NCBI GenBank assembly: GCA_015064585.1
Contig: SVRY01000006.1
Span: 1 to 64,000, forward strand
From: Oscillospiraceae bacterium
GTDB taxonomy: Bacteria > Bacillota > Clostridia > Oscillospirales > CAG-272
Reading direction: 5' to 3'
DNA: 64,000 nt
The translations under genes were made by a program, and so were the position numbers. Below the pieces are notes generated by a model, which worked only from the letters and a program-made list of their open reading frames with translations, had not been told where the DNA came from and ran no database searches. Positions 1 through 64,000 of the stretch are shown here, piece after piece. Each line of letters starts with the position of its first letter. The first letter of the stretch is position 1.

Positions 1-289
1 TTTCTTCTGCTGTTCTCATAAAGCATCTTCCTTTCATCTTGACAAATATTCCCAAGTGTGATAGAGTGCAAGCGGTATTTAGCGTTTACAAGGGGAAGGT
101 GTATACCATAAGGGGAGTGCAGATAAGGCGGGGGCGTATGGTATCCAAGGACTGGGAGGTCTGTTTGTTTCAGGTATTTGCGGGGATTGGTATACTGTAG
201 TCGGTATGCCTCTTGCGATACTGAATGATATACTGAAAAAAGAATTCTCATTGGATCTTTTTGTGCTCAGACAGAAAAACGAGGAGTAA
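1..289 (+). pseudogene. Maf-family nucleotide pyrophosphatase, C-terminal remnant
   Basis: The frame ending at the TAA of 287-289 encodes [13 protein letters not shown], then [18 protein letters not shown]. This is the conserved C-terminal signature of Maf house-cleaning nucleoside triphosphate pyrophosphatases. The frame is open only from about 83: in-frame stops lie at 59-61, 62-64 and 80-82. Upstream, a Maf-like stretch ([13 protein letters not shown]) appears in a different frame at about 43-81, which suggests at least one frameshift. The 5' part is outside the window. The stop lies 3 bases before the nth start, so the two were probably one transcript. It is either a decaying pseudogene or a gene with a sequencing indel; I cannot tell which. 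Confidence 0.6.
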
Positions 290-292
290 ACC

Positions 293-949
293 ATGACCAA
301 AAAACAAAGAGCAAAGGAAGCGGTATGGCGCTTGGAAACGCTGTATCCCCAAGCACTGTGTGCACTGGAATGGCAAGAAGAGCCGTGGCGTCTTTTGGTG
401 ATGGGAAGACTGTCGGCGCAGTGTACCGATGCCAGAGTCAATATTGTTTGCAAGGAACTGTTTACGGTATATTCCACACCAAAGGCGCTGGCGGAAGCTC
501 CTCTTCCCGATATAGAAAAGATTATTCGCCCCTGCGGTCTTTTTCGTACCAAGGCGGAAAGTATCAAGAGCGCCTGCAAAAAGCTTGTGGAAGAATTTGA
601 CTCAGTTCTTCCGTCGGATATGGATGTACTGCTGACTTTTCCGGGCGTTGGCAGAAAAATTGCCAATCTTTTGCGGGGAGATGTTTTTCATTTGGGCGGA
701 ATTGTGGCAGATACGCATTGTATTCGAATTTCGGCAAGACTGGGATTGACAGCCAAGGAAGAAACGTCTCCCGTGAAAACCGAAAAAGCTCTTGTTTCAT
801 TGATCCCACTAGAGAAGCAGTCGGATTTTTGCCACCGAATTGTTATGTTTGGCAGAGATATTTGTACGGCACGCTCTCCCAAATGCGAAAATTGTCCCCT
901 TGCGGATATTTGTGCGCAGTACACGAGAAATTTTAAAAATAAGAAGTAA
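293..949 (+). CDS. nth: Endonuclease III (HhH-GPD DNA glycosylase/AP lyase)
   Basis: Base-excision-repair enzyme that removes oxidised pyrimidines and cleaves the abasic site. The 218 residues match the usual family length. The helix-hairpin-helix reads LLTFPGVGRKIANLL with the catalytic lysine at K122, and the catalytic aspartate follows in VADTH (D140). Four cysteines at 191, 198, 201 and 207 have the C-X6-C-X2-C-X5-C spacing of the 4Fe-4S cluster. The start is the ATG three bases after the maf-remnant stop, preceded by GAGGAG. A hairpin with a T-tract follows the gene at 1005-1040. Confidence 0.95.
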   Translation: MTKKQRAKEAVWRLETLYPQALCALEWQEEPWRLLVMGRLSAQCTDARVNIVCKELFTVYSTPKALAEAPLPDIEKIIRPCGLFRTKAESIKSACKKLVEEFDSVLPSDMDVLLTFPGVGRKIANLLRGDVFHLGGIVADTHCIRISARLGLTAKEETSPVKTEKALVSLIPLEKQSDFCHRIVMFGRDICTARSPKCENCPLADICAQYTRNFKNKK

Positions 950-1004
950 TAAGCGGCTTTACATGGAATTTTGATGTGCCGAATGAGGAAGATTGCTATA
1001 ATGC

Positions 1005-1040
1005 ACAAAGAGACCCCGCAGAGAGTCTGTCTTTGTTTTT
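1005..1040 (+). terminator. Intrinsic terminator after nth
   Basis: The arm ACAAAGA-GAC pairs with GTC-TG-TCTTTGT, with a two-base bulge, and is followed by a T-run. It separates nth from the next promoter. Confidence 0.6.
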
Positions 1041-1051
1041 GAAAATGTATA

Positions 1052-1080
1052 TTGACTTTTTCGACATTTTGTGTTAGGAT
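1052..1080 (+). promoter_or_regulatory. Sigma-A type promoter for the YitT gene
   Basis: TTGACT at 1052-1057 and TAGGAT at 1075-1080 are separated by 17 bases, 46 bases upstream of the start codon. Confidence 0.6.
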
Positions 1081-1126
1081 GCAAAATGAAAATTCAGATA
1101 TGTAAAAACAATGACTTGGAGGCTGT

Positions 1127-2056
1127 ATGAGCAAAATCGCGCAAAGCAAATTGGGCAAAGTTGTTATCTTTATCGCGGCAGTTCTCATGTATTCGTTCTC
1201 GGTTGCTATTTTCTTAAATCCGGCGGGATTGACTCCGGGTGGTGCATCAGGTGTTGCAATCGGTATTCAGAGATTGGTCATCAATCTCGGGGGGCCTGAA
1301 ATCGGTACCGGTATTTTGATGGCACTGATCAATGTGCCGCTGATGATACTGGGTATTTGGAAATTGGGACTGAAGTTTATGATCCCCACCATTGCGGGCA
1401 CCTTTACCAACTCTTTTATGGTACAGGTGTTTGAAAGTTCGCTGCTTCCGTATATGGAAAAGAATATGGATGCAAGCATTTTGGGCGGCGGATTTGTGGA
1501 TCCCATTACCGGCGCGCTGTTTGGCGGTATTATTTCGGGTGTTGCCATTGGTATGATGATTTATATCGGTTCCTCGTTTGGCGGCAGCGATATTGTTGTT
1601 AAAGTGTTACATACCAAGTACCGTTACATGAAAACCGGCACATTCTACATTATTGTAGACGGTGCTATCATGTTGTTTGGTACTATGGCAAGTTTTGATC
1701 TTGTGCTGTTGGTTCTTGCTTTCTCGTTGGTATCGGTATTTTTGCAGTCTTATTTTACCGACCGCGTGCTGTACGGCGGAGATGAAAGCCGTATGCTCTA
1801 TATTATTACAAACAAAGAACCTGAGATTGCAAACCGCATCAATTTGGAGCTGCATTCCGGCGTAACCTATTTACACGGCGAAGGCGCTTATACCGGTATT
1901 GATAAGAAAATTCTGCTTTGCGTAATGCGCAACCGTCAGGTGCCAAAAGCACGTGAAATAGTAATTGCAGAAGACCCTTCGGCATTTATGATCGTTACTT
2001 CTGCCAGCCAGGTGCTTGGTAACGGCTTTAAGCGTTTGGATAGCGAAGACCTTTAA
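1127..2056 (+). CDS. YitT family membrane protein (DUF161/DUF2179)
   Basis: The 309-residue protein has the YitT layout: about five or six hydrophobic segments in the first 200 residues (for example around 10-30, 55-85, 130-155 and 175-205), then a soluble C-terminal domain of DUF2179 type (about 215-295) containing LHSGVTYLHGEGAYTG. The function of the family is not established; it is an inner-membrane protein common in Firmicutes. TTGGAGG precedes the ATG. It appears monocistronic, with its own promoter upstream and a repeat-rich spacer after it. Confidence 0.88.
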   Translation: MSKIAQSKLGKVVIFIAAVLMYSFSVAIFLNPAGLTPGGASGVAIGIQRLVINLGGPEIGTGILMALINVPLMILGIWKLGLKFMIPTIAGTFTNSFMVQVFESSLLPYMEKNMDASILGGGFVDPITGALFGGIISGVAIGMMIYIGSSFGGSDIVVKVLHTKYRYMKTGTFYIIVDGAIMLFGTMASFDLVLLVLAFSLVSVFLQSYFTDRVLYGGDESRMLYIITNKEPEIANRINLELHSGVTYLHGEGAYTGIDKKILLCVMRNRQVPKAREIVIAEDPSAFMIVTSASQVLGNGFKRLDSEDL

Positions 2057-2070
2057 TTAATGAATAAAAA

Positions 2071-2120
2071 CAAAAAATCTGTTGCTTTAGGCTTCGGGTT
2101 CTAAAGGACAGTTTTTAAAC
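2071..2120 (+). repeat. Intergenic repeat, copy A (inverted partner at 4151-4202)
   Basis: This stretch shares the order AAAAAATCTGTTGC, a variable middle, GTTCTAAAGGAC and GTTTTTA with the reverse complement of 4151-4202. The two copies face each other across the 517-residue sigma-factor gene. Confidence 0.65.
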
Positions 2121-2155
2121 GCCTTGAATAGTATCTGAATAAGCGACTGCAACCC

Positions 2156-2284
2156 AAGGCTTCCCTGTATAAAGGAAGCTGTCAGAAAGCGACTGAGGGA
2201 TTGTTTTAATGTAAATTTTAGCTTTTTACAATCCCTCCGTCACGGCGTTTCCGTGCCACCTCCCTTTACATCAAGGGAGGCGTT
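2156..2284. repeat. Long imperfect palindrome, MITE-like intergenic element
   Basis: The left arm 2156-2203 (AGGCTTCCCTGTATAAAGGA, then GACTGAGGGATTGT) is complementary to the right arm 2228-2284 (ACAATCCCTCCGTC, then CTCCCTTTACATCAAGGGAG). The AT-rich centre is about 25 bases. The arms could fold into a hairpin of over 100 bases. No coding potential is seen. I recall similar 'ATCCCTCCGTC / CTCCCTTTA' repeats from gut clostridia, but that is memory, not a search. Confidence 0.6.
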
Positions 2285-2348
2285 TTTGTTTCCCTGCAAG
2301 TACGCACTTACTCACCACCAGCGGTGGTTGTGCGAAATAAAACAATTT

Positions 2349-2384
2349 ACCGCCGAGAGTGACCGAACGGTTACCCTCGGCGGT
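2349..2384 (-). terminator. Terminator for the extended sigma-factor gene
   Basis: ACCGCCGAG pairs with CTCGGCGGT five bases past the stop codon of the minus-strand gene. On that strand it is followed by an AT-rich stretch containing TTGTTTTATTT. Confidence 0.65.
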
Positions 2385-2389
2385 GATCC

Positions 2390-3943
2390 TTATTTCAAGA
2401 CAACATATGTTGTAGGCATTTCAAGAGGATGCCAAGCTGTGCTTAACACTTGTCTATCCATAAGAATTGTTGCGGGAATACATACTGCATTAACAAACTT
2501 ATCCATAGAAGCAATGCCATTAACTTGATTTTGTAAATGCTTGGGTGTATGAGCACTTAAAATCTTAGCGGCGCTTCGATCAAGCTCTTGAATAACAGAT
2601 ATAAGTTCATTGGATATAAACGCTTGCACCATATCCACAACAGCGTTATATTGATCAAAGGTATATATCGGAATGGTTGCTCTGTATGTTTCGTTTTCCT
2701 TGATAACATATCCCTTTTTTATCATTTCCGCAATGGCTTCAAGATCATATTCGCTGAGAGCCATTTTGCTACCACGGCAGATATCACAGAAAATATTGAT
2801 ATAACGTTCGTTGCCGTAAAAATCATGGTGATCGCCTTTTCCTTTAACGTCTTTCCAATAGTCAAAGAAATACAGACGGTCTCCGTGGTTGCTGTCTACA
2901 TCGCAAATATTGAATATATGCTTCTCATTCAGTTTTTCCACACACCAAAGAAAAGCCGGTTCGCCCCATGCAGTTTTCGGAGCATCCGATGTTTTTCGGC
3001 AATACCCACTGAAGATCATTCGGAACAACGCAACAGTCAACTGCCAACGCAATGTGTTCTCTGAAAAATCACTTCCAATAAAACCGATCGCTTTATATTC
3101 CTTCACATTTGCACTTATAAAAGATTCCATTTTGTTAGCTATCGGTTCGTGATACTTTGTAACAGCGCGCTCAATCTCGTCGGCACATTCGGCCGTAATA
3201 ATGATTATGTTCGCTTTATAATGCTTCCCGTCTTTGACGATAATCATCCTATTTTCAAGTTCCTTGATTTCGTCATCAAGATACGGAAGCGGGATGCCGG
3301 TTTCGAGACTGATCTGCTGAACGGTAAGTGCGTCATTGTAGCAAGCGCTAACAATGTTCTGCTTGATCTTGCTCTGCATAAACTGCCCGAATTGGTTTGG
3401 ACCCTGACCATTGTACAGGGGGATCAATGTTTTTGGATTATAACTGAGTTCTCCAAGATTTCTTTCCATACTCATTCCTTCTTTCAGCATTTTTCTTGAT
3501 TTGAAAAGCAGATATTTTGCCATACTTTCGGAAATGGCAAGCGCAGATGAAATTTCAGAACAAGAACGTCCATGAATGTAGTAAAGGATCGTCGCCTTTC
3601 GATATTTTTCGGACAGCAAAGCAAGTTCACGCCTTAGAAGATAGATATCACTGCCGTTGTCTTCGATGAAATCATCCTCTGCAGGAATATTGTCTGTCAG
3701 TTCGCAGGTATTGTTTTTCAGTTTCTTTCTGTACCACTGCTTATAAACATTTCCTGCAACTCCCCACATGAAAGCGTAAAATGCACGGTCATCACGGATA
3801 TTCTCAACCGATTTGATGAGTTCACAGAGAATATCTTGGGACAGATCTTCAGCTTCTTCCCGTGTAGGAGTTTTTGCCATACAGTACGAGAAGATCGTTT
3901 TGGACACTTCCGCTATCTTTTCATGGAGTTCGATTTCCTTCAT
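2390..3943 (-). CDS. ECF-like sigma-70 factor with a ~350-residue C-terminal extension
   Basis: Residues 14-75 look like sigma region 2 (AEDLSQDILCELIKSV, then FYAFMWGVAGNVYKQWYRKK). Residues 104-153 look like the region 4 helix-turn-helix (LALLSEKYRKATILYY, then CSEISSALAISESMAKYLL). An ordinary ECF factor would end near residue 170, but this one continues to 517 with a soluble, mixed alpha/beta region. Around 205-245 it resembles a winged helix (LTVQQISLETGIPLPYLDDEIKELENRMII), and a helical part follows. I do not recognise the extension; a ligand-sensing or self-inhibitory role is inference. AAGGAGGTG sits upstream of the ATG. No anti-sigma gene is adjacent. The gene is flanked by an inverted repeat pair and looks more AT-rich than its neighbours, so acquisition is possible. 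Confidence 0.8.
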   Translation of the reverse strand: MKEIELHEKIAEVSKTIFSYCMAKTPTREEAEDLSQDILCELIKSVENIRDDRAFYAFMWGVAGNVYKQWYRKKLKNNTCELTDNIPAEDDFIEDNGSDIYLLRRELALLSEKYRKATILYYIHGRSCSEISSALAISESMAKYLLFKSRKMLKEGMSMERNLGELSYNPKTLIPLYNGQGPNQFGQFMQSKIKQNIVSACYNDALTVQQISLETGIPLPYLDDEIKELENRMIIVKDGKHYKANIIIITAECADEIERAVTKYHEPIANKMESFISANVKEYKAIGFIGSDFSENTLRWQLTVALFRMIFSGYCRKTSDAPKTAWGEPAFLWCVEKLNEKHIFNICDVDSNHGDRLYFFDYWKDVKGKGDHHDFYGNERYINIFCDICRGSKMALSEYDLEAIAEMIKKGYVIKENETYRATIPIYTFDQYNAVVDMVQAFISNELISVIQELDRSAAKILSAHTPKHLQNQVNGIASMDKFVNAVCIPATILMDRQVLSTAWHPLEMPTTYVVLK

Positions 3944-4026
3944 ACGCTCACCTCCTTCATATTTTTTAGAAGCTTCTGCCTTAATAGTGAAAGAAAAATG
4001 ATTTGGTTAATATATTTTTTGAAAAT

Positions 4027-4055
4027 ATTATATCATAAATTTGTGAATCCGTCTA
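4027..4055 (-). promoter_or_regulatory. Promoter for the extended sigma factor
   Basis: On the minus strand TAGACG and TATAAT are separated by 17 bases, and TATG precedes the -10 by one base, as in an extended -10. The A/T-rich leader to the start codon is about 80 bases. Confidence 0.45.
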
Positions 4056-4150
4056 TACACAAGATTTATGGCAACAAATCAGTGCTTGCAAAGAAAAGAA
4101 GACAGAGAGTGTAAAAACATTCTCTGTCTTTATCCTGTTGGTAAGTAACG

Positions 4151-4202
4151 AACTCTAAAAACGGTCCTTTAGAACACGCACCATAGGCAACAGATTTTTT
4201 TG
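4151..4202 (-). repeat. Intergenic repeat, copy B (inverted relative to 2071-2120)
   Basis: Its reverse complement carries AAAAAATCTGTTGC, GTTCTAAAGGAC and GTTTTTAGAG in the same order and spacing as copy A. Confidence 0.65.
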
Positions 4203-4204
4203 TT

Positions 4205-5263
4205 TTACCATATCAAACGGTCCAACCAATTGGTTAAATGTTGGAAGCAATACGCCAAAATCAGCGTGCTTACAACGCAAACAATGAAATAGAGGGGAAT
4301 ACTATAGGTCAGCAATCCTACCTCTCTGAAAAGAATATAAGGAATGCGCTGCAGAATATAGATCGGGAAGGTGTATTTGCCCAACCATAAAAGAACCTTG
4401 TTGCCAAATGTCAGCTTTTCTGCCAGCAAAATAAAGAAAAAGGCAACTGCGAGGGCATAAAAATTGTACAGAAGATTACACACAACATTTTCATGTCCTG
4501 TACATAAGATGGCAAAAACAGTACCGACTGCAACACAGAGGATCAAAGAGAAAATATAGTTCTTTTTGCTTTTGCGGATAAAGGCGAAGAAGTGATTTTT
4601 GAAATGAGAAAACCACATGCCTACCACAAAACAAAATACAGTATTATAAAAACGGGAAGAATTGTTGGGGGAAAGACAAATCAAAAGGATATATATTCCC
4701 ACAAGAGCGGTCATTATGGAAAGGCTGCGGATCGGCTTTTTTTCATCGTAACGGAAAAAGGCAATGAACACAATGATATATAAGCAAAATGTGGTGAACA
4801 TAAACCAGTTGCTGTTTCCGATGGACAGCTTTGACCATCCGATCAGCGAAGTTAATATTTTTAACGGCTTATCGGGACGCTTGAATACAATTCCCATGAT
4901 GATAAAGAGAATTAACGCTAAATCAAAATGGAAGAGAACTTTTAAAAAGCGATTTTTAAAGATGGATCGCGCATAACTTTGCTTCTTTTTGGAAATTTGT
5001 TCCATCATGCCGTAGCCTGAAAAGAAGAGGAAGGTGGCTACTACCGTCTGCCCCATAATAAACCGTGCAGTACCGTAGGCTGTATTGGGCAGGGAGGTTA
5101 AATATTTTCCTGCATACTGATAAAAGTGAGTCAGCATAACCATCAGCACAAAAATACCGTTGATTGAGGTCGTTACGGCAGGTGCCAGTGGATTTTCGCC
5201 CTTGGCTCTTTTGCGAACACCGATAAACAAGATGCCAAAACACAGAATGAATAAAAAAATCAA
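4205..5263 (-). CDS. Acyltransferase family 3 membrane protein
   Basis: This polytopic protein has about ten hydrophobic segments and acyltransferase-3 (OafA/NodX-like) features: a short N-terminal part with a TM helix and LTHFYQYAGKY, then FLFFSGYGMM, then NSNWFMFTTFCLYIIVFI, and the late KYTFPIYILQRIPYILF. Members transfer acyl groups to extracytoplasmic sugars or lipids; the substrate here is unknown. An in-frame TTG at 5278 would start 15 bases earlier, but GGAGG lies just inside that reading and sits 8 bases before the TTG at 5263, so I use 5263 (352 residues). The 61 bases to the upstream isomerase stop leave co-transcription possible. Confidence 0.82.
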   Translation of the reverse strand: MIFLFILCFGILFIGVRKRAKGENPLAPAVTTSINGIFVLMVMLTHFYQYAGKYLTSLPNTAYGTARFIMGQTVVATFLFFSGYGMMEQISKKKQSYARSIFKNRFLKVLFHFDLALILFIIMGIVFKRPDKPLKILTSLIGWSKLSIGNSNWFMFTTFCLYIIVFIAFFRYDEKKPIRSLSIMTALVGIYILLICLSPNNSSRFYNTVFCFVVGMWFSHFKNHFFAFIRKSKKNYIFSLILCVAVGTVFAILCTGHENVVCNLLYNFYALAVAFFFILLAEKLTFGNKVLLWLGKYTFPIYILQRIPYILFREVGLLTYSIPLYFIVCVVSTLILAYCFQHLTNWLDRLIW

Positions 5264-5324
5264 GACAGTTTCCTCCAAATGCTGAATCTGCGAAAAGAAT
5301 CACATAAAGTGGGCTATTGGTAGA

Positions 5325-6290
5325 TCAAGTCCACCACATATCCGAAGCGTTTTCGAAAATGATGAGGTCTTTTAAGAAGGAGACAGCCTTTTCAAGCCCT
5401 TCTTTGGGTGCCATGAGGGGATCTTCGTGCTCGATGCTGATAATGCCGTCATAGCCTGCGGCCTTGAGCTGGGAGATGATATCTGCCCAAACTTCGCGGC
5501 TGTGACCGTAACCCACCGTGCGGAATTCCCAAGAGCGAGCAGTAATATCACCGTAGCCTGAGGTGTCAAGTACCCCTGTCACACCGGTGTTGAGTGCGTC
5601 GATCTTGGTGTCTTTTGCGTGGAAATGGTAGATAGCACCTTTCAGATAACGGATTGCTGCCACAGGATCGATGCCCTGCCAAAACAGATGGCTTGGGTCA
5701 AAGTTGGCACCGATGATGTCTCCGACAGCCTCGCGCAGCCGCATCAGCGTGGGAGGGTTGTACACCATAAAGCCGGGGTGCATTTCAAAGGCGATATGGT
5801 TTACTTGATGTGCTTTACAAAATTCAGCTTTTTGGCGCCAGTAGGGAATGAGTACTTCATTCCATTGCCACTGCAAAATGCGTTTATAATCATTGGGCCA
5901 GGTACAGGTGACCCAGTTAGGGTTTTGACTTTCGGGACAATCGCCGGGACAGCCTGAGAAACCTACGATCGTATCAATGCCCAGCTGCTCTGCCAGCAGG
6001 ACTGTGTTGTCAAAATCATTTTCAAAACGGTTTGCAATTTCCTTGTTGGGATGCAAAGGATTGCCGTGGCAGGCAAGGGCTGGCAGCTTCATGTTGTATT
6101 TTGCAAGCAGTTTTTTCAGATGCTCAATTTTTTCGGGATGGGCGAGGAAATCAGCCGCGTCGCAGTGCGCTTTGCCGGGATAACCGCCGCAACCCAGCTC
6201 CAGGGCTTGCACGCCAATAGAGGACAGATATTTTATCATTTCTTCAAGGGAAATGCCGCCAAGCACAGGAGACATTACGCCGAGTAACAT
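5325..6290 (-). CDS. Sugar phosphate isomerase/epimerase (xylose isomerase-like TIM barrel)
   Basis: A 321-residue AP-endonuclease-2-type barrel. It begins MLLGVMSPVLGGISLEEMIKYL and continues with VQALELGCGGYPGK, HGNPLHP, IVGFSGCPG, IAFEMHPGFMVYNP, GANFDPSHLFWQGIDP and YHFHAKDT. These carry the metal-ligand Glu/Asp/His pattern of the family, and IISIEHEDPLM is the last strand. Such enzymes isomerise or epimerise sugars or inositol derivatives in the cytoplasm. The start is chosen at 6290 because AAAGGAA lies 8 bases before it; an upstream ATG 48 bases earlier lacks a good site. With the ThuA gene upstream it resembles a carbohydrate-utilisation pair. Confidence 0.88.
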   Translation of the reverse strand: MLLGVMSPVLGGISLEEMIKYLSSIGVQALELGCGGYPGKAHCDAADFLAHPEKIEHLKKLLAKYNMKLPALACHGNPLHPNKEIANRFENDFDNTVLLAEQLGIDTIVGFSGCPGDCPESQNPNWVTCTWPNDYKRILQWQWNEVLIPYWRQKAEFCKAHQVNHIAFEMHPGFMVYNPPTLMRLREAVGDIIGANFDPSHLFWQGIDPVAAIRYLKGAIYHFHAKDTKIDALNTGVTGVLDTSGYGDITARSWEFRTVGYGHSREVWADIISQLKAAGYDGIISIEHEDPLMAPKEGLEKAVSFLKDLIIFENASDMWWT

Positions 6291-6411
6291 AGAATCATTC
6301 CTTTCAAATATAGTAAAGCTTTGATCAAACTTTTTCAAAAATTTGCAGATTCTTAAGACGGATTCTTAAGTCGCACTTCGCAAAGTGCGAAATTCTGCTG
6401 TCTTGTGTGTA

Positions 6412-7128
6412 TTAGTGTCCTTGCTCAGGCGACGGTGCCCAAGGGCAGGGGATACGGTAACGCACGGGATTATATGCCCAACGGATAGCGTTTTTGATAA
6501 TACGCTGTACGTGATCGTTGTGGAAGGAGGGATAATCCTCGTGACCCGGTTGAAAATAGAAGATCCGTCCGTTTTCCCGTCTGAAGGTTACACCTGCGCG
6601 GAATGCTTCGCCGCCTGCAAACCAACCGAGGAAAATTACTTCATCCGGTTCGGGAATGGCAAAGGGCTCCCCATACATTTCTTCGTGTTCCAGCTCAAAG
6701 TATGCGGGGATACCTGCGGCAATGGGATGCCCCGGTGATACTGTCCAAATGCGTTCTCGATCGTTTTCACGCCAGTGCAGATTGCAGGTAGTACCCATCA
6801 GACGGCGGAAAACTTTACTGTGATGTCCCGAATGCAATGGGATAAACCCCATGCCGTCCAGCACTCTTCGCCAAACACGCTCCACCACTTCGTCCGGAAC
6901 CAGATGATGCCCCATATGTCCCCACCAAAGAAGCACATCGGTATTTTCCAGTACTTCTTCGGTAAGACCGCATTCGGGATCGTCCAAGGTCACTGTGTAA
7001 ACGGTTAAGTCTTGTTCGGATTTTAGAAAGCTTTGGATGTGTGCATGGATTCCTTCGGGATACAAACGCTTGGCTTCTCCATCATACTTTTCATGGAGAA
7101 ATTCATTGAATATCGTAACGCGGATCAT
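6412..7128 (-). CDS. ThuA-domain protein (trehalose-utilisation type)
   Basis: Starting at MIRVTIFNEFLHEK the protein has 238 residues, the usual ThuA length. It has the glutamine-amidotransferase-like fold markers VLLWWGHMGHHLV, GFIPLHSGHHSKVFRRLMGT and the late IFYFQPGHEDYPSF. ThuA proteins occur beside sugar isomerases and oxidoreductases; some relate to keto-sugar metabolism, but the reaction is not settled. The start lies 4 bases after the HIT stop, which suggests translational coupling. The 121-base gap to the isomerase gene contains a small hairpin (TCGCACTT / AAGTGCGA) and repeated GATTCTTAAG. In-frame starts further upstream lie inside the HIT gene and are disfavoured. Confidence 0.85.
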   Translation of the reverse strand: MIRVTIFNEFLHEKYDGEAKRLYPEGIHAHIQSFLKSEQDLTVYTVTLDDPECGLTEEVLENTDVLLWWGHMGHHLVPDEVVERVWRRVLDGMGFIPLHSGHHSKVFRRLMGTTCNLHWRENDRERIWTVSPGHPIAAGIPAYFELEHEEMYGEPFAIPEPDEVIFLGWFAGGEAFRAGVTFRRENGRIFYFQPGHEDYPSFHNDHVQRIIKNAIRWAYNPVRYRIPCPWAPSPEQGH

Positions 7129-7132
7129 ACCG

Positions 7133-7474
7133 TTAAGCCATTGTGTCGGACAGCTGTCTGCCGCCGAGAATGTGGAAATGCAGATGCGGCACGCTTTGGC
7201 AGGCATCGGACCCGCAATTAGAGATTACGCGGTAACCGCCGGTAAGACCTGCGCTTTGCGCAATTTCGGGAATTTTAGTGAAAAGGTAAGCTACTACATT
7301 GGCATTTTCGGCGTTGACGCCGTCCACGGAAGGAATGTGACATTTGGGAATTACAAGAATATGGGTGGGGGCTTGGGGATTGATATCATGGAAAGCTAAG
7401 ATCTTTTCGTCTTCATATACTTTGTTTGACGGAATGATACCGTCGATGATTTTGCAGAAAAGGCAGTTGTTCAT
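7133..7474 (-). CDS. HIT family nucleotide-binding hydrolase
   Basis: A 113-residue histidine-triad protein. The N-terminal CLFCKIIDGIIPSNKVYED and the triad HLHFHILGGR (H97, H99, H101) are clear. HIT/HINT proteins hydrolyse nucleoside phosphoramidates and related adenylates in the cytoplasm. AAAGGAG-type bases precede the ATG. It is the first gene of a three-gene minus-strand group with ThuA and the isomerase, and is divergent from the DUF1858 gene. Confidence 0.92.
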   Translation of the reverse strand: MNNCLFCKIIDGIIPSNKVYEDEKILAFHDINPQAPTHILVIPKCHIPSVDGVNAENANVVAYLFTKIPEIAQSAGLTGGYRVISNCGSDACQSVPHLHFHILGGRQLSDTMA

Positions 7475-7553
7475 AATTAAGACTCCTTTTTAATCTTTTT
7501 CCTTATTATACCACGCTGTAACTGAAAATTCAATTGTTTTTTTCAAAGAACGA

Positions 7554-7582
7554 TTGACATTTTACTGCAGTATGGGTATAAT
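7554..7582 (+). promoter_or_regulatory. Consensus sigma-A promoter
   Basis: A perfect TTGACA at 7554-7559 and a perfect TATAAT at 7577-7582 with a 17-base spacer, 34 bases upstream of the DUF1858 start. Confidence 0.85.
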
Positions 7583-7616
7583 AGGGGAAAAGAAAAGAAA
7601 ACGGAGAATCAATATC

Positions 7617-7820
7617 ATGGTCGTAACCAAAGAAAGCATTATCGGCGATGTTTTGGACGCAGCTCCCGAAACCGCAAAATTCTTCCTTGAGATCGGTATG
7701 CACTGCCTTGGCTGTCCTTCTGCCAGAGGCGAAAGCATTGAAATGGCTTGTGCCGTACACGGAACCGATGCCGATGAACTGATCACGCGTATCAACGATT
7801 ACTTGGCAACCAAGGACTAA
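7617..7820 (+). CDS. DUF1858 domain protein with CxxC
   Basis: A 67-residue protein starting MVVTKESIIGDVLDAAPETAKFFLEIGMHCLGCPS. The pattern (helical N-terminus, IGMHCLGCPSARGESIEMAC, then HGTDADELITRINDYL) is that of DUF1858, a small family often linked to hybrid-cluster or redox proteins. The two CxxC cysteines could bind a metal or act in redox chemistry; this is inference. A perfect promoter upstream suggests strong transcription. An in-frame ATG at 7554 overlaps the promoter and is rejected. Confidence 0.85.
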   Translation: MVVTKESIIGDVLDAAPETAKFFLEIGMHCLGCPSARGESIEMACAVHGTDADELITRINDYLATKD

Positions 7821-7878
7821 AGAAATGGGGCGCATGCCCTTTTTCTTTTCATAGAATTTTTATACAGAAAGAGGACCC

Positions 7879-8559
7879 ATGAAACATATTATACCGGATG
7901 CCAGACTGCAAATGGTGGCAACGCTTGTACCCAAAGGTGCGCGCCTTGCCGATATAGGCAGTGATCATGCCTATTTGCCTGTTTATCTGATTCAGTCAGG
8001 AAAAATTACCCAAGCGCTAGCTACCGATGTGAATTTCGGACCCATTGAGCGTGCACAAAAAAATATTGCCCTGGCGGGACTGCGGGACAAGATTCAAACG
8101 AGAAGATGCGATGGACTTTGCGGCGTGGAGGATTTTGCGCCCGACACTGTTTCTATAGCGGGTATGGGGGGAGAATTGATCGTGTCAATTCTCGATAAAA
8201 GTGATTACGTGAGAGAAAATGCTCCCCTTTTGATATTGCAGCCCATGACGCAGATCGCATTCTTGCGCAGATATTTGGCACAAAAGGGATATGATATATT
8301 CAGTGAGCATCTGGTGCCTGATGAACACCGTATTTACCAAATAATCGTTTGCCGTTATCTGGCATTGCCCTCAAGAAAACTCGGGGCACTTGCCGAATTG
8401 GCAGGCGAAAAAACGAAGGACAGCCCGGTACTACCCGAATTGATGGCAAAGTTAAAGCGCCAGTATGCCGATATTATTGCGGGTAAGAAAATTGCGGGAC
8501 AGTCCACAACAGCCGAAGAAAGTATCCTGCAGGAGATTTTGGCATATGAAACACATTGA
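7879..8559 (+). CDS. trmK: tRNA (adenine(22)-N1)-methyltransferase
   Basis: A class I SAM-dependent methyltransferase of 226 residues. The TrmK signature ADIGSDHAYLPVYLIQSG is followed by ALATDVNFGPIERAQKN, the motif IAGMGGELIVSIL and LILQPMTQ. TrmK methylates A22 of tRNA and is typical of Firmicutes. AGAGGA precedes the ATG. The next gene starts inside its last codons (14-base overlap), an arrangement usual for trmK with its Nif3-like partner. Confidence 0.93.
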   Translation: MKHIIPDARLQMVATLVPKGARLADIGSDHAYLPVYLIQSGKITQALATDVNFGPIERAQKNIALAGLRDKIQTRRCDGLCGVEDFAPDTVSIAGMGGELIVSILDKSDYVRENAPLLILQPMTQIAFLRRYLAQKGYDIFSEHLVPDEHRIYQIIVCRYLALPSRKLGALAELAGEKTKDSPVLPELMAKLKRQYADIIAGKKIAGQSTTAEESILQEILAYETH

Positions 8560-9313
8560 ATTATATGAAAAACTGGAACAGCTTTATCCGACGGTATTGC
8601 GATGCGAATGGGATAATGACGGCATTATGTGCATGGCGGATCCGAACAGAGAGGTGCGCAAAGTACTTGTTACGTTGGATATCACCGAAAGCGCTGTAAA
8701 AAAGGCAATTGACGAGAATTTTGATTTGGTGCTTTCCCATCATCCCTTGATCTTTCGGCGTGTTGCCCATTTGGATGTGAGAGAATCGGTGCCTCGCCGT
8801 CTTTTGATGCTGGCGGCACATGGTATTACCGCGCTCTCCTATCATACACGCTTGGATGCCGCCAAAGGGGGCGTCAATGATATGTTGGCAAAAGCCCTCT
8901 GCCTTACCGATGTTGAACCTTTGATGGTGGATGGTGTACCCATGGGACGTATTGGCACTGCCGAAAAAGAATTTTCGCCCCAAGAATTGGCGCTGTATGC
9001 CAAAGAAAAACTGGGTTCCAGGCAGGTTGTTATGGCAGACGGTGGAAGGTTGGTGCGCCGCGTGGCAGTGGTAGGCGGCAGCGCGGAAGAAGGAATCGCT
9101 CCGGCAAAGTGCATGGGGGCGGAGGCTTTTATAACCGGCGAAGCCAAGTATCATACTCTGTCGGATGCTCATTTGGGGGGGATTACGGTGATTGCACTGG
9201 GACACTACGAAACCGAGCAGCAGGTATGCTGTGCACTGGCGGATGCGGTAAAAGATCGGATTCCGGAAGCGGAAATTGAAATTTATCATGCAAATACTCT
9301 GATTCGCTTGTAA
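8546..9313 (+). CDS. Nif3-like dinuclear metal centre protein (GTP cyclohydrolase I type 2 homologue)
   Basis: Starting at MKHIELYEKLEQLYP the protein has 255 residues. Metal-ligand motifs are visible: FDLVLSHHPLIF, ISYHT-type ALSYHTRLDAAKGGVNDML, and the C-terminal GEAKYHTLSDAHLGGITVIALGHYETE. Family members form a hexameric ring with a dinuclear metal site; the biochemical role is uncertain. The start overlaps trmK by 14 bases, and upstream in-frame starts lie deep inside trmK. Confidence 0.9.
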   Translation: MKHIELYEKLEQLYPTVLRCEWDNDGIMCMADPNREVRKVLVTLDITESAVKKAIDENFDLVLSHHPLIFRRVAHLDVRESVPRRLLMLAAHGITALSYHTRLDAAKGGVNDMLAKALCLTDVEPLMVDGVPMGRIGTAEKEFSPQELALYAKEKLGSRQVVMADGGRLVRRVAVVGGSAEEGIAPAKCMGAEAFITGEAKYHTLSDAHLGGITVIALGHYETEQQVCCALADAVKDRIPEAEIEIYHANTLIRL

Positions 9314-9320
9314 AAAACAC

Positions 9321-9349
9321 TTTACAAACAGAGAAAAAACGGCTATAAT
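9321..9349 (+). promoter_or_regulatory. Sigma-A promoter for prfB
   Basis: TTTACA at 9321-9326 and TATAAT at 9344-9349 with a 17-base spacer. Confidence 0.75.
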
Positions 9350-9382
9350 AAGAAGTAAGAAACTATACGGAGGAATTTACTC

Positions 9383-10489
9383 TTGATTATACAGTTGGAT
9401 GAAGCAAAGCGCACTCTGACCGCACTTGAGGCAGATGTCAAAGAATTGGGAAATGCGCTGAAAATAGAATCACTGAAAGAAAAATTGGCAGAGCTTGAGG
9501 ACCGCTCCAGTTCTCCCGAATTTTGGGCAGATCAGTCAAAATCGGGTAAGATCCTGCAGGAGATCAAGCGCTTGCGTGATACAATTGAAGAATATGACGG
9601 CCTTGTGAAAAAGCATAGCGATACATTTGAACTGTGCGAGATTGCCATTGAAGAAAATGACGAATCCTTTACCGAGGATATTCTTGCCGCTGTGCAGGAG
9701 ATTGAGGAACAGGAAGAGCGCATGCGCATAGAAGTGTTGCTTTGCGGTGAATACGACGGCAATAATGCCATTCTTTCTCTCCATCCCGGTGCAGGCGGTA
9801 CGGAGGCGCAGGATTGGGCACAGATGCTCTACCGTATGTATACCCGCTGGGGTGAAAAGAGAGGCTTCAACGTAAAGCTTATTGACTGGTTGGATGGAGA
9901 TGAAGCCGGGATCAAAAGTGCTACTATCATGGTGGAAGGAACCAATGCGTACGGTTATCTCAAGAGCGAGAACGGTGTGCACCGTTTGGTAAGAGTTTCT
10001 CCCTTTGATGCTTCGGGCAGACGTCAAACCTCTTTTGCTTCGGTGGAAGTTATGCCTGAATTTACGGATGATGGATCTATTGAGATTCGGGAAGAAGATC
10101 TGGAAATTACAACGCACAAAAGTAGCGGCGCAGGCGGTCAGCATATCAATAAGACCGAATCGGCAGTGCGTATTACCCATATTCCCACGGGTATTGTTGT
10201 AGGATGTCAGACCGAGCGCAGTCAGCTTCAGAACAAGGAAACTGCACTAAAAATGCTCAAAAGCAAGCTCATGGAGATCAAACAGCGTGAGCAATTGGAC
10301 CGTATTGAAGATATCCAAGGCATCAAAACCAAAATTGAGTGGGGCGCTCAAATTCGATCTTATGTGTTTATGCCTTATACCTTGGCGAAGGACACGCGTA
10401 CAGGATATGAAGAGGTCAACATTTCTTCTGTTATGGACGGTAACATCGATGGCTTTATCAATGCTTATTTGAAAGCAAATTCCAAATAA
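9383..10489 (+). CDS. prfB: Peptide chain release factor 2
   Basis: A 368-residue class I release factor for UAA and UGA. The discriminator tripeptide SPF is at 206-208 and the catalytic GGQ at 251-253 in SSGAGGQHINKTES. The start is a TTG with GGAGG nine bases upstream. The reading frame is continuous: the programmed +1 frameshift site (CUUUGA) found near codon 25 of many bacterial prfB genes is absent, so autoregulation by frameshifting is not expected. It has its own promoter; the small membrane-protein gene follows after 16 bases. Confidence 0.96.
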   Translation: MIIQLDEAKRTLTALEADVKELGNALKIESLKEKLAELEDRSSSPEFWADQSKSGKILQEIKRLRDTIEEYDGLVKKHSDTFELCEIAIEENDESFTEDILAAVQEIEEQEERMRIEVLLCGEYDGNNAILSLHPGAGGTEAQDWAQMLYRMYTRWGEKRGFNVKLIDWLDGDEAGIKSATIMVEGTNAYGYLKSENGVHRLVRVSPFDASGRRQTSFASVEVMPEFTDDGSIEIREEDLEITTHKSSGAGGQHINKTESAVRITHIPTGIVVGCQTERSQLQNKETALKMLKSKLMEIKQREQLDRIEDIQGIKTKIEWGAQIRSYVFMPYTLAKDTRTGYEEVNISSVMDGNIDGFINAYLKANSK

Positions 10490-10505
10490 CGAAAGGACAA
10501 AGACT

Positions 10506-10754
10506 ATGAATGAAGATAAGAAAACATATAGTATAGGTCCCAGTGCCCTAATATTTTTTGGCTCCGCTATCGGAATGCTGATCAGTTTTGTGATTGCATT
10601 GAGCGGGAAAAAGAAAACCTTTGCCACTTTGGCATTTCTTCTTTCTTTCGGCGGTATGCTGTATGGTGCAATGCGTCAGATCGGTATTCTGAAAAGAGAA
10701 GAGGAAGAGCTTTTGACCATTGAGTTGGAAGAAGACGAAGAAGAAAATACTTGA
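10506..10754 (+). CDS. Small two-helix membrane protein, unknown
   Basis: An 82-residue protein with two predicted membrane helices (about 11-33 and 39-60) and a strongly acidic C-terminus (KREEEELLTIELEEDEEEN). I do not recognise a family. It lies 16 bases after prfB, preceded by GAAAGGAC, so it is probably co-transcribed. A perfect hairpin terminator follows. Confidence 0.7.
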   Translation: MNEDKKTYSIGPSALIFFGSAIGMLISFVIALSGKKKTFATLAFLLSFGGMLYGAMRQIGILKREEEELLTIELEEDEEENT

Positions 10755-10774
10755 ATTCTTGATAATAACGGTAT

Positions 10775-10818
10775 AAGAGGCTGTTTCAAATCCATTTTAG
10801 GATTTGAAACAGCCTCTT
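10775..10818. terminator. Perfect bidirectional terminator between convergent units
   Basis: Nineteen bases (AAGAGGCTGTTTCAAATCC) pair perfectly with 10800-10818 around a six-base loop. It separates the prfB unit from rsmI on the opposite strand. Confidence 0.85.
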
Positions 10819-10853
10819 ACTGTTATCGTGAAGCCGCGCTGGCTGAATGGATA

Positions 10854-11729
10854 TTATTTCTTTTGCATTTCTTTATAAATATCGCTTTTCCCAACCCCGC
10901 GGTCGCGGGCGGCGGCTTTCATGGCATCCATACGGGAAAGTCCGTTTTGCTCATAAAAAGCAACATGCTCGGGAATGGTCATTTCAGCAAAGAACATTTC
11001 GCCCTTGGGTTTGGCACCGCCGAGGATCAGTACGTATTCACCGCGAGGGTCGGTTGTTTTGTAGTGCGCAACTGCCCCTGCAAGGGTGGTGCGCATGATT
11101 TCCTCGTTGCGCTTGGTTAGTTCTCTGCACAGTGCAATAGGACGATCTTTGCCCAAAGATGCTTCCATATCGGATAGAGAATCTTGCAGACGATGGGGAG
11201 CTTCGTAAAGGATCAAAGTTCGTTCTTCTCTTGCCAGTTCCGAAATCCGCTGTTGTCTTCCTTTTTTATCGGATGGCAAAAAACCTTCAAAAACAAATTT
11301 GCCGGTGGGAAGTCCCGAAAGGATCAATGCAGTAATTGCCGCACAGCAGCCGGGAACCGATGTGACAGTAATACCGTATTCGGCGCAAAGGCGCACCAAA
11401 TCTTCGCCGGGGTCGCTGATGGCAGGCGTGCCGGCGTCGGTAACAAGGGCACAGGATTGCCCTGATTGCAGGCGCTCGGCAATTTCTCTTCCTTTTGCAG
11501 TTTTATTGTGTTCAAAATAACTGATAACCGGTTTGGAGATGCCCAGCAAGGTAAGTAATTTCATGCTGTTTCGGGTGTCTTCGCAGGCAACAAAATCCAC
11601 TTCGCGCAGTACTTTTTCCGCTCTTTCGGAAAGATCTGCCAGATTTCCGATCGGTGTTGCTACCAAATACAAAACACCGGGCAATACTTTATTCTTTTCT
11701 TCTGCCGATTGGTATACGGAATTGTTCAT
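10854..11729 (-). CDS. rsmI: 16S rRNA (cytidine(1402)-2'-O)-methyltransferase
   Basis: A tetrapyrrole-methylase-fold enzyme of 291 residues. It has GVLYLVATPIGNLADLSERA, VACEDTRNSMKLL, ISYFEHN and ALVTDAGTPAISDPGEDLV, then VPGCCAAITALILSGLPTGKFVFEGFLP, all classic RsmI motifs. It modifies C1402 of the ribosomal decoding centre. I use the start at 11729 because AAGGTG precedes it; a longer frame from 11768 has no site. It overlaps the upstream methyltransferase gene by 41 bases. Confidence 0.94.
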   Translation of the reverse strand: MNNSVYQSAEEKNKVLPGVLYLVATPIGNLADLSERAEKVLREVDFVACEDTRNSMKLLTLLGISKPVISYFEHNKTAKGREIAERLQSGQSCALVTDAGTPAISDPGEDLVRLCAEYGITVTSVPGCCAAITALILSGLPTGKFVFEGFLPSDKKGRQQRISELAREERTLILYEAPHRLQDSLSDMEASLGKDRPIALCRELTKRNEEIMRTTLAGAVAHYKTTDPRGEYVLILGGAKPKGEMFFAEMTIPEHVAFYEQNGLSRMDAMKAAARDRGVGKSDIYKEMQKK

Positions 11730-12525
11730 TAAATTCACCTTTTTCAAGTATGTATGTATATGTGTCAAAGGGCGTACCGTCTTCGCACATGAGAATCAGC
11801 GGCGGCGTGCAATAAAGCCCTTCTTTTCCGCCGCGTTTTGCTTCGGTCAGTACGAGACTGGGGGTATGCCGATGGTCACGATATACCATTGTCATGCGTT
11901 TGGGCGCAAATCCTGTTTCCCGTAGTGCGGCAAACAGTGATTCCAAACGGTCGGGACGGTAGACGCTGACAAAGGAACCGCCAAATTTGGTAAGCTTTGC
12001 GGCAACACGGCAAAAATCAAAAATAGTACCGTTTTCTTCATGGCGGGCAGTTTGACGAGCATCGCTGGGGGACACCTTCCCTTCGCCTGATTTCATATAA
12101 GGAGGATTGGAAAAAACGCAATCGACACTGCCCGGGGGGATATCGTTTTGCAGCAGGCGAATGTCTTTTTGCAGGATCGTTACTGTGTTTTCCATTTGAT
12201 TTGCCGCTACATTTTGTTTGGCAAGAGAAGCAGCGCCGGTTTGGATCTCCACTGCATATATTTTGGAGAAAGCGCGGCGGCGGGCAGCCAGCAACGATAC
12301 GACTCCATTGCCGGCTCCCAATTCCAAAGCGGTGCCGTATGGCATCTTGGGCAGATAAGCGGAAAGGAGCAGTGCATCGGTTCCAAACATAAATCCGTTC
12401 GGATCCTGCAACAGCGTTATGTCATGATTGATCACATTGGTGTGTGGCTGTAATGTCGCTTCGATGGCAAACACCTCCCGGAATGAAAATAAGGGATGAT
12501 GCACCAAAGGTACGCCATCCCTCAT
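11689..12525 (-). CDS. tRNA1(Val) (adenine(37)-N6)-methyltransferase family
   Basis: A class I methyltransferase of the YfiC/TrmN6 family. It has ITLLQDPNGFMFGTDALLL, SAM motif I ALELGAGNGVVSLLAAR, and motif IV SNPPYMKSG, typical of N6-adenine enzymes, followed by ARHEENGTIFDFC. The only conventional start in frame is the ATG at 12525, which has no Shine-Dalgarno sequence. A strong GGGAGGTG (12471-12480 region) lies 8 bases before an in-frame ATC at 12463-12465 that would give a family-length protein of 258 residues. The true start is therefore uncertain. Confidence 0.88.
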   Translation of the reverse strand: MRDGVPLVHHPLFSFREVFAIEATLQPHTNVINHDITLLQDPNGFMFGTDALLLSAYLPKMPYGTALELGAGNGVVSLLAARRRAFSKIYAVEIQTGAASLAKQNVAANQMENTVTILQKDIRLLQNDIPPGSVDCVFSNPPYMKSGEGKVSPSDARQTARHEENGTIFDFCRVAAKLTKFGGSFVSVYRPDRLESLFAALRETGFAPKRMTMVYRDHRHTPSLVLTEAKRGGKEGLYCTPPLILMCEDGTPFDTYTYILEKGEFNEQFRIPIGRRKE

Positions 12526-12549
12526 TAAATTTGAACGAATATGCAGAGA

Positions 12550-12720
12550 TTATTCTGCAGAGGGTGCGCCTACAGGGCAAACGCCTGCGCAAGCACCGCA
12601 ATCCAGACATTCATCAGGATTGATTACGTACGTACCGTCCTTTTCGCTGATAGCGTTAACAGGACATTCTGCAGCGCAAGCGCCGCAAGCAATGCATTCG
12701 CTGGAAATCTTGTATGCCAT
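12550..12720 (-). CDS. 2[4Fe-4S] ferredoxin
   Basis: A 56-residue protein starting [20 protein letters not shown], with the second half [16 protein letters not shown]. The two CxxCxxCxxxCP motifs each bind a 4Fe-4S cluster, the clostridial ferredoxin pattern used as a low-potential electron carrier in the cytoplasm. GGAGG lies ten bases before the ATG, and a sigma-A promoter lies directly upstream, so it is probably expressed independently of ricT as well. Confidence 0.95.
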
Positions 12721-12750
12721 GGTTTGAATACCTCCGTATTTGTTTTCTTC

Positions 12751-12779
12751 ATTCTAGCATATTTTTTTGAAAAATGCAA
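12751..12779 (-). promoter_or_regulatory. Promoter for the ferredoxin gene
   Basis: On the minus strand TTGCAT and TAGAAT are separated by 17 bases, 30 bases upstream of the ferredoxin start. Confidence 0.65.
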
Positions 12780-12807
12780 ATGTTTTTTGAAATTTTTTTG
12801 TGGAATT

Positions 12808-14409
12808 TTATGAGGATTCGCCCGATTTTTTGTCTTTTTTGTCACGAGGCGGATAATTCTTTCGATTGGGATGGTTTCCGTCACGTTTTTTAGACGCATT
12901 TCCCTCCGTTTTGGAGGCGTCTTTTCCTTTTTGGATGCTGTATTTGCGTTCGATCTTCACGGGCTCTGTCTTATCGGTTTTATCTGTTTTTTCGACTTTT
13001 TCGATTTTATCCGACTTTTCGTTTCGAACAGGCTTTTCTTGTTTGGCAATTTTTTCTTGGCGTTCGGTAGATTTATTATCGTTTTCAGGGGCTTTTTTTC
13101 TTTCCGATGGTTCAAATTGCCGTTTGCGATGATTGGGGACGGGATTTTTGGATGATTGCTCCGCTTTTATGCCATCGGCAAGCTTGCTTGGTTTTTCTTT
13201 TGGCAAAGAGGGAGTCGGCTTGGGATCTTCAATGGGTTCGCCAGGTTGAATTATTTTTAATAAATCTCTGCTGAATACCATGGGAGCTGCATCGGGACTG
13301 TTGGCAAGCTGTACTTTTACAAGTCCGAGCAGCGGTTTGGTTTCAACTACGGTGCCTACGCCTTCGGGGGTTCTGACAAGGGAATCGACACGAGGAGTCA
13401 ATTTCGCTTCTTCGCAATATACATCGTATTCATAGCGCAGACAGCACATCAAACGACCACACGCCCCCGAAATCTTGGCGGAGTTAAGGGATAGATTTTG
13501 TTCTTTTGCCATTTTAATGGAAACCTGGACAAAATCGGGCAGAAAGCTGTGACAGCAGAAAGGACGGCCGCAAACGCCAAGTCCGCCTAAGATCTTGGCT
13601 TCGTCACGAATACCCATTTGTCTGAGTTCTATTCTGCAACGGAAGACGGATGCCAGGTCCTTGACCAGATCGCGGAAGTCAACACGCCCTTCTGCAGTGA
13701 AGTAGAAGAGCAATTTGCTGTTGTCAAATGTGCATTCCACATCAATAAGCTTCATTTCCAGTCCGTGGGCGGCAACTTTCTTTTCCCATATTTCAACGGC
13801 ATCGCTTTCTTTTTGCCTGTTTTCGGCATGATGGCGGTCATCGTCCGGTGTGGCGACCCGGAGTGCTTCGCGCAAAGGAAGCACCAGCTCAGAGGTAGGA
13901 ACCATGCGATTGGTCATGGCGACCTCTCCATATTCCACCCCGCGGGCAGTGTCTACAATGGCATGACAGCCAAGAGGGTAAGTCACGCCGCAGTTGTTGA
14001 AATAATAGATCTTTCCCGATGTGCGGAAGCGAACCCCGATGACCTCGGTTAGTTCAGGTGTAGGATCGGAGTTTTCCGAATGCTCTTCGGTTTGAGGTTC
14101 TGCCGCCGATTCGGTCGTGTCCTCATGACCGATATTGTCGGTAATTTGGATGTCTGCCGCTGTTTCAATCGATTCATCCGAAACGGATTCTTCGAATGTA
14201 AACAAAGATGTTATTTCTTCCTGCTCATCGTAGGGTTCATCATTGCGAATGTCGGTGCCGAGAGTTTCTTCTAATACAGTTTGGTTTTCCTGTTCTTTGG
14301 GGCGTTTTTTGCCGGGATATCGTCCGTATTTACCGGGACGGCGGTTTTTATTTCCGCCATGCTTTTTGTAGGCGGCGGAAGTGTTCTCGTTTTTATTCTG
14401 TTCAGACAT
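12808..14409 (-). CDS. ricT: PSP1-domain protein RicT (YaaT) with charged tails
   Basis: The core (about 125-385) matches RicT, an iron-sulfur subunit of the Ric complex that affects RNA processing, sporulation and competence in Bacillus. It has VIGVRFRTSGKIYYF, the PSP1-type GVEYGEVAM, and the cysteine-rich LGGLGVCGRPFCCHSFL and ISGACGRLMCCLRYEYDVY. The 533 residues far exceed the usual ~280. About 110 N-terminal residues are rich in E, T and N after a KR-rich start, and the last ~140 are a low-complexity Lys/Glu/Asp tail with KTDKTDKTE-like runs. It follows holB after 20 bases, the usual clostridial order. Confidence 0.9.
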   Translation of the reverse strand: MSEQNKNENTSAAYKKHGGNKNRRPGKYGRYPGKKRPKEQENQTVLEETLGTDIRNDEPYDEQEEITSLFTFEESVSDESIETAADIQITDNIGHEDTTESAAEPQTEEHSENSDPTPELTEVIGVRFRTSGKIYYFNNCGVTYPLGCHAIVDTARGVEYGEVAMTNRMVPTSELVLPLREALRVATPDDDRHHAENRQKESDAVEIWEKKVAAHGLEMKLIDVECTFDNSKLLFYFTAEGRVDFRDLVKDLASVFRCRIELRQMGIRDEAKILGGLGVCGRPFCCHSFLPDFVQVSIKMAKEQNLSLNSAKISGACGRLMCCLRYEYDVYCEEAKLTPRVDSLVRTPEGVGTVVETKPLLGLVKVQLANSPDAAPMVFSRDLLKIIQPGEPIEDPKPTPSLPKEKPSKLADGIKAEQSSKNPVPNHRKRQFEPSERKKAPENDNKSTERQEKIAKQEKPVRNEKSDKIEKVEKTDKTDKTEPVKIERKYSIQKGKDASKTEGNASKKRDGNHPNRKNYPPRDKKDKKSGESS

Positions 14410-14429
14410 AAAATTCTGTTACCTCGGTT

Positions 14430-15419
14430 TTAATTTTGTATAGCGCGGAACAGTTTGTCCGCAAGTAAAATTTGCGCACCCTTTAAATTGGGATTGCCGG
14501 TGAGTTGAAGTCTTGTTTGTTCAATTTCTGTTATGACACTGAGAATAGCGTAGGTTGTCAAATGAAAAGCGGCATTCAGCGCGGCACTCTCAGATAGATA
14601 TAACTGCATATCAATGGGGTTTCCGTGTCGGCAGGCGAGAATATCGCGAAGACCGAGTGCGGTTTTTAAAAGCAGATAGTCCAGTTCGCTTCGGCTGGAG
14701 GCGATCTTGGTACAGTATAAGAGCAGTGGTACGTATTCACCGCTGTCCAATAATGATATCAGTTTTAATGCGTTTTCTTGCATACGCAATTCGTCTTTAT
14801 CATCGGTGTTATTATATAGGTTCCCGATGCATCCGTTGGCTTTTTTGATGGTACGCATAAAGCCTTCGGGATCTCTTTGCGAAAGCGATTGCCATTTGGG
14901 ATCTTTTTTTGCATATAGCCCAAGTTCGTTTTCGCCAAAGATTTGCATACGGATTGTTTGAGCACGGGAACGAACGGTAGGCAGAAGTGCAGAGGAACTG
15001 TCGGTACAAAGGAAAAAGTATACGTTTTGCGGCGGATCCTCCAAAATCTTCAGTGCGGCATTTTGTGCAGCAGTGGTCATTGCTTGGCAATCGGTTAATA
15101 TAAAAAACTTTGCGTCCAGTTCGCTTGGCTTGATATAAACGGCGTTTTTGAGTGTTCGTATTGTATCTACGCCAATGGTCTTCTTTTTTTCGGCAAGACC
15201 GAAAAACATCAGATCGGGGGAGTTTTCGGAAAGTATTTTGTCGGCAAACTGACTGTCTTTTTCTCTGGTGGCGGCAATTGCTTTTGCAAAGGTTCGTTTT
15301 CCGCTGCCGGCAGGGCCTTCCAAAATATAAGCGTGTGCCAGTTTGTTTTCCTTGATTGCACAGGTAAAATAACGAATGCTGTCGTTGTTTCCGTATATTG
15401 TATCAAAATAGTTAATCAA
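14430..15419 (-). CDS. holB: DNA polymerase III delta' subunit
   Basis: Clamp-loader ATPase-fold protein of 329 residues. It has Walker A GPAGSGKRT, the sensor region ALKILEDPPQNVYFFLCTD and LLPTVRSRAQTIRM. The zinc-binding cysteine cluster usual after Walker A in DnaX/HolB is missing: the segment AATREKDSQFADKILSENSPDL has no cysteines. It overlaps the carboxypeptidase gene by four bases (ATGA) and leads into ricT. Confidence 0.9.
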   Translation of the reverse strand: MINYFDTIYGNNDSIRYFTCAIKENKLAHAYILEGPAGSGKRTFAKAIAATREKDSQFADKILSENSPDLMFFGLAEKKKTIGVDTIRTLKNAVYIKPSELDAKFFILTDCQAMTTAAQNAALKILEDPPQNVYFFLCTDSSSALLPTVRSRAQTIRMQIFGENELGLYAKKDPKWQSLSQRDPEGFMRTIKKANGCIGNLYNNTDDKDELRMQENALKLISLLDSGEYVPLLLYCTKIASSRSELDYLLLKTALGLRDILACRHGNPIDMQLYLSESAALNAAFHLTTYAILSVITEIEQTRLQLTGNPNLKGAQILLADKLFRAIQN

Positions 15420-16783
15420 TGGTTCTCCTTTTTATTCGTGTCAGGCGTGGTGGAGACAGAAGGAGGAAGATCATCGTCTTCATCCGGCACTTCCATAATT
15501 TGCTTGACGATACGCAGATAGCGCATGCGTGCTACAATCAGTATATAGGCAACACAACAGAGAAACGTAATGGCAAGTGTCCACAAAAATCCGGAGGAAA
15601 CCAAAAAATTGCGTAGCCGCCGTGAGAATTGTTCCGAGTGATCTCGGGAAAGGGAGGAGGCGGTGATTAATTCCACCCGCGCGACTTCCTTGCCTTCTAC
15701 ATATACAATTGCTTCTCCAACGATGAGTCCTGCTTTTACGGGAGCTGTCAATTTTTGAAAGTACATATCGGTTTCCACGGCGACGGCGGTGGAAAGATCC
15801 AGATACAGCGGAATGTAACAGGATACATCGCTTTTGGGAATGACGGTAATATAGTCGGATGCCCCGGCGAGTACTACTGAGATTTCTGCCAGTATGTTGG
15901 TTTTAGAAAGAACGGTTCGGTATCCGTACGCTTGTGAACTCCATTCAAAAAAGGCTTTGGCAATTTTGAAATTTTCAAATTTTGCAGCCCCCATGACGAT
16001 ACAAAGATAATTTTCATTGTTGATGCGTGCGCTGGAAACAATACAGTATCCGGCGTTATCGGTGGCTCCCGCATTCATGCCTGTTGCGGGTTCGTAATAA
16101 TAATCGGCATAGGTTTGTTTGGACAAAAGATAATTACGGGTGTAGAGTGTTCTTTGCGTATGCTGAGACGTTTCGTCTACGGTATAACGCGCCATGCCCG
16201 CCAGCTCCATATATATGGGGTTTTCAAATGCTTTTTTGGCAAGAATCAAAAGGTCGTTTGCGGTGGTAGACGGCGCTTCATCCAGCCCGGATACATTATA
16301 AAAAACAGTGTCTTTCATGCCAAGTGTATTGGCAGTGCGATTCATGCGGGAAATAAATGTATCAATACTGCCGTCTATGGCAAGGGCTAATGCGTAGGCT
16401 GCATCGTTGGCACCGGCAATAATCATACCGGCAAGCAGATCTTTGGCGGTGAGGGTTTCGTTTCGGCGAAGCTCCATGGAAAGGCCTGTGGATTCACGGA
16501 TTACTTCGGCAGGAATTGTAATTTTGGTCTCAAGCGCGTCGGGTGAATCAGAAAAGTATTCAATGGCGATCAGTGCTACCATGATCTTGACAGTGGATGC
16601 AGGATAGACCAATTTGTCGCATTCATGCGAAAAAACAAGGCTGTCGCTGTCCAGGTTGTAGACAAGGACACTGACAGCGCCGGATGTGTCAGGAGGGGAT
16701 AATGGCTCAGCGGATGTCGGAAAAACGAAAAATGACAAAAGAAAAGCCAATACCAAGAGATATACTATAAGTTTATTTTTCAT
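15416..16783 (-). CDS. D-alanyl-D-alanine carboxypeptidase homologue (DacF/PBP5 type) with altered motifs
   Basis: A 455-residue extracytoplasmic protein. It has a signal peptide (cleavage probably after PTSA, residue 25), a penicillin-binding domain to about 265, a beta-rich C-terminal domain, and a TM anchor at about 405-425. The catalytic STVK (S63, K66) is present. The SxN motif reads G124-A-N126, and the KTG position reads N237-A-G239 in GMNAGATDNAGYCIV. Loss of the KTG lysine and the SxN serine makes normal carboxypeptidase activity doubtful; a modified or non-catalytic role is inference. It starts two bases after ribF and overlaps holB by four, so it is translationally coupled. Confidence 0.85.
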   Translation of the reverse strand: MKNKLIVYLLVLAFLLSFFVFPTSAEPLSPPDTSGAVSVLVYNLDSDSLVFSHECDKLVYPASTVKIMVALIAIEYFSDSPDALETKITIPAEVIRESTGLSMELRRNETLTAKDLLAGMIIAGANDAAYALALAIDGSIDTFISRMNRTANTLGMKDTVFYNVSGLDEAPSTTANDLLILAKKAFENPIYMELAGMARYTVDETSQHTQRTLYTRNYLLSKQTYADYYYEPATGMNAGATDNAGYCIVSSARINNENYLCIVMGAAKFENFKIAKAFFEWSSQAYGYRTVLSKTNILAEISVVLAGASDYITVIPKSDVSCYIPLYLDLSTAVAVETDMYFQKLTAPVKAGLIVGEAIVYVEGKEVARVELITASSLSRDHSEQFSRRLRNFLVSSGFLWTLAITFLCCVAYILIVARMRYLRIVKQIMEVPDEDDDLPPSVSTTPDTNKKENH

Positions 16784-16785
16784 GT

Positions 16786-17712
16786 TCAGTCCCTTAATAG
16801 GATCGGATCGGTACTTGCCATTTCATAGGCAGCAGTAATATCGCGGTGTACCGCTTCGGCAAGTGCGTTGCTGTCCCGGAATGCCGTCTCGGGCCGCAAA
16901 AAATGAATGAGTTCCACGGTGACTGCCTGTTGATACAGATCACCCGAAAAATTGAGCAGATGAGCTTCCAAAACAGGTTCGGCAGGGCAATCCGAAAAAG
17001 TGGGGCGCATACCGATATTGGAAACTGCACCGTATATGCCGCTTTCTGTGATTACTCTGCTATAGTATACCCCGTTTTTAGGAATCAATTTTCCATCTTG
17101 AAAAGAAAGATTCAAAGTAGGAAAGCCGAGCGTTCTTCCGATTGCACGGCCGTGGCTGACTGTACCCGTGACAAAATAAGGCTGCTCTAACAGCTCGTTT
17201 GCTTCTTGGATATACCCTTGCAGCAGTAATGAACGAATGCGAGTGCTGGATACGGGGCTGCCGTTGATATTGACCTCCGATTGTATCAGAGTGCGCCGCC
17301 CCAGTTCGGTCATTAGCCGATGCAGTAAAGCGCTGTCCCCCGCTGCTTGATGACCAAATGAGAAATTGTATCCGCAGACTGCGGTATGACAATTGAGGGT
17401 GCGACACAGGATCTCTGTCACAAACTGCTCCGGAGAAAGATCCTTGATTTTTTCAAAATCAGCAAGAATAACACAGTCGGCGCCCAGATGATACAGCAGG
17501 CGCTTCTTCTCGTTGGCGGGAGTAAGAAGAGATTGCCCCTTTTTGGCTTCCGGAGAATACACAACAAGCGGAAGAGCCAAGCGGGACGCCTGTTCTTTTG
17601 CGCAGGAAAAAATCTTTCGATGCCCCGTGTGCAGTCCATCGAAACATCCCAGTGCTGCCACGCAGCCCGTTGCCGCAATATCAGAGACCGAGATAGGAGC
17701 GGACGAGAACAT
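16786..17712 (-). CDS. ribF: Bifunctional riboflavin kinase/FAD synthetase
   Basis: A 308-residue RibF that converts riboflavin to FMN and FAD. The N-terminal adenylyltransferase half shows [14 protein letters not shown] (HxGH), [14 protein letters not shown] and [10 protein letters not shown]. The C-terminal kinase half shows [21 protein letters not shown] and GVYYSRV, then [21 protein letters not shown]. The start overlaps ireB by 32 bases. It belongs to the minus-strand group ireB-ribF-carboxypeptidase-holB-ricT. Confidence 0.95.
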
Positions 17713-17929
17713 TCAGCAGTTCATCTCTGTCGATCTTGCAGATCAGACTTCTGGCATTGTTGTGATTGGTGATGTAGGTGGGTTCTTCGGTGAGAATATA
17801 CCCTACGATCTGATTGATGGGATTATATCCCTTTTCCCTAAGAGAATTATAGACATTTTGCAGAGTTGCACGAATTTCTTTTTCTCTTTCTTCCCGAATA
17901 GGAAATGTGAGCGTTTTGTCGTTTTTCAT
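17681..17929 (-). CDS. ireB: IreB family regulatory phosphoprotein (UPF0297)
   Basis: An 82-residue protein with the family core [45 protein letters not shown]. In Enterococcus, IreB is phosphorylated on threonines by the kinase IreK and affects cephalosporin resistance; that is known for the family, not shown here. It is the first gene of the group, with a sigma-A-like promoter 67 bases upstream and GAGG before the ATG. Confidence 0.93.
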
Positions 17930-17995
17930 AGACTACCTCATGCGCCAAAGGCAATGTAAATATAAAAAACATTTAATTAAAAATGAATCATATAT

Positions 17996-18024
17996 AGAAT
18001 ACACTATTTGTAACAAAAAATCAA
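17996..18024 (-). promoter_or_regulatory. Promoter for the ireB-ribF group
   Basis: On the minus strand TTGATT and TATTCT have a 17-base spacer; TATAT follows the -10. Confidence 0.5.
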
Positions 18025-18080
18025 GAGAAAATCGAAAGATTTTATAAGTATAGGAATAATAAGAAATTTTAAGAAAGGAC

Positions 18081-18109
18081 TTTACAAAACAAGAAAAACA
18101 GTGTATAAT
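18081..18109 (+). promoter_or_regulatory. Promoter for the T-box leader and cysE-cysS
   Basis: TTTACA at 18081-18086 and TATAAT at 18104-18109 with a 17-base spacer, just ahead of the T-box leader. Confidence 0.8.
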
Positions 18110-18139
18110 AATAAAGAATAGTGCTACACTGTATAGAAT

Positions 18140-18368
18140 ATATCAAAGCAATGAACAGGAAAAATCCGTGCAATGATCCCGGTTGCAGAGAATGACCGCC
18201 CAGGCTGAAAGCGGACATCGAGGGATGTGCGGCGTGCGCCTGTTGGCTACAGGTGCGAAAGATGATCCGGTAGTGCCTGCCGTTTCCCGCGTTAAGGGGC
18301 TCAAGTTACAAATCAGAGTGGAACCGCGGAAACGCCTCTTGGATCGTTTCTGTGGTTTTTGTATTTTG
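18140..18368 (+). promoter_or_regulatory. Cysteine T-box riboswitch with intrinsic terminator
   Basis: The T-box sequence AGAGTGGAACCGCGG is at 18315-18329. The competing terminator pairs 18324-18334 (CCGCGGAAACG) with 18345-18355 (CGTTTCTGTGG) over 11 base pairs, then a T-rich run. Stem I is closed by AACAGG / CCTGTT, and a GAGAATGACCGCC...GGCTGAAAGCGG region follows. UGC triplets at 18228-18230 and 18235-18237 are the specifier candidates, which fits tRNA-Cys and the downstream cysE-cysS. Uncharged tRNA-Cys would favour the antiterminator and let transcription proceed. Confidence 0.9.
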
Positions 18369-18380
18369 GGAGTGTTGAAT

Positions 18381-19136
18381 TTGAAAATAACCGTAAAAAG
18401 GAAAAACAAAATTGTGGCACAGGTGCGCTTGCCGATTGCATTCAATGCGGCATCGAATACGCATGAAACGAAAATTCCGTTTGGCGAATCGGTGCAACAG
18501 GATGTGCGGGCGATCAGAGAGCGAGATCCTGCGGCGACCAGCGATGTTGAAGTGATGCTTTTGTATTCCGGACTGCATGCAACCTTGGCGCACCGTGCCG
18601 CACATGCGTTGCAGATGAAGGGGCATCGATTTACAGCGCGGTTTGTCAGCCAAAGCGCTCGTATGCTTACCGGTGTGGAGATCCATCCGGGAGCCAAAAT
18701 CGGAAAAGGCTTATTTATTGACCACGGTACAGGGGTGGTGATCGGTGAAACTACCGAGATCGGCGATAACTGTACTATTTACCAAGGAGTGACCCTTGGA
18801 GGAACAGGCAAAGATGTCGGAAAACGCCATCCGACGCTTGGAAATAATGTAATGGTAGGAGCAGGTGCCAAAGTGCTTGGTCCTGTCAAAATCGGTGACA
18901 ATGTCAAAATAGCAGCAGGCGCTGTGGTACTGCAGGATATTCCCGATAATTGTACTGCCGTGGGCATACCTGCGCGTATTGTGCGAAGAGGTAATATGAA
19001 AATTGCGGATCTTGACCAGATCCATATTCCCGACCCGGTTTCTCAGGAGCTGTGCCGCCTGCAACACCGTATAGAACTATTGGAAATGGCGCAAAACAAA
19101 ATGAAGAACGGAGACGATCAAAATGAAACTGTATAA
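18381..19136 (+). CDS. cysE: Serine O-acetyltransferase
   Basis: Makes O-acetylserine from serine and acetyl-CoA, the first step of cysteine synthesis. The helical entry [20 protein letters not shown] and [14 protein letters not shown] are followed by the left-handed beta-helix [45 protein letters not shown] and [21 protein letters not shown]. Earlier in-frame ATGs fall inside the T-box, so I place the start at the TTG of 18381, eight bases after GGGAG and beyond the terminator (251 residues). This leaves about 38 extra basic N-terminal residues. It overlaps cysS by 14 bases. Confidence 0.92.
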
Positions 19137-20553
19137 TTCTTTGACAAGACAAAAGGATGAATTTATTCCCCACGAGCCCGGAAAGGTCAGCATGTATACC
19201 TGCGGACCTACGGTATATCATTTCGCTCATATCGGAAATTTGCGCAGCTATATCATGGAAGATGTGCTGGAGCGTTATCTGCGTTATGCGGGATACGATG
19301 TCACCCGTGTTATGAACATTACAGATGTGGGACATTTGTCCAGCGACGGCGATACCGGTGAAGATAAGATGCTTAAGGGCGCCAAGAGAGAAAAGAAGAC
19401 CGTTTTGGAGATTGCAAAGTTTTATACCGATGCATTTTTTGAAGACTGCAAAGCGCTTAACATCAAAACCCCCGATGTGGTGCAGCCTGCCACAGGGTGT
19501 ATTGATGAATTTATTCATACCATCACTGTTCTTTTGGAAAAAGGGTATGCGTATGAAGCGGGCGGAAATATTTATTTTGACACTTCGAAATTAAAGCAGT
19601 ACTATGTATTTAACGATTTTGAAGAAGAAGATTTGGCAGTGGGTGTACGAGAAGGCGTAGAAGCCGATAGTAATAAACGAAACAAGGCGGATTTCGTTTT
19701 GTGGTTTACAAAGTCTAAGTTTGATGATCAGGAACTGAAATGGGACAGTCCCTTTGGCCTTGGTTATCCCGGCTGGCATATTGAATGCTCCTGCATTTCC
19801 ATGAAGTATTTGGGTGAGTATTTGGATATCCACTGCGGCGGTATTGACAACGCATTCCCGCACCATACCAATGAAATTGCTCAGAGCGAAGCTTACATCG
19901 GACATGAATGGTGCAAATATTGGTTCCATGTGCACCATTTGAATACCAATTCGGGAAAAATGAGTAAGAGCAAGGGAGAGTTCCTGACTGTTTCTTTGTT
20001 GAAAGAAAAGGGATATGACCCGTTGGTATACCGCTTCTTCTGCCTGCAATCCCATTACCGCAAGGGTTTGGTATTCAGCTACGAAAATTTGGACAATGCG
20101 GCTACTGCATATAAAAAACTGGTTGCCAGAATTGCATCGCTTCTGCCCGAGGGCAAGAAGAGCAGTGTAGATGCGGCAAAATTGGCTGAAATTAAGAAGA
20201 CATTTGCCGATGCCATGGACAATGACTTAAACACATCTCTTGCAGTTACCGCACTTTACGATGTGCTCAAGGCAGATGCCAATGCCGCCACCAAATTGCA
20301 GGCAATTGCGGATATGGATACAGTGCTGCAATTAAATCTGCTGTCGGCTGCCGAATCCGCTACTGAACCCCAAAAGGAAGAAAACGGATTGGATGCGCAG
20401 TTGGTTGCCTGGATTGAGGAACGCATTGCTGCAAGAGCAAATGCCAAAAAGCAAAAAAATTATGCCGAAGCGGATGCTATTCGTGCAGAGCTTTTGGCAA
20501 GCGGCATTGAGATCACCGATACCAAGGATGGTGTAAAATACAAAAAGATCTGA
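19123..20553 (+). CDS. cysS: Cysteinyl-tRNA synthetase
   Basis: A class I synthetase of 476 residues. The signature is clear: [20 protein letters not shown] (HIGH-type HIGN and the first zinc cysteine), [14 protein letters not shown] and [19 protein letters not shown] for the zinc site, and the KMSKS loop GKMSKSKGE. Its start lies within the end of cysE, so both are controlled by the cysteine T-box. Confidence 0.97.
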
Positions 20554-20583
20554 TTGATTAAAAATTGGAAAAGGGGGAAACGT

Positions 20584-21798
20584 ATGAGAATAACTAAAAT
20601 GATACGGCTTGCATGCCTTGTACTGGCATTGATGATGCTTTTGACCTCCTGCGAAATCTTTCAAAGAAAAAAATCATTCGATACAAAACAGCCCACTGTT
20701 TCCGATAAGGAACCGCCTGAGCCAAGTGTTTCGGACGATGATAATAAGGAAGAAATATCCGTTCAAACGCCGGAAGAACTGCTGGACAGTCTTCGCATGT
20801 TTGATTTTGAAGGAACAGCGATTATGATTGCAGTGCCTGAAAATGCGTATCTTTTGGCGGATTCGACAATGTCGACTGTTTTGGATGTGATTGAAAAGAA
20901 ATATAACGGAAAGATCACTTTGAGCGAATACTCCAAGGGTCATATGTATTATGGCGTAAAGAGTATGGTGGAAAAGGTTGGTGTGTCAGAATATTTTGCC
21001 GATCTTTTGATTCTGTCGGCAACAGAATATTTTCGGTTCAAAGACGCAGATCTTTTGGAACGATTGGAAACTCTGCCGTTTATGAATCCGAATGACGATT
21101 GTTTTGATGCCGCCATGACAGAATTGTTTTCCGATGATACCGGAACATACGGTATTGTGGGGGACGGTTCTCAGCTTTTCAAAAGCCAGATCGTTTTGTA
21201 TGTGAATTTTGAATTGTTGGCTGCTGTGGATATGAAATTTGACGGTTATGCCATGGCAGAGCGGGGAACTTGGGATATGCAAGCCCTTTGCAAAGTATTG
21301 GCGGCGTATGAAAGCGTTGCCGGGAAAACTGCACTTGCCTCTTCTGTTTCGTCAGAAATGATATCCCATTTGACAACCGCATTGGCACAGCAAGGATCGT
21401 TTGAAGATCTTTCCATTGAACTGCACGGTGCAGACGGACGTACTGCGTTCATGATGGGAAGAATTCCGTTTTTGATCGGAACGGTGGGTGATATGGAGCT
21501 GATGACCAAAGCGAGGGATTCTTACGGTATGTTGCCCGTTCCTTATACCGAAAACGGAGAATACAAAACATTCTACGACATGGACAGTGTATACGTGTTC
21601 TGCATTCCCAAGGGAAGCAGTCGTTCGGATTGTACGGGGGCTTTGTTGGAAGCCTACCACACTGCGTCAAAGTATCTGCCGTATCAGTACTTTACAGATA
21701 ATTTGATTGAAAAATATGCGCGCCAGGAAGGAACGATCAAAATGATCGCCATGATCGGTAAAGAGGGATACCCTTTGCCCCATAAAATTGAAGAATAA
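20584..21798 (+). CDS. Solute-binding-protein-like lipoprotein
   Basis: A 404-residue lipoprotein with a signal peptide ending in LMMLLTSC, then an acidic linker (residues 25-55). The body resembles family 1 extracellular solute-binding proteins: an NxxLLAAVDMKFDG segment, ERGTWDMQALCKVLAAYE, and the late GMLPVPYTENGEYKTFYDMDSVYVFCIPKG. No permease or ATPase genes are adjacent, so the ligand and transporter partner are unknown. The start is the ATG after AAAAGGGGGAAACGT, 30 bases past cysS; it may be in the cysE-cysS transcript. Confidence 0.75.
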   Translation: MRITKMIRLACLVLALMMLLTSCEIFQRKKSFDTKQPTVSDKEPPEPSVSDDDNKEEISVQTPEELLDSLRMFDFEGTAIMIAVPENAYLLADSTMSTVLDVIEKKYNGKITLSEYSKGHMYYGVKSMVEKVGVSEYFADLLILSATEYFRFKDADLLERLETLPFMNPNDDCFDAAMTELFSDDTGTYGIVGDGSQLFKSQIVLYVNFELLAAVDMKFDGYAMAERGTWDMQALCKVLAAYESVAGKTALASSVSSEMISHLTTALAQQGSFEDLSIELHGADGRTAFMMGRIPFLIGTVGDMELMTKARDSYGMLPVPYTENGEYKTFYDMDSVYVFCIPKGSSRSDCTGALLEAYHTASKYLPYQYFTDNLIEKYARQEGTIKMIAMIGKEGYPLPHKIEE

Positions 21799-21802
21799 GA
21801 TT

Positions 21803-21834
21803 GCCGCGGCTTTCCATCATTGTGAAGCCGCGGC
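21803..21834. terminator. Hairpin between convergent genes
   Basis: GCCGCGGCTT pairs perfectly with AAGCCGCGGC around a 12-base loop. The T-tract is weak on both sides, so termination is likely but unproven. Confidence 0.55.
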
Positions 21835-21842
21835 TGTGTCTA

Positions 21843-22454
21843 TTATGCAAATGATTGACGGGATGCTATTTCGCGCATTGCCGCCAATACCTCATGGATT
21901 CCGCATAGACGGCAATCGATCCCGCAGGAGGGCAGAAAAATCTCCAATTCTGTTTTAGGTTCGAATTTATGGTCATAATTTCCAAGATATGCGGAAAGAC
22001 TTTCGACGATCAGACGTTTGTAATAAATGTCCATATCGGAGCGCAATGTTTTATTCAGCTTGCTCCATAGTTCGCACGCTTCGTCCAGAGCTTTGTTTGC
22101 CATGCCTCTGCCGTCTTCGTAAATTTGATGGATATTTTCGGTTTTCAAACGGTTCATCGCAGCTTGCGGTGTGCCGGAGGATTTTAAAGCGGCTTCGATA
22201 TGAAAAAGGATATTGTCAAACAGTGTCTTTGCGGTTTCTTCCTTGACAGATGTGGATCTGCCCTTGGAGATGCAGAGAATATTTTCTGCCAATATGTTGA
22301 GAATACCTGTGTGCACAGCGTCAAATTCGTCCTGCGTTAATATTCCCAAACGTGCGCCTTCTGCTATCAAAGAGAGAACAAAATTTTTAGGATCAATGAA
22401 AAAAGGTTCAGAAATCGTCGGCGTAGGTGCCGGTATAATCGGGAGCTGTGTCAT
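21843..22454 (-). CDS. Unknown protein, possibly DUF6179-like
   Basis: A soluble, mostly helical protein of 203 residues. Visible landmarks are FFIDPKNFVLSLIAEGARLGIL near the N-terminus, TAKTLFDNILFHIEAALK in the middle, and a late cysteine motif LPSCGIDCRLCGIHEV (three cysteines in eight residues). From memory it resembles the C-terminal cysteine-bearing clostridial family DUF6179, but I cannot verify this. AAAGGAGG precedes the ATG. It overlaps the upstream partner gene by 47 bases, a tight coupling that suggests the two act together. Confidence 0.7.
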   Translation of the reverse strand: MTQLPIIPAPTPTISEPFFIDPKNFVLSLIAEGARLGILTQDEFDAVHTGILNILAENILCISKGRSTSVKEETAKTLFDNILFHIEAALKSSGTPQAAMNRLKTENIHQIYEDGRGMANKALDEACELWSKLNKTLRSDMDIYYKRLIVESLSAYLGNYDHKFEPKTELEIFLPSCGIDCRLCGIHEVLAAMREIASRQSFA

Positions 22455-22929
22455 AGTAGTCCTCCTTTCTGATCCGATAGTGCGGATTCTCTTCCCAGTT
22501 GTGTTTTCCCTCTTGGATATAGCGAATCAGTATCTCCATGTCTCTGCCAAAAAAGAGTTCGATTGAACCATGGCTGATATTATCAAAAAAATCTACCATG
22601 GCGGCAATTACGGCGTTATCGTTGATCTCAAGGGGGGCTTGCCGTTTGATATGGTAAAATGCTTCTGTCATTTCATTCACTATGTCAGCAAAGTTGGAAT
22701 TGTCCACGTAACAGGATGCGGCAAAGGCTTCGAGCAGTTTGGAAACGCCTTTGCATCCGACCTCTATGATCCGATTTTCGGAAAGGGAGGTTTGAAAGGT
22801 GAGAGCAAGCTCCATTGCTTGTGCTTCGGTCAGTACAAGACCGTATTTTTCCGTGCGTTCGTTGGTTTTTAAGAGTAGTTGCTGCGTCGTGTTTGGGGAC
22901 GGAACGATTAGGCTAAATATGTTTTGCAT
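22408..22929 (-). CDS. Unknown protein, possibly DUF6323-like
   Basis: A 173-residue soluble protein starting MQNIFSLIVPSPNTTQQLLLKTNE. It contains KYGLVLTEAQAMELALTFQ, a repeated helical middle, and an acidic aromatic tail (EDYYDTAPDYTGTYADDF). I recall a DUF6323 family with this look that sits next to DUF6179 genes; this is recollection only. The start at 22929 is chosen because AAAGGAG lies eight bases upstream; an ATG 24 bases earlier lacks a site. It is the first gene of the pair. Confidence 0.7.
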   Translation of the reverse strand: MQNIFSLIVPSPNTTQQLLLKTNERTEKYGLVLTEAQAMELALTFQTSLSENRIIEVGCKGVSKLLEAFAASCYVDNSNFADIVNEMTEAFYHIKRQAPLEINDNAVIAAMVDFFDNISHGSIELFFGRDMEILIRYIQEGKHNWEENPHYRIRKEDYYDTAPDYTGTYADDF

Positions 22930-22982
22930 ATGATCAACTCCTTTCATGGTCATTATACAGAATAAATTGTAAAATACAAGTC

Positions 22983-23011
22983 TTGACTTTTGGTGCGTTT
23001 TGTGGTATAAT
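22983..23011 (+). promoter_or_regulatory. Sigma-A promoter upstream of a short terminated RNA
   Basis: TTGACT at 22983-22988 and TATAAT at 23006-23011 with a 17-base spacer. The next feature downstream is a terminator only 20 bases later, not a gene. Confidence 0.7.
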
Positions 23012-23031
23012 TAGGGCGGTGAAAAAGAGAG

Positions 23032-23068
23032 AAAAACGCTGTTTTTGTGGATAAAAACGGCGTTTTTT
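23032..23068. terminator. Strong intrinsic terminator/attenuator
   Basis: A 15-base stem (AAAAACGCTGTTTTT with AAAAACGGCGTTTTT, one G-U pair) around a six-base loop. The arms are A- and T-rich, so it can work in both directions. It lies about 20 bases after the -10 of the preceding promoter. Confidence 0.75.
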
Positions 23069-23222
23069 GCATCAAAACGGTAGCATCTGTGCCTGTGCTG
23101 TGTTCTTTTTATAAAAAATGCTCAATAAAAAACAGAAAGTTTGTGCAAAAGGTAGAAAAAGTGCACGGACGGCAATATTGCTGATTGAAAATAAAAATAT
23201 TTTGTAAATTTTCAAAAAATAC

Positions 23223-23251
23223 TTTACAAATCTTTGGTTTTATGGTACAAT
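23223..23251 (+). promoter_or_regulatory. Promoter for rpsO
   Basis: TTTACA at 23223-23228 and TACAAT at 23246-23251 with a 17-base spacer. Confidence 0.75.
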
Positions 23252-23255
23252 GCAT

Positions 23256-23350
23256 TTCGGTTGCGCTGACAACCGGAAAGAACGCATCCGCAGGGAACGG
23301 ATAAAGCGGTTATTTGCCGATCTCACCCACCGCCCCTTCGGTTGACGAAA
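23256..23350 (+). promoter_or_regulatory. Structured 5' leader of rpsO (possible S15 autoregulatory RNA)
   Basis: The leader holds two clear hairpins, CGGTTG/CAACCG and ATCCG/CGGAT. A GC-rich segment then ends in CCGCCCCTTCGG before the ribosome binding site GAGGTG. S15 represses its own mRNA through leader structures in several bacteria; assignment here is inference. Confidence 0.45.
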
Positions 23351-23372
23351 TATTTTATAGAGGTGAACAAAT

Positions 23373-23639
23373 ATGTTACTCAAAGACGAAAAGCAAAAGA
23401 TTATTGAAACTTACGCTACCCATGAAGGCGACACCGGTTCTCCCGAAGTTCAGATCGCTGTTCTGACCGCCCGCATCAACCAGCTCACTGAGCACCTGAA
23501 GGTGAATGCAAAGGACCACCACAGCCGCAGAGGTCTTTTGAAGATGGTTGGTCACAGAAGAAACCTGCTGAACTACCTTCAGAAGAAGGATATCACCCGT
23601 TACCGTGATATCGTTGAAAAGCTGGGTCTGCGTAAATAA
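23373..23639 (+). CDS. rpsO: 30S ribosomal protein S15
   Basis: An 88-residue S15 that binds the central domain of 16S rRNA. It contains [37 protein letters not shown] and [32 protein letters not shown] precedes the ATG. It is followed by a terminator and then pnp, a conserved gene order. Confidence 0.98.
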
Positions 23640-23653
23640 TTTTCGCCAAATGA

Positions 23654-23690
23654 GGGGTGTATGCTGAATCGTACACCCCTTGAAAATATT
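23654..23690 (+). terminator. Terminator after rpsO
   Basis: GGGGTGTA pairs with TACACCCC around a ten-base loop, followed by a T/A-rich tail. Confidence 0.75.
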
Positions 23691-23709
23691 ATATTATAAA
23701 AGATATGCC

Positions 23710-23773
23710 AGGTGGAATTAGCAGTTAAATATGCCGTTTGTTTATATGAACGGTGTATTTAAGTGCTAAACCT
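23710..23773 (+). promoter_or_regulatory. Long stem-loop in the pnp leader
   Basis: AGGT / TTAGCA / TTAAATA / CCGTT on the left pair in order with AACGG / TATTTAA / TGCTAA / ACCT on the right. This gives about 22 base pairs with small bulges and a loop of about 10 bases, ending 30 bases before the pnp start. In E. coli a pnp leader duplex is cut by RNase III for autoregulation; a similar role here is inference. Confidence 0.6.
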
Positions 23774-23802
23774 GCCGGGCAAGAAAGAAGAGGAAAAGCA
23801 TT

Positions 23803-26220
23803 ATGGCAATGTCAACACAGCTTGAATTCAAGAATTTTAAGACATTCGAAACCACCGTTGCCGGTAGAACTTTGCGCGTGGAAACCGGTAAAATGGCAGG
23901 TCTGGCCAATGGCTCCTGCCTTATTCAGTATGGCGAAACCAGCATTCTCGCCACCGCTACCGCATCTGCAAAGCCCAGAGACGGTATTGACTTTTTGCCC
24001 CTGTCGGTAGATTTTGATGAAAGAATGTACGCTGTTGGTAAGATCCCCGGCGGATATCTGCGCAGAGAAGGCAGACCTTCCGAAAAATCCATTCTCACCT
24101 CCCGTGTGATCGACCGCCCCATTCGTCCCCTGTTCCCTAAGGATTTGCGTAATGATGTGGCACTGAACTTGATGGTTATGAGCGTGGACTACGATTGCTC
24201 TCACGAAATTACCGGTATGATCGGTGCATCTATCGCACTCTCCATTTCCGATATTCCGTGGAACGGACCGATTGCGGGTGTATTTGTAGGTTTGGTTGAC
24301 GGCAAGATCGTCATCAACCCCACCCAGGAGCAGAGAAAAGTAAGCGACCTGCAACTGACTGTTGCCGGCTCTAAGGAAAAGGTTGTAATGATCGAAGCAG
24401 GTGCCAACGAAGTAGACGATGACACCATGTTCGAAGCAATCATGCAGGCACACGCAGAGATCAAGAAGATCTGTGCCTTCATTGATGAGATCGTTGCTGA
24501 GATCGGTAAGCCTAAGTTTGACTATCCTTCCTGCGAACTGGATCACGATATGTTTGACAAGGTATTCGCATATTGCGAAAAGGCTGTTATGGAAGCACTG
24601 GATACCGACGATAAAAATGTGCGTGACGCCAAGATGCAGCCCATTCAGGATGATATCGTTGAAAAATTCAGCGAAGAATATCCCGACATCGCCGCTATTC
24701 TGCCTGAGTTGATTTACAAGATTCAGAAAAAGATCGTTCGCAGATGGTTGCTCGTTGACAAGAAGAGAGTCGACGGCAGAACGATGGATCAGATCCGTCC
24801 TTTGGATGCGCAGGTTGATCTGCTTCCCAAAGTACACGGCTCCGGTATGTTCACCCGTGGTCAGACCCAGGTTTTGACCATTGCAACTCTCGGTACTCTT
24901 TCCGAAAGTCAGGAATTGGATACCATTGACGAAGAAGTGACTAAGCGCTATATGCATCACTATAACTTCCCCGGTTTCTCTGTCGGTGAAGCAAAGGCAG
25001 TTCGTTCTCCCGGACGCCGCGAGATTGGTCACGGTGCATTGGCTGAAAGATCTTTGATCCCTGTTCTTCCTTCTGTGGAAGAATTCCCCTATGCAATCCG
25101 TACTGTTTCCGAGGTTATTTCCTCTAACGGATCTACCTCTCAGGCTTCCGTTTGCGGCTCTACTTTGGCACTGATGGCGGCAGGTGTTCCGCTGAAAGCT
25201 CCCGTTGCCGGTATTTCTTGCGGTCTGATCACTGCTGAAGACGGCTCATTTGACACCATGATTGATATTCAGGGTCTGGAAGACTTCTACGGAGATATGG
25301 ACTTTAAGGTAGCAGGTACTCACAAGGGTATTACCTCTATTCAGATGGACCTGAAGGTTGACGGCTTGACTCCTGAGATCATCAAGAGCGCGTTTGAAAA
25401 GACCAAGAAGGGCAGAGAATATATCATTGACGAAGTGATCCTGAAGGCAATTCCCGCTCCCAGAGAAGAAGTTGCGGAAACTGCCCCTAAGATGATCACT
25501 ATGCAGATCAAGCCCGAAAAGATTCGTGAAGTAATCGGTAAGGGCGGCGAAGTCATCCAAAAGATCGTCGCTGAAACCGGCGCAAAGATCGACATTCAGG
25601 ATGATGGTACCGTATATATCGCTTCTGCTGACCGTAACGGTGCTTTGGCAGCTAAGGCGCAAATTGATGCGATCTGCTTTGAACCTGAAGTGGGTGCTAT
25701 TTACACCGGTAAGGTTACCCGTATTATCGAATGCGGTGCATATGTTGAATTTGCTCCCGGCAAGGAAGCCCTCTGCCATGTTCGCAATTTGGACACCAAG
25801 TTTGTAGAAAAGGTTGAGGATGTTGTCAGCGTTGGCGATGAGATCATTGTAATGTACACCGGTATCGACGATAAGGGCAGAATGAACCTGTCCCGTAAGG
25901 CAGCCCTCGGCGGCGGTGAAGAAGGCGAAAGTCGTCCTCCTCGCGCTCCCCGTGAAGGTGGCAACCGTAACGGCGGCGATCGCGGCAATCGCGGTGGTGA
26001 CCGTGGCGGCAACCGCGGCGGCAACCGTAACGGCGGCGGTGATCGCGGTCCCAGAGCTCCCCGTGAGCAAAGAGAGCCCCGCGCTCCCAGAATGGAAGAG
26101 GTAAAGGTTGAAGCACCTGCGCCCAAAGCTGAGCCTGCTCCTATTCCTGCTGTCGAAGTTGCAGAAACCGATGATAAAAAGAACAGCGGCTTCTTCTCCA
26201 TTTTCAAGAAGAAGGACTAA
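23803..26220 (+). CDS. pnp: Polynucleotide phosphorylase with RGG-rich tail
   Basis: A 3'-5' phosphorolytic exoribonuclease of the RNA degradation machinery. Two RNase PH folds are present (about 10-220 and 310-540; FTRGQTQVLTIATLG and the active-site GISCGLITAEDGSFDTMIDIQGLEDFYGD region). A KH domain follows around 555-615 (IGKGGEVIQKIVAETGAKIDIQDDG), then an S1 domain at about 620-695 (GAIYTGKVTRIIECGAYVEF). The 805 residues include a tail of about 100 beyond the core. It starts with RPPRAPREGGNRNGGDRGNR-like Gly/Arg/Asn repeats, followed by an acidic end. The tail probably adds RNA binding (inference). The start is the ATG after AAGAGGAAAAGC. Confidence 0.97.
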   Translation: MAMSTQLEFKNFKTFETTVAGRTLRVETGKMAGLANGSCLIQYGETSILATATASAKPRDGIDFLPLSVDFDERMYAVGKIPGGYLRREGRPSEKSILTSRVIDRPIRPLFPKDLRNDVALNLMVMSVDYDCSHEITGMIGASIALSISDIPWNGPIAGVFVGLVDGKIVINPTQEQRKVSDLQLTVAGSKEKVVMIEAGANEVDDDTMFEAIMQAHAEIKKICAFIDEIVAEIGKPKFDYPSCELDHDMFDKVFAYCEKAVMEALDTDDKNVRDAKMQPIQDDIVEKFSEEYPDIAAILPELIYKIQKKIVRRWLLVDKKRVDGRTMDQIRPLDAQVDLLPKVHGSGMFTRGQTQVLTIATLGTLSESQELDTIDEEVTKRYMHHYNFPGFSVGEAKAVRSPGRREIGHGALAERSLIPVLPSVEEFPYAIRTVSEVISSNGSTSQASVCGSTLALMAAGVPLKAPVAGISCGLITAEDGSFDTMIDIQGLEDFYGDMDFKVAGTHKGITSIQMDLKVDGLTPEIIKSAFEKTKKGREYIIDEVILKAIPAPREEVAETAPKMITMQIKPEKIREVIGKGGEVIQKIVAETGAKIDIQDDGTVYIASADRNGALAAKAQIDAICFEPEVGAIYTGKVTRIIECGAYVEFAPGKEALCHVRNLDTKFVEKVEDVVSVGDEIIVMYTGIDDKGRMNLSRKAALGGGEEGESRPPRAPREGGNRNGGDRGNRGGDRGGNRGGNRNGGGDRGPRAPREQREPRAPRMEEVKVEAPAPKAEPAPIPAVEVAETDDKKNSGFFSIFKKKD

Positions 26221-26223
26221 TAT

Positions 26224-26270
26224 AAACGTAAAAAGGAGTTTGTGTTTTGAGCAAACTCCTTTTTACGTTT
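26224..26270. terminator. Bidirectional terminator after pnp
   Basis: AAACGTAAAAAGGAGTTTG pairs perfectly over 19 bases with 26252-26270 and ends in a T-run. Confidence 0.85.
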
Positions 26271-26349
26271 GTTTTTACATGAAATTCTGTCTGACATATG
26301 GAAAAACAAAACAATCGATCAAATGCACTTGCAGCTGACCGATTGTTTC

Positions 26350-26994
26350 TTATAATGTTTGTAAAAAACCTGCCAGACGGTCGGCAATCAATACATGTCC
26401 TGCATCGTTTGGGTGCAGACCGTCGGGACAAAGACGCTCACGATTGCCGTCAAGATCGGGCTGAATGCCCGAAACGGCATATAAATCGAGCACGGGAATG
26501 GCATAGTACTCTGCCACTTCTTTGATGATATTCACAAAGGTTTTTAAATTGGCAGTCTCCTTGTAGTTTGCCTTTTGATGACGGTCATTGCGGCAGTGCA
26601 GAGGAGTCATAATGACAACAGTTGGATAGGTTTCAGCCAAATAGGAAAACAGCAGATGGCAAGCACCATAAAAGGTGTCGTCTCTGCGATCTTCAAAATG
26701 CCCAAGCGGTGCATCGCCATGACCGTAGTCATTGGTACCGCCGAAAAAGATACAGATATCTGCATCGGTATCCATTTCGCGGCAACGGTTGCACATTTCA
26801 CCGTCGCTTTTGATCCAGTCGACCCATTCTAAGCGTTTGGCAATGCGAGTGGCGGAAATGCCGTAATTGGTTGCCTTTTCAAGATGAAAACGTTCTTTCA
26901 AAAGATTCAAATAAATTTTATCGGGATGGGATACCCCCCATCCTTCGGTGATACTGTCGCCGAGAAACACAATCTTTTTTCCTTCAATATTCAT
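26350..26994 (-). CDS. SGNH/GDSL hydrolase
   Basis: A 214-residue esterase-fold protein. Block I is KIVFLGDSITEGWG with the catalytic Ser. NYGISATRIAKRL gives block II, FFGGTNDYGHG block III with the Asn, and CPDGLHPNDAGH block V with the Asp and His. The protein is intracellular (no signal peptide); the substrate is unknown. The start at 26994 has GAGG five bases upstream; an earlier in-frame ATG at 27024 lies inside the Nudix gene. Last gene of the secB-like/Nudix/SGNH group. Confidence 0.9.
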   Translation of the reverse strand: MNIEGKKIVFLGDSITEGWGVSHPDKIYLNLLKERFHLEKATNYGISATRIAKRLEWVDWIKSDGEMCNRCREMDTDADICIFFGGTNDYGHGDAPLGHFEDRRDDTFYGACHLLFSYLAETYPTVVIMTPLHCRNDRHQKANYKETANLKTFVNIIKEVAEYYAIPVLDLYAVSGIQPDLDGNRERLCPDGLHPNDAGHVLIADRLAGFLQTL

Positions 26995-27001
26995 AAATAC
27001 C

Positions 27002-27472
27002 TCATCGTGTGATTGGATTTCCATTCAGTACCGCATCGGTCAGTTTGTCCCCGCGGTAGATTAGTTTTAGTGAAAAATAAGGAATATCCCGGGTGAGCAG
27101 TTCTAAGAATATGCGGTCGCCCTCCCATAGCCGAAGATGTGGAACGTCTTCTTTGGATATCCATTTCAATTCACCTTCGCTACACTCCTGCAATGTTCCG
27201 GTAAAAGCGTCAGCAGTAAAAAGATGCATCCATTCACCTTCAAAGGTATCCGAAACAAAGGTTACAAGACCGCGGGCATGGCAGTTTTGTAAAATGAGTC
27301 CTGTTTCTTCCAAGACTTCTCTCAAGATGCATTCATCGGGAGATTCGTTTTCTTCGATGTGACCGCCTACTCCGATCCACTTGCCCTTATTAACATCTTG
27401 CTCTTTTTTTGTGCGGTGGAGCATGAGATAGCATCCGTCTTTTTCAATATAACATAAGGTAGTGGCCTTCAT
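27002..27472 (-). CDS. Nudix hydrolase (8-oxo-dGTP diphosphatase-like)
   Basis: A 156-residue protein with a complete Nudix box: GHIEENESPDECILREVLEETGL matches GX5EX7REUXEEXGU at about residues 37-59. The N-terminal ATTLCYIEKDGCYLMLHRTKK and the GKWIGVGGHIE loop resemble MutT/YtkD-like pyrophosphohydrolases. It overlaps the secB-like gene by four bases (ATGA). Confidence 0.92.
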   Translation of the reverse strand: MKATTLCYIEKDGCYLMLHRTKKEQDVNKGKWIGVGGHIEENESPDECILREVLEETGLILQNCHARGLVTFVSDTFEGEWMHLFTADAFTGTLQECSEGELKWISKEDVPHLRLWEGDRIFLELLTRDIPYFSLKLIYRGDKLTDAVLNGNPITR

Positions 27473-27876
27473 TCTTTGTCACCCTTAAATCCGTTCATGT
27501 CGAAACGGATGATGTTTTGTTTTTCAATTTCTGCCATGGGAAAGATGATGGGAGGGATGCCTGCATTTACTGTAACGCCGGACAGCATGGCACGGGCAAA
27601 AGGAAAGAGTTCTTTGTAGGTTTGTATGTGAATGTTTTCTTTGGCAGTGCCTTCTTTATAGGAAAACAGTCCTATGATGACTGCGTGGATTCCAAACATA
27701 TCGGGAGATTCTTTATGCTGTGCATCCAGTGTCAATTCGCATTGGCAAAGATTGTTGCCGGCATATTTTACATTATACTGAAATTTATGTTCAAGCTGGA
27801 TCCGGGTTCCGGGTTTTACTTTATTGATAAAACGGATCTCTTCGGCATGCCAGCCTTTCAGGGATACTTCACTCAT
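27469..27876 (-). CDS. SecB-like chaperone
   Basis: A 135-residue all-beta-type protein whose C-terminal half reads ELFPFARAMLSGVTVNAGIPPIIFPM. This is very close to the SecB signature (FPxxRxxxxxxTxxxGxPPLxL). SecB keeps exported proteins unfolded for SecA in proteobacteria; Gram-positive versions are scattered and some pair with toxin-antitoxin systems. No toxin gene is visible here. It is the first gene of the group with Nudix and SGNH hydrolases, with GGAGAAC before the ATG. Confidence 0.75.
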   Translation of the reverse strand: MSEVSLKGWHAEEIRFINKVKPGTRIQLEHKFQYNVKYAGNNLCQCELTLDAQHKESPDMFGIHAVIIGLFSYKEGTAKENIHIQTYKELFPFARAMLSGVTVNAGIPPIIFPMAEIEKQNIIRFDMNGFKGDKE

Positions 27877-28059
27877 GATGTTCTCCTTTGCGTTTTTTCT
27901 ATTGTATCATTTTTTGTTGCAAAATTCAAGTCAAAATAGGAATGATTTTAACCATAGGAGGCGAAATTGACTATAAGTTTGTAGAATTTGCCTATTACAT
28001 TTTTGGCTAGAAAGTGCTAAAATATAATTAGCAAATATCAGGAGCTTTTTGAGGTGGTT

Positions 28060-28578
28060 ATGAATTATCAAATTGGCGAGGTTGTGCTTTACGGCACGGA
28101 AGGGATCTGTACGGTGCTTGGGACCGAAGAGAAACGTTTCGGAAAAGAAGCGCTGATGTATTACGTACTGGAATCAAAGAGCAAAGGTTCGCGTATTTAT
28201 GTGCCTTTTTCCAATGAAACGCTGGTCAACCGTATTCGCAAACCGCTTTTCGAAAATGAAATGAAAGAGTTGCTTGCAAGTATTGATACAATTGATGAGC
28301 TTGCATGGATCGAGAATGACCGAGAACGTAAAACGGCGAATATGGCGTGCGTGGCAAACGGTTCGGCTACGGAACTGCTGATGCTTATGAAGACGATTCA
28401 AAGTCGCAGAATGGAGTTGGAAAGCAAAGGAAAGCGATTGTATGCCCATGATGATCGTTCTTACCGCGAAGCAAGAGCGCTTTTGGTGGCGGAAATGACC
28501 GCTTCCTTTGGAATTACCGAAGAGCAAGCAAGTATTATGCTGTTTGAAACCTGGGAACCGCTCGGAATAGCGGAATAA
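28060..28578 (+). CDS. CarD-family transcription regulator
   Basis: A 172-residue protein. The N-terminal 60 residues (YQIGEVVLYGTEGICTVLGTEEK, then MYYVLESKSKGSRIYVPFSN) form a CarD/TRCF RNA-polymerase-interaction domain. The rest is helical, as in CarD proteins that stabilise open promoter complexes. I prefer the ATG at 28060, five bases after GAGG, over the GTG at 28054. It appears monocistronic. Confidence 0.88.
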   Translation: MNYQIGEVVLYGTEGICTVLGTEEKRFGKEALMYYVLESKSKGSRIYVPFSNETLVNRIRKPLFENEMKELLASIDTIDELAWIENDRERKTANMACVANGSATELLMLMKTIQSRRMELESKGKRLYAHDDRSYREARALLVAEMTASFGITEEQASIMLFETWEPLGIAE

Positions 28579-28598
28579 ATATTTTATTATTATATAAC

Positions 28599-28645
28599 CA
28601 AAGAGAGATTTCTTAGCAATGAGACATCTCTCTTTGTTTTGTTTA
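28599..28645 (+). terminator. Terminator after carD
   Basis: CAAAGAGAGAT pairs with ATCTCTCTTTG, followed by a T-rich tail. Confidence 0.75.
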
Positions 28646-28675
28646 TGGTATTTAAAGTTTCAAAGGTAGGATGGT

Positions 28676-29446
28676 TTACAGATAATTGACTGCCAGTATG
28701 ACCGCTCCAAGGACAGTTAGAATGATGCCCGTGGCACGATTAAGGGTTTTGGGTGATGCTTTGTTTGCCCAAAGTGCGGCAAGCCTTGCCCAAAGAAGGG
28801 TGAAAACGATGCATAGAAATAGGATTGTCAAATCAGGCATACCGCCTGCAATAAAATGACTGACCGATCCGGTAAAGGCAGTAAATGCCATGATGAAAAC
28901 ACTGGTGCCCACGGCAGTTTTCAGCTCATAGCCGAGAACTCCTGTCAAAATCAATAGCATCATCATGCCGCCGCCTGCGCCTACAAAGCCGCAGATGAAT
29001 CCGATGAGAATGCCGCAAAGCAAACTTTCGGTGATCTGACGGCGGCGGGATTTCCCGCCTCTTGCCTCTTTTGTGGTCATAACAGGCTTTACGATAAATT
29101 TAATACCCAGTATCATGGTCATAAATACCGAGAAATTCCCCATGGTGGAGCGTTCTACCTGATTGGCAACCAAACTGCCAACCACGGTGAACAAAAGGAC
29201 AGCGCACATCATAACGATCCCGTTTTTGATGTCCAAATTTTTGTTTTTGCCATATGTATATGCCGAAACGGCGCTGGCAAGCACATCGGAAGCAAGGGCG
29301 ATACCCACAGCAAGGTAGGGATCCATATTCAAAAAGGTGGTAAGCATGGGACTAATGACTGCCGCGGCACTCATGCCAGCAAAACCGGTACCGAGTCCGG
29401 CTCCCATGCCTGCAAGAAAACAGATGAAAATCTTATAAACTAACAT
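28676..29446 (-). CDS. TSUP (TauE/SafE) family membrane transporter
   Basis: A 256-residue protein with about eight hydrophobic segments. The duplicated TSUP signature reads GMGAGLGTGFAGMSAAAVISPML at the N-terminus and GFICGFVGAGGGMMMLLILTGVLG in the second half. The family exports or imports sulfite, sulfoacetate and similar anions; the substrate is unknown. AGGAG lies six bases before the ATG at 29446. An earlier in-frame ATG lacks a site. Confidence 0.9.
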   Translation of the reverse strand: MLVYKIFICFLAGMGAGLGTGFAGMSAAAVISPMLTTFLNMDPYLAVGIALASDVLASAVSAYTYGKNKNLDIKNGIVMMCAVLLFTVVGSLVANQVERSTMGNFSVFMTMILGIKFIVKPVMTTKEARGGKSRRRQITESLLCGILIGFICGFVGAGGGMMMLLILTGVLGYELKTAVGTSVFIMAFTAFTGSVSHFIAGGMPDLTILFLCIVFTLLWARLAALWANKASPKTLNRATGIILTVLGAVILAVNYL

Positions 29447-29508
29447 GTTTTTCTCCTGTATGATAGTAGGAGAATTGTAGCATAAGTTCAAAGAAAAGTC
29501 AAGAAAAA

Positions 29509-29533
29509 TGAGCCGCTATGAATAAGCGGCTCA
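29509..29533 (-). terminator. Terminator for RNase J
   Basis: TGAGCCGCT / AGCGGCTCA hairpin followed by a T-run on the minus strand, eight bases past the stop. Confidence 0.75.
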
Positions 29534-29540
29534 AAACGCA

Positions 29541-31223
29541 TTATAAATTGATGATTACCGGCAGAACCATGGGACGGCGCTTGGTTTTGTTGTAAATGAG
29601 ATGATTGATGTCGTCGCGGAGTTTGTTTTTGATTTGCGCCCAATCGTTGATTCCCATGCCAAGGCTGTCACTGAGACTATCAAACGCTTCTTGTTTCAGA
29701 TCAGCCATCAATTCTTCCGATTCTTTGACATATACAAAACCGCGGGTGACAATGTCGGGGGCGGATGCAATGGTGTTGTCATAACTGTTTACCACCGCTA
29801 CGATGACGATGATGCCGTCCTCGCCCAAATGTTTGCGGTCACGCAGTACAATGCTGCCCACATCCCCGACACCTTTTCCGTCGATCATGATCTTGCCGGC
29901 AGGCACTGTACCATTGAATGCGGCAGATTTTTGACCCACTTCCAATACTTTTCCAATGTCGGAAACAAAAATGTTTTTTTCAGGCATTCCCATTTCGATA
30001 GCGAGATCTCTGTGCGAACAAAGGTGCTTACACTCACCGTGAATGGGCATGAAAAACTTTGGCTTGATCAGAGCGTGCATCAGCTTGATTTCTTCGCGGC
30101 AGGCGTGTCCCGATACATGAACATCGGAGGTCGCTTCACGGTAAACTGAAATGCCTCTGCGGTAGAGTTCGTTTACGATATTATCCACCAGCTTTTCATT
30201 TCCGGGGATGGGGTGAGCGGAAATGACTACAAGGTCTTTGCTGCCTAAGATCACGCGGTCGTGCTCGCCGTATGCCATACGGTAAAGCGCAGACATGGGC
30301 TCTCCTTGGCTGCCGGTGCAGATGATGGTGAGCTGTTCGGGATTATATCGTTTCATCTCGTTGATGTCCGCAAGTAAGCCTTCCGGCACGTTCATGTAGC
30401 CGAGTTCACTGGCGGCGGATACAATATTTTGCATACTGCGTCCCGTTATGGCAACTTTTCTGCCATAACGGGCGCTTTTGTCTATGATCTGCTGTACACG
30501 GTGTACGTTGGATGAAAAGGTGGCAATGACAAGACGCTTATCGCGGTTTTGGGAGAAGATGTTGTCTAGTGCCTGCCCCACCGTACGTTCGGAAGGTGTA
30601 TAACCGGGGCGCTCCACATTGGTCGATTCGCAGAGCATTAACAATACACCTTTTTTGCCGATTTCGGCAAGACGGTGCAGATCCATAACATCTCCGTCGA
30701 TAGGCGTCAGATCCAGTTTGAAGTCACCGGTGTGCAAAACGGTACCAATGGGGGTTTTGATTGCCAGACAACAGGCGTCTGCAATGGAGTGGTTAACGCG
30801 AATAAATTCCACTTGGAAATTTCCGACTTTTACAGTGTCACCGGCTTCTACATCCACAAGCTCGGGAATGAAGTCCAAATTATGCTCTTGTAATTTGTTT
30901 TGCAGAATGCCGATGGCAAGGCGAGTAGCGAAAATAGGTATGTTCAGCGTTTTTAATAAATAGGGGAGTGCGCCAATGTGATCCTCGTGCCCATGGGTGA
31001 TAAAAACGCCAAGCAGTTTTTCCTGATTTTTTTCCACATAGGAAAAATCGGGGATCACCAGATCGATTCCCAACATATCATCGTCCGGGAAACCAATACC
31101 GCAGTCAATAATAATCATTTCATCTTTATATTCGATGAGGGTCATGTTTTTGCCGATCTCATTCAGACCGCCCAGCAACATGACTTTTAGTTTTTCTTCG
31201 GGTTTCTTTACGTTCTTTGCCAT
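29541..31223 (-). CDS. rnj: Ribonuclease J
   Basis: A 560-residue metallo-beta-lactamase/beta-CASP ribonuclease with 5'-3' exo- and endonuclease activity in mRNA decay and rRNA maturation. The motif VFITHGHEDHIGALPYLL supplies the metal ligands. TGDFKLDLTPIDG, the beta-CASP segment ICTGSQGEPMSALYRMAYG and VHVSGHACREEI complete the site, and HGECKHL follows. The start at 31223 has AAAGGAAC upstream; an ATG 42 bases earlier lacks one. Only one RNase J copy is in this window. Confidence 0.95.
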   Translation of the reverse strand: MAKNVKKPEEKLKVMLLGGLNEIGKNMTLIEYKDEMIIIDCGIGFPDDDMLGIDLVIPDFSYVEKNQEKLLGVFITHGHEDHIGALPYLLKTLNIPIFATRLAIGILQNKLQEHNLDFIPELVDVEAGDTVKVGNFQVEFIRVNHSIADACCLAIKTPIGTVLHTGDFKLDLTPIDGDVMDLHRLAEIGKKGVLLMLCESTNVERPGYTPSERTVGQALDNIFSQNRDKRLVIATFSSNVHRVQQIIDKSARYGRKVAITGRSMQNIVSAASELGYMNVPEGLLADINEMKRYNPEQLTIICTGSQGEPMSALYRMAYGEHDRVILGSKDLVVISAHPIPGNEKLVDNIVNELYRRGISVYREATSDVHVSGHACREEIKLMHALIKPKFFMPIHGECKHLCSHRDLAIEMGMPEKNIFVSDIGKVLEVGQKSAAFNGTVPAGKIMIDGKGVGDVGSIVLRDRKHLGEDGIIVIVAVVNSYDNTIASAPDIVTRGFVYVKESEELMADLKQEAFDSLSDSLGMGINDWAQIKNKLRDDINHLIYNKTKRRPMVLPVIINL

Positions 31224-31408
31224 ATAGTTCCTTTCTGTAAAAATGTGCAACAAAGCAAAGGGCATTTACTTAACGTCAAATGTCCCTGTAAATGTATTGC
31301 GGTGTCCGATACGTTCCAAGCCCACAGAACGATGGCTGTACCGCATTTGTACGATTATCTGTCAAGAGTAATATAACAAATAAATATGAATAAATTATGA
31401 ACAAAATG

Positions 31409-31696
31409 TTAAAACAGCACTGCGTACAGGAGCGTGGTCAGACCTACAATGCTAAGGGAAGTGAAAATGCCCAAGAAAAACCAACCAAAACGTTGTCGGA
31501 TAGGGGAAACAGCCTTTTTGTTTTTTTGATAGACGCGTTGACTCTGTGCATGCTGAATAATACGGTTTGCTTCTTCCACCATAGCGCTGTCTTCCGTATA
31601 TTCCATTTTGTCTTTTAATATCAAATATACTTCTTCAAAGCATTGGCTGTCATCGGTTTTTAGTACGATCATTTTCTTTTGTAGGCTTTTTTGCAA
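31409..31696 (-). CDS. Small C-terminally anchored membrane protein, unknown
   Basis: A 95-residue protein. A soluble N-terminal part (MIVLKTDDSQCFEEVYLILKD, then MVEEANRIIQHAQSQ) is followed by a basic linker and one TM helix at about 71-94. I do not recognise a named family. The start is a TTG with AAAGGTGGG eight bases upstream. It is divergent from the nucleotidyltransferase gene; an inverted repeat lies between them. Confidence 0.65.
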   Translation of the reverse strand: MQKSLQKKMIVLKTDDSQCFEEVYLILKDKMEYTEDSAMVEEANRIIQHAQSQRVYQKNKKAVSPIRQRFGWFFLGIFTSLSIVGLTTLLYAVLF

Positions 31697-31725
31697 TTAA
31701 AATCCCACCTTTCATAAGACGGATA

Positions 31726-31758
31726 GAATATTCTTTTCCATGCTGAGGAAAAATATTC
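31726..31758. repeat. Inverted repeat between divergent genes
   Basis: GAATATTCTTTTCC and GGAAAAATATTC (one unpaired base) flank ATGCTGA. It could be an operator or a transcript hairpin; no T-tract follows. Confidence 0.45.
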
Positions 31759-31823
31759 ACCTTTCGGAATAAAGCCGACAGAAAAGGAAAAAATAGTATT
31801 AAAAGCGAAATGAAAGGTGAACA

Positions 31824-34010
31824 ATGATGTCAACTGAATTTAAAATGCCTCCTGCCGTGATTCTTGCGGGCGGTGAAGGAAAACGGCTTAGACCGCTGAC
31901 CGCAACAACCCCCAAACCGTTGTTGCCAATGTTGGGGGAACCTCTTTTATTCCATATTTTACGGCGTTTAGAATCGATGGGGGTGGAGAGGGCATATTTG
32001 ATGACCGGTTATCTTGGCGAAAAAATAAAACAGGCTCTTACACAGTATAGGGGAAAACTAAAGCCTGTTTGTATCCAAGAAGAACAGCCAAAGGGGAGTG
32101 CCGGCTGTCTTACCCTGATTCCCGGCTTGCATACAGAAAAAGAATGTATCGTTGTTAGCGGAGATGCGTATTTTGAATTTGATTTGCGCAGTGCTGTGGC
32201 GCTTAAAAGAGAGAAGGAGGCGGCGGCAGTATTGTGTTTGGCGCGGGCGGAAACTCCGATTGGATTTGGATTGGTGCAGAGTGAGGCGGATGGAAAAATC
32301 AAAGGGTTTATTGAAAAACCGACCTGGTCAAGAGTTCAGAGCGACTTGGTGAATACGGGAATATATATTTTGGGAGAACAGGCGCTTTCTATGATCTCAA
32401 AAGCACGATTGCCGTTGGATTTTGGCGCAGATGTTTTTCCGGCGTTGTTGCGAAGCGGCGCTTTACTGTACAGTAAAGAAGGGCAGGGGTATTGGTGCGA
32501 TGTGGGCACTCCTACCGCTTATCGCATGTGTAATCTGCGTCTTTCCAAAGGTCAAAATATTTTAGGGCGAGGGGTCAAATTGGCAACCACTGCATCCCTT
32601 AGCGAAAGTGTTTTATTTGATGCAGTCCAAGTTGGAGCGGGGGCTACGGTAAAGTGCAGTGTAATCGGCGAGAATACTATTGTGGGAGAAGGTGCTACGG
32701 TGGAGGAAGATACTACGGTGGGCGCTTCTTGTGTGATTGGTGAACGCAGTTATGTGGGAAACGGTGTTTCTTTGCCTGCGGGTACGATTGTTGCGGCACG
32801 TTCTGTTTTGAAGGCTGATTTCAATATGGAGAAACAAGGACTTTTTACGGATGGTTGTTTGGTCTTGCACCCATTGGGGAATGCCTGTCGTTGCGGCAGA
32901 CGTGTTGGCAGAGCATTTGCAGCATGCGCGGGCCAAGATGGGAGTATTGCACTTTTGCGCAGTGAAAAAAAGGGACAATCAGATTTTGTGAAGGGGTTGG
33001 CAGAGGGAATTCTTGCCGGCGGCATTGGTTTGAAGGATTGCGGGTGGGGATTTCCTGCCATGGCTTCTTTTGCAGCGCAAAGCGGTAAGGCGGTTTATAC
33101 TCTGTTTTTGGATGAAACGAAGGATGCAGTAAAAATTTGGATCTTTGATAGAAACGGTTTGTATCCCGATGCTCGTTTTGAAAGAGAGTTTTCTGATAAT
33201 GCAAGGGAAACTCCTGCGGAAGCGGAAAGGGCGGGGGAGATATCTACTGTAAAAGAACTCAAGGATCGGTATTGCCTGTCGCTTGGTCTGATGGGAGGAA
33301 ACACGGGATCGCTACAGGGAATCACGGCATATGTCGCCGAAATCGAAAGCCCGGTGGGGGCAGTTCTTGAAAAGGCGCTAAAAATGCAAGGCGCTGCTAT
33401 TTCGGAGAAAGCAGATATTTTCTTTTGGCCAAGCGAGGATGGCAGGCGGGTGGACACAACGATATGCGGTGTGCATGCCGGTTGGTGGCAGATTTTTATG
33501 GTATTGGCTCTTGAAACAGCAAAATTGAACGGAATGGTATTTCTTCCGTATTGCTGCCCTGAAATAATTAAGAGAGCGGTGACAGGAGCCGGCGGAAAGA
33601 TAATACATTATATGATGTATCCTGAAAATGATGCCGAAACCAATTTGCGTATGCGGTTGCTCAGAGAACAGCCATGGTTGCAGGACGGGCTTGCCGCTGC
33701 CATGATGTTTTCTTCCATGATCGCTTCCGGCTCTTTGCATGCGGCAGAGCTTACTTCCGTTTGTCGGGAGATGACTGTGAATGAAGTGAATGTTGATGCA
33801 TGCGATACCGATACCAAATTGCGCATGATTGTTTCTCACAAACAGGATTTTGACGGAGAAGGAATGTTGCGCAAATACAGGGAAGGCAATGTGCGTATCA
33901 TAGCTAAATCAGAAGGAGCAATGCATTTGATGGCGGAAGCGGCGGACATGGCAGATGCGGCGGAGCTGATTCGAAAGGCTAAAAAAGAAATTTTAGATTT
34001 TGGTGTATAA
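31824..34010 (+). CDS. Sugar-nucleotidyltransferase fused to a degenerate phosphomannomutase-like domain
   Basis: A 728-residue two-part protein. Residues 9-240 form a nucleotidyltransferase: AVILAGGEGKRLRPLTATTPKPLLPM, VVSGDAYFEFDL, FIEKPTW. A left-handed beta-helix (about 250-335, VGAGATVKCSVIGENTIVGEG) follows. Residues 345-728 align by pattern with phosphomannomutase, but the catalytic TASHNP loop reads TLFLDETKDAVKIW and the DGDADR metal loop reads PSEDGRRVDT. Mutase activity is therefore unlikely. Intact homologues make GDP-mannose-type precursors. AAAGGTG precedes two adjacent ATGs (31824 and 31827). Confidence 0.85.
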   Translation: MMSTEFKMPPAVILAGGEGKRLRPLTATTPKPLLPMLGEPLLFHILRRLESMGVERAYLMTGYLGEKIKQALTQYRGKLKPVCIQEEQPKGSAGCLTLIPGLHTEKECIVVSGDAYFEFDLRSAVALKREKEAAAVLCLARAETPIGFGLVQSEADGKIKGFIEKPTWSRVQSDLVNTGIYILGEQALSMISKARLPLDFGADVFPALLRSGALLYSKEGQGYWCDVGTPTAYRMCNLRLSKGQNILGRGVKLATTASLSESVLFDAVQVGAGATVKCSVIGENTIVGEGATVEEDTTVGASCVIGERSYVGNGVSLPAGTIVAARSVLKADFNMEKQGLFTDGCLVLHPLGNACRCGRRVGRAFAACAGQDGSIALLRSEKKGQSDFVKGLAEGILAGGIGLKDCGWGFPAMASFAAQSGKAVYTLFLDETKDAVKIWIFDRNGLYPDARFEREFSDNARETPAEAERAGEISTVKELKDRYCLSLGLMGGNTGSLQGITAYVAEIESPVGAVLEKALKMQGAAISEKADIFFWPSEDGRRVDTTICGVHAGWWQIFMVLALETAKLNGMVFLPYCCPEIIKRAVTGAGGKIIHYMMYPENDAETNLRMRLLREQPWLQDGLAAAMMFSSMIASGSLHAAELTSVCREMTVNEVNVDACDTDTKLRMIVSHKQDFDGEGMLRKYREGNVRIIAKSEGAMHLMAEAADMADAAELIRKAKKEILDFGV

Positions 34011-34034
34011 AAACCAAATATTGGGGGAAAGATA
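34005..34034 (+). promoter_or_regulatory. Possible sigma-F promoter for spoIIR
   Basis: GTATA at 34005-34009 and GGGAAAGATA at 34025-34034 with a 15-base spacer resemble the sigma-F/sigma-G pattern (GYATA, then GGNNANAHTR, one mismatch). It overlaps the stop of the upstream gene. Confidence 0.4.
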
Positions 34035-34067
34035 CGTCAGATCATTAAAAAGAGGTGTAACTAAAAT

Positions 34068-34673
34068 ATGAAAAAAATACTGATACTATGCCTGGGGATC
34101 GTAATATTTTGTTCTGCTATCCTGTTTTTGCCCACTTCGTATGACAGAGCGATTTATGATAAGACCCTGAGATTGCATGTGCTTGCCAATTCGGATTCTG
34201 AAGAGGATCAAGAAAATAAGTTGGCAGTAAGAGATCGTGTTTTGGAGGTGTTGTCCGAACAAATGCAGGCGTGTACTTCCCGTAGCGAGGCAGAGGGGAT
34301 GCTTTTAGAAAAAGAAGAATTGTTGCTGTCAGAATGCAGCGAGGTGCTTTCGGAAAAAGGAAGCAGTCATTCGGTGGCACTGAAGATCACTGAAGAGTAC
34401 TATCCTACCAAGGAGTATGATGATATCGTATTGCCTGCAGGTCGGTATTTGTCCTTGCAGATTTGTATCGGAGAAGCGAAAGGCAGGAATTGGTGGTGTG
34501 TATTATATCCGCCGGTTTGCATGGGTGCTTGCTCGGCAAAAGAAAAATTACAGGGCGCGGGATTTGAGGAAGAACAAGTAAAACTGGTCAGCGAAGAAAA
34601 AGAGATTCGCTATGCTGTAAAATTCAAGATTTTAGAAACAGTTGGAAAATTTTTTGGCAGTTTGTTTGGATAA
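34068..34673 (+). CDS. spoIIR: Stage II sporulation protein R
   Basis: A secreted signalling protein made in the forespore that triggers processing of pro-sigma-E in the mother cell. It has 201 residues with an N-terminal signal or TM helix (1-22). The family core is LRLHVLANSDSEEDQENKLAVRDRVLE, then KITEEYYPTKEYDDIVLPAGRYLSLQI and AKGRNWWCVLYPPVC. Its presence argues that the organism forms endospores. AGAGGTG lies before the ATG; a terminator follows at 34712. Confidence 0.95.
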   Translation: MKKILILCLGIVIFCSAILFLPTSYDRAIYDKTLRLHVLANSDSEEDQENKLAVRDRVLEVLSEQMQACTSRSEAEGMLLEKEELLLSECSEVLSEKGSSHSVALKITEEYYPTKEYDDIVLPAGRYLSLQICIGEAKGRNWWCVLYPPVCMGACSAKEKLQGAGFEEEQVKLVSEEKEIRYAVKFKILETVGKFFGSLFG

Positions 34674-34711
34674 AATTTGGGTTTTGATCCATAGGAAGTT
34701 TTGAATAAAAG

Positions 34712-34747
34712 AAAAGCGTTCGTGATAATAAATCGCGGACGCTTTTT
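34712..34747 (+). terminator. Terminator after spoIIR
   Basis: AAAAGCGT and ACGCTTTT close a stem that extends through TCGTGAT / ATCGCGG, ending in TTTTT. Confidence 0.75.
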
Positions 34748-34807
34748 GCCAATTGCCAGGAAACAAAATAAACGATAAAAGTTCACAAGTTTGTCACATA
34801 TATAATA

Positions 34808-34836
34808 TTGACATTCTTGCGAGAATATAGTACAAT
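34808..34836 (+). promoter_or_regulatory. Consensus promoter for the envelope cluster
   Basis: TTGACA at 34808-34813 and TACAAT at 34831-34836 with a 17-base spacer. The ATG of the lipoprotein gene is only seven bases past the -10, so the message may be leaderless. Confidence 0.75.
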
Positions 34837-34843
34837 TACTATT

Positions 34844-35215
34844 ATGGATAATTTTAATGTGTCGGTATTTGTCAAATGGATGACAATGCTTTTAACCCTT
34901 GCCGCACTGTTGTGGATCGGATGCGGTTGTGAAAAACAAAATGATAAATTCCCGGGCGGAGAAAACGGAAATGAGACGTTTTCTTTTTCCGGTGCGGAGC
35001 AGACAGAGGAAGAAGGCTTTGTTTTAAATACTGCCTCTTCTCGTATTCATGTGCCCGATTGCCCATATGCCGAGCGCACTGCCAAGGAAAATCGGCTATG
35101 GGTTTCCGATGTGAAACAAGCTTTGGCAGAGGGATATGATTTTTGTAAGCATTGTCTTGGGGAAAAGTCCGATGCAGATATAAAAAACGAGGAACAGCAG
35201 AATGCAAAACAGTAA
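34844..35215 (+). CDS. Small lipoprotein with cysteine-rich metal-binding-like end
   Basis: A 123-residue protein with a hydrophobic signal and lipobox LWIGC (modified cysteine about residue 27), then an acidic linker. A C-terminal motif reads SSRIHVPDCPYAERT, then GYDFCKHCLG. The spaced H, C and CxxC resemble the small 'xxHxxxC...CKxC' zinc-binding module seen in Ada-like and nuclease-associated proteins. The ATG at 34844 lies at the expected transcription start; an internal ATG at 34880 also lacks a Shine-Dalgarno sequence. It overlaps the next gene by 14 bases and leads the five-gene cluster. Confidence 0.7.
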   Translation: MDNFNVSVFVKWMTMLLTLAALLWIGCGCEKQNDKFPGGENGNETFSFSGAEQTEEEGFVLNTASSRIHVPDCPYAERTAKENRLWVSDVKQALAEGYDFCKHCLGEKSDADIKNEEQQNAKQ

Positions 35216-36626
35216 TAATAAGATGAAAATTAGCGTTTCCGGTATAAAACGTCTTTTGATTTGCGCGGTATCAGTGGTACTGCTTGCGGCATTGGTGATG
35301 GGTATTCTTGTGGCGATCAATGCATACCGCAATAGCGGTAAAGGCATTCGAAATGTGACTGTGTTGAAAAGCGAGCACTTTACGTTAACATTGCCTATGT
35401 ATACTTATTACTATCGTTCCATGGGTGAAGGCGCAGATTATGATCTGGTGGCAATGGCATTGTCAGAGCAAATGGCGCTGTATGAAGCGGCACTGGCTGA
35501 CAACAACAGTCTGTCGCAAGAACGGAAAACTGTGTTGGAAGCGCAACTGCAGTCTATTGAGGAGGCTGCTGAAGAAATGGAAGTTTCCTGTGATGAGTAT
35601 TTGGCAGTAACCTACGGAAGAGGTGTCAAAATCAGCGATATTCGTTCTTTGCTCACAATGACAGCGCTGGCTGATCAAAAATATGAAATGATTTGGGAAT
35701 CCATTGCGGTTTCGGAAAACGAAATGGCGGATTATTGTAAAGAGAATGAAGAGGCATTCCTGTATTGTGATTATTTATTCTATGTATTTTCTGTCCCGTT
35801 GACAAAAGATATGAACGAGGATGAGCAGGATCAGTTAATTGCACAATATGAAGCCTATGCCAATCGTTTGGCGGAAAGCAAGGATGTGCAGACATTCTTG
35901 GATATGGTGGTGGAATATGAGGAGCAGTTCGTCAAAGAAGAGGATGAAAATGCTTCTTTTACCGAAAATGACATTGCTTCTATCCGTAAGTCGGTAAAAT
36001 ATGAACGCATGCCCTACAGTGAATATACAGAGGGGAATGCAATTGTCAAAGAAATCAATCAGTGGCTGTATTCTACCGACCGCACTGTCGGCGATCATAT
36101 GGTCAATCCGTATACCAAGCCGGAGAATAATATTGCTACTTTTGGGGTGTATTATATGACCCGTCCACTGTATACCAATACGGATCTGACACACACCTTT
36201 TACGATATTCAGCTGCTGTTTTCCAAGTATACTGAGTCTGCAGCTGAATCGGGCATCAAGCAGGCAGAAGCGCTCTATAAAAAGAATCCCAATGAAACTA
36301 CTCTGCAAGAGCTTGCCAAACAGTATGGAGGCGGTCTTTGCCGGAATGTGGCGTGTACGAACGCTTTGGATGATGCGTTATATACCTGGTTGAAAGAAGA
36401 GCGCGCTTCAGGGGATGTTTTGGTATACAAGAGCTCAGACGGTTGGCACATGGCGTGCTATAAACAAGCAGGTATTCCCGAATGCTATGCGCAGGCAAAG
36501 GCAATTTTGGAAAAAGAAGCTTACGATGCGCAAATGGGAACCTATAGAAAGGCACATGCGGTAACTGTTACCCCGAACAGTTATTACGATCTGCCCGAAC
36601 TGAATTACGGTTGGCTGATGATTTGA
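35202..36626 (+). CDS. Membrane-anchored foldase-like (PPIase-like) protein
   Basis: A 474-residue protein with one N-terminal TM helix (about 15-40) and a large extracytoplasmic part. The helical N-domain (MALSEQMALYEAALADNN, coiled segments to about 210) and the late GGGLCRNVACTNALDDALYTWLKEERASGDV, then SSDGWHMACYKQAG, follow the layout of SurA/PrsA-type parvulin proteins. Similarity is weak, so catalytic activity is uncertain. GAGGAACAGCAGA precedes the ATG inside the lipoprotein gene. Its place beside wall hydrolases suggests a role in folding exported envelope proteins. Confidence 0.65.
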   Translation: MQNSNNKMKISVSGIKRLLICAVSVVLLAALVMGILVAINAYRNSGKGIRNVTVLKSEHFTLTLPMYTYYYRSMGEGADYDLVAMALSEQMALYEAALADNNSLSQERKTVLEAQLQSIEEAAEEMEVSCDEYLAVTYGRGVKISDIRSLLTMTALADQKYEMIWESIAVSENEMADYCKENEEAFLYCDYLFYVFSVPLTKDMNEDEQDQLIAQYEAYANRLAESKDVQTFLDMVVEYEEQFVKEEDENASFTENDIASIRKSVKYERMPYSEYTEGNAIVKEINQWLYSTDRTVGDHMVNPYTKPENNIATFGVYYMTRPLYTNTDLTHTFYDIQLLFSKYTESAAESGIKQAEALYKKNPNETTLQELAKQYGGGLCRNVACTNALDDALYTWLKEERASGDVLVYKSSDGWHMACYKQAGIPECYAQAKAILEKEAYDAQMGTYRKAHAVTVTPNSYYDLPELNYGWLMI

Positions 36627-36638
36627 TGAGGTTTGGAT

Positions 36639-37577
36639 ATGAATAGAATCCCGCAGAATGATCCCGGTTTTTTGGCATTTCAAAGAAAACTGAGATCTGA
36701 AAACAGAAAAAGACGGTGGAAACGTACAGCAGTTATTTCAGCGGTTGTGGTGCTTATTCTTGGATTGTTGGCAGGTGGAGTGATTTGGATTTACCGTTCT
36801 GCTGATATACCAAATGCAGAACCTAACGACGCTCCTTTGCATGAAACACCAAATGACACCCCCTCTCTTGAAACAGGCGATGGGGGAGATGAGAATAATC
36901 AACCTCCCAGCACGAGTACACCTTCCAATGATGATCCCGTGGATCCTCCGAATGATCGCGATGACGGCAAAACCGTTGTATATATAGATGCAGGACACGG
37001 GTTTGCCAATTCCTACGGTGTTGCGGACAAAGGTGCGGGTGACGGTACCCCCTATCACGAGCTGACAGGTAAGCATGAAAGCGATCTGAATCTGGATGTG
37101 GCTTTTAAGTTGAAAGAGCTGCTTTTGGAAAAGGGATATGAAGTAATCATGATGCGGGAAGGCGAGAGCGCCGAGCATGTAACGGTTAACGACCGTGTAA
37201 ACAGAGTAAACAATTCAATCGCTGATATTTTTGTTTCGATCCACGCGAACAGTAGTGATACGCCCACTGCTAGCGGTGCGCGCTTATATTATAGCACTCT
37301 GAATGTGGCTGCCATGAAATGTCAGAAATACGCAAGCGTTATGGCGGATGCTTTGAATGCCACCGAAGGAGCGTCACTGAAAAAGGTAAATGTGTTTACC
37401 GACAGACCGGACGTTGCTGTAATCAAAGGTATTAGAATTCCCACGGTTCTTGTTGAAACATGCTTTATGACCAGTGCAGAAGATGCTGCTTTGGCAGCGA
37501 CCGAGGAATGGACTGTGGCAATGGCCACAGGTATTTGTCTTGGTATTGAAAACTACTTGGCACAGACTGCCGGCTGA
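36639..37577 (+). CDS. N-acetylmuramoyl-L-alanine amidase, membrane-anchored
   Basis: A 312-residue amidase_3 protein that cleaves the lactyl-peptide bond of peptidoglycan. It has a basic cytoplasmic N-terminus, one TM helix (about 28-50), a Pro/Asn/Asp-rich linker, then the catalytic domain from VVYIDAGHGFANSYGV. Zinc ligands and the catalytic residue are visible in DAGHG, KHESDLNLDVA, VSIHANSS and TVLVETCFM. GAGG lies seven bases before the ATG at 36639. The catalytic domain is a close paralogue of the next gene's, so the pair looks like a tandem duplication. Confidence 0.92.
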   Translation: MNRIPQNDPGFLAFQRKLRSENRKRRWKRTAVISAVVVLILGLLAGGVIWIYRSADIPNAEPNDAPLHETPNDTPSLETGDGGDENNQPPSTSTPSNDDPVDPPNDRDDGKTVVYIDAGHGFANSYGVADKGAGDGTPYHELTGKHESDLNLDVAFKLKELLLEKGYEVIMMREGESAEHVTVNDRVNRVNNSIADIFVSIHANSSDTPTASGARLYYSTLNVAAMKCQKYASVMADALNATEGASLKKVNVFTDRPDVAVIKGIRIPTVLVETCFMTSAEDAALAATEEWTVAMATGICLGIENYLAQTAG

Positions 37578-37596
37578 CGGGGTGGAAGGAGTCAGA

Positions 37597-38823
37597 ATGC
37601 AAAATAAAGTTAGATATCTTTCTCTTTTCTGTGTATTTTGTTTTATTATCAGTGCGGTTTTCATGCTTTCCGGATGCGGTTCCGGAAAAAATTCTGCGGC
37701 TGACGATAAAGTTATGTTTTCGGTTTTGCTGCGGGACAGCGAGAGAGGAACACATTATCAGTTTGATATTAAACGTTCGGAGTGCTCGGCTACACAAGCA
37801 TCTGTTTTGGACAGACTGGAAAATTCAGGTATGCGAATTGCGGTGTCTGTTTCGAAATCCCCCGACCAAATGACCGATAATGAGCGTCAAAAGCTGATTT
37901 CGGCAATTATTGAGGAATATCGAAGAATAGAAAACGAAGAAAATAAGAATAATGGAAGTACTGTTACACCGGAAGATCCCACTCCCGGTATGGATCCGAT
38001 GAAAGAGCCGGTTACACTCTCGTTGTCAGACGCGGAAAGCGGAGCGACCTATTCATTTACGTTTGACGCAAGCGAACTCAGCGATGAAGATAAGGCGTTG
38101 ATCACTGCGCAGATTGAAAGCGGAACGCTTATAATGGATATCCAAGAAGATCCTGCAGAGATGACCGAAATACAAAAGCAAGATTTGTTGGCAAAGATTA
38201 TTTCCATACTCAGTTATGTGCCGCCTGAGCCCATTGCAACGGTGCTGATCGATGCAGGCCATGGGTTTGCCAATTCGGAAGGCGTGATTGACAAAGGAAC
38301 CGGCCACGGATCTCCGTACTATGATTTAACAGGAAAGTATGAAAGCGATCTGAACCTTGCGATTGCATTGTGCTTGAAAGAAAAACTGATCGATGCGGGT
38401 TTTGCAGTGATTATGATCCGCGAAAGTGAGGTTTTTGAGACGCTGGGTATCAATGACCGTGTGCGCCGTATCAATGCACTTGGGGCGGATATTATGATTT
38501 CGGTACATGGAAATGCGGCAGGTGCTACCGCAAGCGGTGCTCGCGTATACTGGAACAGAAAGAACAGACATGCCGAAATATGTGAAGCATATGCCCAAAC
38601 AGTGACTGATGCCATTAACAGTGTGGAAGGAACCACTTTGGTGGAGGCAAAAATGTATGAAGGTGACTATGCAGTGGTGCGCGATGTACATATTCCGTCT
38701 GTTCTTGTGGAAACCTGTTTTTTGACCAACCAAGCAGATGCGCAAATGGCAAGCGATCCAATTTGGGTCGAACGTATGGCGGACGCTTTGTGTCTTGGCC
38801 TTCAAAATCAATACGCAAGTTGA
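37597..38823 (+). CDS. N-acetylmuramoyl-L-alanine amidase lipoprotein with two novel repeat modules
   Basis: A 408-residue lipoprotein (lipobox LSGC, C27). Two copies of an unrecognised ~75-residue module lie at residues 39-112 (RDSERGTHYQFDI...SPDQMTDNERQKL) and 138-210 (SDAESGATYSFTF...EDPAEMTEIQKQDLL). The amidase_3 domain follows from about 214: VLIDAGHGFANSEG, KYESDLNLAIAL, MISVHGNA, VLVETCF. The start at 37597 has AAGGAG five bases upstream; a longer frame lies inside the previous gene. The modules recur seven times in the neighbouring LCP protein, which links the two functionally. Confidence 0.9.
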   Translation: MQNKVRYLSLFCVFCFIISAVFMLSGCGSGKNSAADDKVMFSVLLRDSERGTHYQFDIKRSECSATQASVLDRLENSGMRIAVSVSKSPDQMTDNERQKLISAIIEEYRRIENEENKNNGSTVTPEDPTPGMDPMKEPVTLSLSDAESGATYSFTFDASELSDEDKALITAQIESGTLIMDIQEDPAEMTEIQKQDLLAKIISILSYVPPEPIATVLIDAGHGFANSEGVIDKGTGHGSPYYDLTGKYESDLNLAIALCLKEKLIDAGFAVIMIRESEVFETLGINDRVRRINALGADIMISVHGNAAGATASGARVYWNRKNRHAEICEAYAQTVTDAINSVEGTTLVEAKMYEGDYAVVRDVHIPSVLVETCFLTNQADAQMASDPIWVERMADALCLGLQNQYAS

Positions 38824-38842
38824 TGAGAAATGAGGTGTGCGT

Positions 38843-41722
38843 GTGAATCGCGAATTTGATGAACGTGATCCGGATAAAGAACCCGATGATCTGAATTTTG
38901 CAGAAGATGGATCCGAAAATGATAAAAATGAAAAAGAAAATGATGCCGAAGAAGAGCTCGGGTTTGAAATAACTGAGGTTGATGATGCGGAAATTGCACC
39001 GGTAATTGTTGATAATGATGCCAAAGAAGCTGAAGATTCCGCTTTGGATCAAGAACTGTTGGATGAACTTGTGATTGCAACACAACAGTCGGATAAGAAA
39101 AAACGAATCAAAAAGATTCTTTTGATCGTTGCAGCGGTATTGCTTGGCTTGGCATTGACGCTTGGTGGTGTAGGTGTTTTCTTGTTTTATCATTATTATA
39201 ACAAGATTGATTACCAAAAGCCGGAAGAGATTGATGCAAATGAGCGCGATATCAAACTTTTTGACAGCTTGACCGGGAGCAGATATACATTTACCATTGA
39301 CTTGATTGGATTGACCGATGAAGAAACTTTGTTGGTGGATATTTGGTATCTTTCCAATAAAGAATTGGTATTGGAAATCGGCAAAGATCCCGCAACGATG
39401 ACCGTTTTGGAAAAAGAAGCACTCAAAAAATTAATTCTGGAAGAATTGCGCAGATTACAGGTGCAGGTTGAGGTAAAACTGCCGGTAATTACTGTATACA
39501 ATACTGTGGATGGCAAGGAATATGCTATTGAGATATCGCGGGAATTATTACAAAACGCTTCGGACTATGCGGTAATACTGGAATATATCGCTTTGCATGG
39601 CGAGGAACAATTGCTGATTGCTTTTGAAGGTCAATTTAATACAATGACCGATGAACAAAAGACGGCATTGTACGCCAAGATTGCCGGTGAGATCCGTGAC
39701 AGACAGAAGATAAGATATCCGCTCAATTTGCAGGATGCGGTAAGCGGAAAACAATACGTGATGTATTTATATGAGGAAGAACTCAGCGAAGAACAGGCAA
39801 AACAGATCATGGCAATGACAGATGTACTGGTTTTGGATGATCTTTCTGTAGATCCTGCAGAGTTGGATGCTGAGGCGCGCTCTGCATTCATTGTAAAGAT
39901 TTTTGATAAGATTCAGGATGCGTCTATTGCTCGATATACGATTTTACTGCGCGATCCCGCTTCCGGAACGGTATATTCCTTTGTGCTTAAGCAAAACGAA
40001 CTGACAAATGTACAACTTGTGGAGATTGTAAAACAGATCCACCGCGGTATGCTGGATCTGCCCTTGTCCTCGGATCCCAATTTGTTGGATACCGAAGGTA
40101 AACAACAGGTTGTTCAGGATATATTGAAGGCAATCGAACTTCTGGAAAATCCTCCAAAGGTCTATCAGATTACAATTAAGGACCGTACAAGCGGGAAAAT
40201 GTATATTTTGTCGTTTGATGAAAATGAGGCGACTGATGATCAGTTAATTACGTTGCTTACCAAGATCAGTGAAGGGGCTGTAATACTGGTTCCTGTTTTG
40301 GGCGATCCCGCATTGATGAATGCGCAAGAAAAGAAGGCATTGATAGAAGAAACCGTCGCGGAGATCTTGAATCCTTCACGTGCGTTGTCTTTGATGGATC
40401 CCGCAACCAAGCAAACGTATACTTTGTATTTCAGAGATACCGATGTAAGTGCATCTCAGCTTAGTTATTTGGCAGCTCAGATGCAAACAGGAAAGCCTTT
40501 TGAGATAAATCTTTCTAAAGATCCTGCAAGCATGACTGCAAGTGAAAAGGCAGCTTTGTTGGAAGCGATTATAACAAAATTGCAGGCGCCTCCGGTGGTA
40601 GAGTATAAATTCCCTGTGCGTGACCCCGAAACCGGTACAGCGTATATTTTGGTGTTTACCAAAGATGAGATCGGTGATGAGTCTGTGTTTGGCTATTTGC
40701 TGGAACAGGCACAGAAGGGAACTGCGTTGGATGTGGCAGTTTCTATGGATCCTTCTAAAATGAGTGCGGAAGATCGCAAAGCATTGTTTGCGGCTGCCGT
40801 GGAAGCGATCAAAAATGTTGAAAACAATAATGAAGATCCCGAGTTACTGGAAAAACTGCTGGAACATCTAAACAGTATTGCGCAAAATCCCGTTCAGCAC
40901 ACCGAGAACATTTACAATGTACTGTTGGTTGGTACTGACGAACGCGAGAATTATACTGCGAAAAACTCGGATACCATGATTGTTGTGACGCTGAACTACA
41001 AAGATAAGACGATTACCCTGACTTCGCTGCTCAGAGATACTTGCGTAAAGTTCAAATATATGTCGGGTGGAAAAGAACGTGAAGTGGTTACACGTCTGAA
41101 CAGCGCATATGCAATTGGCGGTATCAAAACGCTTATTTCGGCGATTGAGTCAAATTACGGACTTAAGATCGATAACTATGTCAGTGTTAACTGGTTCTCT
41201 TTCCTGGATGTGTTTGAGGTGTTGGGCGGATTGGAGATCGATATTCCTCAGTCGGAAATTTCGAAGATCAATAAGGTAATTTCCTTACAAAGTCCCATTA
41301 CTATCGGTCATAACGGAAATGCGGATCTTATAATCAAGAGCGGTAAACAGATGCTGAATGCCAATCAAATCCTTGCGTATTGCCGTTACCGTGATACGCA
41401 GGCAGACTTTGCGCGTACGCAGCGTCAGCGCCAAGTGTTAAAACTGGTGTTTGAAAAATTTAAGGACAGTGACATCTTTACGATTAATGAGCTGTTGAAT
41501 AAGGTGCTTCCCTGCATTACCACCGACTTGACGGAAGGGAACTGCGCCGCACTGTTAAAGGATTTTTTGACGATCATCAATTGCAAGATGCAGGATCTTC
41601 GTTTGCCTGCATATCTGGAATACACGAGTAAAGACGGTATGCTTTGGCCTGATTGGGAAAAGACTTTGAAGAGAATGTACGGATTGGCGTACGGATCTCT
41701 TTGTCCCGAACAGTATAAATAA
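38843..41722 (+). CDS. LytR-CpsA-Psr (LCP) protein with seven tandem novel modules
   Basis: A 959-residue protein. A long acidic cytoplasmic N-terminus (1-84) and a TM helix (about 91-116) are followed by seven tandem modules of about 75 residues. The LCP domain runs from about 687: NIYNVLLVGTDEREN, NSDTMIVVTLN, LTSLLRDTCVKF, RLNSAYAIGG, and YCRYRDTQADFARTQRQRQVL, with the conserved Arg/Asp residues. LCP enzymes attach teichoic acids or other glycopolymers to peptidoglycan. The start is a GTG at 38843, seven bases after GAGG; GTG 38837 is too close. The stalk of repeats is unusual: most LCP proteins are 300-450 residues. Confidence 0.93.
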   Translation: MNREFDERDPDKEPDDLNFAEDGSENDKNEKENDAEEELGFEITEVDDAEIAPVIVDNDAKEAEDSALDQELLDELVIATQQSDKKKRIKKILLIVAAVLLGLALTLGGVGVFLFYHYYNKIDYQKPEEIDANERDIKLFDSLTGSRYTFTIDLIGLTDEETLLVDIWYLSNKELVLEIGKDPATMTVLEKEALKKLILEELRRLQVQVEVKLPVITVYNTVDGKEYAIEISRELLQNASDYAVILEYIALHGEEQLLIAFEGQFNTMTDEQKTALYAKIAGEIRDRQKIRYPLNLQDAVSGKQYVMYLYEEELSEEQAKQIMAMTDVLVLDDLSVDPAELDAEARSAFIVKIFDKIQDASIARYTILLRDPASGTVYSFVLKQNELTNVQLVEIVKQIHRGMLDLPLSSDPNLLDTEGKQQVVQDILKAIELLENPPKVYQITIKDRTSGKMYILSFDENEATDDQLITLLTKISEGAVILVPVLGDPALMNAQEKKALIEETVAEILNPSRALSLMDPATKQTYTLYFRDTDVSASQLSYLAAQMQTGKPFEINLSKDPASMTASEKAALLEAIITKLQAPPVVEYKFPVRDPETGTAYILVFTKDEIGDESVFGYLLEQAQKGTALDVAVSMDPSKMSAEDRKALFAAAVEAIKNVENNNEDPELLEKLLEHLNSIAQNPVQHTENIYNVLLVGTDERENYTAKNSDTMIVVTLNYKDKTITLTSLLRDTCVKFKYMSGGKEREVVTRLNSAYAIGGIKTLISAIESNYGLKIDNYVSVNWFSFLDVFEVLGGLEIDIPQSEISKINKVISLQSPITIGHNGNADLIIKSGKQMLNANQILAYCRYRDTQADFARTQRQRQVLKLVFEKFKDSDIFTINELLNKVLPCITTDLTEGNCAALLKDFLTIINCKMQDLRLPAYLEYTSKDGMLWPDWEKTLKRMYGLAYGSLCPEQYK
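39248..40825 (+). repeat. Seven tandem protein modules (coding repeats)
   Basis: Approximate module boundaries are 39248-39475, 39476-39706, 39707-39928, 39929-40156, 40157-40378, 40379-40594 and 40595-40825. Shared pattern: D-x-x-[ST]-G-x-x-Y near the start, then a helix containing L-[ST]-x-x-Q, then [SG]-x-D-P-x-x-M-[TS]-x-x-E-[KR], then a closing helix. Modules 1 and 4-7 are clearest; 2 and 3 are diverged. DNA identity between modules is low, so the duplications are old. Confidence 0.8.
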
Positions 41723-41741
41723 GTCTGTAAATAATATTTTA

Positions 41742-41779
41742 GGGAGTTGGCTGTAAAGTCAACTCCCGCGACTTTTTTT
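41742..41779 (+). terminator. Terminator after the LCP gene
   Basis: GGGAGTTG pairs with CAACTCCC around a ten-base loop; TTTTTTT follows. Confidence 0.75.
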
Positions 41780-41799
41780 GAAAAAAATAGAAAAGGTAC

Positions 41800-41828
41800 T
41801 TGACAAAGCGTCTTTTGTGTGATATTAT
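41800..41828 (+). promoter_or_regulatory. Promoter for the tRNA cluster
   Basis: TTGACA at 41800-41805 and TATTAT at 41823-41828 with a 17-base spacer. Confidence 0.8.
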
Positions 41829-41856
41829 ACTTTAGGTTTCCGTAGGATGCTTATAT

Positions 41857-41930
<74 letters not shown>

Positions 41931-41933
41931 AAT

Positions 41934-42010
41934 GTGCCCTTAGCTCAGTCGGATAGAGCAACTGCCTTCTAAGCAGTAGGTCGGGGGTTCGAATCCCTCA
42001 GGGCACGCCA
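41934..42010 (+). tRNA. tRNA-Arg (anticodon TCT)
   Basis: The acceptor arms GTGCCCT / AGGGCAC, the anticodon loop CTTCTAA with TCT and the T-arm GGGGGTTCGAATCCCTC are present. CCA is encoded. It starts three bases after the glycine tRNA. Confidence 0.96.
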
Positions 42011-42018
42011 TATAATAC

Positions 42019-42096
42019 GGTGGAATTAGCTCAGTTGGTTAGAGCGCCAGGTTGTGGCCCTGGAGGTCGTGGGTTCAACTCCCATATTTCACCCCA
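42019..42096 (+). tRNA. tRNA-His (anticodon GTG)
   Basis: The acceptor arms GTGGAAT / ATTTCAC carry an extra encoded 5' G (42019) opposite C73, the histidine identity feature. The anticodon loop TTGTGGC gives GTG, and CCA is encoded. Confidence 0.95.
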
Positions 42097-42100
42097 GATT

Positions 42101-42130
42101 AAAAAGATCGCCGGATGGCGGTCTTTTTGC
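42101..42130 (+). terminator. Terminator after the tRNA cluster
   Basis: AAAAAGATCGCC pairs with GGCGGTCTTTTT around a four-base loop. Confidence 0.8.
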
Positions 42131-42210
42131 TTTTGGGGGACTTGATTTTTGTTCCTGTGTATGATATTCTATATAGTAGAAACAGAAACAAACGGGAGGT
42201 ATTGATTATT

Positions 42211-42459
42211 ATGGGTAGAGTGCTCTATTTTGTTTTAGGAATAAAGAAATTCATGGGTCCTGCTCTTCTTTTGATCGCGGGATTGATGATTGCGTTTTGT
42301 GTTGTAATGTTCTTTGTGGGTCTTGCACAGAAGGCAAAGCGCCGCAATGACGGATTGGCACAAAAGTCCAAGTTGCTTGAAATGTACGCCGCTGAAGAAA
42401 AAGAACGGGAAGAGCAAGAAAAATTGAAAGAATCCCAAAAGAAGCAGTCGGAAGAATGA
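42211..42459 (+). CDS. Small membrane protein with charged helical tail, unknown
   Basis: An 82-residue protein. Residues 1-45 hold one or two hydrophobic segments (MGPALLLIAGLMIAFCVVMFF), and the tail is a Lys/Glu helix (AAEEKEREEQEKLKESQKKQ). I do not recognise a family. GGGAGG lies 11 bases before the ATG, longer than usual spacing. In-frame ATGs further upstream overlap the tRNA terminator. It is followed by its own terminator, then spoIVA. Confidence 0.6.
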   Translation: MGRVLYFVLGIKKFMGPALLLIAGLMIAFCVVMFFVGLAQKAKRRNDGLAQKSKLLEMYAAEEKEREEQEKLKESQKKQSEE

Positions 42460-42464
42460 TCGAT

Positions 42465-42497
42465 GCGGGAGCCGTAAATGCGGTTTCCGCTTTTGTT
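42465..42497 (+). terminator. Terminator upstream of spoIVA
   Basis: GCGGGAGCCG pairs with CGGTTTCCGC (two G-T pairs) and TTTTGTTTT follows. Confidence 0.65.
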
Positions 42498-42559
42498 TTG
42501 CATAAAACGCGCTAAAACCGCATAGCTTTATACAAAAGTAATGTGCGGAGGTTGACGCA

Positions 42560-44038
42560 ATGGCGGACACAAGCATTTATCAAGATATTGCAAAGCGTAC
42601 GGGCGGAGATATTTATGTGGGAGTGGTTGGTCCTGTGAGAACAGGAAAATCCACACTGATCAAAAAGTTTATGGAGGGGCTGGTGCTGCCGGGGATTGCC
42701 GATGAATATGACCGCAAGCGGGCAAGGGATGAACTGCCGCAAAGTGCAGGCGGAAAGACAGTGATGACAACGGAGCCGAAATTTATTCCCGATGAGGCGG
42801 TGGCATTGACGCTGGACGATATGTCGGGGGTGAGGGTGCGTCTCATTGATTGCGTCGGATATGTTGTTCCCGATGCGCTGGGGCAAACCGAGAACGGTGA
42901 GCCGCGAATGGTGCACACCCCTTGGGATCAAGAACCCATTCCCTTTGTGGAAGCGGCAGAGATCGGTACGCGAAAGGTTATTACCGATCATGCTACTATC
43001 GGGTTGTTGGTTACCTGTGACGGCAGCATTTGCGAGATCCCAAGACACTCCTATGAAGAAGCGGAAGCGAGGGTGGCAAATGAATTAAAAGGATTGGGAA
43101 AACCGTTTGCCATTGTTTTGAATTCAGCACATCCCAATGCACCGGAAAGTATTGCGCTGGCAATGGAACTGGAAGAAAAATACGGCGCGCCTGTGGCGCT
43201 TGTCAACTGCACCGAACTCAATGGAGAGGATATACGTCACATATTGGGTATGATCCTATTGGAATTCCCTGTAAAAGAACTCAAGGTGGAACTGCCTGCT
43301 TTTACCTTGGCGTTGGAGGAAGATCATTGGTTGATGCAAAGCTTGCATGAAAGTATGATCAAATGCGCTTCGGAAATACATAAAATGGGGCAGGTTACGC
43401 ATGCGGTGGCGATGATGGGAGAGAATGATAGCGTAGGCAGTGTCAGACTGAAAACTTTGGATATGGGCAGCGGTATTTGCCGAGCGGAAATTCAGCCGAT
43501 TGCCGGATTGTATTACAGAGTGCTCAGTGAACTGACCGGTTTGCGCATTGACAGCGAAGAACAGCTGGTGTCCATGATGCGGGAATTGGCAAAGATCAAA
43601 GAAAAATACGATAGAGTGGATGAGGCACTGAAAAGCGTTGAAGAAAGAGGTTACGGTATTGTGATGCCTGATGTATCAGAGCTTCGGCTGGAGGACCCGA
43701 AAATTATGAAACAACCGGGAGGCTATGGCGTAAAATTGCGTGCTTCTGCTCCGTCTGTGCATATGATCAAAGCGGATATCGAGACAGAACTCAATCCCAT
43801 TGTGGGCAGTGAACAGCAATCGGAGGAATTGATTCGGTATTTGATGCGGGAATTTGAAAACGATCCCGCAAAGATATGGCAGACTAACATGTTTGGCACA
43901 ACACTATATGAATTGGTTAGTGAAGGTTTGCATTCCAAACTGCAAAATATGCCTGAGGACGCCAGAATAAAACTATCTGAAACACTCTCGCGTATCATAA
44001 ATGAGGGAACAAACGGGCTGGTATGCATTTTACTTTGA
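42560..44038 (+). CDS. spoIVA: Stage IV sporulation protein A
   Basis: A 492-residue ATPase that polymerises on the forespore surface as the base of the spore coat. The N-terminal domain has the Walker A GPVRTGKST (about residues 24-32), then KTVMTTEPKFIPDEAV, VRLIDCVGYVVPDA and TDHATIGLLVTCDGSI. The C-terminal localisation part ends TLSRIINEGTNGLVCILL, typical of SpoIVA. GGAGGTTGACGC lies before the ATG. A sigma-E promoter would be expected; ATA (near 42503) and CATAGCTT (near 42522) fit only loosely. Confidence 0.97.
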   Translation: MADTSIYQDIAKRTGGDIYVGVVGPVRTGKSTLIKKFMEGLVLPGIADEYDRKRARDELPQSAGGKTVMTTEPKFIPDEAVALTLDDMSGVRVRLIDCVGYVVPDALGQTENGEPRMVHTPWDQEPIPFVEAAEIGTRKVITDHATIGLLVTCDGSICEIPRHSYEEAEARVANELKGLGKPFAIVLNSAHPNAPESIALAMELEEKYGAPVALVNCTELNGEDIRHILGMILLEFPVKELKVELPAFTLALEEDHWLMQSLHESMIKCASEIHKMGQVTHAVAMMGENDSVGSVRLKTLDMGSGICRAEIQPIAGLYYRVLSELTGLRIDSEEQLVSMMRELAKIKEKYDRVDEALKSVEERGYGIVMPDVSELRLEDPKIMKQPGGYGVKLRASAPSVHMIKADIETELNPIVGSEQQSEELIRYLMREFENDPAKIWQTNMFGTTLYELVSEGLHSKLQNMPEDARIKLSETLSRIINEGTNGLVCILL

Positions 44039-44043
44039 AGTGT

Positions 44044-44310
44044 ATGCGGCTTTCCGATCTGCGCTGCCGCGAGGTGATATGTCTTGCAGACGGCAGGCGC
44101 CTAGGGTACATCAGTGACTTGGAGATCGATCTATCCTGCGGTAAGATTATCGCCTTGATTCTGCCGGGCCCCGGAAGATTGAAAGGACTGCTTTCAAACG
44201 GCGAATTCAGGGTGCCTTGGCAGGAGATTGCCAGCATTGGAGCTGATTTGATCCTGGTTAACCGATGCGAAGAGTTGTGCACAGATCGTAAAAGAGAAAA
44301 ACGAAGCTGA
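44044..44310 (+). CDS. YlmC/YmxH family PRC-barrel sporulation protein
   Basis: An 88-residue protein starting MRLSDLRCREVICLADGRRLGYISDLEI. A PRC-barrel pattern follows (CGKIIALILPGPGRLKG, then FRVPWQEIASIGADLILVN). The family is linked to sporulation in Firmicutes; its precise role is unclear. I prefer the ATG at 44044 because it matches the family N-terminus. An ATG at 44023 would overlap spoIVA by 16 bases and add seven residues. Confidence 0.85.
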   Translation: MRLSDLRCREVICLADGRRLGYISDLEIDLSCGKIIALILPGPGRLKGLLSNGEFRVPWQEIASIGADLILVNRCEELCTDRKREKRS

Positions 44311-44350
44311 ATTTGTAATTGTAAATAAATTGTAAATTTATAAAAATGTC

Positions 44351-44379
44351 TTGCTTTTTGCCAAGATGTGTGCTAGAAT
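44351..44379 (+). promoter_or_regulatory. Promoter for rpsB-tsf
   Basis: TTGCTT at 44351-44356 and TAGAAT at 44374-44379 with a 17-base spacer. Confidence 0.65.
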
Positions 44380-44390
44380 AGTTCGAAATT

Positions 44391-44438
44391 CACACACGGG
44401 AAGCACTTTCGGTGCCTATGGCGTATGCCCCGTGGTGG
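44391..44438 (+). promoter_or_regulatory. Structured rpsB leader
   Basis: An outer stem CACACGGG / CCCGTGGTG encloses two small hairpins, GCAC/GTGC and GGC/GCC. This gives a three-way junction 25 bases before the rpsB start. It fits an S2-type autoregulatory leader, which is inference. Confidence 0.5.
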
Positions 44439-44462
44439 AAAAACCGAAGGAGGACATGAAAC

Positions 44463-45197
44463 ATGTCGATTATTTCTATTAAACAACTGCTTGAAGCAGG
44501 CGTCCATTTCGGACATCACACCAGAAGATGGAATCCCAAGATGGCTGAGTACATCTTCACCGAACGTAACGGTATCTACATCATTGACCTGCAGAAGACC
44601 GTTAAGAAGTTTGACGAAGCTTACATGTTTGTTCGTGAACTTTCTCAGAACGGCGGCAGCATTCTGTTTGTTGGTACCAAGAAGCAGGCTGCTGAAGCTA
44701 TTAAGGAAGAGGCTGAAAGAGCCGGTCAGTACTATGTAAACGTACGTTGGCCCGGCGGTATGCTGACCAACTTCAAGACCATCAAGCGCTCCATCAACCG
44801 TTTGAACACTCTGGAAAAGATGCAGGCTGACGGTACCTTTGATCTGCTTCCCAAGAAAGAAGTTGCTGCTCTGGTTAAGGAAATGAACAACCTTGAAAAG
44901 AGCTATGGCGGTATCAAGACCATGAACACACTGCCTTCTGCAGTATTCATTGTTGACCCCCGCAAAGAACACAATGCTGTTCTGGAAGCAAAGAAGCTGG
45001 GCATTCCGGTTGTTGCTATCGTTGACACCAACTGCGATCCTGATGATGCTGACTATGTAATTCCCGGTAACGATGACGCTATCCGCGCTATCAAGCTGAT
45101 CTCCGCATCTCTGGCTGACGCAGTGATCGAAGGCAGACAGGGTGAGCAGACCGAGGCAGAAGCTACTGAAGCTCCCGCTACCGAAACTGCTGAATAA
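44463..45197 (+). CDS. rpsB: 30S ribosomal protein S2
   Basis: A 244-residue S2. It begins [27 protein letters not shown] and has [37 protein letters not shown] and [28 protein letters not shown]. The acidic Glu/Ala/Thr tail is common in the family. AAGGAGGACATGAAAC precedes the ATG. It forms the usual pair with tsf, 35 bases downstream. Confidence 0.98.
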
Positions 45198-45232
45198 TTA
45201 TTGTATTCTCAAAATACAGGAGGAAAACCAAA

Positions 45233-46168
45233 ATGGCTCAAATTAAAGCTCAAGACGTTGCTGCTCTGCGTGCTAAGACCGGTCTTGGTATGATGGACTG
45301 CAAAAAGGCACTGGTAGAAGCAGAAGGCGATATGGAACAGGCTATTAAGATCCTGCGTGAAAAGGGTCTGGCTACTGCTGCTAAGAAGGAAAGCCGTATT
45401 GCGGCTGAGGGTATTGTTGACATCATGACCGAAGGCGATGTTACCGCTATGATCGAAGTCAACACCGAAACCGACTTTGTTGCAAAGAACGCAAGTTTCC
45501 GTGAATTTGTTAAGAGTGTTCTCTCCACCATCATTGCCGGCAAGCCCTGCTGCCTGGAATCCTTGATGGAGATGACCTGTGCCGGTACTGAAATGACCGT
45601 ATCTCAGGCTCTGGTTGAAAAGATCGCTCAGATCGGCGAAAAAATCAGCATTCGCCGTTTCACCGTTGTAGAAGGAACCGTTTCCACCTATATCCATGGT
45701 GCAGGCCAGACCGGTGTTATCGTTAAGTTTGAAGCTGAAGATGCTGCTAAGGCAAATGAAGGCTTTGCTGAAGTTACTAAGAATATCGCTCTGCAGATCG
45801 CTGCAGGTACTCCTCCCACCTATGTGGCAAAGGAAGATGTTCCTCAGAACGTAATCGATGAGGAAATGGCTATTCAGGTTGCAGCTGCTAAGAACGATCC
45901 TAAGTTGGCAAGCAAACCTGAAAACGTGCTGAAGAACATTGTTGCCGGTAAGCTTGGCAAACTGTTCTATGAAAAGGCATGTCTGCTGGAGCAGGCATAC
46001 GTTAAGGAAGACTCCTTGACCGTAGGTAAGTATCTGGCACAGGCATCCAAGGAACTCGGAGGCAATGTAAAGGTTGTTTCCTTTGTGCTCTTTGAAAAGG
46101 GCGAAGGTCTTCAGAAGAGAGAAGAAAACTTTGCAGACGAAATTTCCAAGATGGTAAATAAGGGCTGA
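45233..46168 (+). CDS. tsf: Elongation factor Ts
   Basis: A 311-residue nucleotide-exchange factor for EF-Tu. The signature AAIKALRAKTGLGMMDCKKAL-type start reads DVAALRAKTGLGMMDCKKAL. EVNTETDFVAKNASF follows, and the core has repeated halves. It is co-transcribed with rpsB; GGAGGAAAACCAAA lies upstream and a terminator downstream at 46194. Confidence 0.98.
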   Translation: MAQIKAQDVAALRAKTGLGMMDCKKALVEAEGDMEQAIKILREKGLATAAKKESRIAAEGIVDIMTEGDVTAMIEVNTETDFVAKNASFREFVKSVLSTIIAGKPCCLESLMEMTCAGTEMTVSQALVEKIAQIGEKISIRRFTVVEGTVSTYIHGAGQTGVIVKFEAEDAAKANEGFAEVTKNIALQIAAGTPPTYVAKEDVPQNVIDEEMAIQVAAAKNDPKLASKPENVLKNIVAGKLGKLFYEKACLLEQAYVKEDSLTVGKYLAQASKELGGNVKVVSFVLFEKGEGLQKREENFADEISKMVNKG

Positions 46169-46193
46169 TTTTAGTTTCTAAGATCCAGGAATC

Positions 46194-46227
46194 AAAACGG
46201 ATGACAGAATAACTGTCATCCGTTTTT
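46194..46227 (+). terminator. Terminator after tsf
   Basis: AAAACGGATGACAG pairs with CTGTCATCCGTTTT around a five-base loop; a T-run follows. Confidence 0.85.
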
Positions 46228-46285
46228 CAAGTTACGATAGTTTATTCAAAAAAACGAAAAAATTTTATAAATTTGCAAAATGCTG

Positions 46286-46314
46286 TTTACAAAATGAAGA
46301 AAATACGCTACAAT
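46286..46314 (+). promoter_or_regulatory. Promoter for pyrH-frr and downstream genes
   Basis: TTTACA at 46286-46291 and TACAAT at 46309-46314 with a 17-base spacer. Confidence 0.75.
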
Positions 46315-46368
46315 AAAAAAGAGCATACAATTAGAAGACTATATAGGTAAATGAAGGAGGAAAACTCC

Positions 46369-47082
46369 ATGGCGGAAGTGAAATACAAGAGAATTCTTTT
46401 GAAACTATCCGGTGAAGCAATGAAAGGGGAAGCCCCAAAAGGGCTTTACGATTATGCAGTGCTTGACAAGATATGTGATGTGATTTCCAAGCTGACTGCA
46501 AGCGGTGTCCAGGTAGCTATCGTTGTAGGTGCCGGCAATATTTGGCGCGGCGGCAGATCAGATAAGAAGATGGACCGCACCAGAGCGGATCATATGGGCA
46601 TGTTGGGTACTACAATCAATGCGCTTTGCTTGAAAGACTGTTTGGAACATGTGGGCGTGGATGCTCGTGTGATGACAGCGGTGGAAATGCGAACCTTTGC
46701 AGAGCCTTACGTTAAAGACGATGCCGTTCGTTATTTGAATGAAGGCAAGGTAGTTATTTTCGGATGTGGAACGGGTAGCCCTTATTTTTCCACTGATACA
46801 GCGGCAGTACTTCGTGCGGCAGAGATTGGCGCAGACGCGGTTCTCTTTGCCAAAAATGTAGACGGTGTATACACTGCAGATCCCAAAGAAGATCCTGCTG
46901 CACAGAAGTTGGATGAAATTTCATATATTGACATTTTGAAAAATGGTATGAAAGTTATGGATCTGACAGCGGCATCTTTTAGTATGGACAATCATTTGAC
47001 TATACTGGTATTCGGTCTCGATGATCCGGAAAACATAATTCGCGTTGCAAATGGCGAAGCGATAGGAACGATTGTAAAATAA
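46369..47082 (+). CDS. pyrH: UMP kinase
   Basis: A 237-residue amino-acid-kinase-fold enzyme converting UMP to UDP. It has KRILLKLSGEAMKGE, IVVGAGNIWRGGRSDKKMDRTRADHMGMLGTTINALCL, VVIFGCGTGSPYFSTDTAAVLRAAEIGAD and FAKNVDGVYTADP. GAAGGAGG lies eight bases before the ATG at 46369; an ATG 18 bases earlier overlaps the ribosome binding site. Confidence 0.97.
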   Translation: MAEVKYKRILLKLSGEAMKGEAPKGLYDYAVLDKICDVISKLTASGVQVAIVVGAGNIWRGGRSDKKMDRTRADHMGMLGTTINALCLKDCLEHVGVDARVMTAVEMRTFAEPYVKDDAVRYLNEGKVVIFGCGTGSPYFSTDTAAVLRAAEIGADAVLFAKNVDGVYTADPKEDPAAQKLDEISYIDILKNGMKVMDLTAASFSMDNHLTILVFGLDDPENIIRVANGEAIGTIVK

Positions 47083-47097
47083 TTGGAGGATATAAAT

Positions 47098-47652
47098 ATG
47101 AAACTTGATGTAAAACCTTATGAAGAAAAAATGAAAAAGAGCATTACCTCTTTGGAAAATGAAATGGATTTGGTAAGAGCCGGCAGAGCAAACCCCGGTA
47201 TTCTGGCACCGGTTATGGTGGAATATTATGGCGCACCCACCCAAATCAATCAAGTAGCTGAAGTTAAGGTGACTGACGCGCGTACTATTACCATTACCCC
47301 TTGGGAGTCTAGTTTGTTGCGCGGTATCGAAAAGGCTATTTTGGTGGCTGACATCGGTATCAATCCTCAGAATGACGGTAAATCTATCCGTTTGTCGTTC
47401 CCTCAGCCTACTGAAGAACGCAGAAAAGAACTTTGTAAGCAGGTAGCCAAGATGGGCGAAGATACAAAGGTTATGATTCGTAATATCCGCCGTGACGCCA
47501 ACGACAAGGCAAAGGATATGAAAAAGAAGAGCGAAATGACCGAAGATGAACAGAAGCAGTCTGAAAAGTCTGTTCAAGATCTGACCGATAAGTACATTAA
47601 GCTGGTGGATTCGGTAGTGGATAAAAAATCTAAGGAAATCATGGTCATTTGA
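47098..47652 (+). CDS. frr: Ribosome recycling factor
   Basis: A 184-residue RRF. It has MKKSITSLENEMDLVRAGRANPGIL, the core VEYYGAPTQINQVAEVKVTDARTITI, and the C-terminal RRDANDKAKDMKKKSEMTEDEQKQ. Together with EF-G it splits the post-termination ribosome. The start at 47098 has GGAGG eight bases upstream; it follows pyrH by 15 bases. Confidence 0.97.
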   Translation: MKLDVKPYEEKMKKSITSLENEMDLVRAGRANPGILAPVMVEYYGAPTQINQVAEVKVTDARTITITPWESSLLRGIEKAILVADIGINPQNDGKSIRLSFPQPTEERRKELCKQVAKMGEDTKVMIRNIRRDANDKAKDMKKKSEMTEDEQKQSEKSVQDLTDKYIKLVDSVVDKKSKEIMVI

Positions 47653-47675
47653 TCGGATTTTCGGGATAAATAAAA

Positions 47676-48392
47676 ATGTTTTTCAGACAAAATGAGAAAT
47701 TCCCCGATCAGAAATCTGAACACGGGGTAAGACATATTGCTTTCATCATGGATGGAAACGGTAGATGGGCGAAGAAACGGGGAATGCCCAGAGAATTCGG
47801 TCATCGGGAAGGAGCCAAGGCTTTCCAGCGTGTTGTGGAGTATTGCGGCGATATTGGCATTGAATATGTTACGGTATATGCTTTCTCCACCGAAAATTGG
47901 AAAAGACCTGAAAATGAAGTGAAAGCAATCATGCAATTGTTTACCGAATATATGTCGGAGGCATTTCGGGTATTTGCTGAAAAGGGATTACGGATTCGTT
48001 TTATCGGAGACCGTTCCCGTTTTGATGCTGATCTGCTTTGTGAAATGAATCGGTTAGAACAGGATTCCAAAGATAATAAAAAAGTACTGAATGTCGCTTT
48101 TAATTATGGTGGCAGAGAAGATATTCTGCATGCTGTGAAAGTATTGGCGTCGGAAGGAAAAGATTTTACCGAGGAAAACCTGACAGTGGCACTTTATACA
48201 GAGCAGTGTCCCGAGCCGGATTTAATTGTGCGTACCGGTGGAGAAATGCGAATTTCTAATTTCCTTCTTTGGCAGTCAGCTTATGCGGAACTGTATTTTA
48301 CCGATACCCTTTGGCCCGATATGCAGGAAAAAGATGTGGACGCGGCAGTCGCAGAATTTGCGCGTCGTAACCGCAGGTTCGGCGGTGTCTGA
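47676..48392 (+). CDS. uppS: Isoprenyl transferase (undecaprenyl diphosphate synthase)
   Basis: A 238-residue cis-prenyltransferase making the lipid carrier for wall synthesis. It has RHIAFIMDGNGRWAKKRGMPREFGHREGA with the catalytic Asp, VTVYAFSTENWKRP, LNVAFNYGGREDI, and DLIVRTGGEMRISNFLLWQSAYAELYF. The glutamate at the RTGGEMRIS position is family-typical. It is part of the frr-uppS-cdsA-dxr run; cdsA starts 22 bases downstream. Confidence 0.96.
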   Translation: MFFRQNEKFPDQKSEHGVRHIAFIMDGNGRWAKKRGMPREFGHREGAKAFQRVVEYCGDIGIEYVTVYAFSTENWKRPENEVKAIMQLFTEYMSEAFRVFAEKGLRIRFIGDRSRFDADLLCEMNRLEQDSKDNKKVLNVAFNYGGREDILHAVKVLASEGKDFTEENLTVALYTEQCPEPDLIVRTGGEMRISNFLLWQSAYAELYFTDTLWPDMQEKDVDAAVAEFARRNRRFGGV

Positions 48393-48414
48393 AAATTCGG
48401 AAAGGATAAAGACT

Positions 48415-49251
48415 ATGAAAACAAGAATCATCACGGCTTTGATTGCTTTATGCTTGTTTTTGCCGTTTCTCTATTTTTCCGATACACTTGCATTTTTGGT
48501 TTTGATACAATTGCTTGCATTTGTTTCAACCTATGAAATATTGCGTTGTATTGGACTTGATAAACACAAAGCACTTGCTATTCCTTGCTATATAGTATCA
48601 ATTTTGGTACCGTATTTTTGCCGCTATTCTGAAAAAATGTATTGCGGTCGTATGGAGATAATATTCCTCATCTTTTTTGTGCTTGCATTTTATATGTTGT
48701 CAGCCGGTGTGTTTTATCGCGGAAAAGTTGACCTCTCTTCGATTGGCACGCTGTTGACAATGGAAATGTATGTGGTATTCGCCGTCAGTTCTATCCTACT
48801 TTTGCGTGATATGCGTTTTGGTCAGTATGTGTACTTGTTGGTATTTATATCTGCATGGGTAACCGATACGGGCGCATATTTTGTGGGAAAGAGCCTGGGG
48901 CGTCATAAGCTGATCCCCGAAGTCAGCCCCAAAAAGACAATTGAGGGTGCTGTGGGCGGTTTTGTTGTAGGTGTTATTGGGCTTGTGATCTACGGTGCTG
49001 TGATTGGCAGTATATCGTACGCAACACCGCAATATTTGTATTTAGCAATTGCGGGCGGTGTTATGTCGCTGGTATCTATGCTGGGTGACCTGATTGCATC
49101 GCTTTTGAAACGGCATTTCGGAATAAAAGACTTTGGATGGATATTGCCGGGTCATGGCGGCGTTCTGGATCGATTCGATTCAGTATTTGCCACAGCCCCT
49201 TTCCTCTTTTTCCTGTATTATTTTATTCCCGACTTTGCGCTGTTTATTTAA
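48415..49251 (+). CDS. cdsA: Phosphatidate cytidylyltransferase
   Basis: A 278-residue integral membrane enzyme making CDP-diacylglycerol from CTP and phosphatidate. It has about seven or eight hydrophobic segments. The C-terminal signature SLLKRHFGIKDFGWILPGHGGVLDRFDS is a textbook CdsA motif. WVTDTGAYFVGKSLGRHKLIPEVSPKKTIEGAVGG precedes it. The start at 48415 has GGAAAGGAT upstream; longer frames lie inside uppS. A hairpin terminator separates it from dxr. Confidence 0.95.
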   Translation: MKTRIITALIALCLFLPFLYFSDTLAFLVLIQLLAFVSTYEILRCIGLDKHKALAIPCYIVSILVPYFCRYSEKMYCGRMEIIFLIFFVLAFYMLSAGVFYRGKVDLSSIGTLLTMEMYVVFAVSSILLLRDMRFGQYVYLLVFISAWVTDTGAYFVGKSLGRHKLIPEVSPKKTIEGAVGGFVVGVIGLVIYGAVIGSISYATPQYLYLAIAGGVMSLVSMLGDLIASLLKRHFGIKDFGWILPGHGGVLDRFDSVFATAPFLFFLYYFIPDFALFI

Positions 49252-49258
49252 CAAATTC

Positions 49259-49290
49259 GGGGTTGTTGCTTGGCAACAACCCCTCTGTTT
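49259..49290 (+). terminator. Terminator between cdsA and dxr
   Basis: GGGGTTGTTGC pairs with GCAACAACCCC around a three-base loop, followed by TCTGTTTATT. It may only partly stop transcription, since the genes of the run continue 29 bases later. Confidence 0.65.
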
Positions 49291-49318
49291 ATTATAGATG
49301 TATTTTATGAGGGAATGT

Positions 49319-50461
49319 ATGAGAATTGCAATTTTGGGATCTACTGGTTCCATTGGACGGCAGACGGCGGATGTGGCGGCGTTTCACGGTTATGAAGTGG
49401 AAGCCATTTGTGCTGCGCGCAGTATTGATATTTTAGAAGAGCAGATTCGTCGTTTTTCCGTAAAGTATTGCGGCGTTTTTGATTCCAAGGCGGCGAATGA
49501 TTTAAAAGAACGCATTTCGGATACCAAAACACGTATATTTGCGGGTGAAGAGGGTATCTTGGAGATGATTGATCTTTTGACTTGTGATACAGTGGTCAAC
49601 GCTATTGTCGGAAAAGCAGGTTTGCTTCCTACATTGGCGGTGATACGAAAAGGCATCACATTGGCACTGGCAAACAAAGAGTCGCTTGTTTGTGCGGGTG
49701 AACTGGTGATGTCTGAGGCGGAACGCATGGGTGTTTCTATTTTGCCGGTTGACAGCGAACACAGTGCGATCTTTCAGTGTTTACACGCGGGCAGGCGCCA
49801 GGATCTGAAAAAAATCCTGCTAACGGCATCCGGAGGGCCTTTTTGGGGAAAAACGAAAGAAGAACTGGAAAACTGTACCCTTGCAATGGCGTTGGCACAT
49901 CCCACTTGGAGTATGGGGGCTAAAATTACGGTGGACAGCGCTACCTTAATGAATAAAGGCTTTGAGGTCATTGAGGCGATCCATCTATTCAATGTGAAGC
50001 CTTCGGAAATTGAAGTGTTGGTGCATCGTCAAAGTATTGTGCATTCCATGGTGGAATTTGCCGATCATTCGGTGATTGCACAATTGTCATTGCCTGATAT
50101 GCGGGATTGTATTCAGTATGCACTGACCTATCCCGAAAGGCATCCATCGCCTGTGGCGGAATTGGATTTGACAAAAATCGGAGCATTGACTTTCCAACAT
50201 CCCGATACAAAAGCATTTCCCATGTTGCCTTTGGCACTGCGTGCCATCACTGAGGGGGGCGTGCGCCCTGCGGCATTGAATGCCGCAAACGAGGCGGCAG
50301 TGGCACTGTTCCTTGCAGGTAAGATTCGATTTGTTGAAATTTTTTCACTGGTGACCGATGCGGTAAATGCCGCACCAATGATAAAAAAACCAAATTTAGC
50401 GGATATTTTAAACGCATCCGATGCTGCTTTTGCGCATGTGCAGATGGCAGTAGGCGGATAG
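49319..50461 (+). CDS. dxr: 1-deoxy-D-xylulose 5-phosphate reductoisomerase
   Basis: A 380-residue NADPH-dependent enzyme of the non-mevalonate isoprenoid pathway. It has RIAILGSTGSIGRQTADVA, ALANKESLVCAGELVMSEA, LPVDSEHSAIFQCL, ILLTASGGPFWG and MGAKITVDSATLMNKGFEVIEAIHLF. GAGGG lies five bases before the ATG at 49319. With ispG downstream it supplies isoprenoid precursors. Confidence 0.97.
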   Translation: MRIAILGSTGSIGRQTADVAAFHGYEVEAICAARSIDILEEQIRRFSVKYCGVFDSKAANDLKERISDTKTRIFAGEEGILEMIDLLTCDTVVNAIVGKAGLLPTLAVIRKGITLALANKESLVCAGELVMSEAERMGVSILPVDSEHSAIFQCLHAGRRQDLKKILLTASGGPFWGKTKEELENCTLAMALAHPTWSMGAKITVDSATLMNKGFEVIEAIHLFNVKPSEIEVLVHRQSIVHSMVEFADHSVIAQLSLPDMRDCIQYALTYPERHPSPVAELDLTKIGALTFQHPDTKAFPMLPLALRAITEGGVRPAALNAANEAAVALFLAGKIRFVEIFSLVTDAVNAAPMIKKPNLADILNASDAAFAHVQMAVGG

Positions 50462-50473
50462 TTAGGAGGCGTT

Positions 50474-51505
50474 TTGCTAACACTTTTACTTACTGTTCTG
50501 ATTTTTGGCTGCTTAATTCTGATCCATGAATTGGGTCACTATTTGTTTGCCCGACTGTTTGATGTTGCTATCACTGAGTTTGCTGTGGGAATGGGTCCAA
50601 AATTGTTTTCCCGCGTATCTAAAAAGACAGGTATTCGTTATTCTTTGCGACTGATTCCGTTTGGCGGTTATGTCAGCATGGTGGGAGAGGATGAGGCATC
50701 GGAGGATGATCGCGCGTTTTGCAATAAGGCAACATGGAAGCGAATGATCATAACAGTGGCAGGTGCGACGATGAATCTTTTGCTTGGCTTTATTTTAATG
50801 ACAGGTTATGTCAGCACTTACCCGATGTACGGCACTACGGTACTTGCCGATTTGGAGAATAGTGTATTAAAAGAGCATGCTCAGGTGGGGGATGAGATCG
50901 TTGAGATCGATGGTCATAATGTTTATACAGCCAATGATCTGATCTATGAGATATTTCGCCTTGGCGTTGAGCCTGTAGATGTTGTCCTTTTACGCGACGG
51001 TAAAGAAATCATTGTTGAAAATGTTCAGTTCCCCGTAACCAATGAAAATGGAATTGCTGCCGGTATGTATGATTTTAAAATATACGGCAAAGAGAAATCC
51101 TTTGGAGAAGTACTGCGTCAATCGGTTTTTCAGTCCAGGCTTTCCGGAAAAATGGTATATGAGTCGCTGTGGGATCTTATGACCGGCAGATATGGCATGG
51201 AGGCAGTTTCCGGCCCTATCGGAACGGGAGAAGTGATCGGAGAAGCGGTGCAAAATGATAGAGAAACCGGCGGATACAGTCTACTGTATTTGTGCGCGGT
51301 GATTACTATCAACCTTGGAATTTTTAATTTGCTTCCGATTCCTGCGTTGGATGGCGGCAGATTGTTCTTCCAATTGATCGAATTGATACGCAGAAAGCCT
51401 ATTAACCGTAAATATGAAGGGTATATCCATGCAGCCGGTATGGCACTGCTCCTTTTACTGATGGCTCTTATTACTTTTAAAGATATTATAAAACTATTTA
51501 CGTAA
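50474..51505 (+). CDS. rseP: RIP zinc metalloprotease (RseP/RasP)
   Basis: A 343-residue site-2 protease. The N-terminal TM helix carries LILIHELGHYLFARLF (zinc HExxH). FAVGMGPKLFS and IPFGGYVSMVGED follow, then a PDZ domain at about 115-200 and the C-terminal INLGIFNLLPIPALDGGRLFF with the third ligand. Such proteases cleave anti-sigma factors and signal-peptide remnants in the membrane. The start is a TTG four bases after AGGAGG. It follows dxr by 12 bases. Confidence 0.94.
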   Translation: MLTLLLTVLIFGCLILIHELGHYLFARLFDVAITEFAVGMGPKLFSRVSKKTGIRYSLRLIPFGGYVSMVGEDEASEDDRAFCNKATWKRMIITVAGATMNLLLGFILMTGYVSTYPMYGTTVLADLENSVLKEHAQVGDEIVEIDGHNVYTANDLIYEIFRLGVEPVDVVLLRDGKEIIVENVQFPVTNENGIAAGMYDFKIYGKEKSFGEVLRQSVFQSRLSGKMVYESLWDLMTGRYGMEAVSGPIGTGEVIGEAVQNDRETGGYSLLYLCAVITINLGIFNLLPIPALDGGRLFFQLIELIRRKPINRKYEGYIHAAGMALLLLLMALITFKDIIKLFT

Positions 51506-51518
51506 AGAGATGAAGAGT

Positions 51519-52592
51519 ATGACTAATTACAATCAAATTCGCAGAAAATCAAAAGAGATCAAAATCGGAAAGATTGCCATTGGGGGAAATAATCCCATTG
51601 CAGTACAATCGATGGTGAATGTCAGCGGTTATGATGCGGTCTATTCTCAAATGAAAGAACTGGAAATGGCAGGGTGCGATATTATACGCATGACTGTGCC
51701 TGATGCAGATGCGGTAAAGGTGCTTGCCAAATTAAAGGAATCTGATTTGACCATGCCCATTGTGGCGGATATTCACTTTGATTATCGCATGGCAATTGAA
51801 GCTGCAATGGCAGGCGCCGATAAGATCCGTATCAATCCCGGTAATATCGGGTCGGAAGATCGGGTAAAAGCCGTGGTGAATGTTTGTCGTGCCAAAAATG
51901 TACCTATTCGAGTGGGCGTTAACAGCGGCTCGCTTGCCAAGTCTAAGCTTGAGGCGTTTGGCAGGGCAAGTGCTGCGGCGCTGGCGGAAAGCGCATTGGA
52001 AAACGTCAGATTGCTTGAAAAATATGATTTTGACGGAATTGTGGTGGCAGTGAAATCCTCTTCTCCGTATACCATGGTGTCTGCCAATAAGATTCTTGCC
52101 GATGCTTGCAAGTATCCGATTCACTTGGGGGTGACCGAAGCCGGAACCCGTCATGGAGGTATTTTGAAAAGCGCCGCCGGAATTGGCGGTATGTTGTTAC
52201 AGGGGATTGGTGATACGATCCGTATTTCGTTGACCGATAGACCTGTGGAAGAAGTAAAGGAAGGTATTGCGCTTTTAAAATCCCTTTCTTTTTACAGTAA
52301 GCCTACGTTGGATATTGTTTCTTGTCCCACTTGCGGCAGAACAAAAATTGATATTATCTCACTTGCCGCGGAATTTGAAGAACGGACCGCAGGCATTGCG
52401 CTGAAGCAAAACTGCAAGGTGGCAATTATGGGATGTGTTGTAAATGGGCCCGGAGAAGCGGGAGATGCAGATTTCGGAATTGCGGGCGGCGTTGGCGAGG
52501 CAGTTTTATTTAAAAAAGGCAAGATTGTATGTAAAATACCGGAAGATTGCATTGTTTCGACATTGCTTGGTGAACTTGAACAGTATAAGTAA
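51519..52592 (+). CDS. ispG: (E)-4-hydroxy-3-methylbut-2-enyl-diphosphate synthase
   Basis: A 4Fe-4S enzyme of the MEP pathway (357 residues from MTNYNQIRRKSKEIKIG). It has NPIAVQSMVNVSGYD, IVADIHFDYRMAIEA, KIRINPGNIGSEDRVKAVV, LGVTEAGTRHGGILKSAAGIG, and the cluster ligands in DIVSCPTCGRTKIDI and KVAIMGCVVNGPGEAGDADFG. Two ATGs compete (51510 and 51519); AAAGAG is nine bases before the second and abuts the first, so I use the second. Confidence 0.96.
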   Translation: MTNYNQIRRKSKEIKIGKIAIGGNNPIAVQSMVNVSGYDAVYSQMKELEMAGCDIIRMTVPDADAVKVLAKLKESDLTMPIVADIHFDYRMAIEAAMAGADKIRINPGNIGSEDRVKAVVNVCRAKNVPIRVGVNSGSLAKSKLEAFGRASAAALAESALENVRLLEKYDFDGIVVAVKSSSPYTMVSANKILADACKYPIHLGVTEAGTRHGGILKSAAGIGGMLLQGIGDTIRISLTDRPVEEVKEGIALLKSLSFYSKPTLDIVSCPTCGRTKIDIISLAAEFEERTAGIALKQNCKVAIMGCVVNGPGEAGDADFGIAGGVGEAVLFKKGKIVCKIPEDCIVSTLLGELEQYK

Positions 52593-52600
52593 GGATACGT

Positions 52601-55600
52601 ATGACCGAAGAAAAGAATTTTTTTACGCTGTTTGCCAGATACCATCCCAAAGATGAATTGGCGGAAATACTGGCGCAGGCAAAAGATATTGTACGGCGGC
52701 TGGATGCAGACCGCCGTATTGTTGAAGTAACTTGCCGCTTTCCCAAACTGATTGATAAAAGTAAGATCTACCGTATTGAAAAAGAGATAGAAGAGGCATA
52801 TCAGCTCACACGGTGTATCATGCTGACTCGCTACGATGCGCAGCTCTTCACGCCTGAATATCTCCCTCAGATCATTGAGGAGGCCAAACGTGTCAAAGCG
52901 GTATCCAATGGCTTTTTGGATGATTGTAAGATCTTGGTGGAAGGGACTGATATTACCTTTTTCATTGCCTATGGAGGCGGCAGTGTGGGACTTTTGGAAC
53001 GGGCAAAGGCTTCCGAAATGCTGGAAAATATTATTCGTTCTGAATTTGGGATTGATACCAAAGTACATATCCGCATGAGCGAAACCGCAGGTGGATATGA
53101 ACAGTACCAACAAGCCATGAATTCCCGATTGTTGGATATTCGTAAAACCGAGCAATCTGCCAAAGCGGCTGCAAAAGTGCAGGCAGAAAAAGCGGCGGCA
53201 GAGACGGAAGCGATGAAAGAACCGCCCAAAAAACGCGTTACCATGGTAAAAGAAGGGGATGAAATGCCGCAGGCGACACTTGGTGCCCAAGAGGGGATCT
53301 ACCGTGTGGGGAATATGACCTTTGATCTGCGCAGTCCCGAGTACATATACGGGGAGGGTAAAATAACTTCTTCTCCCACACCGCTTGGGGCAATTACAGG
53401 TGCGGCGCGCAGTTTGCTGGTTTGCGGACAGGTCAACTCCTTTGACGCACGCGCTAACAAAGGAGAAACCAAGCTGATCCTTTCTATCGGTATTACCGAC
53501 AATCAAAGCTCCATCAATGTAAAACTCGTTATGGATAAAGAAGAGGGCGATGGGCTTGCTGCCATGATCCGCAAAAGCGGCAGAACGATACGCCGCGGCG
53601 TGCAGGAGGTTGTGACGGTATATAGCATGGTGCTGGCTGTACATGGTTATGCCAAAGAGGATAAATTTGACGGCGAACTGGCAATTACGCCTTCTGCCAT
53701 TGCCAAGATAACCAAAATTGATCGAATGGATACTGCCCCGGAAAAACGCGTAGAATTGCATATGCATACCAACTTGTCTACAATGGATGCGCTGATTTTT
53801 CCCGAATTTGCGGTAGATACTGCTGAGCGATGGGGATGGGATTGCCTTGCGGTTACAGACCACGGTAATGCACAAGCATATCCGTTGATGCTTGACTATA
53901 CCGTGAAAAAAAATATCAAGATCTTATACGGTATGGAGGCTTATTATGTAGATGATACGGCGCGGGCTGTATACGGAGATCAGAATTCGTCTTTTGATAC
54001 CGATGAATTTGTTGTCTTTGATATTGAAACCACCGGGCTTTCGGTAACGACCTGTAAGATCACCGAGATCGGGGCGGTGAAGGTTAAAAATGGAGAAGTG
54101 TTGGAACGGTTTAACACTTTTGTTGACCCTGAGGGGCATATTCCCGAGGAAATCACCAAGCTGACCGGTATTACCGATGAAATGGTGGTAGGTGCACCGT
54201 CACAGCTGGAGGCTGTACAGGCGTTTTTGCAATTTGCGGGCAATTGTCTCTTGATTGCGCATAACGCAACCTTCGATATCGGCTTTATCCGCCGTGTTTG
54301 CGAACTGAACAAGATCCCTTTTCCGTATAGCTATCTGGATACGGTTCCGCTGGCGCGGTTTGTGGCGCCGGAACTAAAAAAATACAAATTGGATTCATTG
54401 GCAGAGCATTACGGTCTAGGTGATTTCAACCACCACAGAGCCAGCGATGATGCGGAAATGCTTGCTATGATCGTCTTTAAAATGGTGGAACAATTGAGGC
54501 GCGAAGGCGTACACACTATTGCGGAAATGAATGCCGCTATGAGTGATAAGGCTGATCCGCTCAAATTAAAGCCATATCATATGATCCTGTTTGCCAAAAA
54601 TCTTGTGGGACTGAAAAATCTTTATAAGATTATATCCATGAGTTATCTAAACTATTACCACCGCGTGCCTCGCGTGCCCCGTACGGTATTGGATGCACAC
54701 AGGGAAGGTATTATCGTCGGTTCCGCCTGTGAAGCGGGCGAAGTATACAATGCTCTGCTTGCCGGCAACAAAACAGCGGATGAGATTAAAAAAATCGCAT
54801 CGTATTACGATTATTTGGAGATTCAGCCCCTTTGTAATAACCGTTTCCTTGTGGAAAACGGCACTGTTTCGGGGGATGAGGATCTAAGAGAGATCAACCG
54901 ACGTATTTGCCGCTTGGGTGAGGAGCTGGGGAAACCGGTCGTTGCTACCTGCGATGCGCATTTTCTCAACAAAGAGGACGATATTTACCGTCAGATCCTG
55001 CAAAAAGGCATGAAATTCGCCGATGCTGACCGTGAAAGCGGTTTGTATTTGCGTACCACCGAAGAAATGCTGGAGGAATTCTCCTATTTGGGTGAAGAGA
55101 AGGCATATGAAGTGGTTGTAACCAACACCCGCATGATCGCGGATTCCATTGACAAAATGCGCCCGATTCCCGACGGTGCTTTTACGCCCAAAATGCCGGG
55201 CGCGGAGGAAGATCTGCAGAATATGTGCTGGGAACGGGCGATGAATATGTATGGCTATAACGGACAGATCCCCGAAATAGTCTCCAAGCGTCTTGCTAAG
55301 GAACTGGATTCTATTATCAAAAACGGCTTTGCCGTACTGTATATGATCGCGCAGAAACTGGTGTGGTACAGCGAATCGGAAGGCTACCTTGTGGGCTCCC
55401 GCGGTTCTGTCGGTTCTTCTTTCGTTGCTACTATGGCAGGTATTTCGGAAGTAAATCCCCTGCCGCCCCATTACCGTTGTCCGGCTTGCCGTTACAGTGA
55501 GTTTATTGAAGACGGATCGGTGGGAAGCGGGTTTGACCTTCCTGACCGTAATTGCCCCAAGTGTGGCGGCAAAATGACGCAGGACGGACATGATATTCCC

Positions 55601-57064
55601 TTTGAAACCTTTCTTGGCTTCAAGGGCGATAAATCTCCCGATATAGACTTGAATTTCTCGGGCGAAGTGCAGGGAAGGGTACATAAATACACCGAAGATT
55701 TGTTCGGTTCGGAAAACGTGTTCAAAGCAGGGACGCTTGGTACCCTTGCATCCAAGACTGCCTATGGATATGTTATGAAGTATTTGGATGAAAAGGGAAT
55801 TTCGGTCAATTCTGCAGAAGTTAACCGATTGGTCAATGGCTGTGTGGGGGTCAAACGCACCACAGGTCAGCATCCCGGCGGTATTGTTGTTATTCCCAGA
55901 GAATATGATGTGTATGATTTTACCCCGGTACAGCACCCTGCTGATGATCCCAATTCGGATATTGTTACCACCCATTTCCCGTTTGCATTCCTGCATGACA
56001 CCATTTTGAAACTGGATGAGTTGGGACACGATATTCCTACCAAATATAAATGGCTGGAGCGATTCTCGGATCTTTCGGTGATGGATGTTCCCATGAACGA
56101 CCCTGCGGTTTATCGTTTGTTTACCTCTCTGGAAACACTGGGACTGAAACAGGGGGATATTGATTGTAACGTAGGAACCTATGGACTGCCCGAATTTGGA
56201 ACCCGCTTCTCTCAGAAGATGTTGGAGGATGCGCAACCTAAAAACTTTGCGGATCTTTTGCAGATTTCGGGACTTTCTCACGGGACTGACGTTTGGACAG
56301 GCAATGCACAGGATCTGATCAAATCGGGTACTTGTACTATTTCCAATGTTATCGGATGTCGTGACAATATTATGATCGACTTAATTCGTTACGGACTTGA
56401 CAATCTGATGGCTTTCCAGATCATGGAAAGCGTGCGTAAGGGCAAGGGCCTGAAGCCCGAATGGGAAGAAGCGATGATTGCCAGCAATGTTCCCGAGTGG
56501 TATATCGGTTCTTGCAAGAAGATCAAGTATATGTTCCCCAAAGCCCATGCAGCGGCATACGTAATGTCGGCGATCCGCCTTGGGTGGTTTAAGGTGCATA
56601 AACCCCTTGTGTTTTATGCGGCGTATTTTTCGGTGGCGCCCGATGGATTTGTGGCAGATGTGGTAATGAAGGGACGTGCTGCGGTCAAAGCCACCATGCG
56701 TGAGATTGACGATAAGATCAAATCTAAGCAGAACAGCCAAAAGGACAATGATATTTTGTCTGCCCTGCAGCTGGTGGATGAAAGTATGGCAAGAGGTATT
56801 TCCTATTTGCCTGTGGATCTGCATCATTCAGATGCCATTCGCTTTGTTCCCGAAAACGGGCGTATTCGCATTCCTTTCAATGCTCTTGACGGGGTTGGAG
56901 AAAATGCTGCGCAAAAAATCGTGGCAGCGCGAGAGGAAAGTGAAATTTTCTCAAAGCTGGAACTGCAGGAAAGGGCAAAGCTTCCGAAATCGGTTATGGA
57001 AATTTTGGAAAATAACAATGTTTTGAAGGGGCTTTCCGAAACCAATCAGATTACGCTCTTTTAA
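52601..57064 (+). CDS. polC: DNA polymerase III alpha subunit, PolC type
   Basis: The replicative polymerase of low-GC Gram-positives, 1487 residues. Order of parts: N-terminal domains; an OB fold near 265-345; PHP start near 385 (RVELHMHTNLSTMDALI); a 3'-5' proofreading exonuclease at about 467-640 (FVVFDIETTGLSVTT, then LLIAHNATFDIGFI); the rest of PHP; and the polymerase core. A zinc motif CPACRYSE...CPKCGG lies near 960-995, followed by DKSPDIDLNFSGEVQG with the catalytic aspartates. It starts eight bases after ispG, with AAGGAT upstream. Confidence 0.97.
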   Translation: MTEEKNFFTLFARYHPKDELAEILAQAKDIVRRLDADRRIVEVTCRFPKLIDKSKIYRIEKEIEEAYQLTRCIMLTRYDAQLFTPEYLPQIIEEAKRVKAVSNGFLDDCKILVEGTDITFFIAYGGGSVGLLERAKASEMLENIIRSEFGIDTKVHIRMSETAGGYEQYQQAMNSRLLDIRKTEQSAKAAAKVQAEKAAAETEAMKEPPKKRVTMVKEGDEMPQATLGAQEGIYRVGNMTFDLRSPEYIYGEGKITSSPTPLGAITGAARSLLVCGQVNSFDARANKGETKLILSIGITDNQSSINVKLVMDKEEGDGLAAMIRKSGRTIRRGVQEVVTVYSMVLAVHGYAKEDKFDGELAITPSAIAKITKIDRMDTAPEKRVELHMHTNLSTMDALIFPEFAVDTAERWGWDCLAVTDHGNAQAYPLMLDYTVKKNIKILYGMEAYYVDDTARAVYGDQNSSFDTDEFVVFDIETTGLSVTTCKITEIGAVKVKNGEVLERFNTFVDPEGHIPEEITKLTGITDEMVVGAPSQLEAVQAFLQFAGNCLLIAHNATFDIGFIRRVCELNKIPFPYSYLDTVPLARFVAPELKKYKLDSLAEHYGLGDFNHHRASDDAEMLAMIVFKMVEQLRREGVHTIAEMNAAMSDKADPLKLKPYHMILFAKNLVGLKNLYKIISMSYLNYYHRVPRVPRTVLDAHREGIIVGSACEAGEVYNALLAGNKTADEIKKIASYYDYLEIQPLCNNRFLVENGTVSGDEDLREINRRICRLGEELGKPVVATCDAHFLNKEDDIYRQILQKGMKFADADRESGLYLRTTEEMLEEFSYLGEEKAYEVVVTNTRMIADSIDKMRPIPDGAFTPKMPGAEEDLQNMCWERAMNMYGYNGQIPEIVSKRLAKELDSIIKNGFAVLYMIAQKLVWYSESEGYLVGSRGSVGSSFVATMAGISEVNPLPPHYRCPACRYSEFIEDGSVGSGFDLPDRNCPKCGGKMTQDGHDIPFETFLGFKGDKSPDIDLNFSGEVQGRVHKYTEDLFGSENVFKAGTLGTLASKTAYGYVMKYLDEKGISVNSAEVNRLVNGCVGVKRTTGQHPGGIVVIPREYDVYDFTPVQHPADDPNSDIVTTHFPFAFLHDTILKLDELGHDIPTKYKWLERFSDLSVMDVPMNDPAVYRLFTSLETLGLKQGDIDCNVGTYGLPEFGTRFSQKMLEDAQPKNFADLLQISGLSHGTDVWTGNAQDLIKSGTCTISNVIGCRDNIMIDLIRYGLDNLMAFQIMESVRKGKGLKPEWEEAMIASNVPEWYIGSCKKIKYMFPKAHAAAYVMSAIRLGWFKVHKPLVFYAAYFSVAPDGFVADVVMKGRAAVKATMREIDDKIKSKQNSQKDNDILSALQLVDESMARGISYLPVDLHHSDAIRFVPENGRIRIPFNALDGVGENAAQKIVAAREESEIFSKLELQERAKLPKSVMEILENNNVLKGLSETNQITLF

Positions 57065-57081
57065 TAACAAAAAGGCACGAT

Positions 57082-57117
57082 TGCGCAACTTCTCTATGAG
57101 AAGTTGCGCAGTTTTAT
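57082..57117 (+). terminator. Terminator after polC
   Basis: A perfect 13-base stem, TGCGCAACTTCTC with GAGAAGTTGCGCA, then TTTTATT. Confidence 0.85.
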
Positions 57118-57285
57118 TCGCCTTTGGCGAGTTATATTGCGTTGCAGTGATATTCGGCATTCGCCGAGTGGTATTCGCTACGCGAGTTTTATGGCGAATA
57201 AAATATCACTGTGAGGCGCAACCGAACAATATCACTACACGGCGCAGCCGTATAGTATCACTCCGACGAAGTCGGAATATCACTC
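57118..57285. repeat. Array of short palindromes spaced by ATATCACT
   Basis: Successive small palindromes (TCGCC-TTT-GGCGA, TTCGGC-ATT-CGCCGA, CGC-TA-CGCG, ACGGC-GCA-GCCGT, TCCGAC-GAA-GTCGGA) alternate with TATCACT or GATATTC/TATATTG-type spacers; ATATCACT or a close variant occurs at least four times. No coding potential is seen. It fills most of the 389-base gap between polC and the next gene. Confidence 0.65.
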
Positions 57286-57314
57286 TTGCTTTCTCTGCTG
57301 ATTTTTGTTATAAT
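57286..57314 (+). promoter_or_regulatory. Promoter upstream of the DUF4304-like gene
   Basis: TTGCTT at 57286-57291 and TATAAT at 57309-57314 with a 17-base spacer. About 140 bases of leader follow. Confidence 0.6.
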
Positions 57315-57352
57315 GGGGTTAGATCGTAGGGGAGTATTCTATATGCTTTCGA

Positions 57353-57379
57353 TAGGGGCGGATATGGAATCCGCCCCTA
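57353..57379. repeat. TAGGGGCGGAT palindrome
   Basis: TAGGGGCGGAT and ATCCGCCCCTA form an 11-base stem. It resembles the outer arms of the element at 57996-58043 (GTAGGGG...CCCCTAC). It lies in the leader of the DUF4304-like gene. Confidence 0.55.
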
Positions 57380-57453
57380 CAGGGTATGGGCTTTGCCCGA
57401 AGCCTTTGTAATACAAAGGCGAAACTTGCGATAAATAAAATAGGAGGTTATCA

Positions 57454-57918
57454 ATGGGACACATTTTACCTGAAGAGCAGTTGATTGAATATTTAAAGCC
57501 ATACTTAAAAGCAAAAGGATTTAAGAAAAAGAATAAACGTTGGACAAAAGATACAGGTGAATTTACCCTCTGTTTTTATATCCAAGGTAGCTCTTATTCA
57601 AAAGAAGATTATTACATCCGTCCGGGAATTTTTATCAACACTTTGATGCCTTGCGACGACTTTTACGGTCATTTTATGTTTGAAATTGCCCCCACCACTC
57701 CCGAAGATGTGGCAAGAAAATTTGACAATTGGTGTGAAGAATGGACAAACAAGTCTTTAATCAAAGAACGTCTGCTTGCGTTTATTGAATGGGATAAACG
57801 AAATCCTTTAGAAAATCGGAGAGCAGGATTGGTTGATTATGAGGCAGATCCTGTTCCCGCACGCGAATTTTTTTCAATTACATTATCAGCAAAGCAGTTT
57901 ATAATAGATAACTTTTAA
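57454..57918 (+). CDS. DUF4304-like protein, unknown function
   Basis: A 154-residue soluble protein. The N-terminus EYLKPYLKAKGFKKKNKRWTKDTGEFTLCFYIQGSSYS, followed by a beta segment, matches the layout of DUF4304 (a 'GFKK..... F' motif and paired strands). DNWCEEWTNKSLIKERLLAFIEWDKRNP is a later helical part. The function is unknown; relatives occur among polymorphic-toxin immunity-type proteins and orphans. No toxin is adjacent. AGGAGG lies seven bases before the ATG; a terminator follows. Confidence 0.6.
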   Translation: MGHILPEEQLIEYLKPYLKAKGFKKKNKRWTKDTGEFTLCFYIQGSSYSKEDYYIRPGIFINTLMPCDDFYGHFMFEIAPTTPEDVARKFDNWCEEWTNKSLIKERLLAFIEWDKRNPLENRRAGLVDYEADPVPAREFFSITLSAKQFIIDNF

Positions 57919-57927
57919 TATGCTAAT

Positions 57928-57965
57928 ACCCCGACAGACTTTGAAAAATCTGTCGGGGTTAATAT
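57928..57965 (+). terminator. Terminator after the DUF4304-like gene
   Basis: ACCCCGACAGA pairs with TCTGTCGGGGT around a ten-base loop, followed by TAATATTTGTTTT. Confidence 0.75.
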
Positions 57966-57995
57966 TTGTTTTCTGCGATTCAATTTTTATTATCC

Positions 57996-58043
57996 GTAGG
58001 GGAGACCTGAGGTCTCCCGCGGGCGAACGCAGTTCGCCCCTAC
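57996..58043. repeat. GTAGGGG...CCCCTAC palindromic element
   Basis: The outer arms GTAGGGG / CCCCTAC enclose two hairpins, GGGAGACC-TGA-GGTCTCCC and GGGCGAAC-GCA-GTTCGCCC, with overlap of arms. It lies 22 bases from the end of the truncated acetyltransferase. Confidence 0.6.
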
Positions 58044-58064
58044 CGAATCTTTAGACAAACATCC

Positions 58065-58322
58065 TTATGAGAAGTCTGCATTTTCCATGTCTTTTTTGTT
58101 ATTTGTAAAACTTATAAAAGTCGTTTTTTGACATAATACAATTTCATCTACATAGGTTTCAAATTCTTCTATCATTTGAGGATCCAGCTTGATATACGTA
58201 AATTCACCGCAGATATCCCGCAATTTTCGAAAATCGTATTCATATACTACCCTGAAATCTGCCGCAGTGCCTCTTTTTAGAATGAGGCGGTTGGTGGATA
58301 ATTCGGGAGTAACGTATTTCAT
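58065..58322 (-). pseudogene. GNAT acetyltransferase, 3'-truncated
   Basis: An 85-residue frame starting MKYVTPELSTNRLILKRGTAADFRVVYEYDFRKLRDICGEF. It matches only the first third of RimJ/RimL-type N-acetyltransferases (LSTxRLxLRxGTxxDF). The acetyl-CoA site (QxxGxG/A) that should follow is absent: the frame runs through CQKTTFISFTNNKKDMENADFS to a stop. AAAGGAG lies eight bases before the ATG, so it may still be translated. The palindromic element at 57996 just beyond may mark the break. Confidence 0.65.
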
Positions 58323-58344
58323 GACCAAAACTCCTTTTGCCCTG

Positions 58345-58953
58345 TTATTGAAGTTCAAAATACTCTTTTCCGTGCTGACAAAGCGGGCAGAGATAGTCTT
58401 CGGGAATTTCATCACCCTCATAAACATAACCGCAAATGGTGCAGACGTACTGCTTTTTTTCAGTCTCCGGAGCTTTTGGCTTGGGCTTGACCTCGGCGTG
58501 ATACTGCGCGTAGGTGAGGGAAGGGGTGTTTTCCATAACGATGGCATCGGTCAGTTCTGCAATGAACAGAATATGACTGCCAAGATCCATGTGTTCGATA
58601 ACCTTGCAGGAAAGATACATATTGGTGCTTTCCGCCAGATACAGTATGCCGTTTTCCGAGCGAAAAACAGTGCGCATGCCTTCAAATTTGTCGGTATTTC
58701 TGCCCGATTGCATACCAAAACGGCGGATGAGGTCAAAGGTGACGGTGTTGTCAAGGGCAGAGAGATTGAATTTTCCGGTATTTAAGATCATGTCGCAGGT
58801 TAAATTGCCCTTGATGACGGAAATGCTGATGCGCGCAGGATTTTCGGCAATCTGCACGGCTGTGTTAATGATGCATCCGTTATCTTTTCCGTTTTCATTG
58901 GCAGTGAGAAGATATACTCCGTAGGAAAGGTTGTAAAGCGCTTTATTATCCAT
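58345..58953 (-). CDS. Flavin reductase-rubredoxin fusion (high-molecular-weight rubredoxin type)
   Basis: A 202-residue protein. The N-terminal domain (1-150; ALYNLSYGVYLLTANENGKDNGCIINTAVQIAENPARISISV) is an FMN-binding flavin-reductase-like/flavoredoxin domain. The C-terminal 40 residues are rubredoxin: YVCTICGYVYEGDEIPEDYLCPLCQHGKEYFE with four iron-ligand cysteines. In clostridia and Moorella such fusions pass electrons from NADH-linked partners to flavodiiron proteins for oxygen or NO defence. GGAGG lies five bases before the ATG at 58953. Confidence 0.9.
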   Translation of the reverse strand: MDNKALYNLSYGVYLLTANENGKDNGCIINTAVQIAENPARISISVIKGNLTCDMILNTGKFNLSALDNTVTFDLIRRFGMQSGRNTDKFEGMRTVFRSENGILYLAESTNMYLSCKVIEHMDLGSHILFIAELTDAIVMENTPSLTYAQYHAEVKPKPKAPETEKKQYVCTICGYVYEGDEIPEDYLCPLCQHGKEYFELQ

Positions 58954-58993
58954 TTTGACCTCCGTTTTTACAAATAAAGGATATGTTACTTTT

Positions 58994-59022
58994 ATGATAT
59001 CATATCTCATGGGGGTTGTCAA
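58994..59022 (-). promoter_or_regulatory. Promoter for the flavin reductase-rubredoxin gene
   Basis: On the minus strand a perfect TTGACA and TATCAT are separated by 17 bases. Confidence 0.75.
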
Positions 59023-59103
59023 TGAGGACAACATGTTTTGATTATAATTGTACTATAAAATTTTACTTTTCTTGACAAAAATAATAAATTTTATAACTTT
59101 TTA

Positions 59104-59131
59104 TTGCGTTTTTTGACATTTGCTGTATAAT
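59104..59131 (+). promoter_or_regulatory. Promoter for the DUF4275-like gene
   Basis: TTGCGT at 59104-59109 and a perfect TATAAT at 59126-59131, 16-base spacer. Confidence 0.5.
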
Positions 59132-59169
59132 GATTTAATAAGCTTGAATTTATGGGAGGCATTTTTATT

Positions 59170-59580
59170 ATGAATGATCGTGAACTGATCGAAAAATGGC
59201 TTTTGGTTTTTGGAAAGGACATTGATAAGGACCTGATCGATACGTATGTTATAGGCGAGGGAGCGTTCTTGTGGCATTTGTTTACTTGGGGGAAAGTTTC
59301 GTGTCTGAAAGGCAATGCGGCGAAAAAGACTTTTGATAAGTTGCAGTATACAAAAGCCATCCGATTTTACGGCGGTTACTCAAACCGTATCGAAGGTGTT
59401 TCTTTGATTGAAAAGATCTCCTCTAAAGAAGTAAAACAAGACCCAAAGAGTGATGTCTATATCGTGGCAGAAGATTTTTCATGGACATATGTGCGTACAC
59501 ATGAATGTGATTTGGGACCGTATCTGTGTATTAAGAGTGAAGAGCTCGGGTATCTAAAATTCAAGTATGCCAAACACTGA
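59170..59580 (+). CDS. DUF4275-like protein, unknown function
   Basis: A 136-residue soluble protein starting MNDRELIEKWLLVFGKDIDKDLIDTYVIGEGAFLWHLFTWGKVSCLKG. The xxLWHLFTW followed by a conserved C/G region is reminiscent of DUF4275; this is pattern memory only. It ends with a beta-rich YIVAEDFSWTYVRTHECDLGPYLC part, as in immunity-like proteins. GGGAGG lies ten bases before the ATG at 59170. Confidence 0.55.
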   Translation: MNDRELIEKWLLVFGKDIDKDLIDTYVIGEGAFLWHLFTWGKVSCLKGNAAKKTFDKLQYTKAIRFYGGYSNRIEGVSLIEKISSKEVKQDPKSDVYIVAEDFSWTYVRTHECDLGPYLCIKSEELGYLKFKYAKH

Positions 59581-59660
59581 AAGCGACGCATCGAAAATTT
59601 TACATTTTTATGAAATAATGAGTTTGGAAAATAAGAATTTGTGAAACGGAGGTATATGTA

Positions 59661-60116
59661 ATGAAAAAATACACATCTCGTGCAACAAAATGGTTAGCAA
59701 TCCTTACTATTATTAGTGTCGCAGTTTTGATTGCGGGCATTATTTGCATTCTTCCACATTCATCAAATGTTGGATTGCAAATTGGACTAACAATGCTTGG
59801 TGGTCTAATGAGTATTCTTTTTCTCGCTTGCTATTTCGTAGAAAAAAGTCGATACTTAACAATAGACTGTGAAAAAATCGTTCTGCCAAGAGGTGCAGAC
59901 AAAAACGGAAAGATGTCTTTTCAAAAAATTGTTATAAATATTAACGAAATTCGCTCGATTAAGAGTGAATTGTACAAAGGTGATGGAATAATTTCAAAGG
60001 ATACTCTTTTTCACAAATTGAAATTAAAAGATGGCATAGCAATCAAATTTACCCTTTATGCCTATGGGAAAGATGCTGAAAAAGAAATCTTAGAAAGCAT
60101 TAAAAAACACGTTTAA
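59661..60116 (+). CDS. Two-helix membrane protein with PH-like domain
   Basis: A 151-residue protein. Two TM helices (about 10-30 and 40-63) are followed by a short soluble beta domain (YLTIDCEKIVLPRGADKNGKMSFQKIVININEIRSIKSEL...KLKDGIAIKFTLYAYGKDAEKEIL) with the look of bacterial PH/YdbT-type domains. Function unknown. ACGGAGGTATATGTA precedes the ATG. Confidence 0.6.
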   Translation: MKKYTSRATKWLAILTIISVAVLIAGIICILPHSSNVGLQIGLTMLGGLMSILFLACYFVEKSRYLTIDCEKIVLPRGADKNGKMSFQKIVININEIRSIKSELYKGDGIISKDTLFHKLKLKDGIAIKFTLYAYGKDAEKEILESIKKHV

Positions 60117-60233
60117 CAAATTCCAATTTGCTCGAACAGATCTAAAAGGGACTTTTTTACAGCTCTTTGTACTTCTTGAGGTGCTTTTTTACAGTGCCTT
60201 TAGTGTTGCATCACATCAATCAAAGCGAAGCGA

Positions 60234-60262
60234 TTGGAAAATTTACAAAATTATGATATAAT
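60234..60262 (+). promoter_or_regulatory. Promoter for the ECF sigma operon
   Basis: TTGGAA at 60234-60239 and a perfect TATAAT at 60257-60262 with a 17-base spacer, 91 bases before the start. ECF operons are often self-activated, but no clear AAC-type -35 was recognised. Confidence 0.5.
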
Positions 60263-60353
60263 ATCATATATGCCTGTCATATTTGAAACAAAATGTTGAC
60301 TTAATAAGTGAAAGGCATAACGCGCGGTGTCAATTGTCACGGAAAGGAGTATT

Positions 60354-60914
60354 ATGGATGATAACAGAATAATCGAATTGTTGTTTGAGCGTGCCGAAAC
60401 TGCGCTCAATGAAGTATCCCATAAATATTCCCGACTGTACAAAGGGATTATCAGAGAAGTTCTGAGCGATGAATGCGATATCGACGAATGTGCTAACGAC
60501 GTTCTGCTTGCCGTGTGGAATACGATTCCCCCAAACAGACCGAATAGCCTTACGGCATATATCTGCAAGATCGCCAGGCGCATCGGAATAAACAGGCTGA
60601 AATATAACACAAGACAAAAGCGTAACACCGGTTACGTAGCGATGCTCTTAGAACTTGACGATTGTTTGCCGTTTGTCGAACCGATTGATGATAGCGACGA
60701 ACGCAGTGAACTCATTCGCTCGGTTCTGTCTGATTTTATTCGAAGTCTTGATCCTGAAACAGAAATCTTGTTTGTGCGCCGATATATGTATCTTGAATCA
60801 GTGACCGATTTGGCAAAACGGTTTGAACTTGATGAAAATCGCATTTCGGTAAAGCTGTATCGCGCGAGAAAAAAGCTAAAAAAGGTGCTTGAAAAGGAGG
60901 GTATCAAAGTATGA
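60354..60914 (+). CDS. ECF-type RNA polymerase sigma factor
   Basis: A 186-residue ECF factor. Region 2 (about 20-85) contains YKGIIREVLSDECDIDECANDVLLAVWNTI and LTAYICKIARRIGINRLKYN. Region 4 (about 125-180) contains LSDFIRSLDPETEILFVRRYMYLESVTDLAKRFELDENRISVKLYRARKKLKK. AAAGGAG lies four bases before the ATG. The stop overlaps the next gene by four bases (ATGA), the standard sigma/anti-sigma coupling. Confidence 0.92.
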   Translation: MDDNRIIELLFERAETALNEVSHKYSRLYKGIIREVLSDECDIDECANDVLLAVWNTIPPNRPNSLTAYICKIARRIGINRLKYNTRQKRNTGYVAMLLELDDCLPFVEPIDDSDERSELIRSVLSDFIRSLDPETEILFVRRYMYLESVTDLAKRFELDENRISVKLYRARKKLKKVLEKEGIKV

Positions 60915-62293
60915 AAAACTCTCGCAATGAAAGATTGTCCGAACACTTATTGAATGTCGACGAAGAAATTTTCACGAATGCACATGATATTGATGACGCT
61001 GAAAAGCTTAGGCAATATATCAAAACAAAGAACGCAAAGACTAAGAAACCGTTTTATATGACTTCTGTGTTTCGCAGAGTAGCCGCAATTGCAGCTTGCT
61101 TTGTTTTGATCGTTGGAGTAATGTTCTCAATTCCTGCGCTGTTTAACAAGGGGGGCGATGCTCCTAATAATAATCCTGATGATGATCGAAACCACCTTGA
61201 AGAGGTTACCCCACCTTGGTTAAAAGGAGAGGAAGACTATCTCACGATTAACAGCATTGATATGTTGAATTACTATACCGCAATGAAGGTACTTGCAGAT
61301 CCGACGAATGCGACAAACACAGCGTCTTACAAAACAGACAGTGGAATAACTCTTCTTTCTGCAAGTGTAAACGCCAATGCGAACTCGTATGGATTTACGC
61401 TCCTATCTAATACAGATAGTGATGTTGGATACGACACGCCTCCTGAAGGGTATAATCCTGATAATCAAGAGAAGAACGAAGAAAAAGTTTATTATTACGA
61501 GTTGGATCCAAATGAAGTCTTCTCGGTATCAAGAGTAATTTTCTTTCAGATCGAAATTAAGAATGCTAACGGATTTCTGGCTTCTAAGGTTGGAACAGGC
61601 ATCATTGATGTTGTAATTACCGAAAACAGCTTGGAGCCTATGATTACCTTCAGAAATGGCGACCGTTACTATTCATGCTGTGAAAACACGCTCCTTGATA
61701 ATGGAAAATTGTACTCGACTCACAAGTATATTGAAGGCTTCTATATTGTCAAGAATTTAGAACAAGAGAACTATTCCTTTAGCGTTGAATACGATAATTT
61801 CAATCTCGACTATGTGAATGTGATCGCAAAGAGCGTAACGTGTGATTCGTATAAAAACGGTGGAAACATCCCCGATGGTGAAATGTCAGTGATTAGCAAA
61901 ACGTATTTTTCCAATCACTTTGTAGAAATGACTATTGCCGATCTTGAAGAATATTTCAATACAGGCAAGTTTACCGAGGGAATGGAGGATCCTTCTCAAT
62001 CAGAGAAGCCTCCCGCAGTGACACCTCCTGCTGAAACAGCAGATTTTTATACCAACGGACAGTATGTCTTCGAACTTAAAAGCGACAATACCTTTGCTTA
62101 TTACAGAGCCGATGAAAAATCCGCAGTATACCGTAAAGGCAGCTATTCGTGGGGCTGTAGTGCGATTGAATTCAGATTCACGCATGAAGGTGAGGTTGTC
62201 GAAACAGTAAGCTGTGATCTCCGCGGACCAATTGGCTTCATATATAACGGATTGGAATATGCTAAAGAGCTGTCCGAAGGTGAACAGTCGTGA
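60911..62293 (+). CDS. Candidate membrane anti-sigma factor
   Basis: A 460-residue protein. The cytoplasmic N-terminus (1-56) reads NERLSEHLLNVDEEIFTNAHDIDDAEKLRQYIKT, and one TM helix lies at about 57-77. A large extracytoplasmic part follows, with a Pro-rich linker near 355-375 and a small C-terminal beta domain (YTNGQYVFELKSDNTFAYYR). This layout and the ATGA overlap with the ECF gene make it the likely anti-sigma factor. I do not recognise the extracellular domain; sensing of an envelope signal is inference. It overlaps the next small gene by four bases. Confidence 0.75.
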   Translation: MKNSRNERLSEHLLNVDEEIFTNAHDIDDAEKLRQYIKTKNAKTKKPFYMTSVFRRVAAIAACFVLIVGVMFSIPALFNKGGDAPNNNPDDDRNHLEEVTPPWLKGEEDYLTINSIDMLNYYTAMKVLADPTNATNTASYKTDSGITLLSASVNANANSYGFTLLSNTDSDVGYDTPPEGYNPDNQEKNEEKVYYYELDPNEVFSVSRVIFFQIEIKNANGFLASKVGTGIIDVVITENSLEPMITFRNGDRYYSCCENTLLDNGKLYSTHKYIEGFYIVKNLEQENYSFSVEYDNFNLDYVNVIAKSVTCDSYKNGGNIPDGEMSVISKTYFSNHFVEMTIADLEEYFNTGKFTEGMEDPSQSEKPPAVTPPAETADFYTNGQYVFELKSDNTFAYYRADEKSAVYRKGSYSWGCSAIEFRFTHEGEVVETVSCDLRGPIGFIYNGLEYAKELSEGEQS

Positions 62294-62586
62294 AAAAACA
62301 TCTGATTTACCTCGGAATATTCCTCTTATCTATTGTCCTCTGTCCGCTTGGTTTCGCCCTCATGTCTCAGATCGGCGCTTGGGAAGAAATTGCATTCAGA
62401 AGGAAGTATGATATAGTAGAAGAGGTAAGGACGGACTGTACCATTTTCCGCTGCGCTGCGTTCCACGGGGGAAAATCAACGGAAAAGACGAAGCATAGAC
62501 GCCTTTTTCTACGATTTCAGATATTTCTATGCAAGATAGTTGAATGCATATGGTTGACGTTTTGCCAATCCATCCGAACGAAATAA
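62290..62586 (+). CDS. Small membrane or signal-peptide protein, possibly truncated
   Basis: A 98-residue frame starting MKKHLIYLGIFLLSIVLCPLGFALM (signal peptide or TM helix). It is coupled to the anti-sigma gene by ATGA. After about residue 45 the sequence becomes basic and cysteine-rich (TDCTIFRCAAFHGGKSTEKTKHRR) and looks unlike a folded domain. The DNA there includes ATTTTCC (62443-62449) and GGGAAAAT (62469-62476) as inverted arms. A repeat insertion that replaced the original 3' end is possible. Function unknown. Confidence 0.5.
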   Translation: MKKHLIYLGIFLLSIVLCPLGFALMSQIGAWEEIAFRRKYDIVEEVRTDCTIFRCAAFHGGKSTEKTKHRRLFLRFQIFLCKIVECIWLTFCQSIRTK

Positions 62587-62601
62587 TAAATGGAGGAAAC
62601 G

Positions 62602-63804
62602 ATGAATAAGTGTATTGTAAGAACAAAACGGGCAGTGGCGGCGCTGTTGGTGCTTCTTACCCTGCTGACCTTGGTTTTGACGGGATGCAACGACAATACG
62701 GTCGGTCAGCCTACCCCGCCTTCGGTTTTTGAGGAACACGATGACAATACGGTCAGTCAGCCCACCCAGCCTTCGGCAGGGGATGAGGACGGATCTGAAG
62801 TTCCCATTTCCTATCCCTTGTGGTTTTTTCTGGCGAAATGGAAAGAGCAGCCTCTTACCGTATCAGAGAAGCTAAAGCTGATAAAATTGGGAATGAGCTA
62901 TGCGGAAGTATCGGAGATTTTGGGAGGCAAGGGTAAAGAAACCGAGGAATTCCTTGTTTATGAGTGGGAACTTGACGGCGGAGATCTTTTGAAGATCGCC
63001 TTCAGCCATCCCACCTGGCTAATTCGCTATGAATATCCTGGTGACTTGGTGCTGAAAAATATGCGTATTGTCCCGGCGGAGGAAGGAGCGCCTGTGCGCT
63101 ACTCGATTTACGTTCACCGCAAAGACACAGTGGAGAGTATTCTTTCAAGCTTTTATGGGCTTCACGGATTCAACGATGCCGATATTGCCAAAAAGGCTTT
63201 TGAAGAATTGGATATTTCAAATACCGATTTTTGGTTTAAGGATCTGCTTCCAACGGTAACGAATGCGCCGTCCTATAAACGCTTTGAAGGCTATTTTTTG
63301 GAGGGATTTTATTTCTACGATAGCTATGAACCGACCGAGGAGGCATACGCCGAGGCGGTAACAAATTTGCTTTTGGATATGCTTTCCTATTTTGATCAGA
63401 AGATTGGTGATGATCTGCTCACTACCCATCAACAACATATGCAAAGGTATTATCCGGACTACACCCCTCTTTATTCCCTTGCTGAAATCGTCACGATGGC
63501 ATCGTTGATTGAGAGTGACATAGGGGAGATTCGAGAAGAATACTATTATATGACTTTGGCGGCAGAGTATCATAAGCGCTTGAATGATGAGAAAACGGGC
63601 GGAGTGATTTGCAGCCCCGGGTCGCTGACGTACGGTGTGTGGTTAGCTGAGGGTCATTTCTACGTAAGAGTAGAGGAATATCTGGATTATGATAGTGCTT
63701 ATAACACCTATAAAAACAAGGGACTTCCCCCCTCACCCATTTGTGTGCTGAGCCTTGATGCGATCGAGGCGGCAGTAACGCTTGCGCAGCATGCTAAGAG
63801 ATGA
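62602..63804 (+). CDS. Lipoprotein with SmpA/OmlA-like and MltG (YceG)-like domains
   Basis: A 400-residue lipoprotein (lipobox LTGC, C29). After a Pro/Thr linker, residues 88-145 read LKLIKLGMSYAEVSEILGGKGKETEEFLVYEW, a SmpA/OmlA (BLIP-like) pattern. From about 165 the MltG layout appears: YVHRKDTVESILSSFY, FEGYFLEGFYFYD, LAEIVTMASLIESDIG (catalytic-type Glu304), then SPGSLTYG and AYNTYKNKGLPPSPICVLSLDAIEAA. MltG is the endolytic transglycosylase that ends glycan-strand growth and is normally a TM protein. GGAGG lies five bases before the ATG at 62602. It ends the ECF sigma operon. Confidence 0.82.
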   Translation: MNKCIVRTKRAVAALLVLLTLLTLVLTGCNDNTVGQPTPPSVFEEHDDNTVSQPTQPSAGDEDGSEVPISYPLWFFLAKWKEQPLTVSEKLKLIKLGMSYAEVSEILGGKGKETEEFLVYEWELDGGDLLKIAFSHPTWLIRYEYPGDLVLKNMRIVPAEEGAPVRYSIYVHRKDTVESILSSFYGLHGFNDADIAKKAFEELDISNTDFWFKDLLPTVTNAPSYKRFEGYFLEGFYFYDSYEPTEEAYAEAVTNLLLDMLSYFDQKIGDDLLTTHQQHMQRYYPDYTPLYSLAEIVTMASLIESDIGEIREEYYYMTLAAEYHKRLNDEKTGGVICSPGSLTYGVWLAEGHFYVRVEEYLDYDSAYNTYKNKGLPPSPICVLSLDAIEAAVTLAQHAKR

Positions 63805-64000
63805 TGATTTGGCGAACAAGCCAAGTGCATTTGACGGGATTTTAATCCGGTGTTTTGGTAAAGGATGATGGACCATGTTCGTTTCTGTAATATCTTCTAA
63901 CAAAGAGGACGACATAAAATGAAAAGCAGTATATAATTGACCTTTTGAATAATGATTCTTGGGTAAATGACCTCTCAAACTGTGGTAGTGATTTTGTATT

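Follow-up and report, generated by a model that had tools for sequence, protein, structure and literature searches.

An apparently genus-restricted module of about 73 residues that lies between the membrane anchor and the enzyme domain of a wall amidase and of an LCP protein from an Oscillospiraceae bacterium

LCP enzymes use membrane-lipid-linked donors, the lipid of which occupies a hydrophobic pocket in the LCP domain, and LCP proteins may carry a non-conserved accessory domain between the transmembrane (TM) helix and the LCP domain (PMC7831098). PASTA domains, known from the ectodomains of StkP-type kinases, were shown to bind peptidoglycan fragments (PMC12077195). The space between membrane and wall, a disputed one, was given as 16-22 nm in S. 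aureus and B. subtilis (PMC8141598). Wall enzymes mounted on stalks are a known kind. The locus described here adds to them an apparently orphan module, representing an extracytoplasmic domain family without earlier description, and a stalk of seven to nine such modules on an LCP enzyme; no report of LCP proteins with repeat stalks was found among open-licence papers. The locus lies in the window, that is, the whole 64,000-nucleotide stretch of DNA analysed, which sits on contig 84 of a draft genome (2.39 Mb).

Between spoIIR (34068-34673) and spoIVA (42560-44038), the window contains two Amidase_3 genes (36633-37577 and 37597-38823) and one LCP gene (38837-41722), all on the forward strand and separated by gaps of 19 nt and 13 nt. 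The first gene encodes a paralogous membrane-anchored Amidase_3 protein (Pfam, 3.5e-36) that contains a low-complexity linker in the place of the modules. A candidate intrinsic terminator on the same strand (41742-41767; 11-pair stem followed by a T-run) lies directly 3' of the LCP gene, and came from a scan in which the count of such sites was not above chance. Genes for tRNA-Gly, tRNA-Arg and tRNA-His are present at 41857-42096, with the LCP gene on one side and spoIVA on the other. Upstream, a membrane-anchored protein of 474 aa (35202-36626), found in the same block in the sister species described below, appears foldase-like (PrsA/SurA-like) by eye, and a Pfam search with it returned nothing at E<=1. 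The small gene at 34844-35215, which also has a counterpart in the sister species, encodes a secreted or lipoprotein-like product with a Cys-containing motif resembling Ada-type metal-binding sites (sub-threshold Pfam match, 1.6e-3).

The product of the second gene, a lipoprotein amidase, has an LSGC lipobox, two modules and a C-terminal Amidase_3 domain at aa 216-404 (PF01520, 1.3e-35 in the Pfam search). Alignment to 4rn7 showed that its zinc-ligand and catalytic motifs GHG, YE, SVHGN and VETC are all intact, with the zinc ligands H/E/H and the catalytic E retained. The LCP protein (961 aa) consists of an acidic cytoplasmic tail, a TM helix at approximately aa 94-116 as judged from hydropathy, seven modules at approximately aa 136-663 as delimited by HMM, and a LytR_cpsA_psr domain at aa 710-876 (40964-41464, forward strand). 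This domain matches PF03816 over the cut-off (124.8 bits, 8.1e-35), and its closest solved relative in a PDB search is 3pe5 (4.6e-27), alignment with which revealed the Asp/Arg active-site motifs of the LCP class, SDTM, LRDT and RTQRQR. On the basis of domain and motifs, the protein is a putative glycopolymer transferase, with predicted ligase activity on lipid-linked polymer. The two proteins differ in anchor type: the amidase is held by a lipid and the LCP protein by a TM helix. In both proteins, and in both species compared, the module array is placed exactly between the membrane anchor and the catalytic domain.

The sequence-only reading of this DNA had described nine copies of one module in the neighbouring genes, and these were recovered at essentially the positions it gave. 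The modules, all on the forward strand and each of about 73 residues, are A1 (37714-37932; HMM, 98 bits) and A2 (38008-38220) in the amidase, and R1 (39242-39460), R2 (39482-39706), R3 (39713-39922), R4 (39932-40144), R5 (40160-40375), R6 (40379-40591) and R7 (40598-40822) in the LCP protein. HMMs built with one copy left out detected eight of the nine at 1.6e-9 to 6.7e-17 (A1, 1.2e-13; A2, 6.7e-17; R1, 1.6e-9; R3, 1.2e-9; R4, 1e-15; R5, 8.4e-15; R6 and R7 likewise), and R2, the most divergent copy, at 1.3e-3. The shuffle Z exceeded 3 in 32 of the 36 module pairs (median Z, 7.9; median identity, 26%). The nine modules are true homologues, far beyond chance. The signature proposed for them, D-x-x-[ST]-G-x-x-Y, stands as a consensus but not as an invariant pattern, because only six copies satisfy its literal form, the deviants being A1, R2 and R6. 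In an alignment of 20 copies drawn from the two species, conservation is highest at D (90%), Y (90%), DP (85%), an L of the final helix (85%) and the position five residues past the M of DPxxM, which is K/R (basic in 95%). Judged without coordinates, the conserved positions resemble turn, cap and core sites.

The module had also been called unrecognised, and the searches bear this out. Neither Pfam-A nor NCBIfam gave a model above its curated cut-off over the module region of the two full proteins, no Pfam family hit as many as two of the 20 copies (best E, 0.0056), and PASTA, SPOR, LysM, SH3 and other wall-binding families were absent among the Pfam matches of the full proteins and the copies. 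Against PDB sequences, the module profile gave a best E of 0.41, which is meaningless. AlphaFold2 predicted a confident fold for a single module, R6, from the 20-copy alignment (pLDDT, 91.7; pTM, 0.72): a beta-beta-alpha-beta-alpha arrangement with strands at residues 2-9 and 14-21, a helix at 27-39, a short strand near 43 and a helix at 56-71. Foldseek searches of PDB and BFVD with this model returned nothing at E<=0.001 (best E, 0.38), and the best Z from VIA was 2.6. HPV E7 CR3 and ubiquitin-like domains were considered as structural relatives, and both scored below any useful level. In a model of R5-R7, the three units fold alike (pLDDT, 89.5) and are joined by linkers of approximately 3-6 residues, with a dip in confidence at R6-R7; with a pTM of 0.61 from five sequences, the relative orientation of the units is uncertain. 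Structure searches with this triple were likewise without match. These models are consistent with a small fold that is new or rare, a structural non-match not by itself establishing a new fold.

Searches with the module profile covered relatives and samples of the family (395 genomes), order (394), class (391) and phylum (398), which overlap, and yielded no convincing copy outside the genus, within a sensitivity that very diverged copies may escape. Weak matches outside the genus that were inspected proved unrelated or partial. The best of the outside matches is a membrane-anchored Clostridia protein of 469 aa (genome G252, L084:748-2154, reverse strand; hairpin 'YAFLIRDTNTGKTYQFYVSD'), at an E of 3.4e-5 for one genome and covering no more than the leading two thirds of the module. 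It is without a Pfam match, and no second genome is available in its family for comparison. No module was found in plasmids by tblastn, and a contig scan with the LCP protein as query gave no match. A scan by SpoIVA recovered the sister species plus 36 further spoIVA loci; neither an LCP gene nor a module flanked any of the 36, a weak negative given that many of the loci have little sequence on one side. Two other LCP genes of the window genome (337- and 339-aa frames) are without the stalk; LCP frames in sampled relatives span approximately 260-560 aa, and the sister-genus LCP proteins sampled have no such stalk. The module appears to be an orphan restricted to one genus.

Of the genomes compared, the MAG 'Oscillospiraceae bacterium isolate SIG638' (contig SVRH01000090) is the closest relative, with a SpoIVA that is 86% identical. 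SIG638 has the same gene block, with the amidase gene (421-aa frame) again adjoining the LCP gene. The amidase contains two modules in either species, whereas the LCP protein contains seven in the window species and nine in SIG638. The SIG638 LCP gene runs across two contigs whose overlap is 126 exact bases. The nine-copy array was considered as an assembly artefact, a view set aside since the overlap, together with a single differing base close to the end of the contig, is what a k-mer junction would give; nine is the simplest count, with a collapsed repeat possible. By best pairwise score, the positional counterparts are A1-A1, A2-A2, R1-M1, R2-M2, R3-M3, R4-M4/M6, R5-M7, R6-M8 and R7-M9. 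Because the copies correspond by position, the array is older than the separation of the two species. Two modules may have been gained or lost near R4 after that separation, the copies being so short and diverged that their tree is weakly supported. At orthologous positions in these two known species, on which the comparison rests, the modules are 27-51% identical, whereas the LCP domain is 62% identical and the amidase domains 59% and 64%. The modules diverge faster than the enzymes that carry them.

A third Amidase_3 paralogue is encoded elsewhere in the window genome (G000:C46:25948-26595; L126:5949-8837, reverse strand; 963-aa frame) and in SIG638 (G001:C57, L127:2175-5465; 1097-aa frame). 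Between its TM helix and its Amidase_3 domain, the same place as that of the module arrays, it has a stalk of approximately 750-900 aa made of domains unrelated to the module: Ig-like domains, a stretch that is transglutaminase-like by eye, and InlB B-repeats, of which one species has two and the other four. The profile found no module copy in this paralogue or in the amidase at 36633-37577. A further open frame, at L028:9276-13869 and continuing beyond these positions, exceeds 1500 aa and is still open at the contig end; in it, InlB-type repeats precede a large number of near-identical Ig-like repeats.

What would such arrays do? In the simplest account, the genus mounts wall enzymes on interchangeable stalks of variable length, and the module is one stalk unit that was copied between neighbours. 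We infer a mechanical role, at about even confidence: the module would act as a semi-flexible extracytoplasmic spacer or tether between the anchor and a wall-active catalytic domain. Two modules would put the amidase a few nanometres off the membrane, and with seven to nine the LCP domain would be able to reach far, on a semi-flexible arm, across the membrane-wall space to peptidoglycan. At our estimate of approximately 3 nm per unit, seven units would measure approximately 20 nm, similar to the space given for S. aureus and B. subtilis. Sharing between the adjacent genes would have arisen via duplication or recombination between them. The change in copy number, the fast drift of the modules and the unrelated stalk of the third paralogue fit spacer use and local copying. 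Since the LCP donor is lipid-linked, a long rigid stalk would separate the LCP active site from its substrate. Short linkers that bend may return the LCP domain to the membrane for the polyprenyl-linked donor; a flexible tether, a flat-lying stalk or an unusual donor would each resolve the puzzle. A small point against the tether is that individually conserved array positions (A1-A1, R1-M1, R6-M8, R7-M9) exceed a little what a pure spacer needs, although such conservation also follows from simple descent.

Other readings of the arrays were weighed against the same data. Tandem copies on peptidoglycan-active enzymes typify wall-binding repeats, and the arrays, with their evolving copy number, fit that pattern: each module would have a weak affinity for peptidoglycan or a secondary polymer, and the avidity of tandem copies would hold both enzymes at the wall. 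However, the LCP stalk is strongly negative, with a net charge of -34 over 529 aa, and the 20-copy alignment, judged without coordinates, contains no conserved aromatic or cationic patch and no broadly basic signature beyond the one K/R position. The charge and the missing signature make simple attachment to an anionic wall less likely. In addition, the modules sit between anchor and enzyme rather than at a free end and show no similarity to known binding repeats in Pfam, and we consider wall binding rather unlikely. The possibility that the modules form a much enlarged version of the optional LCP accessory domain, acting on the LCP reaction, starts from the known position of that domain between TM helix and LCP domain. 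The presence of the module on an amidase counts against it; moreover, the Cps2A version is a single domain of approximately 100 residues, absent from the Foldseek matches listed for the module. Such substrate handling is very improbable.

The sequence-only reading took the sharing of the module by a hydrolase and an LCP protein as a pointer to a common extracytoplasmic partner, and listed a stalk among its options. This interpretation is partly supported: one unrecognised module is shared by the two proteins and a stalk fits, whereas the evidence does not bear out the step from sharing to a common partner, binding to which is possible. One form of it would have amidase modules pair with LCP modules, bringing hydrolysis and glycopolymer attachment to one site. 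The adjacency of the two genes in both species and the positional identity kept by every copy argue for such pairing, but only the LCP protein changes in copy number, the amidase being constant, and the two other amidases lack the module, leaving co-assembly unlikely. It is also conceivable, if improbable, that a new, genus-confined fold makes homotypic contacts that dock the wall amidase on the LCP stalk as one membrane-tethered machine, which would join peptidoglycan opening with glycopolymer attachment.

To return to the tether, the reason for a long one on a ligase with a membrane-bound substrate is a puzzle that would surprise specialists. Should the stalk prove extended, a hinge or some other route for the donor would have to be added to the usual view, which places LCP action at the membrane face with its lipid-linked donor. 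Two species with seven and nine modules on otherwise similar enzymes constitute a natural test of the distance from the membrane at which an LCP ligase can work.

How does the locus compare with known systems? As in LCP transferases such as pneumococcal Cps2A, the LCP protein has a TM anchor, an extracytoplasmic LCP domain and extra sequence between the two; unlike in these, the extra part is formed by seven to nine tandem modules (approximately 530 aa in the window protein), absent from the other LCP proteins sampled. The amidase shares a lipoprotein anchor, a modular N-terminus and a zinc amidase domain with intact motifs with Amidase_3 wall amidases that have N-terminal modular parts, but its module matches no described wall-binding repeat in Pfam and recurs in an LCP protein. 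PASTA ectodomains, comparable in how they may work only, likewise line up small extracytoplasmic modules in tandem on a protein that is anchored in the membrane and related to the wall, and have no sequence match to the module. The stalk of the third amidase paralogue is built of unrelated domains, yet it corresponds to the module arrays in placement and in a copy number that varies between species.
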